DNA of 48,456 bases, taken from assembly GCF_003611635.1 (NCBI RefSeq), contig NZ_RAVZ01000023.1, positions 1-48,456 of the forward strand. Reading direction: 5' to 3'. The position numbers and the translations under genes are program-made. Within the stretch, counting starts at the first letter, position 1. Each line of letters opens with the position of its first letter. The notes below the pieces were generated by a model. That model was not told the origin of the DNA, made no database searches, and was given only the letters and a program-made list of their open reading frames with translations. Source of the DNA: Corallococcus terminator (GTDB lineage: Bacteria; Myxococcota; Myxococcia; Myxococcales; Myxococcaceae). This document shows, piece after piece, positions 1 through 48,456 of the stretch.

Positions 1-1
1 A

Positions 2-49
2 GTCGGCTTCCAGCGCTCCATGAGCCACCTCCGAGAGGTGGCGACCTGA
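2..49 (+). CDS. possible 3' end of an upstream gene
   Basis: One frame stays open from the window edge to a TGA at 47-49 and encodes about 15 residues (VGFQRSMSHLREVAT). It lies on the same strand as the glycan genes that follow and ends about 90 bases before the next start, as the tail of an operon member would. It is too short to assign a family, and chance openness in GC-rich DNA is a real alternative. Confidence 0.3.
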   Translation, partial: VGFQRSMSHLREVAT

Positions 50-136
50 TCACGCGGCGACAGCCCACGTCGATCGCGCTCGTAAGTATTCGACTTTCCT
101 CGGGCGGAAACCTGATCGGCGCTCTAGAAGGGCCTG

Positions 137-2428
137 ATGCTGCCCCGACTCGGCCCCGAAACAGTACGCGCCTACCTCGCACGACTTGGCGACCCGGACG
201 TCTCACTGGATGCCACTGGGCTGTCGTGCCTGCTGCGGGCCTACCTCCAGGCGTTGCCTTTCCACAACCTCACGGTGCTGGCCGGGGAGCCCTCTGCGCC
301 TGGGATTCTTTCGGTCGAGGCGGCGGTGGAGGGCAACCTCGCCGGTCTTGGCGGAACCTGCCTTGTGCTGACGGCTCCTTTCGTCGCGCTTCTTCGCGCC
401 CTGGGCTTCGAGGCGTGGCTCGCGGAGGCCACCCTTCGCGAGCCCGGCGACCACGCCGTGGGGATAGTCCGCCTGCCAGAAGGAAGATTCATCGTCGATG
501 TCGGAAGCGGGCATCCCTGCCTGCATCCGCTCCCGCTCGACGAATCGGAATTGGAATTCAAGACGCACGGAACAGCCTTCCGCTTCGAGCGGAACGGCCA
601 CGAAGGACACCGGCTGCGACGCGCCCTGCCCCAGCTTCCATGGGAGACCGTCTATCGCCTCACGCCGGAGCCTCGCTCGCATGACTCGTTCTTCCAACCC
701 GAAGCCAGTCCCTCCCTCCAAGCAGTCCGCATGAGCGATTGGGCCTGGGCTTCGGTCCGGGATGGCCGCTACCAACGTCTCGCGGGCGGTCTCGCGAACA
801 CGCGCCCGGTACCTGGCTGGGAGGCCATGGCCGAACTGCTGCACCTCACCTTCGGGTTGCCCGAGACATTGATCCAACGAGCGCTCCACACCTTGCGCCA
901 GCGGGTCCCCGCCCTCCTGGAGGGCGTCCGCCCCCCTCGGCGCTCCCTGCGCGTCATCGTGTCACTGGCGGTCACCGACCGGGCTGAAAGCGCCGGGGAG
1001 TTGCTCCAATCCCTTATCGAAAACCTTGGTGTTCGTGCGCAGGACTCGGTCGGAGTGCTCATCCTCGACAACGGAAAGGGGCATGCACAGGAGCGCGAAA
1101 CGGCGCTTGAAGGGGTTCTTGAACACTCCCGTGAGCAGGGACTTCAAATCACCCGACAGACAGCGCGGGACGAACTCGAGCGCCTCGCCCCATCCCAGCG
1201 GTGCGGTCTGCTCCCCGGGAACCTCGATGTTCCGCTCCCCATTGGGGCCTCCCGCGCCCTCCAGACAGCACTCCTCCACGAACACCTGCGCACAGGTTTT
1301 CTCGGACTGCCGCACCCAGGGGATGGCGGAGGGCCGGTGGCCGTCTGGATGCTGGACGACGACCTGTCCTTCCGGAGGCTTCGTGACACCTCCGAAGGGT
1401 TCGTGGAGGAACCCATCAAGGACCTGTTCGACCGAATCGAAGCACTCTGGGCGGAACATCCCGAAGTGTCCGTCGCGCTCGGCACCTGCACGGGGGCTCC
1501 GCCCATTCCAGGCTATGCCACCCTCGGCGTCCAGGTGCGCGACCTGGCCGGAAACATCCAAGCGCTGGCGGAACGAGAGCCCGGCTCCAACTGGTCTCCC
1601 CCACCGGGTCCTCGTCACCTGCCCGACTACTACTATGACCATGCCCGAGGCTCGGTGGATCACCTCCGGACGGTTTTCCCCTGGACGCCGCCGGGACGAG
1701 CCCCCTGGCAGGTGCGTGATGCCTTTCGAACGCTCTGCGCGGCATTCACCCGGGTGCCTCACGGTCAGCAGGTCACCCGCCCCCTGCTCTACCAGCCGGT
1801 GGACACCTTGACGCCGAGCCGTCACCGGGGGGGCAACGCACTTTTCCTCGACCTGGACGCACTGGTGGCGGTGCCCTACCCCTTACTCCGTGGCGAGGAG
1901 GGGGTAATGACCCGACGTGCCGACACGCTCTGGGCCCACCTCCTCGCGCGAGAACCCCTGCTCCGCCTCGTGCAGGCGGAACTGGATCTGCTCCACGGAC
2001 GCCGCGACGGGGATGGCAACTCGCCGCTCGCCACAGACAAGCCGGACGTTGTCGCGCTTCGCGCGTTCGTGGAAGGCCAGGAACGAGGGGTGGTGCTCGC
2101 AAGACTTCTGGAGCACACGTCCCCCGTGACGTCATCCACCGCCGAGCGCGAAGTGCTTTCGCGGCGCGTCCTGCTCGCCCGCGGACGAGAGGCCGTGCGG
2201 CAGGAGGCGGAGCAGGCCCGAAGCGCGCTGAGCCATCCCAAGGCCTGGTGGTGGCGCGACGAAGAACATGCCGCGACAGCCAGAGCCTGTCTGGTCGCGC
2301 TGGAGCAGGTGGAAGTGCTGGCGTGCGCCGTGGATGCTCTCGTGGACCCGTCGCTGCCCGAGCGACTGGCGGACTTCGCGCGACAGGTGGTCGCGATCCT
2401 ACCGACCTGGAGGGCAACATGGGGCTGA
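137..2428 (+). CDS. arylamine N-acetyltransferase-like domain fused to a glycosyltransferase-like domain
   Basis: This 763-residue protein appears to join two enzymes. Residues about 10-200 resemble arylamine N-acetyltransferases: LPFHNL near 40, a GGTC block with Cys75, His106 in GDHAVG and Asp121 in VDVGSG. The 15-residue His-to-Asp spacing matches the Cys-His-Asp triad of that family. From about 270 a GT-A-like fold begins with RVIVSLAVTDR, then ILDNG at 309-313 and an acidic WMLDDDL motif (Asp407-409) typical of nucleotide-sugar and metal binding. The C-terminal 200 residues are helical and unassigned. The ATG follows AGAAGGG, and the gene overlaps the next by 10 bases. The acceptor and sugar donor are unknown. 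Acyl transfer onto a glycan or amine is inference from the neighbours, which are sugar-modifying enzymes. Confidence 0.7.
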   Translation: MLPRLGPETVRAYLARLGDPDVSLDATGLSCLLRAYLQALPFHNLTVLAGEPSAPGILSVEAAVEGNLAGLGGTCLVLTAPFVALLRALGFEAWLAEATLREPGDHAVGIVRLPEGRFIVDVGSGHPCLHPLPLDESELEFKTHGTAFRFERNGHEGHRLRRALPQLPWETVYRLTPEPRSHDSFFQPEASPSLQAVRMSDWAWASVRDGRYQRLAGGLANTRPVPGWEAMAELLHLTFGLPETLIQRALHTLRQRVPALLEGVRPPRRSLRVIVSLAVTDRAESAGELLQSLIENLGVRAQDSVGVLILDNGKGHAQERETALEGVLEHSREQGLQITRQTARDELERLAPSQRCGLLPGNLDVPLPIGASRALQTALLHEHLRTGFLGLPHPGDGGGPVAVWMLDDDLSFRRLRDTSEGFVEEPIKDLFDRIEALWAEHPEVSVALGTCTGAPPIPGYATLGVQVRDLAGNIQALAEREPGSNWSPPPGPRHLPDYYYDHARGSVDHLRTVFPWTPPGRAPWQVRDAFRTLCAAFTRVPHGQQVTRPLLYQPVDTLTPSRHRGGNALFLDLDALVAVPYPLLRGEEGVMTRRADTLWAHLLAREPLLRLVQAELDLLHGRRDGDGNSPLATDKPDVVALRAFVEGQERGVVLARLLEHTSPVTSSTAEREVLSRRVLLARGREAVRQEAEQARSALSHPKAWWWRDEEHAATARACLVALEQVEVLACAVDALVDPSLPERLADFARQVVAILPTWRATWG

Positions 2429-3465
2429 AGTTCCTCGTCACTGGCGGATACTTCGACTCCTCTGGCGAAGGGGTTGTCTGGCATGTCGACCTGGAGCGCG
2501 AGCAAGCGGAGTCCTTCATCCGCTGGCTCCCTCCTGAGCACCTCAATGTGCCACGCAAGGGCTTCGCGGGCGGTTGCAGGGCAAGCGACGGTCACCTCTA
2601 CGTCGCCGCGCACTGTGCCGTCGTCCGCATCGATCCGTCACGCGCTGAAGTCTCGGGGGTACTGCATCAGCCGAGCTTCAATGACATCCATCATGTCGCC
2701 GAATCGTCAGGACGCCTGTACATCGCCAATACCGGTCTGGATGCAGTGGACCTCCTCGACCTGGAGGGCCGATTCATCGGCTCGCATGCACTTCTGCCTG
2801 CCTGGGCAAACCACCGAAGGATGTCCGGTCAGGATCCGGCCCGGTGGGATGAGGTGCTGAACCCTGGATGGAGTGGTGAGATACCGGCGCCATGGCCCCC
2901 GCGACAAACAGGGGATGGGTACCATGATCTCGGGCCCCGACGCGGGGACATGCCTTTTGCCCGACTCAAGGTTCCAGACCACCTTCATCCGAACCATGTC
3001 TCCCCCACCTCGAAACAAACCCTGGTGACCTGCCTTGACGATGGCACGGTGCGCGATCTCCGCACCTTCGAGACCGTGCTGACCTTGACCGGAATGAATC
3101 CACACGACGGCTTTCTCGCGGCCGACACATTCTGGCTGACGACCATCGATGGGCGGGTACATGCCGCCCCCATGCGGGATGGCCGGGTCGCGGGAGAAAC
3201 AAAGGTGCGATGCCGCGTCTTCGAAACGGGCCATGCGGGCTGGTGCCGCGGATTGTGGACGGATGGCCACCTGCTCGTCGTGGGACTCACTGAACTCCGA
3301 CGAAATCGAATGCCTCGCTATCGCTGGGCGGACCGGGAGCCGGAAGGCACGGAGACCTCCGTGCTGTTGTTCGAGCTCTCCGAGGGGCGTCTGCTCGCAC
3401 GGGTGGAACTCACCGACCGCGAACGGCACTCCAAGATCTATAGCATCCTGCCATGGGAAACCTGA
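2419..3465 (+). CDS. putative beta-propeller protein of unknown function
   Basis: The protein has 348 residues. The start at 2419 is chosen because GGAGGG lies five bases upstream, inside the end of the previous gene, implying translational coupling. Repeated beta-rich blades with Gly/Asp turns are visible: FNDIHHVAESSGRLYIANTG, HPNHVSPTSKQTLVTCLDDG and AAPMRDGRVAG. The D-I-H-H and N-T-G patterns resemble SMP-30/YVTN-type six- or seven-bladed propellers. No signal peptide is evident, so it is probably cytoplasmic. Co-expression with the acetyltransferase/glycosyltransferase fusion and a deacetylase suggests a role in the same glycan or metabolite pathway, for example as a lactonase-like or binding protein. 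I do not recognise a named family. Confidence 0.65.
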   Translation: MGLKFLVTGGYFDSSGEGVVWHVDLEREQAESFIRWLPPEHLNVPRKGFAGGCRASDGHLYVAAHCAVVRIDPSRAEVSGVLHQPSFNDIHHVAESSGRLYIANTGLDAVDLLDLEGRFIGSHALLPAWANHRRMSGQDPARWDEVLNPGWSGEIPAPWPPRQTGDGYHDLGPRRGDMPFARLKVPDHLHPNHVSPTSKQTLVTCLDDGTVRDLRTFETVLTLTGMNPHDGFLAADTFWLTTIDGRVHAAPMRDGRVAGETKVRCRVFETGHAGWCRGLWTDGHLLVVGLTELRRNRMPRYRWADREPEGTETSVLLFELSEGRLLARVELTDRERHSKIYSILPWET

Positions 3466-3466
3466 G

Positions 3467-3604
3467 ATGAGCGCGCATCGGAAACAGGATACCGAGACTG
3501 CGGGGGCCTCACGCGATGCCAAGGGGTGGGTGAACGGCACCAAGGCATTGCCAGGATTGGCCCACACACGGAGGCCTGACGTCATGCCGGGGCAGGACCA
3601 GTGA
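3467..3604 (+). CDS. possible 45-residue linker ORF
   Basis: An ATG one base after the previous stop opens a 45-codon frame whose TGA (3602-3604) overlaps the GTG start of the deacetylase gene as GTGA. The product (MSAHRKQDTETAGAS..., ending PGQDQ) is polar and without recognisable domains. The tight junction at both ends is what translated operon members show, and without it there would be a 135-base gap inside an otherwise compact operon. There is no strong Shine-Dalgarno apart from possible read-on from the preceding gene. It may instead be untranslated spacer. Confidence 0.35.
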   Translation: MSAHRKQDTETAGASRDAKGWVNGTKALPGLAHTRRPDVMPGQDQ

Positions 3605-4524
3605 CTGACGTGCTCATGCTGCATCGAGTGATACCGAACCAGTCGACGGCTTTCGATCTGCCGTCCTGTTACCGGCTGCGTGGAACGGCACTCACGCCGG
3701 AGGAGTTTGACCGGGTGCTGGAGGCAGGTTCATTCCTAACGCTCGATGAGGTGGTGGACGCACTTGGTCGCGGGGCGCCACCTCCTCCGGGACAGGTGCT
3801 CACCTTCGATGACGGCTACCGCGAATGGGCGGAGTTCGTCGCACCCCGGCTCAAGGAGCGGGGACTTCCCGCGACCTTCTTTCTCTGTCCGGCGTTCCTG
3901 TCTGAGGCGAAGGAAGCCCATCCAGTGGATGTCTTCTATTGGCTGCTCGACCATGCGGAGTGCCCACGCTTCGATTTCCAGTTGCCCGATGGCACCCGGG
4001 CGCAGGGCTCACTAGAGACCCGCGAGGACAAGGGTGCATTGGTGATGGGCGCCCTGAAGCGCTTCGTGGTGCGGGGCGAGCGCGCCCAGGTTCGCGAGGT
4101 TCTCAGGCGGCTGGCCCAGGCACTGCGCATCGACGTCCCTGACGGATTGGCAGAAGCGCTCTATCCGTCGGAGCGCGACCTGGCGGGCCTGGCGTCGGCC
4201 GGACATCGGCTGGGCGGGCATGGGGTGAGCCATCAGCACTTGCCAGCCTTGAGTGAGACCGAGGCCTCCGTGGAGATCTCCAGCTCTCTGGATTGGATCG
4301 CGAGGCTGTCGGGGGGTCCCCCCGCGCCGTTCGCATATCCAGATGGTGCCTTTGATCCGGCCACCGAGCGTCACGTCGCGCAGGCAGGAGCCACATGCGC
4401 CCTGACCTGCGTTCCGGGAGCCGTCACGCGCGAGTCCGCTCTCTTCCGACTGCCTCGGGAGTTCGTAACTCCCTGGCATCCTCGGGTTGCGTCCCCATCT
4501 CCTCCGAGTGGGGGTGCCGCTTGA
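3601..4524 (+). CDS. NodB-type polysaccharide deacetylase
   Basis: A carbohydrate esterase family 4 protein of 307 residues. The conserved motifs are in order: TFDDG (68-72) with the catalytic and metal Asp pair, HGVSH (His207 and His211) as the metal-binding H-x3-H, and FAYPDG (244-249) lining the active-site groove. The family removes N- or O-acetyl groups from chitin-like, peptidoglycan or exopolysaccharide sugars. There is no signal peptide, so it probably acts on a cytoplasmic lipid-linked or nucleotide-linked intermediate. The start is GTG at 3601, overlapping the stop of a small ORF. The sequence between motifs 1 and 2 (about 100-200) is longer than in minimal NodB domains. The exact substrate cannot be told from sequence. 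Confidence 0.85.
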   Translation: MTDVLMLHRVIPNQSTAFDLPSCYRLRGTALTPEEFDRVLEAGSFLTLDEVVDALGRGAPPPPGQVLTFDDGYREWAEFVAPRLKERGLPATFFLCPAFLSEAKEAHPVDVFYWLLDHAECPRFDFQLPDGTRAQGSLETREDKGALVMGALKRFVVRGERAQVREVLRRLAQALRIDVPDGLAEALYPSERDLAGLASAGHRLGGHGVSHQHLPALSETEASVEISSSLDWIARLSGGPPAPFAYPDGAFDPATERHVAQAGATCALTCVPGAVTRESALFRLPREFVTPWHPRVASPSPPSGGAA

Positions 4525-4563
4525 GCCCCGCGGCATGGAGTCACGTGAGCAATGCTCGCGGAG

Positions 4564-4590
4564 CCTGGGCCCGCCCAGAGGGGGCCCAGG
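4564..4590 (+). other. GC-rich hairpin just before the epimerase start
   Basis: CCTGGGCCC (4564-4572) pairs perfectly with GGGCCCAGG (4582-4590) around a nine-base loop. It sits in the 76-base gap between the deacetylase stop and the epimerase ATG, directly against the GAGG ribosome-binding site at 4592-4595. It has no T-tract. It could attenuate transcription, protect mRNA ends or modulate initiation. Confidence 0.4.
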
Positions 4591-4600
4591 TGAGGCGAAC

Positions 4601-5563
4601 ATGAGTAAGAGCATCCTCGTGACTGGTGGCGCCGGGTTCATCGGCTCGCATGTGGTGGAGGCCCTGCTCGGGGAAGGACGCGAGGTCGTCGTCCTCGATG
4701 ACCTGTCGGCGGGGCGGATGGACAACCTCCCAGCGCGCGAGCCTCGCCTGGAGGTCCTCGTCGGTTCGATCCTCGATCCGGAGTTGTGCGCCCGGGGGAT
4801 GCGTCACTGCGAGGCCGTGGTGCACCTGGCGGCCCTCAACTCCGTGCAGCGCTCGCTGCACGACCCCAGGTCGGTGGTCGACGTCAACGTGATGGGCTCG
4901 CTCAACGTGCTGGAGGCTGCACGGGCCGCCGGCGTGTCACGGGTCGTCTACGCGAGCAGCAGCTCCGTCTACGGGGCGTCCCTGACGCTTCCGAAGCGGG
5001 AGGACCAACCGATGGCCGCCGGCAGCCCCTACGCGGCAACCAAGGCGGCCCTGGAGCAACTCGCGCAGGCCTGGACGCGCGGGTTCGGACTGCCGACCGT
5101 CGGCCTGCGCTTCTTCAATGTCTTTGGCCCCAGACAGAGGCCCCACTCTCCCTATGCGGCGGTCGTTCCCCTCTTCATCGAAGCCTGCCTGCGCGGAGGC
5201 GAATGCATCATCCATGGCGATGGGGAGCAGACGCGCGACTTCAGCTACGTTGAGAACGTGGTCACCGCGAACCTGCGGGCATTGGTCGCGGGGGAGACCT
5301 GCTTCGGGAACGTGTACAACATCGCCGCAGGGGGACGGATCTCCATTCGGATGCTCCACGAGGAGATCGCCACCCTCCTCCGGCGCGAGCAGCCTCCGCG
5401 TTACGAACCCTGGCGTCGTGGCGACACGCGGCACAGTCAGGCGGATGGCACGGCGGCGGCGCGGGACATGGGGTGGACCCCGAACGTATCCTTCGAACAG
5501 GGGATTCGGAGAACGGTGGCCTGGTATGCCGAGCGCGAAGAGTCCTGGTGGCACAACGAATGA
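4601..5563 (+). CDS. NAD-dependent NDP-sugar epimerase (extended SDR)
   Basis: The protein has 320 residues, the usual size for UDP-glucose/UDP-GlcNAc 4-epimerases. The N-terminal VTGGAGFIGS is the Rossmann NAD-binding loop. Ser residues at 119-122 precede VYG, and Tyr144-x3-Lys148 is the catalytic pair. LRFFNVFGPRQ and TRDFSYVENV are typical of NDP-sugar epimerases/dehydratases. PYAAVVPLFI after the FGPRQ block recalls UDP-GlcNAc C4-epimerases such as WbpP. The ATG at 4601 is chosen because it precedes the Rossmann strand by three residues and has GAGG upstream. It probably supplies an epimerised nucleotide sugar for the glycosyltransferases nearby. Substrate identity is inferred. Confidence 0.85.
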   Translation: MSKSILVTGGAGFIGSHVVEALLGEGREVVVLDDLSAGRMDNLPAREPRLEVLVGSILDPELCARGMRHCEAVVHLAALNSVQRSLHDPRSVVDVNVMGSLNVLEAARAAGVSRVVYASSSSVYGASLTLPKREDQPMAAGSPYAATKAALEQLAQAWTRGFGLPTVGLRFFNVFGPRQRPHSPYAAVVPLFIEACLRGGECIIHGDGEQTRDFSYVENVVTANLRALVAGETCFGNVYNIAAGGRISIRMLHEEIATLLRREQPPRYEPWRRGDTRHSQADGTAAARDMGWTPNVSFEQGIRRTVAWYAEREESWWHNE

Positions 5564-5575
5564 GCGCGGACCTGG

Positions 5576-6046
5576 CTATCTAAGCGCCCCCGTCAGCAGC
5601 GTGACTGGCAATCCCAACGCCTTCCACCGGACATGTTCTTCATACCAGCGAAGGGCCTCTTCCAGCCCCATGGGGCGGCTGCCGGGCTCGTGGTGGGGAA
5701 GGCGGCCCAGGAACTGGCGTTCCCAGACGTCTTTCGGGGGCAGTAGCAGCAAGACCTCCTCCCCTTCGGAAAGCGGGAACAGCGCTTTCTCCTCCACCAT
5801 CGCCATGATGACAACCAGGGGAGGCAGTCCGTCATTGGCGGGATCCAGCTCCACCCGTCGGATGGCCTGGATCAGCAGGGCCTTGGCCTGCATCATTCCC
5901 TGGCGCGGCTTCGCGGGGTCGACCAACGGGTGAAGCATCTGTGCGAGTTCCAGGACACGTGGCGCGGGCGAAAGGGCCTGGAAGTCCAGAGCCCAGGTCG
6001 TCTTCCCCGCGGCGGGAGGTCCCACCAGCCAGGACAGTTGTTTCAT
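5576..6046 (-). CDS. small P-loop kinase/ATPase-like protein
   Basis: The protein has 156 residues with a clear Walker A at the N-terminus, VGPPAAGKTT (8-17), then a hydrophobic strand LVVIMAMVEE (about 77-86) and VLLLLPP, consistent with a P-loop kinase core. The C-terminal half has charged helices with Arg residues (WERQFLGRLPHH, LRWYEEHVRW) that could form the lid. The start overlaps the stop of the upstream glycosyltransferase gene as ATGA, so the two are translationally coupled. The stop lies 12 bases from the convergent epimerase stop. A small-molecule or sugar kinase role is plausible but not shown. Confidence 0.6.
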   Translation of the reverse strand: MKQLSWLVGPPAAGKTTWALDFQALSPAPRVLELAQMLHPLVDPAKPRQGMMQAKALLIQAIRRVELDPANDGLPPLVVIMAMVEEKALFPLSEGEEVLLLLPPKDVWERQFLGRLPHHEPGSRPMGLEEALRWYEEHVRWKALGLPVTLLTGALR

Positions 6047-6798
6047 GGATCCACCCCGAACAACCGCCGCGCACGCTCCCTGAAGGCAGACACCCGTTCA
6101 GGCCCCATGAGCGCGGAGTGCTTGGCGAGAAAGGCCCTCATCCCAGCCACGTTGGTGGGCGAACCTGCGGTGGACAAGCGAAGCTCCGGATGGACGTGGA
6201 AATACACCCGAGGTTGCGTGTTGCGTCCGTACCGGAGCCCCGGAAGGCGGGCCAGCCGGACGCCGAGATCCATGTCGTGGAAGGAAGGCAGCGACGGATC
6301 AAAGCCTCCCGACTCAAGAAACGCAGCGCGGGTGATGAACAGGTTCGACCCCCGGAGACCGGGATTGCGGACCAGGAAGTCGTCCGGATGAAGATTTGCC
6401 GGTGGAACCTTCTCCGGCACCACCTCCCGCGCCCCCTCTTGCTGTCGGACCTTGAGGAAGGCGGTAAGCACGAGCTCCAGCCGGCTGGTGAGCGCCAGGT
6501 GTTCCGCCTCGAATAGGTAGGCCGGGTCCCAGGTGTCGTCATCGTCAAGGAAGGCGAGGAACCGTCCCCGTGCCAGCGAAGCGCCCAGGTTGCGGGCACG
6601 CGCCGCCCCGTGAGGCGCCTCGTGACGAACCCAACGCACCCCAGGGCCGGAAGCGAAAGGCTGGGGTACGTCTCCATCGTCAATGACAATCACCTCGTCG
6701 GGACGACGGGTCTGGTCCGCGACGCAGGTCAAGGCTCGCCGCAGGAGACCCGGACGATGGCGTGTCGGGATGATGACCGTGAGCGTGCAAGCACTCAC
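6043..6798 (-). CDS. family 2 glycosyltransferase
   Basis: A 251-residue GT-A glycosyltransferase. TVIIPTRHRPGLLRRAL (7-23) is the classic GT2 start and EVIVIDDG holds the first nucleotide-binding Asp pair. GAARARNLGASLARGRFLAFLDDDD ends in the metal-binding DDDD at 85-88, and SFHDMDLGVRL supplies the later acceptor-side acidic residues. No membrane segments are seen, so this is a soluble or peripheral enzyme that transfers one sugar from a nucleotide donor. It overlaps genes on both sides by four bases, forming a tight three-gene minus-strand operon with the GT-B-like and P-loop proteins. Confidence 0.85.
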   Translation of the reverse strand: MSACTLTVIIPTRHRPGLLRRALTCVADQTRRPDEVIVIDDGDVPQPFASGPGVRWVRHEAPHGAARARNLGASLARGRFLAFLDDDDTWDPAYLFEAEHLALTSRLELVLTAFLKVRQQEGAREVVPEKVPPANLHPDDFLVRNPGLRGSNLFITRAAFLESGGFDPSLPSFHDMDLGVRLARLPGLRYGRNTQPRVYFHVHPELRLSTAGSPTNVAGMRAFLAKHSALMGPERVSAFRERARRLFGVDP

Positions 6799-7967
6799 CG
6801 CGGACCTCTTTGTCGGGCGGGCCGAGCGGCCAGGACCTTCCGAATCTCCTCGGCGGCGGTTGCTCCGCCCGGAGGACCGAGTTTCCGCATGAAGGCCTCC
6901 TGGGCCGAGACCTGGCGCACAAGCTCCGCGGGGCCTCGGTTGAGTTGCGCCACCACCCGTTCGCGCACCGCGGCCCGGCCATGGACGTCGGCATCGAAAC
7001 GGGCCACCAACTCAAGCAACCGGGCCGTTCCCTCTGCCTCTGGAGCCCGTGGATCAACGGGATGATCCGGGTACAGCTCCGTGAGGTTCAGGCCCCGAGG
7101 CGCCAGGTCGTGCTCCTGATAGACGGCGAGCTGACACACCTGCGTGAGATTCTGGGGAGGGAGAAAGCTGGTGGGAATGCCCAGCGCGAAGCCCTCGAAG
7201 GGCGCATTCAATCCCGGCGAGGTCAGCAACTGGCTGGAAGAGGCCAGCACATCCAGATACCGCTCCTGGGGCAGGGTCTCCACCCGCAGGTCACCATCGG
7301 CGCCTTCTTCCCGGATGCGCGCGACGGCCTTCGCTCCAGTCGCGATGGTCACCGCCTCGAAGCCCAGATCCGTGGAGGAAAGGACCTCCCGCAGCAGGCG
7401 CGTCATCGAGGACGGGTAGCAGGTGTTCCGCCCCGGAACGATGTCCGGAGAGTGAGCGCCACCGTAGTTCACCAGGAGATGGGGTGGGGCACGCCGGTAC
7501 TGTCGGAGAGGTGGTGGAGCGATGAGAGGGCCCACGACCTTCGGTGGGACCATGTCCCGGCCATACCGTTCGAGGATCTCATCCACCCCCGGGAAGTTCT
7601 CGATGACGTAGCCACTGGCATGGCGCATGGCGGGGGTCATCTGTCGCTTCATCCAAAACAGGATGTCGACGAAGACCAGGGGGAGCTTCAGTTCCTGCAC
7701 GAGGCCAATGTTCGTGTTGTTTGACACGGCGAGGTACAGGTCGGCAGTGGCCAGGACGGAAGCGTGTTGGCGCACCGAGGCCGGATCCTTCACATCGCAA
7801 GGAAGAATCCGGTCGAACGTCGCAGGATCGCATTGCTCCCGCACCGGCCCTGTGGCCAGCACCGTGAACGAGGCTTCCGGCAGGTGCGCCGCCAACGTCC
7901 GGAGCGCGGAGATGGCTCCGTAACAGAACGGGTTGGGATCACAGATGATCTGGAGCGGTCGGCGCAT
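6795..7967 (-). CDS. GT-B-like glycosyltransferase-related protein
   Basis: The protein has 390 residues. The two-domain layout and the motif at about 245-276 (SQLLTSPGLNAPFEGFALGIPTSF, then LPPQNLTQ) match the donor-site region of GT-B enzymes such as MurG, where a SPG-x-EA-like loop and a Pro/Gln-Asn stretch contact the nucleotide sugar. LLVNYGGAHSPD (164-175) is the usual start of the C-terminal Rossmann domain. The pattern also recalls cytosylglucuronate-synthase-like enzymes, but that is only a weak impression. It is the first gene of the minus-strand trio. Its start lies 118 bases from the tRNA-Leu 3' end, with that tRNA's terminator in between. Confidence 0.6.
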   Translation of the reverse strand: MRRPLQIICDPNPFCYGAISALRTLAAHLPEASFTVLATGPVREQCDPATFDRILPCDVKDPASVRQHASVLATADLYLAVSNNTNIGLVQELKLPLVFVDILFWMKRQMTPAMRHASGYVIENFPGVDEILERYGRDMVPPKVVGPLIAPPPLRQYRRAPPHLLVNYGGAHSPDIVPGRNTCYPSSMTRLLREVLSSTDLGFEAVTIATGAKAVARIREEGADGDLRVETLPQERYLDVLASSSQLLTSPGLNAPFEGFALGIPTSFLPPQNLTQVCQLAVYQEHDLAPRGLNLTELYPDHPVDPRAPEAEGTARLLELVARFDADVHGRAAVRERVVAQLNRGPAELVRQVSAQEAFMRKLGPPGGATAAEEIRKVLAARPARQRGPR

Positions 7968-8059
7968 GGGACACGCTCACTCTAGCGGCGTCGCTCCTCC
8001 CACCGCGCTGCCTCCTGACAGCATTGACCTTCAATGGGCGAAGGCCGCCCCCTGAAACG

Positions 8060-8091
8060 AAAAAAGCCCCCGAATCTTTCGATTCGGAGGC
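8060..8091 (-). terminator. intrinsic terminator after tRNA-Leu
   Basis: Read on the minus strand, GCCTCCGAATC pairs with GATTCGGGGGC around a GAAA tetraloop and is followed at once by six Ts. It lies 12 bases past the tRNA 3' end and would end the secG/tRNA-Leu transcript before the minus-strand glycan trio. Confidence 0.9.
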
Positions 8092-8103
8092 TTCTCTTCG
8101 GAG

Positions 8104-8185
8104 TGCCCAGGGCGGGACTCGAACCCGCACGCCTCACGGCGCCACCACCTCAAGATGGTGTGTCTACCAATTCCACCACCTGGGC
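8104..8185 (-). tRNA. tRNA-Leu (anticodon GAG)
   Basis: An 82-base class II tRNA. The acceptor stem GCCCAGG pairs with CCTGGGC, the D-arm holds GTGG...GGTAGAC, and the anticodon stem CCATC/GGTGG encloses the loop TTGAGGT with GAG at 8149-8151. A short variable arm GCGCC-GTGA-GGCGT precedes the T-arm GCGGG-TTCGAGT-CCCGC. The discriminator is A and the 3' CCA is not encoded. It reads CUC and CUU codons. It is 84 bases downstream of secG on the same strand, so it may be processed from a secG read-through transcript, an arrangement also known from secG-leuU in E. coli. Confidence 0.95.
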
Positions 8186-8269
8186 CTGCTCGCGGGGCTC
8201 ATGTACCGAACCCCGCTGACTCGCGCAACGACAAAATCACCGACGCGCGAGCCTGAAACGGACTGACGA

Positions 8270-8698
8270 CTACGGCGCGGGCGTCATCGGCGCGGGAGCC
8301 GGCTGGCCCTCGGCCGGCGGGGTCGCCGTGCGCTCCTGCTCGACACTGCCCGGAACCGCGGGCGCTGGCGTCGTCGCCGGTGCTTCACCCGTCGTGGGTG
8401 CCGCACCCGGCGTCGCCGGTGCCGAGGCCGCCGGAGGAGCCGCGACCGAGCCCCCCGCTGCCACGGAACCGCGCAGGCCCACGAACGACAGGCCCAGCGA
8501 CGTCAGGAAGAACAAGCCGGCGCAGATGCCCGTCAGCTTGCTCAGGAAGGTCACCGCTCCGCGCCCACCAAAGGCGCTCGTCGCGGCGCCGCCACCCAGG
8601 GCGGAACCCATGCCGGCGTCCTTCCCCGGCTGTAGCAAGATGACGAAGATCATGAACACGCAGAGCAGAACGTGCACGATCGTAAAGAAAGTCAGCAT
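8270..8698 (-). CDS. secG: preprotein translocase subunit SecG
   Basis: The protein has 142 residues. The first half is SecG: a first membrane helix (TFFTIVHVLLCVFMIFVILLQ begins it), the cytoplasmic loop PGKDAGMGSALGGGAATSAFGGRGA with the family's Gly-rich stretch, and a second helix around LTGICAGLFFLTSLGLSF. It associates with SecYE in the inner membrane and aids SecA-driven export. From about residue 80 there is a Pro/Ala/Thr-rich tail of roughly 60 residues that typical SecG proteins lack. Similar low-complexity tails are common in myxobacterial homologues as far as I recall. It lies 84 bases after tpiA and probably shares the glycolytic operon's transcript. Confidence 0.92.
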   Translation of the reverse strand: MLTFFTIVHVLLCVFMIFVILLQPGKDAGMGSALGGGAATSAFGGRGAVTFLSKLTGICAGLFFLTSLGLSFVGLRGSVAAGGSVAAPPAASAPATPGAAPTTGEAPATTPAPAVPGSVEQERTATPPAEGQPAPAPMTPAP

Positions 8699-8782
8699 GG
8701 CGCTTCCAGACGCTCCGTGGAAAGAGGGCGCACCCTACACAATGTGGTCAACGGGTGACAACTTCCAAAAGGGAATCTTCCT

Positions 8783-9553
8783 TTAGCCCGCCGCCTTCAC
8801 GATGGCCACGAAGTCGGCCGCCTTGAGGCTCGCTCCCCCCACCAGCGCCCCGTCCACGTCCGGCTGGCCCAGAAGCTCCGCCGCGTTGTCCGGCTTCACG
8901 CTGCCGCCGTACTGGATGCGCACCTGGCGGGCCGTCCCCTCGTCGTACAGCCGGCCCAGCAGGCCCCGGATCGCCGCGTGGACCTCCTGCGCCTGCGCCG
9001 TCGTCGCCGTCCGGCCCGTTCCAATGGCCCACACCGGCTCGTACGCCATCACGAACGTCGCCACGTCCGCCGCCGTGAAGCCCTCCAGCGCCCCGCGCAC
9101 CTGACGCTCCACCACCTGGAGCGTCTGGTTCGCCTCGCGCTCGGCCAGCGTCTCACCCACGCAGACGATGGGCGTCATGCCCGCGGCCTTCACGGCCTTC
9201 GCCCGCTTGTTCACCGTGGCGTCCGTCTCCCCGAAGAACTGCCGGCGCTCCGAGTGCCCCACGATGACGTAGGCACACCCCAGCTCCACCAGCATCCCCG
9301 CGGAGATTTCCCCGGTGAACGCGCCGGACGCCTCCCAGTGGCAGTTCTGCGCCGCCAACTGGATGGGCGCGCCCTCCAGCGCGATGTGCAGGGGCTGCAA
9401 CGCCACGAACGGAGGCGCGATCACCACCTCCACCGTGTCACCCAGCGCCGCCACCGCGCCGCGAAGCTCCCGCACCAACGCGAGCGCTTCGGGCACCGTC
9501 TTGTTCATCTTCCAGTTGCCAGCGACGATCTTCCGACGAGCCTGGGCCGTCAT
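8783..9553 (-). CDS. tpiA: triosephosphate isomerase
   Basis: The protein has 256 residues, the usual length for this dimeric TIM-barrel enzyme, which interconverts dihydroxyacetone phosphate and glyceraldehyde 3-phosphate. Catalytic residues are all present: Lys15 in GNWKMN, His100 in VGHSERR and Glu172 in [11 protein letters not shown], followed by the flexible loop 6. The phosphate-binding QYGGSVKP and GALVGGASL segments close the barrel. The ATG at 9553 is chosen over longer upstream readings because GGGGGAG lies seven bases ahead and the protein begins in register with the family. It sits 50 bases after pgk, in the order gap-pgk-tpiA-secG. Confidence 0.97.
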
Positions 9554-9603
9554 GGTGTCTCCCCCGGTACCGCGCGTTTGAGGAACTGCGGGTGCGTTGC
9601 CGC

Positions 9604-10797
9604 CTACTTCGTCTCCAGCGCCTTGATGCCCGGCAGCTCCTTGCCCTCCAGGAACTCCAGCGACGCCCCGCCGCCCGTGGACACGTGGCTCATCTTGTCC
9701 GCGTAGCCCATCTGCTCCACCGCCGCCGCGCTGTCGCCACCGCCGATGACCGTCGTGGCCTGCGTGTTGATGGACATGGCCACCGCCACCGACTTCGTGC
9801 CTTCCGCGAACTTCGCCACTTCGAAGACGCCCATGGGCCCGTTCCACACCACGGTCTTCGCGTCGCGGATGCGCTGCGTGAACATCGCGCGCGTCTTGGG
9901 CCCGATGTCCAGGCCCATCATGTCCGCGGGGATGACCTGGTCGGGCGTCTCCTTGGCCACGCTGTCCGCCGTGGGCCCCGTGCCGACGATGTGGTCGATG
10001 GGCAGCACCAGCGGCGTCTTCAGCCGCTTCGCCGTGTCCAGCAGCTTCGCCGCCAGCGCCAGCTTGTCGCCCTCCTCCACCCGGCTCTTGCCCACTTCAA
10101 TGCCCTGCGCCTTGAGGAAGGTGTACGCCATCGCGCCGCCCACGAGCAGCGCGTCCACCTTGGGCAGCAGGCTTTCAATGACCTTGATCTTGTCGCTCAC
10201 CTTGGAGCCGCCCAGGATGGCCACGAAGGGCTTCGCCGGGTTCTTGAGCACCTTGTCGCCCAGGTACTCGATCTCCTTGCGCATCAGGAAGCCGGCCGCC
10301 TTCTCCTTCACGAACGGCACCATGCCCGCCGTCGACGCATGCGCGCGGTGCGCCGTGCCGAACGCGTCGTTGACGTAGACGTCCGCCAGCGCCGCCAGTT
10401 CGCGCGAGAAGGCCTCGTCGTTGGCTTCCTCTTCCTTGTGGAAGCGCAGGTTCTCCAGGAGGACGACCTGCCCTTCCTTCAGCTCCTTCACCTGCTTCTT
10501 CACACCGTCGCCCACGCTGTCATCCGTGAGGATGACCTCGTGCTTGCCGCCCAGCAGCTCCACGAGCTTCTGGGCCACCGGCTCCAGCGACAGCTTCGGG
10601 TCCGGGCCCTTGGGCCGACCGAGGTGGGACGCCAGGATGACCTTGCCGCCCATCTCCAGCGCGCGCTTGATGGTCGGCAGCGCTTCGCGGATGCGGGTGT
10701 CGTCGGTGATGCGGCGGCCGTCCATGGGGACGTTGAAGTCCACGCGGATGAAGACGCGCTTGCCGGTCAACTGCAGGTCATCGATGTAGCGGATCAT
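9604..10797 (-). CDS. pgk: phosphoglycerate kinase
   Basis: The protein has 397 residues, full length for this monomeric two-domain kinase, which converts 1,3-bisphosphoglycerate and ADP to 3-phosphoglycerate and ATP. The signature RVDFNVP is at 18-24. Other conserved segments are [60 protein letters not shown] and the C-terminal [10 protein letters not shown] nucleotide loop. It lies 67 bases downstream of gap and 50 upstream of tpiA on the same strand, so the three glycolytic genes probably form one operon. Confidence 0.97.
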
Positions 10798-10864
10798 CTT
10801 TTGGTGCCCCTTGCCCTGTCTCGGTCAGCCCAACGGTGCCGGAATGCGAAGCCGTGCCTGACGA

Positions 10865-11875
10865 CTACAGGCCCTTGGACACGAGGAACTTCGCCGTGTC
10901 GACCATGCGGTTGGAGAAGCCCCACTCGTTGTCGTACCAGGCCATGACCTTGAGCAGGTTGTCGCCCATCACGAAGCAGTTGGTGGCGTCGAAGATGGCC
11001 GAGTGCGGGTTGCCGTTGTAGTCCACCGACACCGTCTGCGCGTCGCTGAACTCCAGCACGCCCTTGAGCTGCGTGGCCGCCGCCTTGCGGAACGCCTCGA
11101 TGACCTCTTCCGCGGTGACCTTCTTGGTGGTGTTCACCGTCAGGTCCACCAGCGACACGTTCGGGGTGGGAACGCGCACCGACAGGCCGTGCATCTTGCC
11201 CTTGAGCACGGGGAGCACCTCACCGATGGCCTTCGCGGCGCCGGTGCTGGTGGGGATCATGGAGAGCGCGGCGGCGCGGGCGCGGCGCATGTCCTCGTGG
11301 GTGAGGTCCAGGATGCGCTGGTCGTTGGTGTAGCTGTGGATCGTCGTCATCAGGCCCTGCTCGATGCCGAAGTTGTCCACCAGCACCTTGGCGATGGGCG
11401 CCAGGCAGTTGGTCGTGCACGACGCGTTGGACACGATGTGGTGCTTCTTCGGGTCGTACTGGTCGTGGTTGATGCCGTACGCGATGGTCAGGTCCGGGCC
11501 CTTGGCCGGCGCGGAGATGATGACCTTCTTCGCGCCCGCCTTGAGGTGCTTCTCAGCGCCCTCGCGGCCGGTGAAGCGGCCCGTGCACTCCAGGACCACG
11601 TCCACGTCCATCGACTTCCAGGGCAGCGCCGTGGGGTCCTTCTCCGCGGTGACGGCGATCTCCCGCCCGTCCACCACGATGCCCTTGTCCGTCGCCTTCA
11701 CCTCGCCCGGCCACGTGCGGTGCACGGAGTCGTACTTGAACAGGTGGGCCAGCGCCGACGGCTTGTCGAGGTCGTTGATGGCGACGATCTCGAGGTCTTC
11801 CTTGCGGCTGAGCGCGGCGCGAAGGATGCAGCGACCGATACGTCCAAAGCCGTTGATGGCGATCTTGGTGGCCAT
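10865..11875 (-). CDS. gap: glyceraldehyde-3-phosphate dehydrogenase, type I
   Basis: The protein has 336 residues, standard for the tetrameric glycolytic enzyme. NGFGRIG (8-14) is the NAD-binding loop, ASCTTNCLAP carries the catalytic Cys153, and His180 in TTIHSYTNDQ is its general base. The LSVRVPTPNVSLVDL and WYDNEWGFSNR segments are conserved. Asp35-Leu36 in AINDLD at the end of the second strand suggests preference for NAD. The ATG at 11875 is chosen because AGGAG lies 11 bases upstream and the Rossmann strand starts at once. As the first gene of the gap-pgk-tpiA-secG run it should hold the operon promoter in the 100 bases up to the amidase gene. Confidence 0.97.
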   Translation of the reverse strand: MATKIAINGFGRIGRCILRAALSRKEDLEIVAINDLDKPSALAHLFKYDSVHRTWPGEVKATDKGIVVDGREIAVTAEKDPTALPWKSMDVDVVLECTGRFTGREGAEKHLKAGAKKVIISAPAKGPDLTIAYGINHDQYDPKKHHIVSNASCTTNCLAPIAKVLVDNFGIEQGLMTTIHSYTNDQRILDLTHEDMRRARAAALSMIPTSTGAAKAIGEVLPVLKGKMHGLSVRVPTPNVSLVDLTVNTTKKVTAEEVIEAFRKAAATQLKGVLEFSDAQTVSVDYNGNPHSAIFDATNCFVMGDNLLKVMAWYDNEWGFSNRMVDTAKFLVSKGL

Positions 11876-11975
11876 GATGTCCGTTCTCCTGGTCAGCAGG
11901 AGTGGGCCCTCACGGCCCACCCGTCATGAGTCTCGTAAAGAAGGCGGGCGACCGTAGGCAGGCGCCCCCGCCGAG

Positions 11976-14870
11976 TCAACGCTTCGCGTGGGCCTTCGCG
12001 CGCGCACGCCGGAGCTGAACAATCACCCCGACCAACACCCAGAGCCCGGAGGCCGTTCCCGCCTCCGCCGCCCCGCACCCACAGCCGGTGTCCGCCTTGC
12101 CGAAATATTCGTTTGGCAGCAACGGAACGACCCTCGGTTCGGGAGGGGGAGGATCCACCGGCGGATCCACGGGAGGGTGCGGGTTGCGCTCCTGGACCGC
12201 CACGCAGGACGTCAGCGGCCGGGGGCTCACCGCCGGCGTCACGTCCGCGTCCGGCAGGGGCGGCACCTGGGCGAGCAGTCCCGCCTTGAACAGGAACGCC
12301 CCCACCAGCCGCGCCCGCTCCCGGTTCGACGCAAGGCCCTCGAAGGGGAAGCCCAGCACCAGCACCTGCCCCGCTGGCGTCGTGCCGGACACCAGCCCCG
12401 CGCCCAGCGCCGTCCCGGCGTAGCGCAGCACGTCCGCGCCTCCGCCCGTCGGCGCCAGCACGTCGGTGACGCCCACCGGATAGGCCCCGAGCGTCCCGTC
12501 GTCCAGCGGCGTGGCGGTCAGGTCCGAGAGGAAGCCGCCCGCCGAGCCCTCCAGCCGAAGCACCGGCGTCCCCGTGACGATGGAGGCTCGCAGGATGTCC
12601 GCGAGGAAGAGCTGATCCTCCGCGCTGCCCGCCGCGAGCGTGGACACGGTGCGACCGCCCGACAACATCAGGTGTCCGCCTCCGGTGACGAACGCGCGCA
12701 GGGCGTCCTGTTCGGTGCGCGTCAGCCCGGTGCCCCCCAGGCCACCGCGCCCGGTGGACCAGTCCACCAGTTGATAGCCCGAAGGGGACACGAGTCCCGC
12801 CGCCACCCCGTTGCCCGCCGCGCTGTCGAAGGCCAGCGCCGCCTGGGCGAACGCCGCGCCGTGCTGGCGCAGGTAGCTGCCGTCGTTCATCGCCTCCAGG
12901 AAGACGCGCAGCGGGGCGGACAGGTCGTACGGCGTCAGCGTCTCGCCGCAGGCCACCGTCGCATCCAGCCGCTCGTACGCGTTGACGAGCAGCGCGCGCG
13001 GTTCTTTCTCGACGCCCATGCCCACGCGCACCGCCACCGTGGCGGACGGGAACGATTCACCGCCCGCGTTCACCGCGGCGACGCGGAAGTAGCGCACCGT
13101 GCCCGCGGCCAGCGTGACGGTGGCCTCGGTGTTCGTCACCGCCGTGCCCTCGTCCCATGCCCGGCCATCCGCGCTCTGGTAGAGGCGGTAGCCCGTCGGC
13201 GCGTCCATTCCCTGCTCCGAGGCGACCAGCGGCGGCGCGGTCCACTTCACCTCCACCGCGCCCGGCGTCGCATTGCGGGCCACCACCGCGCCCGGGGCCT
13301 CCGGCGGCAGGTGCACCGCCACGCCGTCACGGGCCGCGAAGTACTTGATGAGCCCCTGCACGATGGCGCGCGCGGCCACGTGGCGGATGCGGGCCTCCTT
13401 GAGCTTCGCCGCGTCCGCCGTGTTGTCGTGGTACGCCATCTCCAGGAGCACGCTGGGCATCTCCGGGTTGTGCGTGGGGTTCACCTCGCCCAGGTTCGCC
13501 GAACGCAGGGTGCGCACCCGCCAGGCCGGATCCACCTCGCGCTTCATGTCCGTCTCAATCTGCGCGAGCAGCGCCCTGGCCATCACGTCGCTGTCCTTCA
13601 CGCCCGTGAAGTTGAGGGTGCCGTCCACCGGGTTCGGCCCGTAGACGTACGCCTCCGTGCCCACCACGTTGCCAGTGGTGGATGCGTTGGTGTGCCACGC
13701 CACATAGACGGCGTCCTCGCCCTCCTCGTGCAGCCACGCGGCGAAGCGCGGCCGGGCCGTCACGTCCGCGTTGCGCTCGTTGGACAGCGCGTTCGCCCCC
13801 GTCGGTGCGTACACGGTGAAGGGCGCGCCGCTGTACTGCACGTGGTAGCGCGCGCTCTCCTCGAAGCGCGGGCGCGCGAGCGGTCCCTGCGCCGCGTCGC
13901 CCATGAGGCCCCGGCCACCGCCCAACCGCACTGCGTCCACTGACAGCGTCGCGCCCGCACCGGCCGCCGAGTCGTTCTGGAGCACCACCGCGCCCGAGTC
14001 CGGGTGCTGCCCCGCCTTGAAGAAGAAGCGGCCCAGCAACACCCACGTCCCGCCGTGGCGGCGCTGGTTCACGCGGAAGTGGCTCTCACCGCCCGCGTGC
14101 TTCACGACGTAGTGCGCATCCTGCGCGCGCGTGGGGTCCGCGCCGAAGGAGACATAGACGTTGTAGGCCGCGTCCGCCGGCACGTCCGGCGTCCACGTCG
14201 CGCTCGCGGTGACCGTGGCCGCGGTGTCCAGGGTGCGCGTGGTGCCCAGCGTGAAGGGCTCCACGCCGTTGCCCATGGGCACGGGCGGGGCTGCCCACCC
14301 CTTCTGTTCGGAGGTGTGGAAGCGCGCCGTGTCGCCGCCTTCCGCGTAGCCCGTCTGTCCATCGTCCACGATGGCGAGCAGCGGGTTCAGGTCCGTCTCA
14401 CGCACCGGCACCACCGTGGCGCCCGCGCCCACCAGCAGGGGCAGCAGCTCCTGGGACACCACCTCCGCGGAGATGAAGTCCTCCACCACGCCCCAACTGT
14501 TGCCCCGCTGCGTCGCCCAGCGCTTCAGCCCGTTGTCCCGGTAGAAGCCGTGCCCCGGGCTCAGGTAGATGACCTTGCCGGACAGAGAGCCCTCGCCCAG
14601 GCGCGTCTGCGGCACACCGGCCGTCTTCACGCGCCCCTTCGCGTCGCGCACTTCCCGCCGCACCACCGGCGGTTCCTGGGGGGACAGACGACGTTGTTCG
14701 TGTGCCCGGGGCTCCGGCGCTGGCAGATAGTGAACACCCGGCGGCTCCAGGCCCAGGTCATCTCCTTCGAAGCTTGGAGGGGCGGCGGCCTGCGCTCGCG
14801 CGACGGCACCGGTGCACAGCAGGGCCAGCGCCACGGAGCGCGACCAGGACGGGAAGGACGTTCGCATCAC
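11976..14870 (-). CDS. secreted N-acetylmuramoyl-L-alanine amidase with golvesin-like and FN3 domains and a MYXO-CTERM-like tail
   Basis: A 964-residue exported protein. A signal peptide spans about 1-28. The Amidase_3 zinc-hydrolase core starts at VIYLSPGHG (His107), has Glu130 and His393 (VAWHTNAS) as further likely ligands, and ends with SVLLEMAYHDN (Glu477). Between the first Glu and second His lies an insert of more than 200 residues. Residues about 215-315 of it (ATWTPDVPADAAYNVYVSF to VVLQND) look like the golvesin/Xly carbohydrate-binding-like beta domain. An FN3-like domain follows at about 525-617 and then a ThuA-like region. The C-terminus has a Pro linker, GCGC, a hydrophobic stretch and Arg residues, which is the MYXO-CTERM pattern for surface anchoring. 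It probably cleaves peptidoglycan during growth, division or development. Confidence 0.85.
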   Translation of the reverse strand: MMRTSFPSWSRSVALALLCTGAVARAQAAAPPSFEGDDLGLEPPGVHYLPAPEPRAHEQRRLSPQEPPVVRREVRDAKGRVKTAGVPQTRLGEGSLSGKVIYLSPGHGFYRDNGLKRWATQRGNSWGVVEDFISAEVVSQELLPLLVGAGATVVPVRETDLNPLLAIVDDGQTGYAEGGDTARFHTSEQKGWAAPPVPMGNGVEPFTLGTTRTLDTAATVTASATWTPDVPADAAYNVYVSFGADPTRAQDAHYVVKHAGGESHFRVNQRRHGGTWVLLGRFFFKAGQHPDSGAVVLQNDSAAGAGATLSVDAVRLGGGRGLMGDAAQGPLARPRFEESARYHVQYSGAPFTVYAPTGANALSNERNADVTARPRFAAWLHEEGEDAVYVAWHTNASTTGNVVGTEAYVYGPNPVDGTLNFTGVKDSDVMARALLAQIETDMKREVDPAWRVRTLRSANLGEVNPTHNPEMPSVLLEMAYHDNTADAAKLKEARIRHVAARAIVQGLIKYFAARDGVAVHLPPEAPGAVVARNATPGAVEVKWTAPPLVASEQGMDAPTGYRLYQSADGRAWDEGTAVTNTEATVTLAAGTVRYFRVAAVNAGGESFPSATVAVRVGMGVEKEPRALLVNAYERLDATVACGETLTPYDLSAPLRVFLEAMNDGSYLRQHGAAFAQAALAFDSAAGNGVAAGLVSPSGYQLVDWSTGRGGLGGTGLTRTEQDALRAFVTGGGHLMLSGGRTVSTLAAGSAEDQLFLADILRASIVTGTPVLRLEGSAGGFLSDLTATPLDDGTLGAYPVGVTDVLAPTGGGADVLRYAGTALGAGLVSGTTPAGQVLVLGFPFEGLASNRERARLVGAFLFKAGLLAQVPPLPDADVTPAVSPRPLTSCVAVQERNPHPPVDPPVDPPPPEPRVVPLLPNEYFGKADTGCGCGAAEAGTASGLWVLVGVIVQLRRARAKAHAKR

Positions 14871-14947
14871 GCGACCGACCTTACCCGTTCACTCAGGAGC
14901 GGCAATCGGACCGGTGGGTGCTAGCCTGCCGCACCCTTCACCCTCCG

Positions 14948-15592
14948 ATGACCGTTCCTGCACCACACCGCCCCCAGTTTCCCTCCCGCCGCAGCAACGG
15001 ACTGTTCGCCTCGTTCGGACATGCGTGGGCGGGCCTCATCCACACCGTCGCCTGGCAGCGCAACATGCGCATCCACCTCATCTCCGGCGTGCTCGTCGGA
15101 CTGGTGGGCAGCGGCATCCCCCTGGGGCTCGCGGAGAAGGTGACGCTCATCTTCTGCGTGCTGCTCATCTTCTTCGCGGAGATCCTCAACAGCGCGCTGG
15201 AGCAGTTGGTGGATCTGGCCGTGCAGCAGTTCGACGAGAAGGCCCGGCTCACCAAGGACGCAGCCGCCGCGGGCGTGCTCGTGCTGGCGGGCGGCACCGT
15301 CGTCATCTTCGCCGCCATCCTGATCAACTACTGGGAGACGGTGCGCACCAACACCGACGCCATCTTCCGGCAGGTCGCGCTGGGCCTGCCCCTGGCCGGG
15401 TGCGCCACGGTGCTCGTGCTGCCCCAGCCCCGGCCCGCGGCCATCGACGTGCTCGCGTTCCTCACCGGCTGCGGCCTGCTCGCGTTGACGGCGCCCACCT
15501 CCGCCAGCCTCGTCTTCACCGCGCTCACCGCCGCCCTGCTCTTCATCGCCGGGGCAGCGGCCCGCGAGCGCAGGCGCCATCCCCAGCCCTGA
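14948..15592 (+). CDS. DgkA-type diacylglycerol/undecaprenol kinase
   Basis: The protein has 214 residues. Residues about 20-130 match the small trimeric membrane kinase DgkA: FGHAWAGL, QRNMRIHL, then FFAEILNSALEQLVDL with Glu78, Asn81 and Glu85 at the ATP-Mg site, and LTKDAAAAGVLV with Lys103-Asp104. About four extra hydrophobic segments follow to residue 205, making the protein nearly twice the length of E. coli DgkA (about 122). It would phosphorylate diacylglycerol or undecaprenol in the inner membrane, recycling lipids used in envelope synthesis. It starts 77 bases from the divergent amidase start, so the two may share regulatory DNA. Confidence 0.85.
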   Translation: MTVPAPHRPQFPSRRSNGLFASFGHAWAGLIHTVAWQRNMRIHLISGVLVGLVGSGIPLGLAEKVTLIFCVLLIFFAEILNSALEQLVDLAVQQFDEKARLTKDAAAAGVLVLAGGTVVIFAAILINYWETVRTNTDAIFRQVALGLPLAGCATVLVLPQPRPAAIDVLAFLTGCGLLALTAPTSASLVFTALTAALLFIAGAAARERRRHPQP

Positions 15593-15681
15593 AGCCACGG
15601 CACATCATCCGACATGGACAGACATCAGGCGCGGCGCGTCATGAGGTCCAGGATGTCTGGAGACGGGCGAGCGGTAGGGAC

Positions 15682-15704
15682 AAAAAAACCGGCGGTCGCC
15701 GGTT
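15682..15704 (-). terminator. intrinsic terminator of the 67-residue gene
   Basis: On the minus strand AACCGGCG pairs with CGCCGGTT around two bases and runs into seven Ts. It lies about 85 bases past the stop at 15789. The untranslated stretch between is GC-rich and self-complementary, so a stable 3' UTR or a small RNA is possible. Confidence 0.85.
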
Positions 15705-15788
15705 CGCTCCCACCACCTTGCGGGCGGGGACCCCGGAACCGGTCCGGAGCCCGCTCACCCGCGAGGGTCTGTCGCGCATCTTAACGGC

Positions 15789-15992
15789 CTACGCGCGCTG
15801 CTGCCACTCGGGCCCGGACTCGGGTGTTGGCTGGGCGGCACCCGCCTTGTCGCCTTCACGCAGGTCGGTGGTGACCAGCTCCAGCAGCTCCGTCGCGATG
15901 CCGATGACCTGGTGCGGCGTGTAACCGGCTGCGCGCAGTTGATTGAAGAAAGTGCGCGCCAGGATACGGGTGCCTTTTTGGTCGGTGCTCAC
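15789..15992 (-). CDS. small conserved-looking protein of unknown function
   Basis: The product is 67 residues long. The GTG at 15992 is chosen because GGAGG (complement at 16001-16005) sits eight bases upstream. A longer in-frame ATG at 16034 lacks a site. Residues 1-50 (MSTDQKGTRILARTFF, then NQLRAAGYTPHQVIGIATELLELVTTDL) form two or three amphipathic helices with a Gly-Tyr-Thr-Pro turn. The last 17 residues are disordered. The single-gene unit with its own strong terminator suggests independent expression. It is acidic with no membrane segment. A small DNA- or protein-binding regulator is a guess only. Confidence 0.7.
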   Translation of the reverse strand: MSTDQKGTRILARTFFNQLRAAGYTPHQVIGIATELLELVTTDLREGDKAGAAQPTPESGPEWQQRA

Positions 15993-16323
15993 GGGAATTG
16001 CCTCCGGAATCGGCGCCAGACCCCCGGGCGCCACGTCATCACTCGGCTGCTGAGTTCAACCGGCGTGCCAGAGGTTCTCTTCCAAACGGATTCTCCAACA
16101 GTCACCAGGGGTTGACGCCTGGAAGTGGACGGCACGGGAAGTGGAAGGTGCGAAGGGGGTTACGCACCCGGACGTGCCTTCCGCCCGCACGGCGGGAAAC
16201 GGGTGCATCGGCGGGTACGCACCCACCCCGGGGCCTGCGGACGAGCGGCTCGTCTTTTCAAGTGCTTGCATTCCCACGGGTGGCTGGAGCACATACGCGC
16301 CCCCACCGAGGAGCAAAACCAAG
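15993..16323. other. 331-base intergenic region between divergent genes
   Basis: No gene is supported here. It must hold the promoters of the 67-residue gene (minus) and the flavoprotein gene (plus). GGGTGC (16201-16206) is inverted as GCACCC (16219-16224). TACGCACCC occurs at 16161 and 16216, and TACGCGCCC at 16294. GAGGAG at 16308-16313 is the flavoprotein's ribosome-binding site. A TTGACG at 16112 has no convincing -10 partner. Confidence 0.4.
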
Positions 16324-17919
16324 ATGGCGTACCGGGTGAACAACATCGGGCTGTGGCTGGACGAGCCGGAGGAGCTGCTCGGCCAGCGCGCCGCGGAGAA
16401 GCTGGGGGTCACCCGAAGCGACCTCTCCTCCGTGCGCGTGGTGCGCTCGGTGCTGGATGCGCGCAAGAAGGGCAGCCCGCGCTACATCTACACGTTGGAG
16501 GTGGAGCTGGCGCCGGGCAGGAAGGCGCCGAAGCTGCCGCCGGATGTCAGCGAAGCGCCGCCGCCGCCGGAGATGCTGCCGCGCGTAAAGGAGCCGGAGA
16601 AGCTGCCGCTGATCATCGGCACCGGACCCGCCGGGTTGTTCTGCGCGCTGGGCCTGCTGGAGCGCGGCGTGCGCAGCATCCTGCTGGAGCGTGGCCGCGA
16701 GGTGGTGACGCGCCGCAAGGACGTGGCGAAGCTCATGCGCGACGGGTCCCTGGATCCGGAGAGCAACATGAACTTCGGCGAGGGCGGCGCGGGCGCGTAC
16801 ACGGACGGCAAGCTGTCCACGCGCATCAACCACCCCATGGTGCGCAAGGTCATCGAGGCGTTCGCCCGCTACGGCGCGCCGGACCACATCCTCATCGAGG
16901 GCAAGCCGCACATCGGTTCGGACCTGCTGCCCGGCGCGGTGGCGAAGCTGCGCGACGAGCTCATCGCCGGCGGCTGCCAGGTGCACTTCGAGCAGCGCGT
17001 GGACGATCTGCTCTACCGCGACGGCCACATCGCGGGCGTGAAGATGGCGGACGGGCGCACCCTGGAGAGTGACCGCGTCATCCTGGCGCCGGGCAACTCC
17101 GCGCGCGAGCTGTACGAGCGCTTCGCCGCCGACGGACAGGTGAGCGTGGAGGCCAAGCCCTTCGCGCTGGGCTTCCGCGCCGAACACCCGCAGTCGCTCA
17201 TCAACGGCATCCAGTACGGCGCCGCCGCGAAGCACTCGAAGCTGCCGCCCGCGGACTACAAGCTGGCGGAGAACCTGGACGTGGACGGCGAGGTGCGAGG
17301 CGTCTACTCGTTCTGCATGTGCCCCGGCGGCATCGTGGTGCCCACGCCCACGCAGGACGGGCTCCAGTGCACCAACGGCATGAGCAATTCGCGGCGCAAC
17401 GCGAAGTTCGCCAACGCCGGCATCGTCGTGTCCGTGTCCGTGGCCGACTTCGAGCGCGAGGGCTTCCGCGGTCCGCTGGCGGGCCTGGAGTTCCAGCGGC
17501 ACTGGGAGGAGAAGGCCTACAAGCTGGGTGGAGGCCGCTTCTATGCGCCCGCGCAGACCATCCCGGACTACCTGGCCGGCCGCGTGAAGAAGGACCCCGG
17601 GGACACCAGCTACCGCCCGGGCCTTGCGCACACGGACCTGAACCAGCTCTTCCCGGAGCGGCTGACGCAGTCGCTCAAGGCGGCGCTGCGCACCTTCGAC
17701 AAGAAGATGCGCGGGTTCATCAGCGACGAGGGAAAGCTCATCGGCATCGAGAGCCGCACCAGCTCTCCGGTGCGCATCACCCGGGGCAACGATTTGCAGT
17801 CGGTGTCCATGCGCGGCCTGTACCCGGCGGGCGAGGGCTGCGGCTACGCGGGCGGCATCGTGTCCTCCGCCATTGATGGACTGCGCATCGCTGAGCAGAT
17901 TGCCACCGAGCTGACTTGA
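16324..17919 (+). CDS. FAD-dependent dehydrogenase of the COG2509 type
   Basis: The protein has 531 residues. An N-terminal domain of about 90 residues (GLWLDEPEELL, RSVLDARKKGSPRYIYTLEV) resembles the extra domain of COG2509 uncharacterised FAD-dependent dehydrogenases. The Rossmann loop LIIGTGPAGLF (96-106) with the LLERG acidic end binds FAD, and NFGEGGAGAYTDGKL is a family hallmark. MCPGGIVVPTPTQDG, GMSNSRRN and the C-terminal LYPAGEGCGYAGGIVSSAIDGL complete the FAD site. Substrate and partner are unknown for the family. The ATG at 16324 has GAGGAG 10 bases upstream. A 45-base gap separates it from the GYF-like gene downstream. Confidence 0.85.
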   Translation: MAYRVNNIGLWLDEPEELLGQRAAEKLGVTRSDLSSVRVVRSVLDARKKGSPRYIYTLEVELAPGRKAPKLPPDVSEAPPPPEMLPRVKEPEKLPLIIGTGPAGLFCALGLLERGVRSILLERGREVVTRRKDVAKLMRDGSLDPESNMNFGEGGAGAYTDGKLSTRINHPMVRKVIEAFARYGAPDHILIEGKPHIGSDLLPGAVAKLRDELIAGGCQVHFEQRVDDLLYRDGHIAGVKMADGRTLESDRVILAPGNSARELYERFAADGQVSVEAKPFALGFRAEHPQSLINGIQYGAAAKHSKLPPADYKLAENLDVDGEVRGVYSFCMCPGGIVVPTPTQDGLQCTNGMSNSRRNAKFANAGIVVSVSVADFEREGFRGPLAGLEFQRHWEEKAYKLGGGRFYAPAQTIPDYLAGRVKKDPGDTSYRPGLAHTDLNQLFPERLTQSLKAALRTFDKKMRGFISDEGKLIGIESRTSSPVRITRGNDLQSVSMRGLYPAGEGCGYAGGIVSSAIDGLRIAEQIATELT

Positions 17920-17920
17920 G

Positions 17921-17958
17921 GTCCCCTCCCCTTCCGGGCAGGGTGGCCGGGGAGGGAC
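17921..17958 (+). promoter_or_regulatory. hairpin that buries the next gene's Shine-Dalgarno
   Basis: GTCCC-C-TCCCC (17921-17931) can pair with GGGGAGGGAC (17949-17958), leaving one bulged C. The 3' arm contains GGGGAGGG (17949-17956), the ribosome-binding site of the gene starting at 17965. It could act as a translational brake or as a terminator-like end of the flavoprotein mRNA. Confidence 0.45.
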
Positions 17959-17964
17959 ACACCC

Positions 17965-18336
17965 ATGGCGTACCGCGTGCGCACCCCTGACGGAGAGCTG
18001 ATGTTCCCCTCGCTGGGCGACATTGAGCGCGCCTACGTGCAGGGGCTGGTGGACCCCGACGACGAGGTGCGCGAGGACGGCACGGAGAAGTGGCGCAAGG
18101 CCTCCTCGCTGCCCGTGCTGGCCAGGGCACGAAAGCCGCAGGGCACCCTGGCGTCCCGGTCCCAGACGCTCACGGTCGTGGGAGCGGTGGCCCTGGGCGT
18201 GTTCGCGCTGGTGCTGATGATCACCGGCAAGGAACCTGAAATCCGCATGATGGGCATCGCGCTGGCCCTGGTGGTCAGCGCCATGCTCATGCGGGTGACT
18301 TTCAAGGCCTACAAGAGGCCGCCCCCCGTCCTCTGA
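17965..18336 (+). CDS. GYF-like (DUF4339-type) domain membrane protein
   Basis: The protein has 123 residues. The first 55 (MAYRVRTPDGELMFPSL, GDIERAYVQGLVDPDDEV, EKWRKASSLPVLA) follow the bacterial GYF_2/DUF4339 pattern: a short beta start, a helix reading the 'input' segment, a D-D-x-V turn and a Trp-centred W-x-x-A end. Two hydrophobic segments follow at about 67-86 and 94-110, giving a membrane hairpin with both ends likely in the cytoplasm. Such domains usually mediate binding to proline-rich partners. The gene shares a probable transcript with the flavoprotein. No enzymatic function is suggested. Confidence 0.7.
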   Translation: MAYRVRTPDGELMFPSLGDIERAYVQGLVDPDDEVREDGTEKWRKASSLPVLARARKPQGTLASRSQTLTVVGAVALGVFALVLMITGKEPEIRMMGIALALVVSAMLMRVTFKAYKRPPPVL

Positions 18337-18350
18337 CGACGCTTCCTCCC

Positions 18351-18383
18351 CTGCCCTCCAGGGCAGCGGCGGGGCCCCCGCCG
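18351..18383 (+). terminator. tandem GC hairpins after the GYF-like gene
   Basis: CTGCCCT-CC-AGGGCAG (18351-18366) is followed at once by CGGCGGG-GCC-CCCGCCG (18367-18383), both perfect stems. They begin 14 bases after the stop at 18336. There is no T-tract, so mRNA 3'-end protection or Rho-linked termination is as likely as intrinsic termination. Confidence 0.45.
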
Positions 18384-18430
18384 ACAGCAGGCCCCACACG
18401 GCCCATCTTCCAGAGAAGGCGCCCTCCAGG

Positions 18431-19603
18431 GTGCCTTCCATCGCGCTGGAGGAGGACCGCACCTTGCTCAGCACCTACCTGTCCCGAGAAGCCGCCCGGA
18501 AGCTTCGCCATGGAGCGCCCTGGCTGCGCCGCGAGGACATCGTCTCCATGGAAGGCGAGCCAGAGCCCGGCACGCCCATGCAGCTCAAGGACGAGGACGG
18601 ACAGGTCCTGGGCCTGGGAGACGTGGACCTGGAGGCGTCCTACGCCGTGCGCCGCCTGGGCCTGCCAGACGAGGCCGTGGAGGGCCTCATCCCCCGCCAC
18701 GTGCGCCACGCCTTCGAGCGCCGCGGGCGGCTGGTGGACGACCCGCGCTTCTGCCGCATCGTCAATGACGACGGCGACGGGCTGCCCGGCCTCATCGTGG
18801 ACCGGTACGACCAGCACTTCGTCGTGCAGACGCTCACGCGCTCCATGGACGCGCGGCAGGAGGAGATCACCCGCACGCTGGGCGAGGTGACGGGGGCGGC
18901 CTCCGTGCTGCTGCGCAACGACACGCCCAGGCGCCAGGGCCTGGGCCTGCCCGCGCAGCGGCCCCACGTGATGTACGGGACGCCGCCGCGCTGGTGCCGC
19001 CTGCTGGAGATGGGCGCGCGCTTCACCGTGGACCTCACGTACGGCCGGGGCACGGGCTACGGGTACGATCACCGCGAGCTGCGCCGCTTCCTGAGCCGGA
19101 CCGGCAACGGGGACCGCGTGCTGGATGTGGCCTGCAACGTGGGCGGCCTCTTCATCCACGCGGGTCGCCATGGGGCCAGGCAGATCCTCGCCTTCGACGG
19201 CAACGCGGACTCCGCGGACCTGGCACGCGAGAACGCGGAGGCCAACGGCCTGCTCGGCCGGGTGACGGTGGAACAGGGCGAGCCCCTGGCGGTGCTGCGG
19301 GCCCTCAAGGACACCTTCGACCTGGTACTGCTGGACACGCTGGGTGTGACCTCCGAGGAGGACTTCACCGAACAGGTGCGCCTAGCCCTGCGGCGAACGC
19401 GCCATGGGGGCAGGATCCTGGTGGTCGGATATCACCCACCGTTGGGCCTGGGGTCGTTCACGGAGGCCGTGGCCACGGCCTGCGAGTTGGAGGCGCGCAT
19501 CGCCTTCCGGCTGGTACGGATGGGCCTGCCTCCGGACCATCCGACACCGGTCGGCTCCCCGGGCGCCGAGTACCTGGAGGCGGTGGCGCTCGAGGTGAGC
19601 TGA
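18431..19603 (+). CDS. RlmI-like PUA/SAM methyltransferase with an altered motif IV
   Basis: The protein has 390 residues with the layout of the RlmI/COG1092 group: an N-terminal PUA-like RNA-binding part (about 12-95, LSREAARKLRHGAPWLRREDI), a middle domain with GLPGLIVDRYDQHFVVQ, and a Rossmann methyltransferase. Motif I is VLDVACNVGGLF (230-241). The family's GQKTGYYLDHR is here GRGTGYGYDHR (206-216). Motif IV, normally D-P-P-x-F/K and used to position the target base, reads LLDTLGV (Asp302). This could mean changed specificity or loss of catalysis. The start is GTG at 18431 with AGAAGG 12 bases upstream. RNA methylation is the family role, not shown here. Confidence 0.75.
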   Translation: MPSIALEEDRTLLSTYLSREAARKLRHGAPWLRREDIVSMEGEPEPGTPMQLKDEDGQVLGLGDVDLEASYAVRRLGLPDEAVEGLIPRHVRHAFERRGRLVDDPRFCRIVNDDGDGLPGLIVDRYDQHFVVQTLTRSMDARQEEITRTLGEVTGAASVLLRNDTPRRQGLGLPAQRPHVMYGTPPRWCRLLEMGARFTVDLTYGRGTGYGYDHRELRRFLSRTGNGDRVLDVACNVGGLFIHAGRHGARQILAFDGNADSADLARENAEANGLLGRVTVEQGEPLAVLRALKDTFDLVLLDTLGVTSEEDFTEQVRLALRRTRHGGRILVVGYHPPLGLGSFTEAVATACELEARIAFRLVRMGLPPDHPTPVGSPGAEYLEAVALEVS

Positions 19604-19676
19604 GCGGACGCCCGAGGGGCCCATGGCGACTTGTCTCGCCTGGAGGGGCCCCTCCGGTGGTAGTGTCCGCGCCGCG

Positions 19677-21200
19677 ATGACTACCGAAAACGAAACCCAG
19701 GCCGCGTCTTCCACCCCGGAGGCTTCCGTCGAGACCGTCCGCAAGGTGTACGCGGTCGACCTGCGCGAGAAGGACCGCGTCAACACCGTCTTCCGCGTCA
19801 CCAAGAAGGAGAAGGTGAACGCGCGCAGCGGCAAGGTGTTCCTCTCGCTGTCCCTGGCCGACAAGAGCGGCACCGTCGACGCACGCGTCTTCGACAAGGT
19901 GGACGCGCTCGAGCCCAGCTTCCAGAGCGGTGACTACGTCCTCGTGCAGGGCAGCGTCATCGTCTTCCACGGCCGCACCCAGGTGGTGGTGGAAGCCGTG
20001 GAGCGTTTGGATCCGGAGCCGCTCGACCCCAAGGAGTTCGAGCCGCCCCCGGCCCCTCCTGCCGAAGCGAAGCCCGCTGCGGAGGCGAAGGAGCCCCGCG
20101 AAGCGAAGGAGCCCAGGGAGGCCAAGGCCCCCGAGGCAGCGAAGGAGCCCCGCGAGCCCAAGGTGGACGGCAAGCCGGAGGCCCGTCACGAGGGCGGCGG
20201 TGGCCCGCGCGCGGTGGGGCAGATCCGCGAGCTCATCAACGAGCGCGTCAACGACCCGTACGTGAAGCAGTTGCTGGTGGCGTTCCTGGACGATGCGCAG
20301 GTGGCTGCGGGACTGCCCGTCGCTCCGGCGGCCAAGGGCGTGCACCACGCGTGGCGCGGTGGCCTGGCCGAGCACGTCCTGTCAGTGATGCGCCTGACGC
20401 TGCGCGTGTCGGACCACTACCCCATGGCGGACCGCGACCTGCTCCTGGCCGGCGCGTTCCTGCACGACGTGATGAAGGCGGGCGAGGGTTCGTCCGACAA
20501 GGGCTTCGAGAACACCGACGAGGGTCGGCTCGTGGGCCACGCGGTGCTGGCGGCGCAGAAGATCCGCGAGAAGACGCTGGGCATCCCCGGCTTCCCTCCC
20601 CTCCTGGAGCAGCACCTGACGCACCTGGCGATCTCCCAGCAGGGCACGGGCGGCGCCACCGGGGCCCGCCTGCCGCTGACGCTGGAGGCGCAGATCGTCG
20701 ACTCGCTCAGCGCGCTCGACACCCGCATCTCCTCGTGGGTGGAGGCGATGCAGCGTGACCCGAACGAGCGCTGGACGGAGCACCTGCGCGCCCACGACCG
20801 CGCGCTCTGGAAGGGCTCCGTGCCCACCGGTCGCGGCCGTGCGCCCGTGGAGGGCGGCAGCGGCCGTCGCAAGCACCGCGAGGAGAAGCGCAAGGCCCGG
20901 GGCGACAAGGGTCCGCAGGCGCCGGCTGGCGCCGAGGGCACCACCGCTCCGGCGACCGAGGCGAAGGAGGCCCGTCCGGAGCGTCCGCCCCGGCCGCCTC
21001 GCGAGCCGCGCGCCGAGCGTCCTCCGCGCGAGGACCGTCCGCCCCGCGAGGAGCGTCCGGCCCGTCCGCCGCGCGAGGATCGTCCTCCGCGCGACGCCAA
21101 GAACCTGCCCGGCGAGTTGACCTTCAAGCCGTTCAGCGCGCTGGCACCGTCCGCGCCCGCGAAGTCCGGTGGTGAAGGAGAGGGCTCCTCGGAGGGCTGA
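19677..21200 (+). CDS. YhaM-like OB-fold/HD-domain exoribonuclease homologue
   Basis: The protein has 507 residues. Residues 25-110 form an OB-fold (FRVTKKEKVNARSGKVFLSLSLADKSG, VDARVFDKV) as in YhaM 3'-5' exoribonucleases. A charged linker with repeated EAKEPRE follows (about 130-170). The HD domain runs about 180-375: HHAWRGGLAEHVLSV (His223/224, His233), GAFLHDVMK (His263-Asp264), GRLVGHAVL (His288) and DSLSALDTRI. Where I recall LSHHG in YhaM, this protein has AISQQG (about 318-323), so two histidines are replaced. The final 100 residues are disordered and Pro/Arg/Glu-rich (repeats of RPPRE), perhaps for RNA or degradosome contacts. The ATG at 19677 is chosen as the first codon in register with the domain. 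Confidence 0.75.
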   Translation: MTTENETQAASSTPEASVETVRKVYAVDLREKDRVNTVFRVTKKEKVNARSGKVFLSLSLADKSGTVDARVFDKVDALEPSFQSGDYVLVQGSVIVFHGRTQVVVEAVERLDPEPLDPKEFEPPPAPPAEAKPAAEAKEPREAKEPREAKAPEAAKEPREPKVDGKPEARHEGGGGPRAVGQIRELINERVNDPYVKQLLVAFLDDAQVAAGLPVAPAAKGVHHAWRGGLAEHVLSVMRLTLRVSDHYPMADRDLLLAGAFLHDVMKAGEGSSDKGFENTDEGRLVGHAVLAAQKIREKTLGIPGFPPLLEQHLTHLAISQQGTGGATGARLPLTLEAQIVDSLSALDTRISSWVEAMQRDPNERWTEHLRAHDRALWKGSVPTGRGRAPVEGGSGRRKHREEKRKARGDKGPQAPAGAEGTTAPATEAKEARPERPPRPPREPRAERPPREDRPPREERPARPPREDRPPRDAKNLPGELTFKPFSALAPSAPAKSGGEGEGSSEG

Positions 21201-21205
21201 AGTCC

Positions 21206-23170
21206 ATGGCGAAGCGGCTGGGAGAGCGGTTGATTGAGGCCGGCCTCGTAACGCCAGGGGCCGTGGAGCAGGGACTGGAGCACCAGAAGATCACCGGCCA
21301 CAAGCTGGGGGACTGTCTGGTGGAGCTGGGCCTGCTCCAGGAGGCCGCGCTGCTGCGGCTCCTGGCCAACGAGTTCCAGACCCGCTTCGTCACCGCGGAC
21401 AAGCTGGCCAAGGTCCGCATCGACACGAAGGTGCTCGACAAGCTGCCGGTGCGGCTGGCGGAAGCGCAGAACGTGCTTCCGCTGGCCATCGATCCGGAGC
21501 GCAAGCTGTTGTCGGTGGTGGCCGCCGAGCCGCAGAACAAGTCGCTGCTCGATGAGATCGCACTCGTCACCAACATGTCGGAGGTCTACGCGTACATCGG
21601 CCTGCGCAGCGCCATCTCCGCCGCCATCCGCAAGCACTACTACGGCGACCCCACCGCGTTCACCGCGCTGTTGGAAGGTCCGCACGGCGGTGGGCCCCGG
21701 CGTCCGGAAGCCCCCGCGAGCAACAACGGCAGCTCGGACTCCGGACGCAGCGGAACTTCTCCCGGACGCAGCACCACCACCAGCCTGCAGATGCGCCTGG
21801 AGACGGACGCGCGGATGCGGCTGCGCGGGCCGGGCAGCGGCACCCAGGTGCGGGCCGCCACGCAACGGCGCGAACCGGGTGGCCCGCGCGGACTCATCAG
21901 CGACTCCGACTACGTGGAGACGCTGAGCCTCATGGTGGGCCTGCTGGAGCAGGACCGGCCCCGGCACCGGGGACACTCGGCGCAGCTTGCGCGGCAGGCG
22001 GGCATCGTCGGCCAGCGCATGGGCATGCCCCACAAGGAGCTGGCGGCGCTCTCCATCGCCGCGTACCTGCACGACCTGGGCAAGCCCGCGGAGCGGCACT
22101 TCTCGCTGGCGAGCAACGCGGCGAACGCGGAGTGGAAGGCCCAGGCGAAGGCGAGCTACCGCGCGCCGACGAAGCTCTTCGAGACGGTGCACCTGCCCAC
22201 GCAGGTGAACACCATCCTCGCGCAGCTCTACGAGGCCTGGGACGGCTCCGGCACGCCCCAGGGCGCCAAGGGCGAGGACATCACCCTGGGCGCGCGCATC
22301 CTGGCCGCGGTGGACAGCTTCCTGGAGCTGACCAAGAACCCGGGCAACGCGCACGGCCGCGTCTTCACCAAGCAGCAGGCGCTGGAGCACCTGCGCAAGC
22401 ACGCGGGCATCCTCTACGACCCGGTGGTGGCGGACATCGTCGGCCAGCTCCAGAGCGGGGAGCTGCTGGTGCACCGGCTGGCCAGCGAGGGCCGGCAGGT
22501 CCTCATCGCGGAACCAGACGAGACGACGCGTGGCGAGCTGCTGGAGGCGGTGCTCAAGCAGGAGTTGGTCGCGCACGCGCTGTCCACGCTGGACGGCGCG
22601 CTGGACGGCCTGGCGCGGCAGGACTGCGACGTGCTGGTGGTGAGCCTGCGTCTGGGACAGCAGGAGGTGATGGACCTGCTGGAGACCGCGCGCGCCGCGC
22701 CGGAGAGCGCGGGCCTGCCCATCGCGGTGGTGGGCGAGCCGGATGCGCAGGCGCGCGAGCGACTGCTGATGGCGGGCGCGACGGCGGTGCTCGCGCCGGG
22801 CGACAAGGCGGAGGTCGCGCGCACGGTGCACACGCTCTTCCAGGACCGGGTGCAGCACAACGGCCCGGGCCGGGTGGTGCGTGGCAGCTTTGACGAATTG
22901 CCCCCGAAGGAGCTGCTCCGCACGCTGGGCGGAGGCCGCAAGAGCGGAAGGCTCCAGTTGCGCCACCACACGCTGGAGGGCTACCTGCACCTGGAGCGGG
23001 GCCGCGTCGTCTACGCCTCGTTCGGCGGACACGCGGGCGAACCCGCGCTCCAGGCGCTGCTGAAGCTGAAGCAGGCGGACTTCCTCTACGATCCGGACGC
23101 GCTGCTGCTGGACATGCCGCAGCTCGACCAGGACCTGGAAGTCCTGGCCGGCGCGGTCAGCGCAGGGTGA
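21206..23170 (+). CDS. MshEN / degenerate HD-GYP / pseudo-receiver / PATAN regulatory protein
   Basis: The protein has 654 residues. Residues 4-60 hold two MshEN motifs (RLGERLIEAGLVTPGAVEQGL and KLGDCLVELGLLQEAAL), the N-terminal domain of PilB/MshE ATPases that binds cyclic di-GMP. After a disordered linker (155-230) comes an HD domain with HRGHS and AYLHDLGKP (His289-Asp290). The later signature reads YEAWDGSGTPQG rather than HHE-x2-DG-x-GYP-x-G, so it is an altered HD-GYP. Residues 431-547 are receiver-like, but the phospho-acceptor Asp position is Ser (VLVVSLRLG) and the conserved Lys is absent. Residues 555-640 match DUF4388/PATAN (KSGRLQL...GYLHLERGRVVYA). It probably relays a cyclic di-GMP signal without phosphorylation. 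The start is five bases after the YhaM-like stop. Confidence 0.75.
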   Translation: MAKRLGERLIEAGLVTPGAVEQGLEHQKITGHKLGDCLVELGLLQEAALLRLLANEFQTRFVTADKLAKVRIDTKVLDKLPVRLAEAQNVLPLAIDPERKLLSVVAAEPQNKSLLDEIALVTNMSEVYAYIGLRSAISAAIRKHYYGDPTAFTALLEGPHGGGPRRPEAPASNNGSSDSGRSGTSPGRSTTTSLQMRLETDARMRLRGPGSGTQVRAATQRREPGGPRGLISDSDYVETLSLMVGLLEQDRPRHRGHSAQLARQAGIVGQRMGMPHKELAALSIAAYLHDLGKPAERHFSLASNAANAEWKAQAKASYRAPTKLFETVHLPTQVNTILAQLYEAWDGSGTPQGAKGEDITLGARILAAVDSFLELTKNPGNAHGRVFTKQQALEHLRKHAGILYDPVVADIVGQLQSGELLVHRLASEGRQVLIAEPDETTRGELLEAVLKQELVAHALSTLDGALDGLARQDCDVLVVSLRLGQQEVMDLLETARAAPESAGLPIAVVGEPDAQARERLLMAGATAVLAPGDKAEVARTVHTLFQDRVQHNGPGRVVRGSFDELPPKELLRTLGGGRKSGRLQLRHHTLEGYLHLERGRVVYASFGGHAGEPALQALLKLKQADFLYDPDALLLDMPQLDQDLEVLAGAVSAG

Positions 23171-23933
23171 GGTTGAAGAGGCGAGCCGCGTTGGCGGTGG
23201 TGACGGCAGCCACCTCCTCCAGCGGCACGCCCTTCAGCTCCGCCATCTTCTTCGCCGTCTCCAGCACGTGCGCGGGCTCGTTCTTGCGGCCCCGGTGCGG
23301 CACGGGCGCGAGGTAGGGACTGTCCGTCTCCACCATCAGGCGCTCCAGCGGCGCGAAGCGCACCGCGTCCTGAAGGGCCTCCGTCTTCTTGTAGGTGATG
23401 ACGCCGGACAGCGACAGGTAGAAGCCCCGGTCCAGGTAGCGCCGCGCCGCGTCCGTGTCGCCGGTGAAGCAGTGGATGACGCCGTGGGTGACGTCCTCGG
23501 CCGCCAGCGCCGCGTCGCAGTCCTCATGCGCGTCACGCACGTGCACCACCAGCGGCTTGCCCAGGCGCTTCGCCAGCGCGCACTGGCGCCGGAAGACGGT
23601 GGCCTGCACGTCGCGGGGCGAGTGGTCGTAGTAGTAGTCCAGCCCGGCCTCCCCCACCGCGCGCAACTCCGGACGGGCGCAGGTGCGCTCCAGCTCCTCG
23701 AAGTCCGCCTCGGTGGCGCGGGCGGCGGCGTGCGGGTGGATGCCCAGCGTGGGCGACAGGAAGTCCGGGTGACGGGCGGCGATCTCCAGCGCGTTGCCCC
23801 AGTCCCCGGGGTTCTCGAACTGCCCCACCAGCACCGCGTGCACCAGGCCCGCGGCCCGGGCGCGCTCCAGCACCACCGCCACGTCCGCGTAGTCCTTCGG
23901 CTCCAGATGGCAATGCGCGTCAACCAGTCTCAT
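23157..23933 (-). CDS. TatD-family metal-dependent hydrolase/DNase
   Basis: A 258-residue TIM-barrel amidohydrolase. Metal ligands are all visible: DAHCHL (His7 and His9), Glu95 in GEAGLDYYY, His131 in VVHVRDAHED, His154 in IHCFTGD and Asp204 in ETDSPYLAP. TatD proteins have 3'-5' exonuclease activity in DNA repair, although some act in other roles. The ATG overlaps the stop of the upstream HEAT-repeat gene as ATGA, so translation is coupled. Its 3' end overlaps the end of the convergent regulator gene by 14 bases. Confidence 0.9.
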   Translation of the reverse strand: MRLVDAHCHLEPKDYADVAVVLERARAAGLVHAVLVGQFENPGDWGNALEIAARHPDFLSPTLGIHPHAAARATEADFEELERTCARPELRAVGEAGLDYYYDHSPRDVQATVFRRQCALAKRLGKPLVVHVRDAHEDCDAALAAEDVTHGVIHCFTGDTDAARRYLDRGFYLSLSGVITYKKTEALQDAVRFAPLERLMVETDSPYLAPVPHRGRKNEPAHVLETAKKMAELKGVPLEEVAAVTTANAARLFNLTLR

Positions 23934-24904
23934 GAGCCCTCCCGAAACAGCTCTTCCAGCTCCAGCCGCGCCTCTTCCGAGACGAAGGTGGCCACGGTCG
24001 CGCGCACGCGCTCCTGACCCTCCGCCACGCCCAGGCGCCACACGCCATCCGCCGCGTCCAGCCGATCATCCTCCGGCGCGGCGCGGTCCTCCAGGACGGA
24101 GAGCAGCCAGGGCAGGGCCCGCGCATCTCCCAGCCGGCCCAGTCCGCGCGCGGCGGCGCCCCGGCAGGGGTCCTTCGCGTCCTGGAGGATGTCCTTCAAG
24201 CGCTCCAGCGCACCCGGCACCTTCAGCTCGCCGCACAGCTCCACCGCGAGCGCCCGGTCCGCGCTCCACTTCTTGCGCGTGCGCTGCATCAGCCAGTCCG
24301 CGCCCTCCGGCGCGCCCAGCTTCAGCAGCACGCCCGCCGCTTGCGTCTTGTCGAACGCGGGCAGGAGCCACTTGCCGAACAACTTCTTCACCGCCGGCAG
24401 GGCCCGCACGTCCTCCAGCTCCGCCAGCGCGCCCAGGGCGCGAAAGCGCAGCGTGTCCACGTCCAGCGCGGCCACCAGCACGTCCAGGCCCGCGGGGTGC
24501 TTGAGGGCGGCAATGCCTCGCGCGGCCTCGAACCGCACCTCCGGCGTGGGGTCCTCCAGCATGCCCGCCAGCGCGCCCCGGGCGTGCGGCAGGGCCAGGT
24601 CCGCCAGCCGTCCGGTGGCCTCCAGCCGCACCCGGGTGTCGTCGTCGCGCAGGCGGGGCAGCAGCGTGTCCGGAAGCTGCTCCGGCGGCAGCACCACCGA
24701 CGCGAGGCTCACGCCGGAGCGGCGCACCTCCGGCTGCGAATCCGCGAGCAGTCGCACCAGCGCGTCCGTGAACTCCGCGACGTGCGCGGACTCCTCGGAG
24801 GCCAGTTGGAAGAGAAGATCCGCCGCCTCGGCCCGGCTCGCTGGACGCTTTTCGCGCTCCAGGGTCAGCAGGGCGCGATCCCGTTCGGCACGCCAGTCCA
24901 CCAC
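23930..24904 (-). CDS. HEAT-repeat protein
   Basis: The protein has 324 residues built almost wholly of HEAT/PBS-lyase-type helical pairs. Recurring units such as PEVRRSGVSLASVV, TRVRLEATGRLADL, PEVRFEAARGIAAL, DTLRFRALGALAEL and PCRGAAARGLGRLGD, each about 30-40 residues, carry the typical V-R/A-A/L pattern. There is no signal peptide or catalytic motif, so it is probably a scaffold that binds partner proteins in the cytoplasm. It is the first gene of a two-gene operon with tatD, which it overlaps by four bases. A shared function with TatD is possible but unproven. Confidence 0.8.
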   Translation of the reverse strand: MVDWRAERDRALLTLEREKRPASRAEAADLLFQLASEESAHVAEFTDALVRLLADSQPEVRRSGVSLASVVLPPEQLPDTLLPRLRDDDTRVRLEATGRLADLALPHARGALAGMLEDPTPEVRFEAARGIAALKHPAGLDVLVAALDVDTLRFRALGALAELEDVRALPAVKKLFGKWLLPAFDKTQAAGVLLKLGAPEGADWLMQRTRKKWSADRALAVELCGELKVPGALERLKDILQDAKDPCRGAAARGLGRLGDARALPWLLSVLEDRAAPEDDRLDAADGVWRLGVAEGQERVRATVATFVSEEARLELEELFREGS

Positions 24905-25135
24905 GTCTCCTCACCTCGCTGCCGGGGGCGGTGAACCGCCCGGTGTGTCGTGTCCCTGGAACAACCCGTCCGGCCGCAGGCTATTTCTTGATACCGCCGG
25001 GTCCCGATGGATCGCCCGGCACTCCGTTTCCCGGCAGCCGCATGGACCGGCCCCGAGTCCCTTCACGTCGCCGCCGGGCGGTGATGCACCGCCCGGCGTT
25101 TCCTGCCCCAGACGCCTTTTCGCGAACGGAGCCGC
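24905..25135. repeat. three related GC-rich hairpins between metG and the HEAT gene
   Basis: No gene is supported. Three stem-loops share a GCCGGG/CCCGGC core: 24922-24943 (one bulge), 24997-25021 and 25073-25099. The last has a perfect 12-base stem with an ATG loop. The bases ahead of the first and third are alike (TCACCTCGCTGCCGG and TCACGTCGCCGCCGG), and the metG 3' end carries TCACGTCACTGCCGG, so a short segment seems to have been copied. On the minus strand they follow metG and precede the HEAT gene, so they may also terminate or stabilise the metG mRNA. Confidence 0.5.
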
Positions 25136-27289
25136 CTACTTCACGTCACTGCCGGGGGCCACGTCGCCCGGGTCCAGCAGGGACAGGTCCTTGCCGCCCG
25201 CGCCGGCCGTCAGCAGCATGCCGCGCGACTCGATGCCCTTGAGCTTGCGCGGCTTCAGGTTCGCCACCACCACCACGCGCCGGCCCGCGACCGCTTCGGC
25301 CGTGTACGCCTCCGCGATGCCGGAGACGATGGTGCGCGGCGTGCCCTCGCCCAGGTCCACCTCCAGCTTGAGCAGCTTGTCCGCGCCCTTCACCTTCTCC
25401 GCGGCCACGATGCGTCCCGCCTTCAGCACCACCTTCGCGAAGTCCGCGTACTCGATGTCCGCGGCGGGGCCGGCCTCCGCGGTCCCCGTGCCCGCACCGG
25501 CGCCGGCGGACGCCTGCGTGGTGGGCACCGCGGGCTGCGCTTCAGGCGACTTCGCTTCCACGGACTTCTTCTCCTTCTTCTTGTCCTTGCCCCCAGACCC
25601 GGCGGCGGTGGAATCGGCCACAGCCGATTCCGGAGGGGCCTTGATGATGGCGTTGACCCGGTCCTCTTCCAGACGGGGCAGCAGCGGCTCCGGCGTGCCC
25701 AGCGGCCGGGAACGGTCCAGCAGTGGATACTTCGCGGTGGCCAGCGCCTGGAACGTCAGCGGCGGCGCATTCAACTGGGCGAACAGCCGCTCCGACACGC
25801 GCGGCGTCACCGGGGCCAGCAGCGCGCCCAGCAGGTACGCCACGTCCGCCGCGTCCGACAGGTCGGCCCGGGCGGCCTCCGCGTCCTTCTTCACCAGCGC
25901 CCAGGGTGCCTGGGTCTGGAGGAAGGCGTTCGCGGTGGAAGCAATGTCCGTGATGATCTTGATGGCGGCGCGGTACTCCAGCTTCTCGAACGCTTCGCGC
26001 ACCTCCGGCACTCGGGCCAGGGCCTGCTCCACCAGCGTGCGCCCCGCCCCTTCCTGACGGCCCGGCGCGAGCTTCTTCTCCAGCGGGCCCGCCAGCATCG
26101 ACAGCGCGCGGTTGGCCAGGTTGCCCACGTTGTTGACGAGCTCGCCGTTCACCCGCAGGCGGAAGTCCTTCAGGCTGAGGTCCAGGTCCTCCACGCCCGC
26201 GCCCAGGTTGGCCGCGTAGAAGTAGCGCAGGTAGCTGGGATCCAGCAGGTCCAGGTAGTCGCGCGCGGGCACCATGGTGCCGCGGCTCTTCGACATCTTC
26301 TCCCCGTTCACGGTCAGGTGCCCGTGCACCTTGATCTCATTGGGGATGTGGAACCCCGCGACCTGCAGCACGGCGGGCCAGAACAGGGCGTGGAAGTAGA
26401 CGATGTCCTTGCCGATGAAGTGGACGATGCGCGTGGGTGCGCCCTTGTCCCAGTACTCCAGCGCGTCCTTCGCGCGGCCAGACTCCTTCGCCCACTTCTC
26501 CGTGGTCGCGATGTAGCCGATGGGCGCGTCCAGCCAGACGTAGAAGAACTTGTCCGTCTCCCCCGGAATGGCGAAGCCGAAATAGGGCCCGTCACGGCTG
26601 ATGTCCCAGTCCGCCAGGCCCTTCTCGAAGAAGCCCTGGAGCTGGGTGGCGAGTCCCGGGTGGATGAAGCCGGGGCGCTTCAGGACCTCCTGCAGGAAGT
26701 CCGCATGGCGCGACAGCTTGAAGAACAGGTGCACGGAGTTGCGGCGCACCGGCGGCGTGCCGCACAGGGCACAACGCGCGTCGATGAGGTCCGTGGGGTT
26801 GTACGTCTTGCCGCACTTCTCGCAGGCGTCGCCGTACTGATCCGGCGACTTGCAGTTGGGACAGGTGCCGCGGATGAAGCGGTCCGGCAGGAAGCGCTTG
26901 TCCTTCTCGCAGTAGGCCTGCTCGATGTCGCGGCGGTCGATGTCGCCCGCGTCCTTCAAGCGCCCGTAGATGAGCTCCGCGTACTGGCGGTTCTCCGGCG
27001 AGTTGGTGGAGTGGAAGTAGTCGAACCGGACGTCGAAGTCCTGGAAGTCGCGCTGGTGCTCATCGTGGAAGCGCGCGACGAACTGCTCGGGCGGGATGCC
27101 CTGCTTCGCGGCGTTGATCTCGATGGGCGTGCCGTGGGTGTCGTCGGCGCAGAAATAGACGACGTCCTGACCGCACGAGCGGAGGAAGCGGACGTAGATG
27201 TCCGTCTGGACGTACTCGACGACGTGGCCGAGGTGGATGGCGCCGTTCGCGTACGGTAGGGCACTGGTGACGAGGATTCTCTCCGCCAT
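25136..27289 (-). CDS. metG: methionyl-tRNA synthetase with C-terminal tRNA-binding domain
   Basis: A 717-residue class I synthetase that charges tRNA-Met. HLGH (19-22) is the HIGH motif and KMSKS is at 331-335. The inserted zinc domain has CPNC (143-146), CEKC (156-159) and CALC (173-176). The anticodon-binding helical domain follows to about 540. A low-complexity Lys/Ala/Thr linker (about 560-610) leads to an EMAP II/Trbp111-like OB domain (FAKVVLKAGRIVAAEKVKGADKLL begins it) that aids tRNA binding and dimerisation. The ATG at 27289 is in register with the family start (MAERILVTSALPYANG). It lies 110 bases from the divergent NRDE gene. Confidence 0.96.
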   Translation of the reverse strand: MAERILVTSALPYANGAIHLGHVVEYVQTDIYVRFLRSCGQDVVYFCADDTHGTPIEINAAKQGIPPEQFVARFHDEHQRDFQDFDVRFDYFHSTNSPENRQYAELIYGRLKDAGDIDRRDIEQAYCEKDKRFLPDRFIRGTCPNCKSPDQYGDACEKCGKTYNPTDLIDARCALCGTPPVRRNSVHLFFKLSRHADFLQEVLKRPGFIHPGLATQLQGFFEKGLADWDISRDGPYFGFAIPGETDKFFYVWLDAPIGYIATTEKWAKESGRAKDALEYWDKGAPTRIVHFIGKDIVYFHALFWPAVLQVAGFHIPNEIKVHGHLTVNGEKMSKSRGTMVPARDYLDLLDPSYLRYFYAANLGAGVEDLDLSLKDFRLRVNGELVNNVGNLANRALSMLAGPLEKKLAPGRQEGAGRTLVEQALARVPEVREAFEKLEYRAAIKIITDIASTANAFLQTQAPWALVKKDAEAARADLSDAADVAYLLGALLAPVTPRVSERLFAQLNAPPLTFQALATAKYPLLDRSRPLGTPEPLLPRLEEDRVNAIIKAPPESAVADSTAAGSGGKDKKKEKKSVEAKSPEAQPAVPTTQASAGAGAGTGTAEAGPAADIEYADFAKVVLKAGRIVAAEKVKGADKLLKLEVDLGEGTPRTIVSGIAEAYTAEAVAGRRVVVVANLKPRKLKGIESRGMLLTAGAGGKDLSLLDPGDVAPGSDVK

Positions 27290-27399
27290 GGACTCTCCTG
27301 AGGGCGGCGGACCATAGCCGCTCGGGCAAACGAGGTCATCGACCAACATGCGCCGCCAGAGGTGCATGGCCCGATGGTGGATGTTATCGACCGCCCACC

Positions 27400-28194
27400 A
27401 TGTGCACCGTCCTCATCCTCCGCGACGTCCATCCCGAGTGGCCGCTGGTCCTCGCCGCCAACCGGGATGAGTTCTACGCACGTCCGGCCCACGGGCCGAA
27501 GGTCCTCTCCGAATCCCCACGCGTGGTGGGTGGCCAGGACGTGGAGCGGGGCGGAACGTGGATGGGTGTAACCCACGAAGGGGTGTTTGTCGGCCTGACG
27601 AACCAGCGGGGCGCCCGCGGCCTGGGCACGGCCCCCCGCTCCCGGGGCGAGGTCGTCCTGCGCGCCCTCCAGGCCGGTTCGGTGGAGGCCATCGAGCGCT
27701 ACCTCGGCACCCTGCCCGCCCCGGAATTCCTGCCCTTCAACCTCCTCTACGGCGACGGGCGCGTCCTCCGGGTGGCCTACGCGCGGCCGGGCCATCCGCA
27801 CCTGCTCCACGAGGACGTGCCGCCCGGCGTCCATGTGCTGCCCAACGACAGCCTGGACAACCTGGCCCTGCCCAAGGTGGCGCGGGCCCATGCACTCGCA
27901 CAGGGCGTGGCGGGGCGCCCGTGGCCGGAGATGGTGACGGGGCTCCAGGCGGCGCTGGCCGACCATGCCCTGCCCCCTCGGGACGCGGCGACGGGGCCCT
28001 TGTCGGAAGATGGCCTGCCCGCCGACTTCCTCCAGCAGCTCCAGGCGCTCTGCATCCACACGGAGGTGTACGGGACGCGCTCGGCGGCCATCGTCGCGCT
28101 GGCGCCCGGCCGCGTGGGGCACTACCTGGCCACGGACACCTCGCCCTGCCGGGGAGACTGGCGCGACGTGAAGGGCCTGCTCACCGCGCCCTGA
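27400..28194 (+). CDS. NRDE (TANGO2-like) family protein
   Basis: The protein has 264 residues. MCTVLIL at the N-terminus puts a Cys at position 2, as in Ntn-hydrolase-fold relatives, and AANRDEFYARP (19-29) is the defining NRDE motif. GGTWMGVTHEGVFVGLTNQR and SRGEVVLRAL are further conserved blocks. TANGO2 in animals affects Golgi, lipid and haem metabolism, but the bacterial role is unknown. It is a single gene, divergent from metG and convergent with the patatin gene, whose stop is 25 bases away. Confidence 0.88.
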   Translation: MCTVLILRDVHPEWPLVLAANRDEFYARPAHGPKVLSESPRVVGGQDVERGGTWMGVTHEGVFVGLTNQRGARGLGTAPRSRGEVVLRALQAGSVEAIERYLGTLPAPEFLPFNLLYGDGRVLRVAYARPGHPHLLHEDVPPGVHVLPNDSLDNLALPKVARAHALAQGVAGRPWPEMVTGLQAALADHALPPRDAATGPLSEDGLPADFLQQLQALCIHTEVYGTRSAAIVALAPGRVGHYLATDTSPCRGDWRDVKGLLTAP

Positions 28195-28219
28195 AGTCCT
28201 CGCGGCGGCGGTCCGGACC

Positions 28220-29116
28220 TCAGTCCAGCCGGGCCCGCATCACCGCGTCCCGGCCCGCGTCGTAGGCGGCTTCGAAGGCGGGACCCCGGCCGGTGAAGGC
28301 CTCCACGGGGGGCGCGGGCACGTCCACGCGGATCTCCCGCACGTCGCAGTCCAGGTCGCCCCGGTAGAAGGCCGGCTCGCCGGTGACGTTGATGGCGATG
28401 AGCCGGGCGCCGGGGAACTGCTGGCAGGCGTCGTGGATGGGGGTCGCGGACACGCGGTCCGCGCCCGGGTCGATGCGCTCCAGCGTCGCGTCCTCGAACA
28501 GCAGGGGGTTGGCGGCGCTCGCGGCGACGGCCTCCGACAGCGGCCCGTGCGTCACGGTGATGAGCCGCAGGCCCTGATCCGTGGGCGCCTGATGGAAGGT
28601 GACGAACGGCACGGGCAGGTCCTCCACCTGGGCCCCCGCGTAGAAGCGCTCCAGCACCTGGGTGAAACGCCCATGGCTCAGCCGGGGCACCGTCGCCGCG
28701 CCGCCCGCCGCGCCCAGCGCTCCCGCCGCGACCGCCGGGGCCAGCGCGCCGCCCGACACCAGCACCGCCAGCAGGCCCACGGCCGCGCCCACCGCGCCCC
28801 GCGCAGCGGTCGTCTTGCGCGTCTCCTGCTCATAGTCCGCGAAGAAGGCCCGGTAGCGCTCGCGCAGGTGGCCCCTAGGTTCGGCGGCGTAGAGCCCTCC
28901 CACCACCGCGCCCATGCTGTTGCCCACGACGCAGTCGATGGGGATGCCCCGGGCCACCAGTGCGTCCAGCGCGCCCACGTGCGCAAGCCCCTTGGTGCCG
29001 CCCACCGACAGCACCACGCAGGTGCGCGAAGGCGCCCCACGCACGCCGCGCCGGCACGACACGGCCCCGAAGCCCACCATCAGCGCCAGCAACACCACGC
29101 CCAACCGCCGACCCAT
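28220..29116 (-). CDS. patatin-like phospholipase lipoprotein
   Basis: The protein has 298 residues. A lipoprotein signal ends at Cys21 (FGAVSC). The oxyanion loop VGGTKGLAHVG (38-48) and nucleophile elbow GNSMG (65-69, Ser67) are those of patatin-like serine hydrolases. The dyad Asp is less clear: the usual DG[GA] is here IDPGADRV with Asp216 the best candidate. Between Ser and Asp lies an Ala/Gly-rich hydrophobic stretch (about 103-142) that could insert in a membrane. The ATG at 29116 is chosen because it starts the signal peptide and has AGGAGG directly upstream. It probably deacylates phospholipids at the envelope. Confidence 0.8.
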   Translation of the reverse strand: MGRRLGVVLLALMVGFGAVSCRRGVRGAPSRTCVVLSVGGTKGLAHVGALDALVARGIPIDCVVGNSMGAVVGGLYAAEPRGHLRERYRAFFADYEQETRKTTAARGAVGAAVGLLAVLVSGGALAPAVAAGALGAAGGAATVPRLSHGRFTQVLERFYAGAQVEDLPVPFVTFHQAPTDQGLRLITVTHGPLSEAVAASAANPLLFEDATLERIDPGADRVSATPIHDACQQFPGARLIAINVTGEPAFYRGDLDCDVREIRVDVPAPPVEAFTGRGPAFEAAYDAGRDAVMRARLD

Positions 29117-29258
29117 GCATCCTCCTGCGGGAAGTCCGGGGACCCTACCCCGTTCCCGCTCGCCCGGCGTCGCGGCTCGGGACGGCCCGCCGGGTCGGTC
29201 GCCCTCCTTCAGCGGCATGCGGATCCATCCGGGACGCGCCTGCATCCGGCAGCCCGCC

Positions 29259-29299
29259 AAAAACACGACCGCCCCCGAGACATGGCGTCCCGGAGGCGG
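29259..29299 (-). terminator. probable terminator of the M4 peptidase gene
   Basis: On the minus strand CCGCCTCCGGGA and TCTCGGGGGCGG form an imperfect stem around CGCCATG. The 3' side continues TCGTG and five Ts. It lies about 55 bases past the peptidase stop and ahead of the patatin start. Confidence 0.6.
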
Positions 29300-29317
29300 A
29301 AGATGGACCTTCACGGT

Positions 29318-29341
29318 GCCCGGCGTGGTGTCACGCCGGGC
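29318..29341 (-). other. perfect 10-base hairpin after the M4 peptidase stop
   Basis: GCCCGGCGTG (29318-29327) pairs with CACGCCGGGC (29332-29341) around four bases, 12 bases past the peptidase stop. It has no T-tract and probably protects the mRNA end, working with the terminator that follows. Confidence 0.5.
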
Positions 29342-29353
29342 GCGTGGAGATGC

Positions 29354-31252
29354 TTAGTACGTGGCCTTCAGCGACGTGCCGCTGTAGGCGGAGTAGCCGC
29401 GGAGCATGATGTACATCTTGCCCGCCGCCGTCTTCGCCGCCGCGCTGCACGACTCCGCGTTGCCGGAGAGGTACGGACGGCAGTCGTAGGACGTCGTCGT
29501 CGGCGCGGAGCCGAACTTGATGTACATGTCCGCGTCACCCGTGCCACCGCTCAGCACGTAGGTGGAGGCCTTCGAGGCCGGCAGGTCGATGCAGTACGAG
29601 GTCTCGGAGCCGGAAGCGCCCGACAGGCCCGTCTTCGCGACGCCGTTGGTCAGCGCGATGCAGGTCGGAGGCGTCACCGTGCCGCCCACGCCCACCGCTT
29701 CCCACGCCGCCGTCACGGCAGCCTGCGTGGCCGCGTCGTAACCCAGCGCCACCGCGGCCTGGACCGTCCAGGTCTTCGCCTGGGCGAACGTGGTGCCCGC
29801 CGTGAAGAGGTCCGTGTTGGCCTTGTACCAGATGCGCGCGGCCTTCTCGACGCCGATGGCCGGCACGTTGATGGTGGAGCGACCGCGCGGGTGCACGCCG
29901 CCCTTGGAGAGCAGCGCGAACGCCAGGTTGGGCACGCCCGAGCTGTAGTGCACGTCCGTGCTGGACGTCACGTTGGCCGCCCAGTCCTTGGACGCGCCGT
30001 CCTTCGCCGGGTCATCCATGTAGCGGAGCGCGTCGTTCGCCGTGCCGGGCGTCCAGACGTCCTCGCCGACCATCCAGATGGCCGCCGCGGTGCTCCAGCC
30101 GTTCACGCGGCTCTCGCAGACGGCGCCGAACGTGTCGGACATCGCCTCGTTGAGGCCGCCGGACTGGCCGGAGTACGTGAGGTTGGACTCGTACTCCGTC
30201 ACCGCGTGGGTCAGCTCGTGGACCGTGACGTCCGCGTCCTTGCCCAGCTCGATGGAGTTCACGCCGTCGCCGTCGCCGTACACCATCTGGGTGCCGTCCC
30301 AGTAGGCGTTCACGTAGTTGCGGCTGTAGTGCACCGTGCTGATGAGCGCCGTGCCCGCGTTGTTGAGCGAGTCGCGGTTGAACAGGACCTTGTAGCAGTC
30401 GTAGGTGTAGCCCAGCATGTCGTAGTTGGTGTCGACGTGCGAGTCACCGATGGCCGCCTGGCCCTCGCTGCGCTTGAGCGTGCCCGGCGTGCTGGTGCCG
30501 TTGTTCGCGCTGTACACCTTGCGGTTGAGCGCCGTGTGGATCTCCGGCACCGTCAGCAGCGTGGCGCCGTTGAGCGCGTCCACATAGACGCGGTTGCGCA
30601 GCGGCATCAGGGCGCTCTCGCCCGTCACCGTCACCTCGTGCGCCAGGCGCAGGCGCTGGTCATCCTGCGACCGGACGTACACCAGGCGCGAGCCCGTGAC
30701 GGCCAGCAGCGTGCCCTGCGTGTCGCGCAGCGCCGCCGTGCGGGCGGCCTCCACGGCGACCAGCGGACGCGCGGACAGCGTGCCACCGGCGCGGGCCGAA
30801 CCGTTCGCGCCGAAGATGGCGCCGGTCGGATCCACGTGCACCACCAGCTCCTCGCCCACCACCGGCAGACCATTCAGCGTCTGCGCGTAGCGGATGTGCG
30901 AAACGCCCTGCTCATCCACCGACACCCGGCGGACCTGCAGGTCCGACGCGCTCAGGCGGAACAGCGACGCGATGCCCGGCATGGAGCCGGCGATGGCCGT
31001 GTGCACGTCCGCCGCGGCGAAGCCCGTCAGGGGGCGATCCGCCTGGCCCAGACGACCCTGGATGGTGTGAGGCGTTCCGTCCGCGTTCGTTCCGACAATC
31101 TGGGCGCCAGGAATCACGCTCAGCGCGCTCTGCACATCCGCGACTTCATCCGGCTTCTGCTGATCGTTCGAGGGATTGGATTCACCGACGCCGCAAGCGG
31201 CGAGGGGAAGGGTGGCCAGCAGCGCGGCAACGAAACGAGTGGTGCGAACCAA
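29354..31252 (-). CDS. M4 (thermolysin-family) metallopeptidase, lipoprotein precursor
   Basis: The protein has 632 residues. I take TTG at 31252 as start: AGGAGGA lies a few bases upstream and translation then begins with a signal ending in lipobox LAAC (Cys20). ATG starts further upstream would bury that signal. An FTP/PepSY-type propeptide spans about 40-235. The catalytic part has HELTH (345-349), Glu369 in GGLNEAMSD as the third zinc ligand, and STDVHYSSGVPN with the transition-state His. A Cys-containing PPC-like beta domain ends the protein (about 555-632). The propeptide keeps the enzyme inactive until cleaved outside the cell. It probably digests extracellular protein, as suits a predatory bacterium. 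Confidence 0.9.
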   Translation of the reverse strand: MVRTTRFVAALLATLPLAACGVGESNPSNDQQKPDEVADVQSALSVIPGAQIVGTNADGTPHTIQGRLGQADRPLTGFAAADVHTAIAGSMPGIASLFRLSASDLQVRRVSVDEQGVSHIRYAQTLNGLPVVGEELVVHVDPTGAIFGANGSARAGGTLSARPLVAVEAARTAALRDTQGTLLAVTGSRLVYVRSQDDQRLRLAHEVTVTGESALMPLRNRVYVDALNGATLLTVPEIHTALNRKVYSANNGTSTPGTLKRSEGQAAIGDSHVDTNYDMLGYTYDCYKVLFNRDSLNNAGTALISTVHYSRNYVNAYWDGTQMVYGDGDGVNSIELGKDADVTVHELTHAVTEYESNLTYSGQSGGLNEAMSDTFGAVCESRVNGWSTAAAIWMVGEDVWTPGTANDALRYMDDPAKDGASKDWAANVTSSTDVHYSSGVPNLAFALLSKGGVHPRGRSTINVPAIGVEKAARIWYKANTDLFTAGTTFAQAKTWTVQAAVALGYDAATQAAVTAAWEAVGVGGTVTPPTCIALTNGVAKTGLSGASGSETSYCIDLPASKASTYVLSGGTGDADMYIKFGSAPTTTSYDCRPYLSGNAESCSAAAKTAAGKMYIMLRGYSAYSGTSLKATY

Positions 31253-31624
31253 GGTGGTTCCTCCTGCCAGGCGAAAGGGGGTGTCGCCGTGGCAGCGCTC
31301 CACTGAGCATTCTTCGGGCCAACGCCTTAAGTGCTCGGAATGCCTCGCATCACGAGAAGGCATCGAAACCGGGCTGGCACATGAATGCCCAGTAAATCTT
31401 CTGAAATGTGCAAGCAACCGTTACGCAGGCATTGCCAGGTGGCTGATTCCACTGGAGATTTCAGACGTCGCCGCGCGCTGTCCTCAACCGTGACAGTGCA
31501 CGCAGCGTGTGTCCTCTATTCAGGCAATCCATGGCTGACAGCTTTTTCTTGGTGAGCAAAGCACCGCCGGGTTTCACACCGCACGCGGTCGCTCGCACGT
31601 GATGCAGCCAGCCGGGCGGGTGCG
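31253..31624. other. 372-base intergenic region upstream of the M4 peptidase
   Basis: No gene is supported. It is clearly more AT-rich than its flanks and should hold the peptidase promoter and the untranslated end of the minus-strand methyltransferase gene. I find no convincing terminator or -35/-10 pair. An AGGAGGA ribosome-binding site lies at the peptidase end (complement near 31259-31265). Confidence 0.4.
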
Positions 31625-32074
31625 TCAGCGCGGAGCACCGAGCAGTACGCGGGCGCGTCCGTCCATGGGCAGCGCGACTTCTTCCACCGCCGTGAGGCCC
31701 GCGTCGCGCGCGACCTCCGCCAGGTGCCGCATCCACGGTTTGTAGGGCATCCCATTGTCGGAGCAGCAAGGGACGACAGCGAAGCCCAGGCCATGGCGCG
31801 CGGCGTATTCGATGATGATCCGCGTGGCCCCGTCGGGGTGCATGCCCACCACCAGCTCCGCTTCGCACGGCTCTTCCAGGGTGAAGGGCCGCTGCGCGTA
31901 CTGCACCGGCAGGTGCTTGTGGCGCAGGTCGAAGGTGGTGACGGTGCGCCCACGCTGGGTGAGCGCCTCGTTCAGCTTCCCCATTCCACCCGCCACGTCA
32001 TAGACGCGGGTGGCCTGGGGGAAGCGCGTGACGAGGAGGTCCGCGAAAAGGTCGAAGCGCCGCTTGTCCGCCAT
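31625..32074 (-). CDS. small SAM-methyltransferase-like protein with PCC motif
   Basis: The protein has 149 residues. VYDVAGGMGKLNEAL (about 24-38) looks like motif I of class I methyltransferases, although with AGG for the usual GCG. TTFDLRHKH gives the acidic end of strand 2, and LVVGMHPDGATRIIIEYAA followed by FAVVPCCS matches the D-G-x-T and P-C-C pattern of the Methyltransf_32 group, to my recollection. The protein is short, close to the minimal Rossmann core, with no added target domain. It lies 69 bases downstream of holA on the same strand. The substrate is unknown and methylation is inference. Confidence 0.6.
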   Translation of the reverse strand: MADKRRFDLFADLLVTRFPQATRVYDVAGGMGKLNEALTQRGRTVTTFDLRHKHLPVQYAQRPFTLEEPCEAELVVGMHPDGATRIIIEYAARHGLGFAVVPCCSDNGMPYKPWMRHLAEVARDAGLTAVEEVALPMDGRARVLLGAPR

Positions 32075-32143
32075 GGCCCTCCTCTACCCCAGGCCCGGCC
32101 CGGCGCGCACGCACCGGATGCCGGCCGCCGGACTGGCCGCTCC

Positions 32144-33448
32144 TCAGGGGCGGGTGCAGACCGTCCAGAGGAGCCGTTCGATGACGAGCTTCCCGCTGGC
32201 GGAGGACTTCAGCGCCAGGTCCGCGTCCGCGCACGCCACCAGGGCGTTGAGCAGCTCGCGGCGCTCGTAGCGCGCGGCGGCCTGCATGCCAAAGGCGAGC
32301 GCCCACGCGTTGGGCGTCTTGCGCCTGGCGGCCTTCAGCTCCGCCTCCAGCTTCGGAAGGATGCGCGTCTCCACGTCGCGGCCGTTCTTCGGAGGCTGGC
32401 CTCCGCCGTAGCGCTCCAGCCAGGCGTGGTTCTCCAGCAGCGAGCGGACGATGGAGGCCACCGCGCCCAACAACTGCAACGCGTGCGTCCCCTGCCCCAT
32501 CGCGTCCTCGGCGTAGGACAGCGCGTCCTTCAGGTCGCGCTTCTGGAGGGCCTCCGTCAATTCGAAGAACTCCTCCTCGCGCGCGTGGTGCACCAGCAGC
32601 GTCACGTGCGCCGCTTCGATGGTGGGCCCTTCGGCGTAGACGGCCAGCTTCTCCAGCTCCGACTGGAGCAGCCGGATGTTGCCGCCAATGCGCTCCTTCA
32701 GCCCCTCCAGCGCGCCCGGTCCCAGCTTCTTCTTCAGGGGGGCCAGGAACTCGCGGGCAATCTCACTGAGGTCCAGGTCCTTGTGCCGCGCGGCCACCTT
32801 GCGCTCGAAGAGGCGGCCCTTGTCCTGCGCGAACTTGAGCAGCGGGCTGCGCGAATCCACGTCCGTCGCCGCCAGCACCAGCGCGTGGCCCGTGGGTACG
32901 CCCTTCTGGAGCAGCTCCAGCAGCGCGGACGCGTCGCCCTCCGGCGCGCTGATGCGCTCCTCGCGGCAGAAGGTCGCGGCCTCCTGGAGGAAGGCGAGGT
33001 CCGCCTCCGCCAGGTCCACGTTGAGTTCGTCCTTCCACTGCTCCACCGTGGGCGCGCCGGGTACGCGCGGGTCCAGTTGATCCACGCCCCAGCCCGCGCG
33101 GCCCGCGAGCGCCAGCAGCCGACGGGCGCCTTCCTTGCGCTTGCCCGCCTTCCACGCGTCGCGCGCCTTGGCCAGCGCGTCGCCCTTGCCCTTCTTGGGC
33201 GCGATGAACTCCGGGTCCCGGACGAGCACCACCTTGCGCCCGGGGAACAGCGGCAGCGTGGCCAGCTCCTGCGCCACCTCGCGCGGGGAGGCCGCGTCCA
33301 GCACCGCGAGGTTCAGCCCCATGGCGGCATCCGGCACCAGGGTCTTCACCAGCTCGTCGGCACCCTTGCGGACGAGGAACTCCTCGCCCCACAGCAGGTA
33401 CAGCGGCCACACCTTGCCGCCCTTCACCTCCGCCAGCACCTCGTCCAT
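32144..33448 (-). CDS. holA: DNA polymerase III subunit delta
   Basis: The protein has 434 residues. It matches the clamp-loader delta subunit: PLYLLWGEEFLVRKGADELV at the N-terminus, FPGRKVVLVRDPEF, HALVLAATDVDSRSPLLKF, then IGGNIRLLQSELEKLAVYA and HHAREEEFFELTEALQKRDL in the sensor and lid region. Delta opens the beta sliding clamp. The start at 33448 is an ATG. An in-frame TTG at 33460, overlapping the holB stop and better spaced from GGAGGG, is an alternative that adds four residues. It follows holB with an 8-base gap, so both clamp-loader subunits are made together. Confidence 0.88.
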   Translation of the reverse strand: MDEVLAEVKGGKVWPLYLLWGEEFLVRKGADELVKTLVPDAAMGLNLAVLDAASPREVAQELATLPLFPGRKVVLVRDPEFIAPKKGKGDALAKARDAWKAGKRKEGARRLLALAGRAGWGVDQLDPRVPGAPTVEQWKDELNVDLAEADLAFLQEAATFCREERISAPEGDASALLELLQKGVPTGHALVLAATDVDSRSPLLKFAQDKGRLFERKVAARHKDLDLSEIAREFLAPLKKKLGPGALEGLKERIGGNIRLLQSELEKLAVYAEGPTIEAAHVTLLVHHAREEEFFELTEALQKRDLKDALSYAEDAMGQGTHALQLLGAVASIVRSLLENHAWLERYGGGQPPKNGRDVETRILPKLEAELKAARRKTPNAWALAFGMQAAARYERRELLNALVACADADLALKSSASGKLVIERLLWTVCTRP

Positions 33449-33456
33449 GTCCGCGC

Positions 33457-34491
33457 TCAACGGCCCTCCACGCACAGCTCGATGAGCAGGCGCTCCAACT
33501 GCAACCGGGGTGCTCCATTGCGCGTACCGATGGCCACGCGCGCCGACTCCAGCAGCGCATTGCGCCGGTGCAGCGCGGCCTCCGACGTGCGATTCGCCAC
33601 CTCCGCCGCCAGCGCCTTCAGGTCCCGGTTCGCCATCCCCGCCTCCGCCTCCGCCTTCGCGAGCGCCACGTCGCGCGTCCACAACAAGAGCAGCTCCAGC
33701 GTCGCGTCCGCGTCCTCGCGCGACCCGCCATGGCCTTCCGCGAAGCGCAGGAGGCCCGGGATGTCATTGCCCCGGAGGGCCTCGAACGCGGTGATGACAT
33801 CCTTGCGCCGCGCCAGCGCCTTCACGTCCAGCGCGAGCGCCCGGCCCAGGCTGCCGCCGGACATCACCGCGGCCAGCGTGGCGGTGTCCGCGTCCAGCTT
33901 GCGCTCCTGCCGCACGTGGTCGGCGACCAGCTCCACCGGCAGCGGGGCGAAGTGCACCTTGCTGCACCGGCTGCGGATGGTGGGCAGCAGCCGGTCCATG
34001 GCGCTCGCCACCAGGATGAGCGTCGTCTCCGAGGGCGGCTCCTCCAGCGTCTTGAGGAAGGCGTTCTGCGCCTGGACGTTCATCTGTTCGGCGCTGACGA
34101 TGATGGCCACCTTGCGCTTCGACTCCAGGCCGCGCAGCGCCAGGCGCTCCTGGAGCTGCCGTATCTGCTCCACACGCAGCTCGCGGCTGGGCGTGCCGGT
34201 GAAGTCCGAGCGGCCGGCCAGGCCCCGCGACACGCGCTCGTCGTCCGGCATCACGTACGTGACGTCCGGGTGCAGGCCCTTGGCGATGCGCACGCAGCTT
34301 GTGCACTTGCCGCAGCCGACCTCCGGGGCCTCCGGGCACGTGAGGGCCTGGGCCAGCCCCACCGCGGCCAGCTCCTTGCCGACCCCCTCCGGGCCGGCGA
34401 ACAGGTAGGCGTGGTGCACCGAGCCCGTCCGCAAGGCGGATTGGAGCGCGTCCATCGCGCGGGGCTGTCCCTGCACCGAGGCAAGCGTCAT
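33457..34491 (-). CDS. holB: DNA polymerase III subunit delta'
   Basis: The protein has 344 residues. HHAYLFAGPEGVGKELAAVGLAQAL holds a P-loop, with Glu after the Lys where an active ATPase would have Thr or Ser. Delta' proteins commonly do not hydrolyse ATP. Four cysteines (Cys52, 60, 63 and 66) form the zinc module, followed by HPDV. KRKVAIIVSAEQMNVQAQNAFLKTLEEPP and TIRSRCSKVHF (the SRC arginine-finger motif) are typical of clamp loaders. The ATG at 34491 is in register with the family. It lies 81 bases from the divergent MscS-type gene. Confidence 0.92.
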   Translation of the reverse strand: MTLASVQGQPRAMDALQSALRTGSVHHAYLFAGPEGVGKELAAVGLAQALTCPEAPEVGCGKCTSCVRIAKGLHPDVTYVMPDDERVSRGLAGRSDFTGTPSRELRVEQIRQLQERLALRGLESKRKVAIIVSAEQMNVQAQNAFLKTLEEPPSETTLILVASAMDRLLPTIRSRCSKVHFAPLPVELVADHVRQERKLDADTATLAAVMSGGSLGRALALDVKALARRKDVITAFEALRGNDIPGLLRFAEGHGGSREDADATLELLLLWTRDVALAKAEAEAGMANRDLKALAAEVANRTSEAALHRRNALLESARVAIGTRNGAPRLQLERLLIELCVEGR

Positions 34492-34572
34492 GGGGGCGTG
34501 TATCTCCGCTCGGCGAGCACCCGTCAACCGCCGCCTTGACCCCCACGCACGCGGCCAGTCAGATTCAGGGGC

Positions 34573-36063
34573 GTGCTGAACTTCCTCGAAGGCCATCTCC
34601 CCCTGCTGGCGGGGGTCATCCTGACGGTGCTCCTGCTGGGCATCCGCGGCAGCACCCGCGACCCCGACCTGCGCGACGACCTCCGGGGCGCGGTCAGGAT
34701 GCTCATCGCATTCCTCGTGCTGCGGCTGGTGTCGCGCTTCCTGCCGGAGGCGGGCACGTCGGACGGGCTGCGCAAGGCCGTGAGCGTGGGCTGGATGCTC
34801 ACGTTCGCCTACGGCGTCATCCGTGCGGCGGTGGCGTTCGCGCTGAAGCTCGTGCGGATGCGCTCGCCGGTGACGACGCCGAAGATTCTTCGCGACGTCA
34901 TCGACTTCACGCTGTACGCGCTCGCGACGGTGCCCATCCTCCAGAGCCAGCTCAACCTGGATCTGGCGGGCCTGCTGGCCACGTCCGCGGTGCTGACGGT
35001 GGTCATCGGTCTGGCGCTCCAGGAGACGCTGGGCAACCTCTTCGCGGGCCTGTCGCTGCAGTTGGACCGCCCCTTCGAGGTGGGCGACTTCATCCGCATC
35101 GGCGAGCACACCGGGCGCGTGATGCACATCGGGTGGCGCTCCATCCGCATCGCCAACTTCCGGCGTGAGGTCATCACGCTGCCCAACAGCATGGTGGGCA
35201 AGGAGCACGTGAAGAACTTCACCCAGCACCACGAGCCCGTGGGCATCGAGGTGCAACTGGGCGTGTCGCTGGACGCGCCGCCCAACCAGGTGAAGCAGGC
35301 GCTGCTGGACGTGGCCCGGGAGATTCCTCAGGTCCTCGTGCAGCCGCCGCCCATGGCCCGCACGGTGTCCTTCACGGACTCCAACGTGCAGTACATGGTG
35401 CGCGTCTTCCTCAACGACTTCGCGCTGTCGGACAGCGTGAAGGAGGAGCTGCACACCCGGCTGTGGTACCGGCTGCGCCGCGAGGGCATCGAGCTGCCCC
35501 ACGCCCAGCGCACGGTGCACGTGCGCCGCGAGGCCACCACGAAGCGCCGCGACCTGGCCGACACCACCGTGCGCGACCTCTTGCGACAGGTGGACCTGTT
35601 CGCCCCGCTGGGTCCGGAGGAGCTGGAGCGCCTGCACCGCGAGGTCGTCGTGCGCCGCTTCGGCCAGGGCGAGCGCATCATCCAGGAGGGCGAGGAGGGC
35701 GGCACCTTCTACGTCGTGGCCTCGGGCGAGGTCAGCGTGAGGGCCGGCACGCTCCAATCGGAGATCACCCGCCTGGGCCCGGGCCACTACATCGGGGAGA
35801 TGTCGCTGCTCACCGGCGAGCGCCGCGCCGCCACGGTGGTGGCCCTCCAGGACTCCGTACTGCTGGAGCTGGACCGTCCCACCTTCGCGCGCCTGTTCTC
35901 CGACCACCCCGGACTGGCCCGCCAGCTCTCCGCGCAACTGGCCCAGCGCCGCAACCAGTTGCGCGCCGTGGCCCTGTCCTCCGGCGGCGGACCGGACCAC
36001 ACCCCCGAGGCAGGTCGCATCCTTGGACGGCTGCGTCAGCTCTTTGGCTTGACGCACGAATAG
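34573..36063 (+). CDS. MscS-family channel with cyclic-nucleotide-binding domain
   Basis: The protein has 496 residues. Membrane helices lie at about 8-23, 38-56, 68-92 and 106-122. The pore helix and beta domain of MscS follow: LDLAGLLATSAVLTVVIGLALQETLGNLFAGL (starting about 129), RPFEVGDFIRIGEHTGRV and TLPNSMV. From about 335 a cyclic-nucleotide-binding domain begins (LLRQVDLFAPLGPEELERL), with its phosphate-binding cassette GEMSLLTGERRAATV (408-422) retaining the key Arg. This is the bacterial CNG (bCNG) design: an ion channel in the inner membrane probably modulated by cAMP or cGMP and little by tension. The start is GTG at 34573. Confidence 0.85.
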   Translation: MLNFLEGHLPLLAGVILTVLLLGIRGSTRDPDLRDDLRGAVRMLIAFLVLRLVSRFLPEAGTSDGLRKAVSVGWMLTFAYGVIRAAVAFALKLVRMRSPVTTPKILRDVIDFTLYALATVPILQSQLNLDLAGLLATSAVLTVVIGLALQETLGNLFAGLSLQLDRPFEVGDFIRIGEHTGRVMHIGWRSIRIANFRREVITLPNSMVGKEHVKNFTQHHEPVGIEVQLGVSLDAPPNQVKQALLDVAREIPQVLVQPPPMARTVSFTDSNVQYMVRVFLNDFALSDSVKEELHTRLWYRLRREGIELPHAQRTVHVRREATTKRRDLADTTVRDLLRQVDLFAPLGPEELERLHREVVVRRFGQGERIIQEGEEGGTFYVVASGEVSVRAGTLQSEITRLGPGHYIGEMSLLTGERRAATVVALQDSVLLELDRPTFARLFSDHPGLARQLSAQLAQRRNQLRAVALSSGGGPDHTPEAGRILGRLRQLFGLTHE

Positions 36064-36208
36064 TGGCTTTCCGCGAGAGTACTTCCGGGGCAATCCCGAC
36101 CCGCCGGACCTTCCGGAAGGGCGCGGTGTGGTGGGCTGGACGGCATGCATCCAGCCTTGCGTCCAGGGCCTTTGACGCTCGGCGCCGGAAGGGTCTAAAC
36201 GTTCACAT

Positions 36209-37084
36209 ATGCAATCCGTCCGTGGCTTCCCTGCGCGATTAGGTGCCTTGCTCCTGCCTGGCGCGCTGCTCATGGTCCTGCCCCAGAGCGCGGCGGCCAC
36301 GGCACAGGTAAAGCCAGACGCGACGCGCGCGGGCCTGGAGAAGCTGTCCCACCGCCGCGTGTTCTTCGGTCACCAGTCCGTGGGCGGCAACATCCTGGAG
36401 GGTGTGCGCGGCCTGCCCTCCACGGCGAACACGCCAGCGCCCTCCTTCGTCGAGGTGAAGGACGCGTCGGCGACGCTCGCGCCCGGCACCTTCGCGCATG
36501 CGCTGGTGGGGCAGAACGAGCAGCCGGAGACGAAGCTCGCGCACTTCGCGCAGCTCCTGGACGGAGGGCTCGCGAAGCAGGTGGACGTGGCGCTGCTGAA
36601 GTTCTGCTACATCGACTTCAGCACGGGCACCGACGCGAAGGCCCTCTTCGAGAAGTACCGCGCCACCCTGGCGGGCCTGAAGACGCGCCACCCGGGCGTC
36701 ACCTTCGTGCACGTCACCGCACCCCTGACGACGGTGCAGCGCGGGGCGAAGGCCTGGTTCAATGAGTTGCGTGGCCGGTCCGTCTTCGGCGTCGGGGAGA
36801 ACGTGTCGCGCGAGGCCTTCAACGCGCTGATGCGCCAGACGTACGGCGGCAAGGAGCCGCTGTTCGACCTGGCCGCGCTGGAGTCGACCCAGGCCGACGG
36901 CACACAGGAGACGTACGAGGTGAATGGCCGCGCCTACCCGGCGATGGTGCCCGCGTACTCGGACGACGGCGGCCACCTCAATGCGCAGGGACAGGCGCGT
37001 GTGGCCTCCGCGTTCATCACCTTCCTCGGCGCCCTGCCGGAAGCCTCGCGTGAGGCCCCGGCCGCCGCGAAGGCCAATCCCTGA
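36209..37084 (+). CDS. exported SGNH-like hydrolase of the glycan/acyl cluster
   Basis: The protein has 291 residues with a signal peptide (about 1-33). FFGHQSVGGNIL (52-63) puts Ser57 where SGNH hydrolases have the GDS serine, and DDGGHLNAQGQARVA (252-266) supplies the Asp-x-x-His block near the C-terminus. LLKFCYIDF (129-137) and FVHVTAPLT (166-174) are core strands. SGNH enzymes act as esterases or O-acetyltransferases on polysaccharides, as AlgJ/AlgX do on alginate. It begins the plus-strand cluster and ends three bases before the first beta-helix acyltransferase. The GHQSVG variant is not one I can place in a named family. Confidence 0.65.
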   Translation: MQSVRGFPARLGALLLPGALLMVLPQSAAATAQVKPDATRAGLEKLSHRRVFFGHQSVGGNILEGVRGLPSTANTPAPSFVEVKDASATLAPGTFAHALVGQNEQPETKLAHFAQLLDGGLAKQVDVALLKFCYIDFSTGTDAKALFEKYRATLAGLKTRHPGVTFVHVTAPLTTVQRGAKAWFNELRGRSVFGVGENVSREAFNALMRQTYGGKEPLFDLAALESTQADGTQETYEVNGRAYPAMVPAYSDDGGHLNAQGQARVASAFITFLGALPEASREAPAAAKANP

Positions 37085-37087
37085 CAT

Positions 37088-37630
37088 ATGCGCATTCCCT
37101 TGATGATGATGCTCGGCCTGGGGCCGACCGTCGCGCGTCTGAAATTGCGCCGCTGCAAGAAGGTGGGAGCGGTTCCCACCGTCTGGGGGCGCGTCTGGAT
37201 TCACGGCGAGGGTGAAGTCGAGGTGGGCCACCGCGTGGTGTTCGACGCGCGGCTGGCGCCCATTGAATTGCATGCGCAGCGGGGGGCTCGCATCGTGATT
37301 GAAGATGACGTGACCATCGAAGGAGGCAGCTCCATCGAAGCGCAGTCGTACGTGGTGGTGGGCGCGCGCAGCCACCTGGGCATGTGGTGCAAGCTCTTGG
37401 ACAACATGTACCACCCGCTGCGCGGCAACCGGCACGAGCGACCCAAGTCGACGCCGCTGGTGGTGGAGGAAGGCGTCACGGTGGGCAGCCGCGCCATCCT
37501 GCTGCCGGGCACGCACCTCCAGAAGGGCGCGAGCGTGGCGTCGGGGACGGTCATCTCCCGCCGCATTCCCGCGGGCGTGTCGGTGGGCGGCTCCCCGGCG
37601 CGGGCGCTGCGGCGCGAGGTGGCGCGATGA
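37088..37630 (+). CDS. left-handed beta-helix acyltransferase (first of two)
   Basis: The protein has 180 residues. A short N-terminal helix is followed by hexapeptide-type repeats: ARIVIEDDVTIEGGSSIEAQSYVVVGARSHLG, then TPLVVEEGVTVGSRAILLPGTHLQKGASVASGTVI, and the usual end IPAGVSVGGSPAR. This is the maltose/galactoside/serine acetyltransferase fold, acting as a trimer with acyl-CoA or acyl-ACP. The DNMYHP segment (105-110) holds His109, a candidate catalytic base. It overlaps the next gene, also a beta-helix protein, as ATGA, so they may be made in equal amounts and may form mixed trimers. Confidence 0.8.
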   Translation: MRIPLMMMLGLGPTVARLKLRRCKKVGAVPTVWGRVWIHGEGEVEVGHRVVFDARLAPIELHAQRGARIVIEDDVTIEGGSSIEAQSYVVVGARSHLGMWCKLLDNMYHPLRGNRHERPKSTPLVVEEGVTVGSRAILLPGTHLQKGASVASGTVISRRIPAGVSVGGSPARALRREVAR

Positions 37631-38223
37631 GGCCCCTGCTGCCTTCCACGGCGGAGGCCGCGCAGGTGGTGCGCGCGGGCCTCAAGCTGGTGCACACGGA
37701 GGTGCTGCCTCGCGCGGAGCGGGCCGTGGGCGTCGCGCGGGCCCGGTGGCTCTTCCGCGCCTTCCGCCTGGGCCAGGGCGTGGCGGCGTACGGACCGGTG
37801 ACGGCGCGCAACGAGGGGCACGCGGAGCTGGGCGACAAGCTGACGTTCCTGGGCGGCATGCTGCCCACGTCGGTGGTCTGCTATTCGGGCGCGCGGCTGC
37901 TGGTGGGCGCGGAGACCCAGTTCAACTACGGCGTGTCCCTGGAAGCGTGGGAGTCGGTGCAGATTGGCGCCCGGTGCATGTTCGCGTCGTTCGTGCGCGT
38001 GAGCGACCGGGACGGCCAGCGCATCGCACCCATCATCATCGAGGACGACGTGTGGGTGGCCCACGGCGCCATCCTGCTGCCGGGCGTGCGCATTGGCGCG
38101 CGGTCGGTGGTGTCCGCCGGCAGCATCGTTTCGCAGGACGTGCCCCCGGACTCGCTCGCCATGGGCAACCCGGCGCGCAGCATGACCCTGGACCTGGTGG
38201 CCCGCGAAGCCACCGGCACCTAA
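37627..38223 (+). CDS. left-handed beta-helix acyltransferase (second of two)
   Basis: The protein has 198 residues. Repeats such as ARLLVGAETQFNYGVSLEAWESVQIGARCMFAS, IIIEDDVWVAHGAILLPGVRIGARSVVSAGSIVSQDVPPDSLAMGNPAR mark the O-acetyltransferase branch of hexapeptide enzymes. An extra N-terminal helical segment of about 60 residues precedes the coil. In the loop where related enzymes carry the catalytic His, this protein has RVSDRDGQRIAP without a His, so it may be regulatory or use another residue. ATG at 37627 overlaps the preceding stop. An acyl group carried on the ACP encoded 105 bases downstream is a plausible donor, by inference. Confidence 0.8.
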   Translation: MRPLLPSTAEAAQVVRAGLKLVHTEVLPRAERAVGVARARWLFRAFRLGQGVAAYGPVTARNEGHAELGDKLTFLGGMLPTSVVCYSGARLLVGAETQFNYGVSLEAWESVQIGARCMFASFVRVSDRDGQRIAPIIIEDDVWVAHGAILLPGVRIGARSVVSAGSIVSQDVPPDSLAMGNPARSMTLDLVAREATGT

Positions 38224-38328
38224 AGGGCGCCCGGCCTTCTTCGCCGCCCGGTGTTCAAGCAAAGCGCGCCGGGTGCGTTGTTCTCATAACCGCCTTTCCA
38301 CACCCCATCGCCAGACAGGATCCACCCC

Positions 38329-38577
38329 ATGAGCACGCGCGACACCCTCCGCACCTTCATCGTCGACACCTTCTTCGTGGACGAGTTCGGCGACGACGAC
38401 TCCTTCCTGCGCAAGGGCCTCATCGACTCCACCGGCATGATGGAGCTGGTGGCCTTCATCGAGTCGGAGTTCCACATCAAGCTCGACGACAAGGAGCTGG
38501 TGCCGGAGAACCTGGACTCGCTCACGCGCGTGGTGGCGTTCGTGGGTCGCAAGCAGGCGCTGTCGAAGGCGAGCTGA
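38329..38577 (+). CDS. acyl carrier protein
   Basis: An 82-residue acidic helical protein. Ser34 in LIDSTGMMELVAFIE is the 4'-phosphopantetheine attachment site, preceded by SFLRKG and followed by a typical helix II recognition surface. The length and the ending (LTRVVAFV) fit free-standing carrier proteins. It differs from the fatty-acid AcpP (DSLD motif) and looks like a dedicated carrier. It sits seven bases ahead of the amidotransferase gene and upstream of an AMP-forming ligase that could load it. A phosphopantetheinyl transferase must come from elsewhere. Confidence 0.9.
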   Translation: MSTRDTLRTFIVDTFFVDEFGDDDSFLRKGLIDSTGMMELVAFIESEFHIKLDDKELVPENLDSLTRVVAFVGRKQALSKAS

Positions 38578-38584
38578 GCCCACC

Positions 38585-40555
38585 ATGTGCGGCATCGCGG
38601 GCTTCACCTTCGCGGCGGGCGGGGACACGGCTCCGGCACTCCACGCCGACCGGCTGCGCCGCATGACCGCCAGCATCAAGCACCGGGGCCCGGACGCGCA
38701 GCGGGCCCTGCTGCTGGACGGCGCCGCGCTGGGGCACGCGCGGTTGTCCATCGTGGACCTCGCCTCCGGCCACCAGCCGATGCGCGACGAGGCCACGGGC
38801 CTCACCGTCGTCTTCAACGGCGAAATCTTCAACCACGTGGAGCTGCGCGAGCAGTTGTCCGGCGCGTATGCCTTCCGCACGCGCTCCGACACGGAGGTCA
38901 TCCTCGCGGCCTTCCTCACGTGGGGCATCGACTGCGTGCGACGCTTCGAGGGCCAGTGGGCCTTCGCGCTGTGGGATCCGCGCGACCGCACGCTGTGGAT
39001 GTCGCGCGACCGGGTGGGCATCTGCCCGCTGTTCTACGCGACGCTGCCGGGGGGCCAGTTGGCCTTCGCGTCGGAGGCGAAGGCGCTCTTCGCGAGCGGA
39101 CTCGTCGCCCCCGCGCTGGATGCCCGGGGCCTCAAGCAGACCTTCCAGCTCTGGGCGCCCGTGGCGCCGCGCACGTCGTTCGAGGGCGTGTCGCTGCTGC
39201 CGCCCGCGCACACCGCGAAGTGGCAGGACGGCCTGCTGACGCTCCAGCGCTACTGGGACCTGGACTTCGGCGTGACGCCGGATGCGCCGGACGCGCCCCG
39301 CCTGCTGGAGGAGCTGGGCGCGGTGTTGGATCGCGCGGTGCGGCTGCGGCTGCGCGCGGACGTGCCGGTGGCGGCGTACCTGTCGGGCGGACTGGATTCG
39401 AGCCTGCTGTGCGCGCTGGCGCAGGAGCAGTTGGGCGGCACGCTGCGCACCTTCTCCGTGGGCTTCGCGCACGCGCGGTTCGACGAGCGCACGCACCAGG
39501 CGACGGTCGCGGAGCAACTGCGCACCGAGCACCGCGTGGTGGAGATGCGCGACGGGGACATTGGCGCGCTGGTGCCGGGCGTCATCTTCCACGCGGAGCA
39601 GGCGATGATGCGCTCCGCGCCCGCGCCCTTCCTGCGGCTGAGTGGCTGGGTGCGCGACCACGGCATCAAGGTGGTGCTGACGGGGGAAGGGTCGGACGAG
39701 ATGTTCCTCGGCTACGACCTGTTCAAGGAGACGAAGGTGCGCCAGTTCTGGGCGCGCCAGCCGGACTCGAAGTACCGGCCGCTGCTGCTGCGCAAGCTCT
39801 ACCCCACGCTGTCGGTGAGCCAGCAGAACGTGGAGCTCCTGCGTGAGTTCTTCGGCCAGGGGCTGGAGACGCCGGACGCGCTGGCGTTCTCGCATCTGGT
39901 GCGGTGGGGCAACAGCGGCCGCATCCTGCGCTTCCTCGCGCCGGAGTTCGCCGCGCGGGTGGCGGACGAGGATCCGGTGGCGTCGGTGCTCGCGTCCGTT
40001 CCGAAGGCCGTGGCCGGGTGGCGTCCGCTGGCGCGGGCGCAGTACCTGGAGGCGCGCACGCTGCTGTCGGGCTACCTGCTGTCCGCGCAGGGCGACCGCA
40101 TGCTGTTGGGCAACGCGGTGGAGGGGCGCTTCCCGTTCCTGGACACGGGCGTGATGGAGTTCGCCGCGCGCGTGCCGGAGCAACTGCGCCTGCGGGGCCT
40201 GGATGAGAAGCACCTGCTCAAGCGCTACTCGAAAGGAAGGGTGCCCGCGTCCATCCTGGAGCGCAGCAAGTTCCCCTATCGAGCCCCCATCGCGGGCGCG
40301 CTGGTGGGTCCGGAGGCTCCTGCCTGGGCGCGCGAGTTGCTCGCACCGGAGGCGGTGGCCACCACGGGCGTCTTCGACGCGCGCAAGGTGGAGCGGCTGG
40401 TGGCGAAGCTGCGCGCGCCGAACTCCGCGGAGAGCGAAGCGGACACCATGGCCCTGTTCGCCGTGGCGTCCACGCAGTTGCTCGCGCATCACTTCCTCAC
40501 CCCGCGCGCGGTGCCGCAGGCGGATGTGGACGCGGTGCAGTTGGAGGCCGCGTGA
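38585..40555 (+). CDS. AsnB-type glutamine-dependent amidotransferase
   Basis: The protein has 656 residues. Cys2 after processing (MCGIAGF) begins the class II glutaminase domain, with IKHRGPDAQ, GHARLSIVDL and FNGEIFN (78-83). The synthetase domain has the PP-loop YLSGGLDSS (265-273) and LTGEGSDEMFLGYD (365-378). The enzyme activates a carboxylate with ATP and amidates it with ammonia from glutamine. Such AsnB paralogues often act in polysaccharide or secondary-metabolite loci rather than on aspartate, and AsnB-like amidotransferases occur with ACPs and acyl ligases in exosortase-associated EPS loci. Its place between ACP and ligase favours such a role. It is longer than housekeeping AsnB (about 555). 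Confidence 0.88.
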   Translation: MCGIAGFTFAAGGDTAPALHADRLRRMTASIKHRGPDAQRALLLDGAALGHARLSIVDLASGHQPMRDEATGLTVVFNGEIFNHVELREQLSGAYAFRTRSDTEVILAAFLTWGIDCVRRFEGQWAFALWDPRDRTLWMSRDRVGICPLFYATLPGGQLAFASEAKALFASGLVAPALDARGLKQTFQLWAPVAPRTSFEGVSLLPPAHTAKWQDGLLTLQRYWDLDFGVTPDAPDAPRLLEELGAVLDRAVRLRLRADVPVAAYLSGGLDSSLLCALAQEQLGGTLRTFSVGFAHARFDERTHQATVAEQLRTEHRVVEMRDGDIGALVPGVIFHAEQAMMRSAPAPFLRLSGWVRDHGIKVVLTGEGSDEMFLGYDLFKETKVRQFWARQPDSKYRPLLLRKLYPTLSVSQQNVELLREFFGQGLETPDALAFSHLVRWGNSGRILRFLAPEFAARVADEDPVASVLASVPKAVAGWRPLARAQYLEARTLLSGYLLSAQGDRMLLGNAVEGRFPFLDTGVMEFAARVPEQLRLRGLDEKHLLKRYSKGRVPASILERSKFPYRAPIAGALVGPEAPAWARELLAPEAVATTGVFDARKVERLVAKLRAPNSAESEADTMALFAVASTQLLAHHFLTPRAVPQADVDAVQLEAA

Positions 40556-40643
40556 GCACACCGATGCACACCGCACGTTCGTGGGTCCTCGTCCAGGCGC
40601 TCGCCACACAATCGGTGCCGGACAGCCTGCGATGGAGGGCTGC

Positions 40644-42239
40644 ATGAATCCCCACGCGGATACCGCACCCACCTGGGTGCGCACCCACGCGCAGGCGACA
40701 CCGGATGCCCCTGCGGTGGACTCGCCGTGGGCCCGGCTCACCTATGCCCAGCTCGAAACACGCATGCTGGCGCTCGCGGGACACCTGCGAGACGCGGGCG
40801 TGGAGCCGGGCGCGCGCGTCCTCATCGCCCTGCCCCTGGGCTGCGCGTCGGCTGTCGCGGCGCTCGCGGTGCAGGCGCTGGGTGCGTGCGCGGTGGAGCT
40901 GGACCGTGAGACGGGCGCCGACTCGCTGGACGGCATCCTCGCGCAGACGGGTGCGCGGCACGCGGTCATCTTCGGCCAGGACGCTCGTCGTTGGACGGGC
41001 CGCACATCCCTCACCCACTTCGTCGTGGTGCACGGCTCCCGTCCCCCGGAGCGCCTGCGCGGCCTGCTGACGCCCGCGACGTCCACGTGGTTGCAGGAGG
41101 ACGGCGCGGTGGATCCGGACATCGTCCCCGCGCCCCTGGCCGCCCTGCCCTCCCTGCCTCCGGAAGCGCCCGCGTCCATCGTCTTCACGTCCGGCAGCAC
41201 CGGCACGCCCCGGGGCGTCGTCCAGACGTTCGCCAACATCGCGGCGAACACGCGATCCATCGTGGAGTACCTGGGCCTGACGGCGCGCGACCGCGCCATG
41301 CTCATCCTTCCCCTGCACTACTGCTACGGGAAGAGCGTGCTCCAGACGCACCTGCTCGCGGGCGGCTCCGTGTTCCTGGATCCGCGCTTCATGTACCCAC
41401 AGGTCGTGCTGGAGGCCATGGCCACCGAGGCGTGCACCGGCTTCGCGGGCGTACCCCTCACCTTCGAACTGCTGCGCCGTCAGGCCGCGTCCGAGTCCCT
41501 GTCGAAGCTGCCACTGCGCTACCTCACCCAGGCCGGCGGCGGCATGTCCCCGGACACGGTGCGCTGGACGCGCGAGTCCTTCCACCCCGCGGAGCTCTTC
41601 GTGATGTACGGCCAGACGGAGGCCACCGCGCGGCTGAGCTACCTGCCGCCCTCGCGCGCCACCGACAAGGCAGGCTCCATCGGCCAGGGCATCCCCGGCG
41701 TGACGCTGGCGGTGGTCGCGGAAGACGGGGCGCCGCTCGCGGACGGCGAGGTGGGCCAGTTGGTCGCGAAGGGCGCGAACGTGACGCCCGGCTACCTCAA
41801 CGCTCCCGAGGACACCGCCGCCATCCTCCGCGACGGCTGGCTGTGGACCGGCGACCTCGCGTGGCGCGACGCGGACGGCTTCTTCTTCCTCGTGGGCCGC
41901 GCGAAGGAGATCCTCAAGGTCGGCGGCCACCGGGTGAGCCCCGCGGAGATGGAGCACGTGCTCGCGCGCCACCCGGCGGTGCTGGAGGTCGCGGTGGTGG
42001 GCGTGCCGGACGACCTGGGCGGCGAGGCGGCGTGCGCGGCGGTGGTGCTCAAGCCGGACGCCACGCCGAAGGAGGACGACCTGCGCCGCTTCTGCCGCGA
42101 GTCCCTGCCCGCCCACAAGGTGCCTCGCCACGTGCTGTTCACCGAAGCGCTCCCGCGCGGGCCCACCGGCAAGGTGCTCAAGGCCGACCTGCGCACGCGC
42201 GTGCTGTCTTCACTTTCTTCCCCTGAATCGAGGTCGTGA
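40644..42239 (+). CDS. AMP-forming acyl-CoA/ACP ligase
   Basis: A 531-residue ANL-superfamily adenylating enzyme. Core motifs are in order: FTSGSTGTPRGV (181-192), LPLHYCYGK, YGQTEAT (322-328), WTGD (401-404), GRAKEILKVGGHRVSP (418-432) and the C-terminal catalytic Lys510 in RGPTGKVLK. It activates a carboxylic acid as acyl-AMP and transfers it to CoA or to a carrier-protein thiol. The ACP two genes upstream is the obvious partner. The ATG at 40644 has GGAGGG upstream and is in register with the family. A substrate cannot be read from the pocket. It overlaps the NAD-synthase-like gene region, with three bases between stop and start. Confidence 0.9.
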   Translation: MNPHADTAPTWVRTHAQATPDAPAVDSPWARLTYAQLETRMLALAGHLRDAGVEPGARVLIALPLGCASAVAALAVQALGACAVELDRETGADSLDGILAQTGARHAVIFGQDARRWTGRTSLTHFVVVHGSRPPERLRGLLTPATSTWLQEDGAVDPDIVPAPLAALPSLPPEAPASIVFTSGSTGTPRGVVQTFANIAANTRSIVEYLGLTARDRAMLILPLHYCYGKSVLQTHLLAGGSVFLDPRFMYPQVVLEAMATEACTGFAGVPLTFELLRRQAASESLSKLPLRYLTQAGGGMSPDTVRWTRESFHPAELFVMYGQTEATARLSYLPPSRATDKAGSIGQGIPGVTLAVVAEDGAPLADGEVGQLVAKGANVTPGYLNAPEDTAAILRDGWLWTGDLAWRDADGFFFLVGRAKEILKVGGHRVSPAEMEHVLARHPAVLEVAVVGVPDDLGGEAACAAVVLKPDATPKEDDLRRFCRESLPAHKVPRHVLFTEALPRGPTGKVLKADLRTRVLSSLSSPESRS

Positions 42240-42241
42240 CG

Positions 42242-43237
42242 ATGAAGTTCAACAAGCAGGTGCTGGAACTGGACTGGGAAGCCAAGGCCGCGTCGCTGTC
42301 GGACGGGCTCAAGGAGGCCGTGCTCAAGAAGCTGCGCAAGCGCGGGCTCGTGGTCGCGGTCTCCGGCGGCATCGACTCCGCGTGCGTCGCCGCGCTCGCC
42401 GTGCGCGCGCTGGGCCCGGACCGCGTCTTCGGCATCCTGCTGCCGGAGCGCGACTCCAGCGGGCTGTCCTCCAAGCTGGGCCGCGAGCTCTGCGAGAAGC
42501 TGGGCATCCAGCACACGCTGCATGACATCGCGCCCGTGCTGGAGGCCGCCGGGTGCTACTCGCAGCGCGACGCGGCGGTGCGGTCGGTGTTCCCCGACTT
42601 CCAGCCGGACATGAAGTGGAAGATCGTCATGCACGGCGACCGGCTCAACACGGACGCCCTCAACGTCTTCTACGTGGTGGTGCAGGTGGACGGGCAGGAG
42701 CAGCGCTTCCGCCTCACGCCGCAGGCCTACGTCCAGATTGTCGCCGCCACCAATTTCAAGCAGCGCGTGCGCAAGATGATGGAGTACTTCCACGCGGACC
42801 GGCTGAACTACGCCGCGTCCGGCACGCCCAACCGCCTGGAGTATGACCAGGGCTTCTTCGTGAAGCTGGGCGACGGCGCCGCGGACGTGAAGCCCATCGC
42901 CAGCCTCTACAAGACGCAGACGTACAAGCTGGCGCGGCACCTGGGCGTCATCGACGGCATCCTCAACCGCGAGCCCACCACGGACACGTTCAGCCTGGAG
43001 CAGTCGCAGGAGGACTTCTACTTCTCCGTGCACTACTCCCAGTTGGATCTCATCCTCTGGGCGAAGAACCACGGCGTCACGCCCGAGGAGGCCTCCCCGG
43101 AGATGGGCCTCACGCCGCAGCAGATCCAGCGCGTGTTCGACGACATCGACCAGAAGCGCCGCACCACCGCGTACCTGCACGCGCAGCCGCTGCTGCTCGA
43201 AGAGGTCTCCGAGCTCAAGCCGTTCAAGATTGGCTGA
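42242..43237 (+). CDS. NAD-synthase-like PP-loop amide-forming enzyme
   Basis: The protein has 331 residues. The PP-loop VAVSGGIDSACVAAL (38-52), SGTPNRLEYDQGFFVKLGDGAADVKPIASLYKTQ and LARHLGV follow NadE, which adenylates a carboxylate and amidates it with ammonia. Inserted sequence (about 95-175) and a C-terminal part (QKRRTTAYLHAQPLLLEEV) differ from short ammonia-dependent NadE (about 270 residues). There is no nitrilase domain, so ammonia must come from solution or another protein, perhaps the AsnB glutaminase nearby. The ATG at 42242 is preferred over GTG at 42236 because GAGG is then eight bases ahead. It may make NAD, but the cluster suggests amidation of a pathway intermediate. Confidence 0.75.
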   Translation: MKFNKQVLELDWEAKAASLSDGLKEAVLKKLRKRGLVVAVSGGIDSACVAALAVRALGPDRVFGILLPERDSSGLSSKLGRELCEKLGIQHTLHDIAPVLEAAGCYSQRDAAVRSVFPDFQPDMKWKIVMHGDRLNTDALNVFYVVVQVDGQEQRFRLTPQAYVQIVAATNFKQRVRKMMEYFHADRLNYAASGTPNRLEYDQGFFVKLGDGAADVKPIASLYKTQTYKLARHLGVIDGILNREPTTDTFSLEQSQEDFYFSVHYSQLDLILWAKNHGVTPEEASPEMGLTPQQIQRVFDDIDQKRRTTAYLHAQPLLLEEVSELKPFKIG

Positions 43238-43249
43238 AAGCCGGGCCTC

Positions 43250-44293
43250 TCACCCGCCCCCGGAGGCCGCTTCGATGGAGTCCGCGGCCTCCACCCGGAG
43301 GCGCTCCTCCGGGGTGAAGGAATCAAAGAGCAGCCGCTGCACGGCGGCCTGACGCAGGGCCGGATCCGTCTGGGTGCGGCCCAGCGCCTCGCGCTTCGCG
43401 CGGAAGTCCGCCAGCCGCTGCTTCCACTGGGCACGCTCCTGATCCAACGCCTCCAGCCGGCCGGTGGCCTCCGGTCCCACGGTGGACAGCCGGTGCTGGC
43501 GCAGGTCCTCCGGCGTCGCGCCCCCGGCGACCAGTTCCTGCTCCACGGCCATCTGCCGCAGCGGACGCGCGGCCTCCTCGCGGCTCTGGCGCACCGCGGG
43601 AGGAAGACGCTCCTCCAGCGCGGCGATGCGCTTCTCGCGCTCCTCGGCCGTCAGCGATGCGTCCTTCTGGAGCTTCAGCCGCTCCACGGCCACCGCGTCC
43701 ACCGCCTCCTCCTGGCCGAACATGCCGTCGGCGCTGCCGCCCAGGTGCTCGCGGCGCAGCTTGCGCAGGGCCTCCAGGCGCTCGCCGGTGTCCATCGTGC
43801 CAGCCGACGGCGTCCGTCCCAGCGACCGGGCCGCTTCGAGGTAGGCCAGGTAGTCGTCCAGCACCTGCACCGCTTCGTCCATGGCGGCGGGGGGCAGCTT
43901 CTTCGCGCGCAACGACGCGAGGATGCGCTCGCGGATCACCGCCGGGGACTCCTCGCCCGTCGCGGACAGGTAGTAGTTGAAGAAGCGCAGCAGGTCCGGG
44001 TTCGGCACCAGGTGTCCGGACGCATCCACGAAGACGGAGCCATCCTCCTCGGTGTCATGGAGCGAGCCCGGCAGCGGCGGCAGGGTGTCCCCGGGGGACT
44101 GCGCCGTCGGGACAGCGGCAGCGGGCGCTGAAGCAGGCGTCGCATGCGGGCCAGGGGCCTGGGCGACGGGAACAGCGGACGGCGGTACCACGGGTCCGGG
44201 CGCGTCCTCCACCCGGACCTTCCACCATGAGAAGACGCCGGCACCCAGGAGGGCGCACAGCACGACCACGAGCATGACGGCGCGGCTCTTCAT
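43250..44293 (-). CDS. lipase-specific foldase (LifO/LipB type)
   Basis: The protein has 347 residues. An N-terminal membrane anchor (about 5-24) is followed by a Pro/Ala-rich linker to about 75, then the foldase. LPGSLHDTEEDGSVFVDASGHL and LLRFFNYYLSATGEE correspond to the Lif motif R-x2-F-D-Y-[FC]-L-[ST]-A (Arg103 onward), here with Asn for Asp. Long charged helices fill the rest, as in the lipase-wrapping foldase. It stays in the inner membrane facing the periplasm and folds the lipase before type II secretion. It lies 17 bases after the lipase gene on the same strand, the standard lipase-foldase order. Confidence 0.85.
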   Translation of the reverse strand: MKSRAVMLVVVLCALLGAGVFSWWKVRVEDAPGPVVPPSAVPVAQAPGPHATPASAPAAAVPTAQSPGDTLPPLPGSLHDTEEDGSVFVDASGHLVPNPDLLRFFNYYLSATGEESPAVIRERILASLRAKKLPPAAMDEAVQVLDDYLAYLEAARSLGRTPSAGTMDTGERLEALRKLRREHLGGSADGMFGQEEAVDAVAVERLKLQKDASLTAEEREKRIAALEERLPPAVRQSREEAARPLRQMAVEQELVAGGATPEDLRQHRLSTVGPEATGRLEALDQERAQWKQRLADFRAKREALGRTQTDPALRQAAVQRLLFDSFTPEERLRVEAADSIEAASGGG

Positions 44294-44310
44294 GGCGGGA
44301 TGCTCCTGGA

Positions 44311-45519
<1,209 letters not shown>

Positions 45520-46305
45520 ATGGACGCCGCCGCCTACCAGGGCTTCACCACGGAGTTGACGCGCAGGGCTGACGCGGACGGTCGTTTCCGGGGGCTCGTG
45601 GCGCTGGGTTCGATGGCGGCGCGGGACTACCTGCCGGATGACTTCAGCGATCATGACTTCTTCGTCATCGCGCAGCCCGGACACGCTGAAACATTGAGAC
45701 AGGAGCGTGGATGGTTGCCGCGCGCGGAGGAGGTTTCACACGCCTTCCGTGAGACAGCGCACGGCGTGAAGGTCGTCTACCGCGACGGACACCTGCTGGA
45801 GTTCGCGGTGTTCGACCTGGAGGAATTGTCCTGGGCCCGCGTCAACCGCTACCGCGTGTTGTTGGACCGGGGCGACGTGGCCGCGCGCATGGAAGAGCGT
45901 GCGCAGGCCACCGCGCGGGAGCTTCAACAGACGGCGCCGGATGATGCGTGGTTGTTCGGGCAATGGCTCACACAGGTGCTGGTGGGCCTGGGACGCCACA
46001 CGCGGGGCGAGGTGCTCAGCGGACGGGCTCGGCTCGATGAGGCGGTGCGCCTGTTCTGCCTGCTGCTGGCCCGCCACGTCCCCGCGCCGGAGGCTTCGGT
46101 GCTGGATGGGTTGGATCCGCTGCGGCGCGTGGAGCGCGTGTACCCGGACGTGGGGCGTGAGCTGGCACGCGCTCAGGAGGGGGATTCGCCGGGGCTTGCT
46201 CGGGCGCTGCTCCAGCTCGCCACGCGCGAGCTGTCCCACGTGCCCGCCTTTCCGCGCGAAGGAGTGGCCGCCGTGGAGGCCCGGCTGCGCGCCCTGCACG
46301 GATAG
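45520..46305 (+). CDS. nucleotidyltransferase-fold protein, aminoglycoside-adenylyltransferase-like
   Basis: The protein has 261 residues. FRGLVALGSMAARDYLPDDFSDHDFFVI (23-50) has the Gly-Ser pair (30-31) and the Asp-x-Asp metal ligands (Asp44 and Asp46) of the Pol-beta nucleotidyltransferase fold. Spacing and the helical C-terminal half recall ANT(6)/ANT(3'')-like adenylyltransferases. A third acidic residue may be Glu in LLEFAVFDLEEL. It could adenylylate a small molecule or a protein. Antibiotic modification is only one option. The ATG at 45520 is chosen over a TTG at 45430 because GAGGAG lies just upstream. The upstream phased repeats suggest tight control. Confidence 0.65.
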   Translation: MDAAAYQGFTTELTRRADADGRFRGLVALGSMAARDYLPDDFSDHDFFVIAQPGHAETLRQERGWLPRAEEVSHAFRETAHGVKVVYRDGHLLEFAVFDLEELSWARVNRYRVLLDRGDVAARMEERAQATARELQQTAPDDAWLFGQWLTQVLVGLGRHTRGEVLSGRARLDEAVRLFCLLLARHVPAPEASVLDGLDPLRRVERVYPDVGRELARAQEGDSPGLARALLQLATRELSHVPAFPREGVAAVEARLRALHG

Positions 46306-46313
46306 CGCGCCGC

Positions 46314-47087
46314 TCAGGCCTGCGCGGAGCTGGCGGCGACGTACGCGGGCACCTGCTCACGGGCGTTGTGCGCGATGACGAGCACCTCTTCGGGCCGGGC
46401 CTGCCGCCGGGCCCAGTCCATGAGCGCGGTGAAGCCGTCGGACGCGGGGGCCGCCGTGTCCAATGGGACGCGCTGGTGGTGCGCGAAGAAGAGGTCCTCC
46501 GGGCCCAGGTTCTGGTGGGCCCACGTGCGCCAGCCCGGCAGCGGTCGGCCCGGCGCGGGTTGCAGGCCGGTGACGGTGAAGCCTCCGGTGGAGAAGACGC
46601 GCGTCAGGCCCACCAGCGTCGCGCCCGTGCCGAAGCCGCACACCACGCGCCGCACCTTCGGGAAGCGCTCGCGCACGTGCGCCCTCAGGGCCGACGCCCA
46701 GGACTCCACGCACGCCACCATCGCGGCGTTGGTGAGCTGCCGGGGCCAGCACCAGCCTTCGCGCTCATACGCCAGCGCGTGCTCCCACAGCTTCGCGATG
46801 GAGTCCGCGTGGCGCACCTGTCCCTGGAAGCCGTGGGCCCGGAGGTACGCCTCCCCCGCCGCGTCCGTCAGCGCCACCGTGGGCACGCCCCGTTCGCGGC
46901 CCAGGACGTCCAGCGCCAGCGCGCTCGACCCACCGGACAGCTCCACCAGTCCGCGCGAGCCCGGCGGCAGCGCGGCCAGGTAGCGCGAGAAGGTGAGGTA
47001 CTTGAGGCTCCCGGACGGCAGTGCTCCACCCCACAGCACCACCGGCCCGTCCACCCGGGGACGTGACAGGGAATACGCTCCGCGCAT
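46314..47087 (-). CDS. short fold-type II PLP-dependent enzyme
   Basis: The protein has 257 residues. LPSGSLKYLTF (23-33) has a Ser-x-x-Lys-like context with Lys29 as the probable Schiff-base lysine. ELSGGSSALALD (49-60) stands where cysteine synthases have the substrate loop T-S-G-N-x-G, here without the Asn. CGFGTGATLVG (150-160) is the phosphate-cup GTGAT. The family is cysteine synthase/threonine synthase-like, but the protein is 50-70 residues shorter than typical members, missing the C-terminal segment that ends with the pyridine-contacting Ser. ATG at 47087 has GGAGGG upstream. It is convergent with the nucleotidyltransferase gene, stops eight bases apart. Confidence 0.7.
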   Translation of the reverse strand: MRGAYSLSRPRVDGPVVLWGGALPSGSLKYLTFSRYLAALPPGSRGLVELSGGSSALALDVLGRERGVPTVALTDAAGEAYLRAHGFQGQVRHADSIAKLWEHALAYEREGWCWPRQLTNAAMVACVESWASALRAHVRERFPKVRRVVCGFGTGATLVGLTRVFSTGGFTVTGLQPAPGRPLPGWRTWAHQNLGPEDLFFAHHQRVPLDTAAPASDGFTALMDWARRQARPEEVLVIAHNAREQVPAYVAASSAQA

Positions 47088-47229
47088 GGTCGGCCCTCCC
47101 GGTGCGCACACCGCCCGCGCACCCCGACTGGAGGCCATTGTCCGGGGCCGCGTCCCGGGAGGCCATCGCCCCCCGGCCCTGGCGGATGTCCCCTGGAGGA
47201 CGGCGGGCCCACGGTTATGCTCCGGGCCC

Positions 47230-48258
47230 ATGTCTCAAGCACCTCGCGTCCGCATCCTCCTGTCGGAGACGTACAACCCCTGGTTCAACCTCGCGACCGA
47301 GGACTGGATCTTCCGCGAGCTGGACCCCAGCGCGCAGACGCTCTTCCTGTGGCGCAACGACAACACGGTCGTCATCGGGCGCAACCAGAATCCCTGGTCC
47401 GAGTGCAACCTCACGCGCATGGAGGAGGACAAGGTCTTCCTCGCGCGGCGCACCAGCGGCGGCGGCGCGGTGTTCCACGACCTGGGCAACACCTGCTTCA
47501 CCTTCCTGTCCGCCAAGGAGGGCTACAACAAGACAGCCAACATCACGATCCTCCTGGACGCGCTGTCGCGCCTGGGCGTGAAGGCGCAGGCGTCCGGACG
47601 CAACGACCTGGTGATTCCGCTGGAGGACGGGCCCCGGAAGATCAGCGGCAGCGCGTACCGCGAGACGAAGGACCGCGCCTTCCACCACGGCACGTTCCTC
47701 ATCGGCGCGGACCTCACGCGGCTGTCCAACTACCTCACGCCGCACCCGAAGAAGCTGGAGTCCAAGGGCAGCGCGTCGGTGCGCTCGCGGGTGATGAACA
47801 TCCGCGACCTCCAGCCGGAGGCCTCACACGAAGCGCTGGTGGAGGCGATGATTGGCGCGTTCTGCGACTTCCACGGGGCGACGGCGGAGCCGGAGCTGCT
47901 GGAGCCTTCGTTCCTCGAAAGCCAGCCGTCGCTCAAGCGCACGTTCGACCACTACGCGTCGTGGGATTGGCGCTTCGGCAACGCGCCCCGCTTCAGCCAC
48001 CAGATGGTGGAGTACCTGTCCTGGGGCTTCTTCGAGGTCCACGTCGACGCGGAGAACGGACATGTCACCCGCGCGCAGGTCTTCTCGGATGCGCTCTACC
48101 CGGACCTCGTGCAGGACCTGCAGGCGGCGCTGGTCGGCAAGCCGCACAGCCGCGATGGGATGCGGCAGGCCGTGGCCGAGGCCCGCTCCCGCCACCCCGC
48201 GCAGGAGCGGGAGCTGGGCGAACTGGAAGCGTGGTTGATGGGCCAGGTCGAGGTCTGA
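47230..48258 (+). CDS. lplA: lipoate-protein ligase A
   Basis: The protein has 342 residues. PWFNLATEDWIFREL and LFLWRNDNTVVIGRNQNPWSECN begin the ligase fold, then RRTSGGGAVFHDLGN (73-87) is the lipoate/ATP loop. RKISGSAYRETKDRAFHHGTFLIGADL carries the catalytic Lys137 region. A C-terminal accessory domain (about 255-342) is present, as in E. coli LplA. It activates scavenged lipoate as lipoyl-AMP and attaches it to E2 subunits and GcvH. The ATG at 47230 is in register with family starts. It lies 142 bases from the divergent PLP-enzyme start and 19 bases from the stop of the next, convergent gene. Confidence 0.93.
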   Translation: MSQAPRVRILLSETYNPWFNLATEDWIFRELDPSAQTLFLWRNDNTVVIGRNQNPWSECNLTRMEEDKVFLARRTSGGGAVFHDLGNTCFTFLSAKEGYNKTANITILLDALSRLGVKAQASGRNDLVIPLEDGPRKISGSAYRETKDRAFHHGTFLIGADLTRLSNYLTPHPKKLESKGSASVRSRVMNIRDLQPEASHEALVEAMIGAFCDFHGATAEPELLEPSFLESQPSLKRTFDHYASWDWRFGNAPRFSHQMVEYLSWGFFEVHVDAENGHVTRAQVFSDALYPDLVQDLQAALVGKPHSRDGMRQAVAEARSRHPAQERELGELEAWLMGQVEV

Positions 48259-48277
48259 CCCGGCCCACCGGACAGCC

Positions 48278-48456
48278 TCAGCGGTGACCGCCACCGCCCC
48301 AGCCGCCACCACCGCTCCCGCTGCCGCCGCGGGAGCTGCCACCACCGGAGCCGCGGCCACCCGAGCCACGGCCGCTGGAAGCCGCACCGCCGGACGAGTG
48401 GACGCCGGAGCCACCACCGCTCCAACTGCTGGAAGAGCCGCCGCCCGACGGACGGC
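48278..48456 (-). CDS. 3' end of a gene with a Gly/Ser-rich tail (partial)
   Basis: The minus-strand frame ending at TGA (complement at 48278-48280) encodes 58 residues that run off the window. They are almost all Gly and Ser with scattered Arg, two Trp, and an ending GGGGWGGGGHR. Such tails are typical of TPM-domain (YgcG-like) and some other exported membrane proteins, but no domain is visible here. The bias is too strong and regular for chance. Confidence 0.6.
   Translation of the reverse strand, partial: RPSGGGSSSSWSGGGSGVHSSGGAASSGRGSGGRGSGGGSSRGGSGSGGGGWGGGGHR

Follow-up and report, generated by a model that had tools for sequence, protein, structure and literature searches.

A natural fusion of an N-acetyltransferase-type domain and a GT-A domain within an accessory gene cassette of Corallococcus terminator

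The window analyzed here is a 48,456-nucleotide stretch of a Corallococcus terminator contig. A single ORF at positions 137–2428 (+), whose ATG start is embedded in TGATG, codes for a 763-residue protein (NAT-GT) that combines an arylamine N-acetyltransferase (NAT)-fold domain with a GT-A glycosyltransferase-type domain. On the same strand lie a conserved second cassette gene (2422–3465), which shows a very weak DUF4915/TIGR03032 match and is presumably beta-propeller-like, a polysaccharide deacetylase gene (3601–4524; PF01522), and a gene for an NDP-sugar epimerase/dehydratase of the extended SDR type (4601–5563; closest models TviC, LegB, and RmlB, none above the cut-off). On the opposite strand are genes for a small P-loop (AAA_33/kinase-like) protein (5576–6046), for which a LOG-like SLOG fusion is present in L075, a GT2 glycosyltransferase (6043–6798), and a GT-B-type protein related to cytosylglucuronate (CGA) synthase (6795–7967). 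The last of these matches TIGR04467 with 43 bits, below the equivalog cut-off of 300. The eighth gene of the cassette, encoding an M20 hydrolase, is located directly upstream in related loci, and in the window genome its orthologue is situated at the end of contig C22. A group of seven genes reappears in Corallococcus, in Archangium, and in three further genomes from the same family; the same genes adjoin NAT-GT in seven genomes with 58–92% identity, and most of them are also found in distant loci.

The cassette adjoins tRNA-Leu(GAG) (8103–8185, −) downstream of secG in three genomes of the Corallococcus group, and seven other genomes possess this tRNA gene and lack the cassette. The GC content of the cassette is 65.9%, compared to 70.3% in the rest of the window. 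The tRNA site and the lower GC content fit an acquired island. In a search for an empty insertion site, the genes upstream of the C. praedator cassette did not turn up close to secG in any of the seven genomes without the cassette, one of which offered only 2 kb for the search.

Nine more genomes were found to encode the fusion. Eight of these proteins aligned over their full length, namely those of Corallococcus praedator, a Myxococcaceae MAG, Archangium violaceum, three other genomes of the same family, and two MAGs, and the tenth fused protein is L071. The recurrence means that the fusion is natural, and neither chance nor a sequencing-error or assembly join of two genes, the latter being a possibility raised in an earlier note on this DNA, explains it. 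The distribution is patchy, with the fusion present in 3 of the 16 genomes of the genus and matches to the GT-A profile in 9 of the 195 genomes of the phylum sample. In G052, the two halves are encoded by separate genes, the stop and start codons of which overlap as GTGA. Within the genus, dN/dS is 0.20–0.36 across both halves, indicating purifying selection. A phage or plasmid origin was rejected, as neither viral contigs nor plasmids contained a full-length homologue. A literature search on NAT-glycosyltransferase fusions found nothing about such a system.

The NAT-fold domain occupies residues 1–262 (137–922, +). Residues 29–185 match Pfam Acetyltransf_2 (PF00797; E = 7e-15, 55.9 bits against a cut-off of 22.8), and the closest solved sequence found by phmmer is the amide synthase GdmF (E = 5e-9), with the NAT triad of which C75, H106, and D121 line up. 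An AlphaFold2 model of the fusion protein was built from nine orthologues. In this model, residues 1–262 gave a Foldseek TM-score of 0.79 to M. loti NAT1, and VIA matched residues 8–253 to NAT structures with Z-scores of 17–22 (maximum 21.9), so that both searches found the three-domain NAT fold. The domain thus shares its fold, its Cys-His-Asp triad, and its domain order with the arylamine N-acetyltransferases, including GdmF, but differs from that family in being joined to a GT-A domain, in replacing the usual PFEN with PFHN, in its short domain II loop, and in the loss of the cysteine from three members. The PFHN motif and the short loop also distinguish the cassette-associated NATs from the ordinary myxobacterial ones, 18 of which were separated from the former by a 100/100 branch (ord_L029, labelled as an ordinary NAT, is a wrong reading frame and was ignored).

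The NAT is an accessory module, since the catalytic cysteine is gone in 3 of the 10 fused proteins (replaced with alanine in L037, proline in L038, and arginine in L039) and most of the wider GT-A relatives have no NAT. L039 has also lost the histidine and most of domain II, and all three proteins retain every GT-A signature residue despite the loss of the cysteine. The GT-A domain is present in 16 of the 377 genomes from the phylum to which G195 belongs, in most cases with no NAT fused to it; free NAT genes are present in L078 and L081. In view of the cysteine losses and the missing NAT in most distant clusters, acylation would not be essential to the pathway. A stronger reading is that no member, the window protein included, has a catalytic NAT, the domain being a remnant or scaffold, and that the GT-A half alone works. 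The second part of the NAT indeed changes faster than the GT-A half. However, all three triad residues are retained by the window protein, by its two closest relatives, by L036, and by every distant NAT, whether fused or free, and the NAT part shows dN/dS of 0.23–0.36 within the genus. We therefore regard a universally inactive NAT as unlikely, although it is the strongest of the alternatives considered here. As a separate observation, an ORF at 5502–7814 of L086 appears by eye to encode a NAT followed by a phytanoyl-CoA dioxygenase-like (PhyH-like) domain.

The GT-A domain and a C-terminal helical region make up residues 265–763 (929–2425, +); the boundary with the NAT is near residues 262–265. 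This half has no Pfam match, and the test with Pfam Glycos_transf_2 (GT2) was negative. Its signature residues are DDD (407–409), D469, DYYYD (497–501), RGGN (564–567), RRxD (593–596), and HxR (620–622), among which DDD, D469, RRxD, and HxR are near-invariant over 26 GT-A homologues. Modelled alone from these 26 homologues, residues 261–763 adopted a GT-A fold with a helical C-terminus (pLDDT 89.8, pTM 0.91). When PDB sequences were searched with the GT-A profile, only chance matches were returned, and Foldseek found generic GT-A enzymes at modest E-values. The best folds in VIA were those of MtdL (Z = 17.6, 284 residues) and rice UAM2 (Z = 16.9), both of which match across the entire domain, C-terminal helices included, and the next fold was that of ppGalNAc-T2 (Z = 15.4). 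Inverting GT-A transferases such as TarP/TarS and chondroitin polymerase, and the GT-A enzyme ppGalNAc-T2, have the GT-A core with DXD in common with the window protein, but their Z-scores are lower and they mostly cover a smaller part of the domain.

Taken as a whole, this anatomy of the fusion protein appears to us almost certain. From the letters alone, the earlier note had recognized Cys75-His106-Asp121 as a NAT triad, a GT-A-like second half containing DDD, and a deacetylase and an epimerase as neighbors, all of which hold; the structure prediction and fold search that it proposed for the two halves recovered both folds. Its two-domain layout also stands, with the split moved from 265/266 to residues 262–265. 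The structural closeness of the second half to the GT75 NDP-sugar mutases is a point that it did not contain.

MtdL is a GT75 NDP-pyranose mutase, the key residues of which are DDD109–111, the nucleophile R159, D195, R257, the base D260, and H287/R289 (PMC9937993). In the window protein, DDD407–409, D469, R593xxD596, and H620xR622 follow in the same order with spacing close to that of their MtdL counterparts, so that the metal/base pattern of GT75 (DDD, R257xxD260, and H287xR289) is present (PMC9937993). These similarities raise the possibility that the C-terminal half is a GT75-kind pyranose/furanose mutase or arginine autoglycosylator that supplies a furanose donor to the neighboring transferases, with the NAT acting separately. 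The nucleophile argues against it. Six bacterial and archaeal GT75/STELLO proteins have RGxP with an invariant arginine, whereas the motif reads TGxP in the window family, the position being occupied by threonine, serine, or another residue in 25 of the 26 homologues and by arginine in 1, as placed by motif alignment. In addition, none of the 26 family members matched PF03214, none of 193 genomes from the phylum contained a PF03214 match, and a profile-profile comparison with GT75 was not significant (hhalign P = 0.09). Several distant ORFs, moreover, fuse the GT-A domain to a GT2. (The PDB sequences were retrieved with an Arabidopsis RGP1 probe, and the conclusions rest on the retrieved sequences.) Compared to MtdL and the plant UAM/RGP proteins (PF03214), the half shares the whole-domain fold with the C-terminal helices and the DDD, R..D, and HxR elements, but it has no significant sequence similarity, lacks the nucleophile arginine, and is about 130 residues longer. 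It is an undescribed family without a Pfam model that resembles the GT75 mutases in overall architecture and is not a GT75 member. Because the self-glycosylated arginine is missing, a true transferase is more likely than a mutase; this choice is decided only by that residue, which was placed by motif alignment. We consider the mutase reading improbable, at somewhat below the standing of an inactive NAT. This GT-A half could reveal how mutases that glycosylate their own arginine and ordinary transferases are related.

Fusions tie the components of the cassette functionally. Several distant ORFs, as well as L040, fuse the GT2 to a GT-A domain of the type in residues 265–763, and further fusions join a LOG-like protein to a deacetylase and, as judged by eye, a NAT to PhyH. 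Near some copies are genes for NADAR with GTP cyclohydrolase II, asparagine synthase, carbamoyltransferase, UDP-sugar dehydrogenase, and PhyH; PhyH genes were also noticed near the L041 and L035 copies. Three ORFs of 2016–2033 residues (L080, 3467–9517; L082, 4549–10650; L083, 8692–14763) combine GT2, GT-A, methyltransferase-like, and polysaccharide deacetylase regions, the methyltransferase-like region having been seen in L080 and L083, the two ORFs scanned. A myxobacterial ORF of 1725 residues (L040, 349–5526) contains GT2, GT-A, a kinase-like stretch (by eye), a methyltransferase, and further GT2 domains. The neighbors in L076, L077, L078, L081, and L086 include AAA_15/AAA_21, WYL, DUF4011 helicase, MTES_1575 nuclease, SLOG cluster4, and NADAR genes, a repertoire that resembles defence-type islands. 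PADLOC matched none of the eight cassette proteins to known anti-phage defence systems, and a known defence system was rejected as an identity of the cassette.

The LOG-like and CGA-synthase-like enzymes together carry out the opening steps of cytosine nucleoside antibiotic pathways, which is why we suggest a nucleoside glycoside. From its gene content, the cassette is expected to synthesize a small glycoside that may be a nucleoside, the product class being a guess. The protein encoded at 6795–7967 and its four homologues all match TIGR04467 weakly, and some distant cassettes contain a LOG-like gene, as in CGA synthase pathways of the blasticidin S/mildiomycin type; the scores, however, are far below the cut-off, and many other genes differ. 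Nothing about a NAT-GT cassette emerged from literature searches on myxobacterial CGA synthase, on TIGR03032/DUF4915, or on NADAR clusters. A different product, a cell-surface or exported polysaccharide whose repeat unit is decorated by the fusion protein, would accommodate the deacetylase, the GT2s, and the SDR with its nearest models TviC and LegB, and the kinase-like and methyltransferase domains of the 1725-residue relative recall chain-terminating enzymes. Yet the scanned genes include no flippase, polymerase, initiating transferase, or exporter, and the CGA-synthase-like, LOG-like, and NADAR genes better suit a small nucleoside-type product. A polysaccharide thus seems to us a poor candidate, slightly poorer than a mutase. 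A rifamycin/geldanamycin-type amide synthase, in which the NAT closes a macrolactam as the earlier note had mentioned, is barely conceivable despite GdmF being the closest solved sequence, because the E-value to GdmF is in the same range as those of ordinary NATs, no polyketide synthase or other polyketide-type gene was present among the scanned neighbors, and the GT-A partner would be left unexplained.

In the reading that we prefer, to which we give an even chance as a whole, NAT-GT is a naturally bipartite enzyme, and the accessory biosynthetic cassette to which it belongs would make a small glycoside. The C-terminal domain would be a Mn/Mg-dependent inverting glycosyltransferase that uses an NDP-sugar as its donor and glycosylates a small acceptor of the amino-sugar or nucleoside type, with Asp596 as the putative base and DDD together with His620 as the predicted metal site. 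The epimerase would supply a donor, and the GT2 and the CGA-synthase-like GT-B may add or start other sugars. The deacetylase would free an amine on the glycoside, which the NAT domain is predicted to N-acylate via a Cys75 thioester. In the lineages without Cys75, the acylation step may have been dropped, with the NAT domain kept only as a structural part. The earlier note had envisaged acyl and sugar transfer as a single step of one chain; the fusion itself is confirmed, and an obligate coupling is weakened by the cysteine losses, the split pair in G052, and the NAT-less homologues. The Cys-less orthologues, the naturally split pair, and the NAT-less homologues also provide ready controls for a natural acyltransferase-glycosyltransferase fusion. 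More tentatively, and with less than even confidence, we propose that the cassette belongs to an undescribed mosaic system for nucleoside-type or amino-sugar glycosides that travels in accessory islands. Its core would be a new GT-A family, related to GT75 by fold, that has switched from self-glycosylation to an outside acceptor, and its freely shuffled components would take any form between eight individual genes and single 2,000-residue proteins. Both in myxobacteria and in other soil bacteria, the product of the cassette may be a new glycoside.

To judge from the contig ends, the sequence breaks off upstream of the fusion gene at what resembles an IS insertion in a TCTAGA site. Since the M20 gene ends on C22, the element probably separates M20 from NAT-GT in the window strain, and it may affect expression. 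By eye, positions 1–128 of the window and 1–118 of G000:C22 (L116), both read inward, share a common inverted repeat (TCTAGAGCG[T/C]CGA[A/T]CAGGTT).
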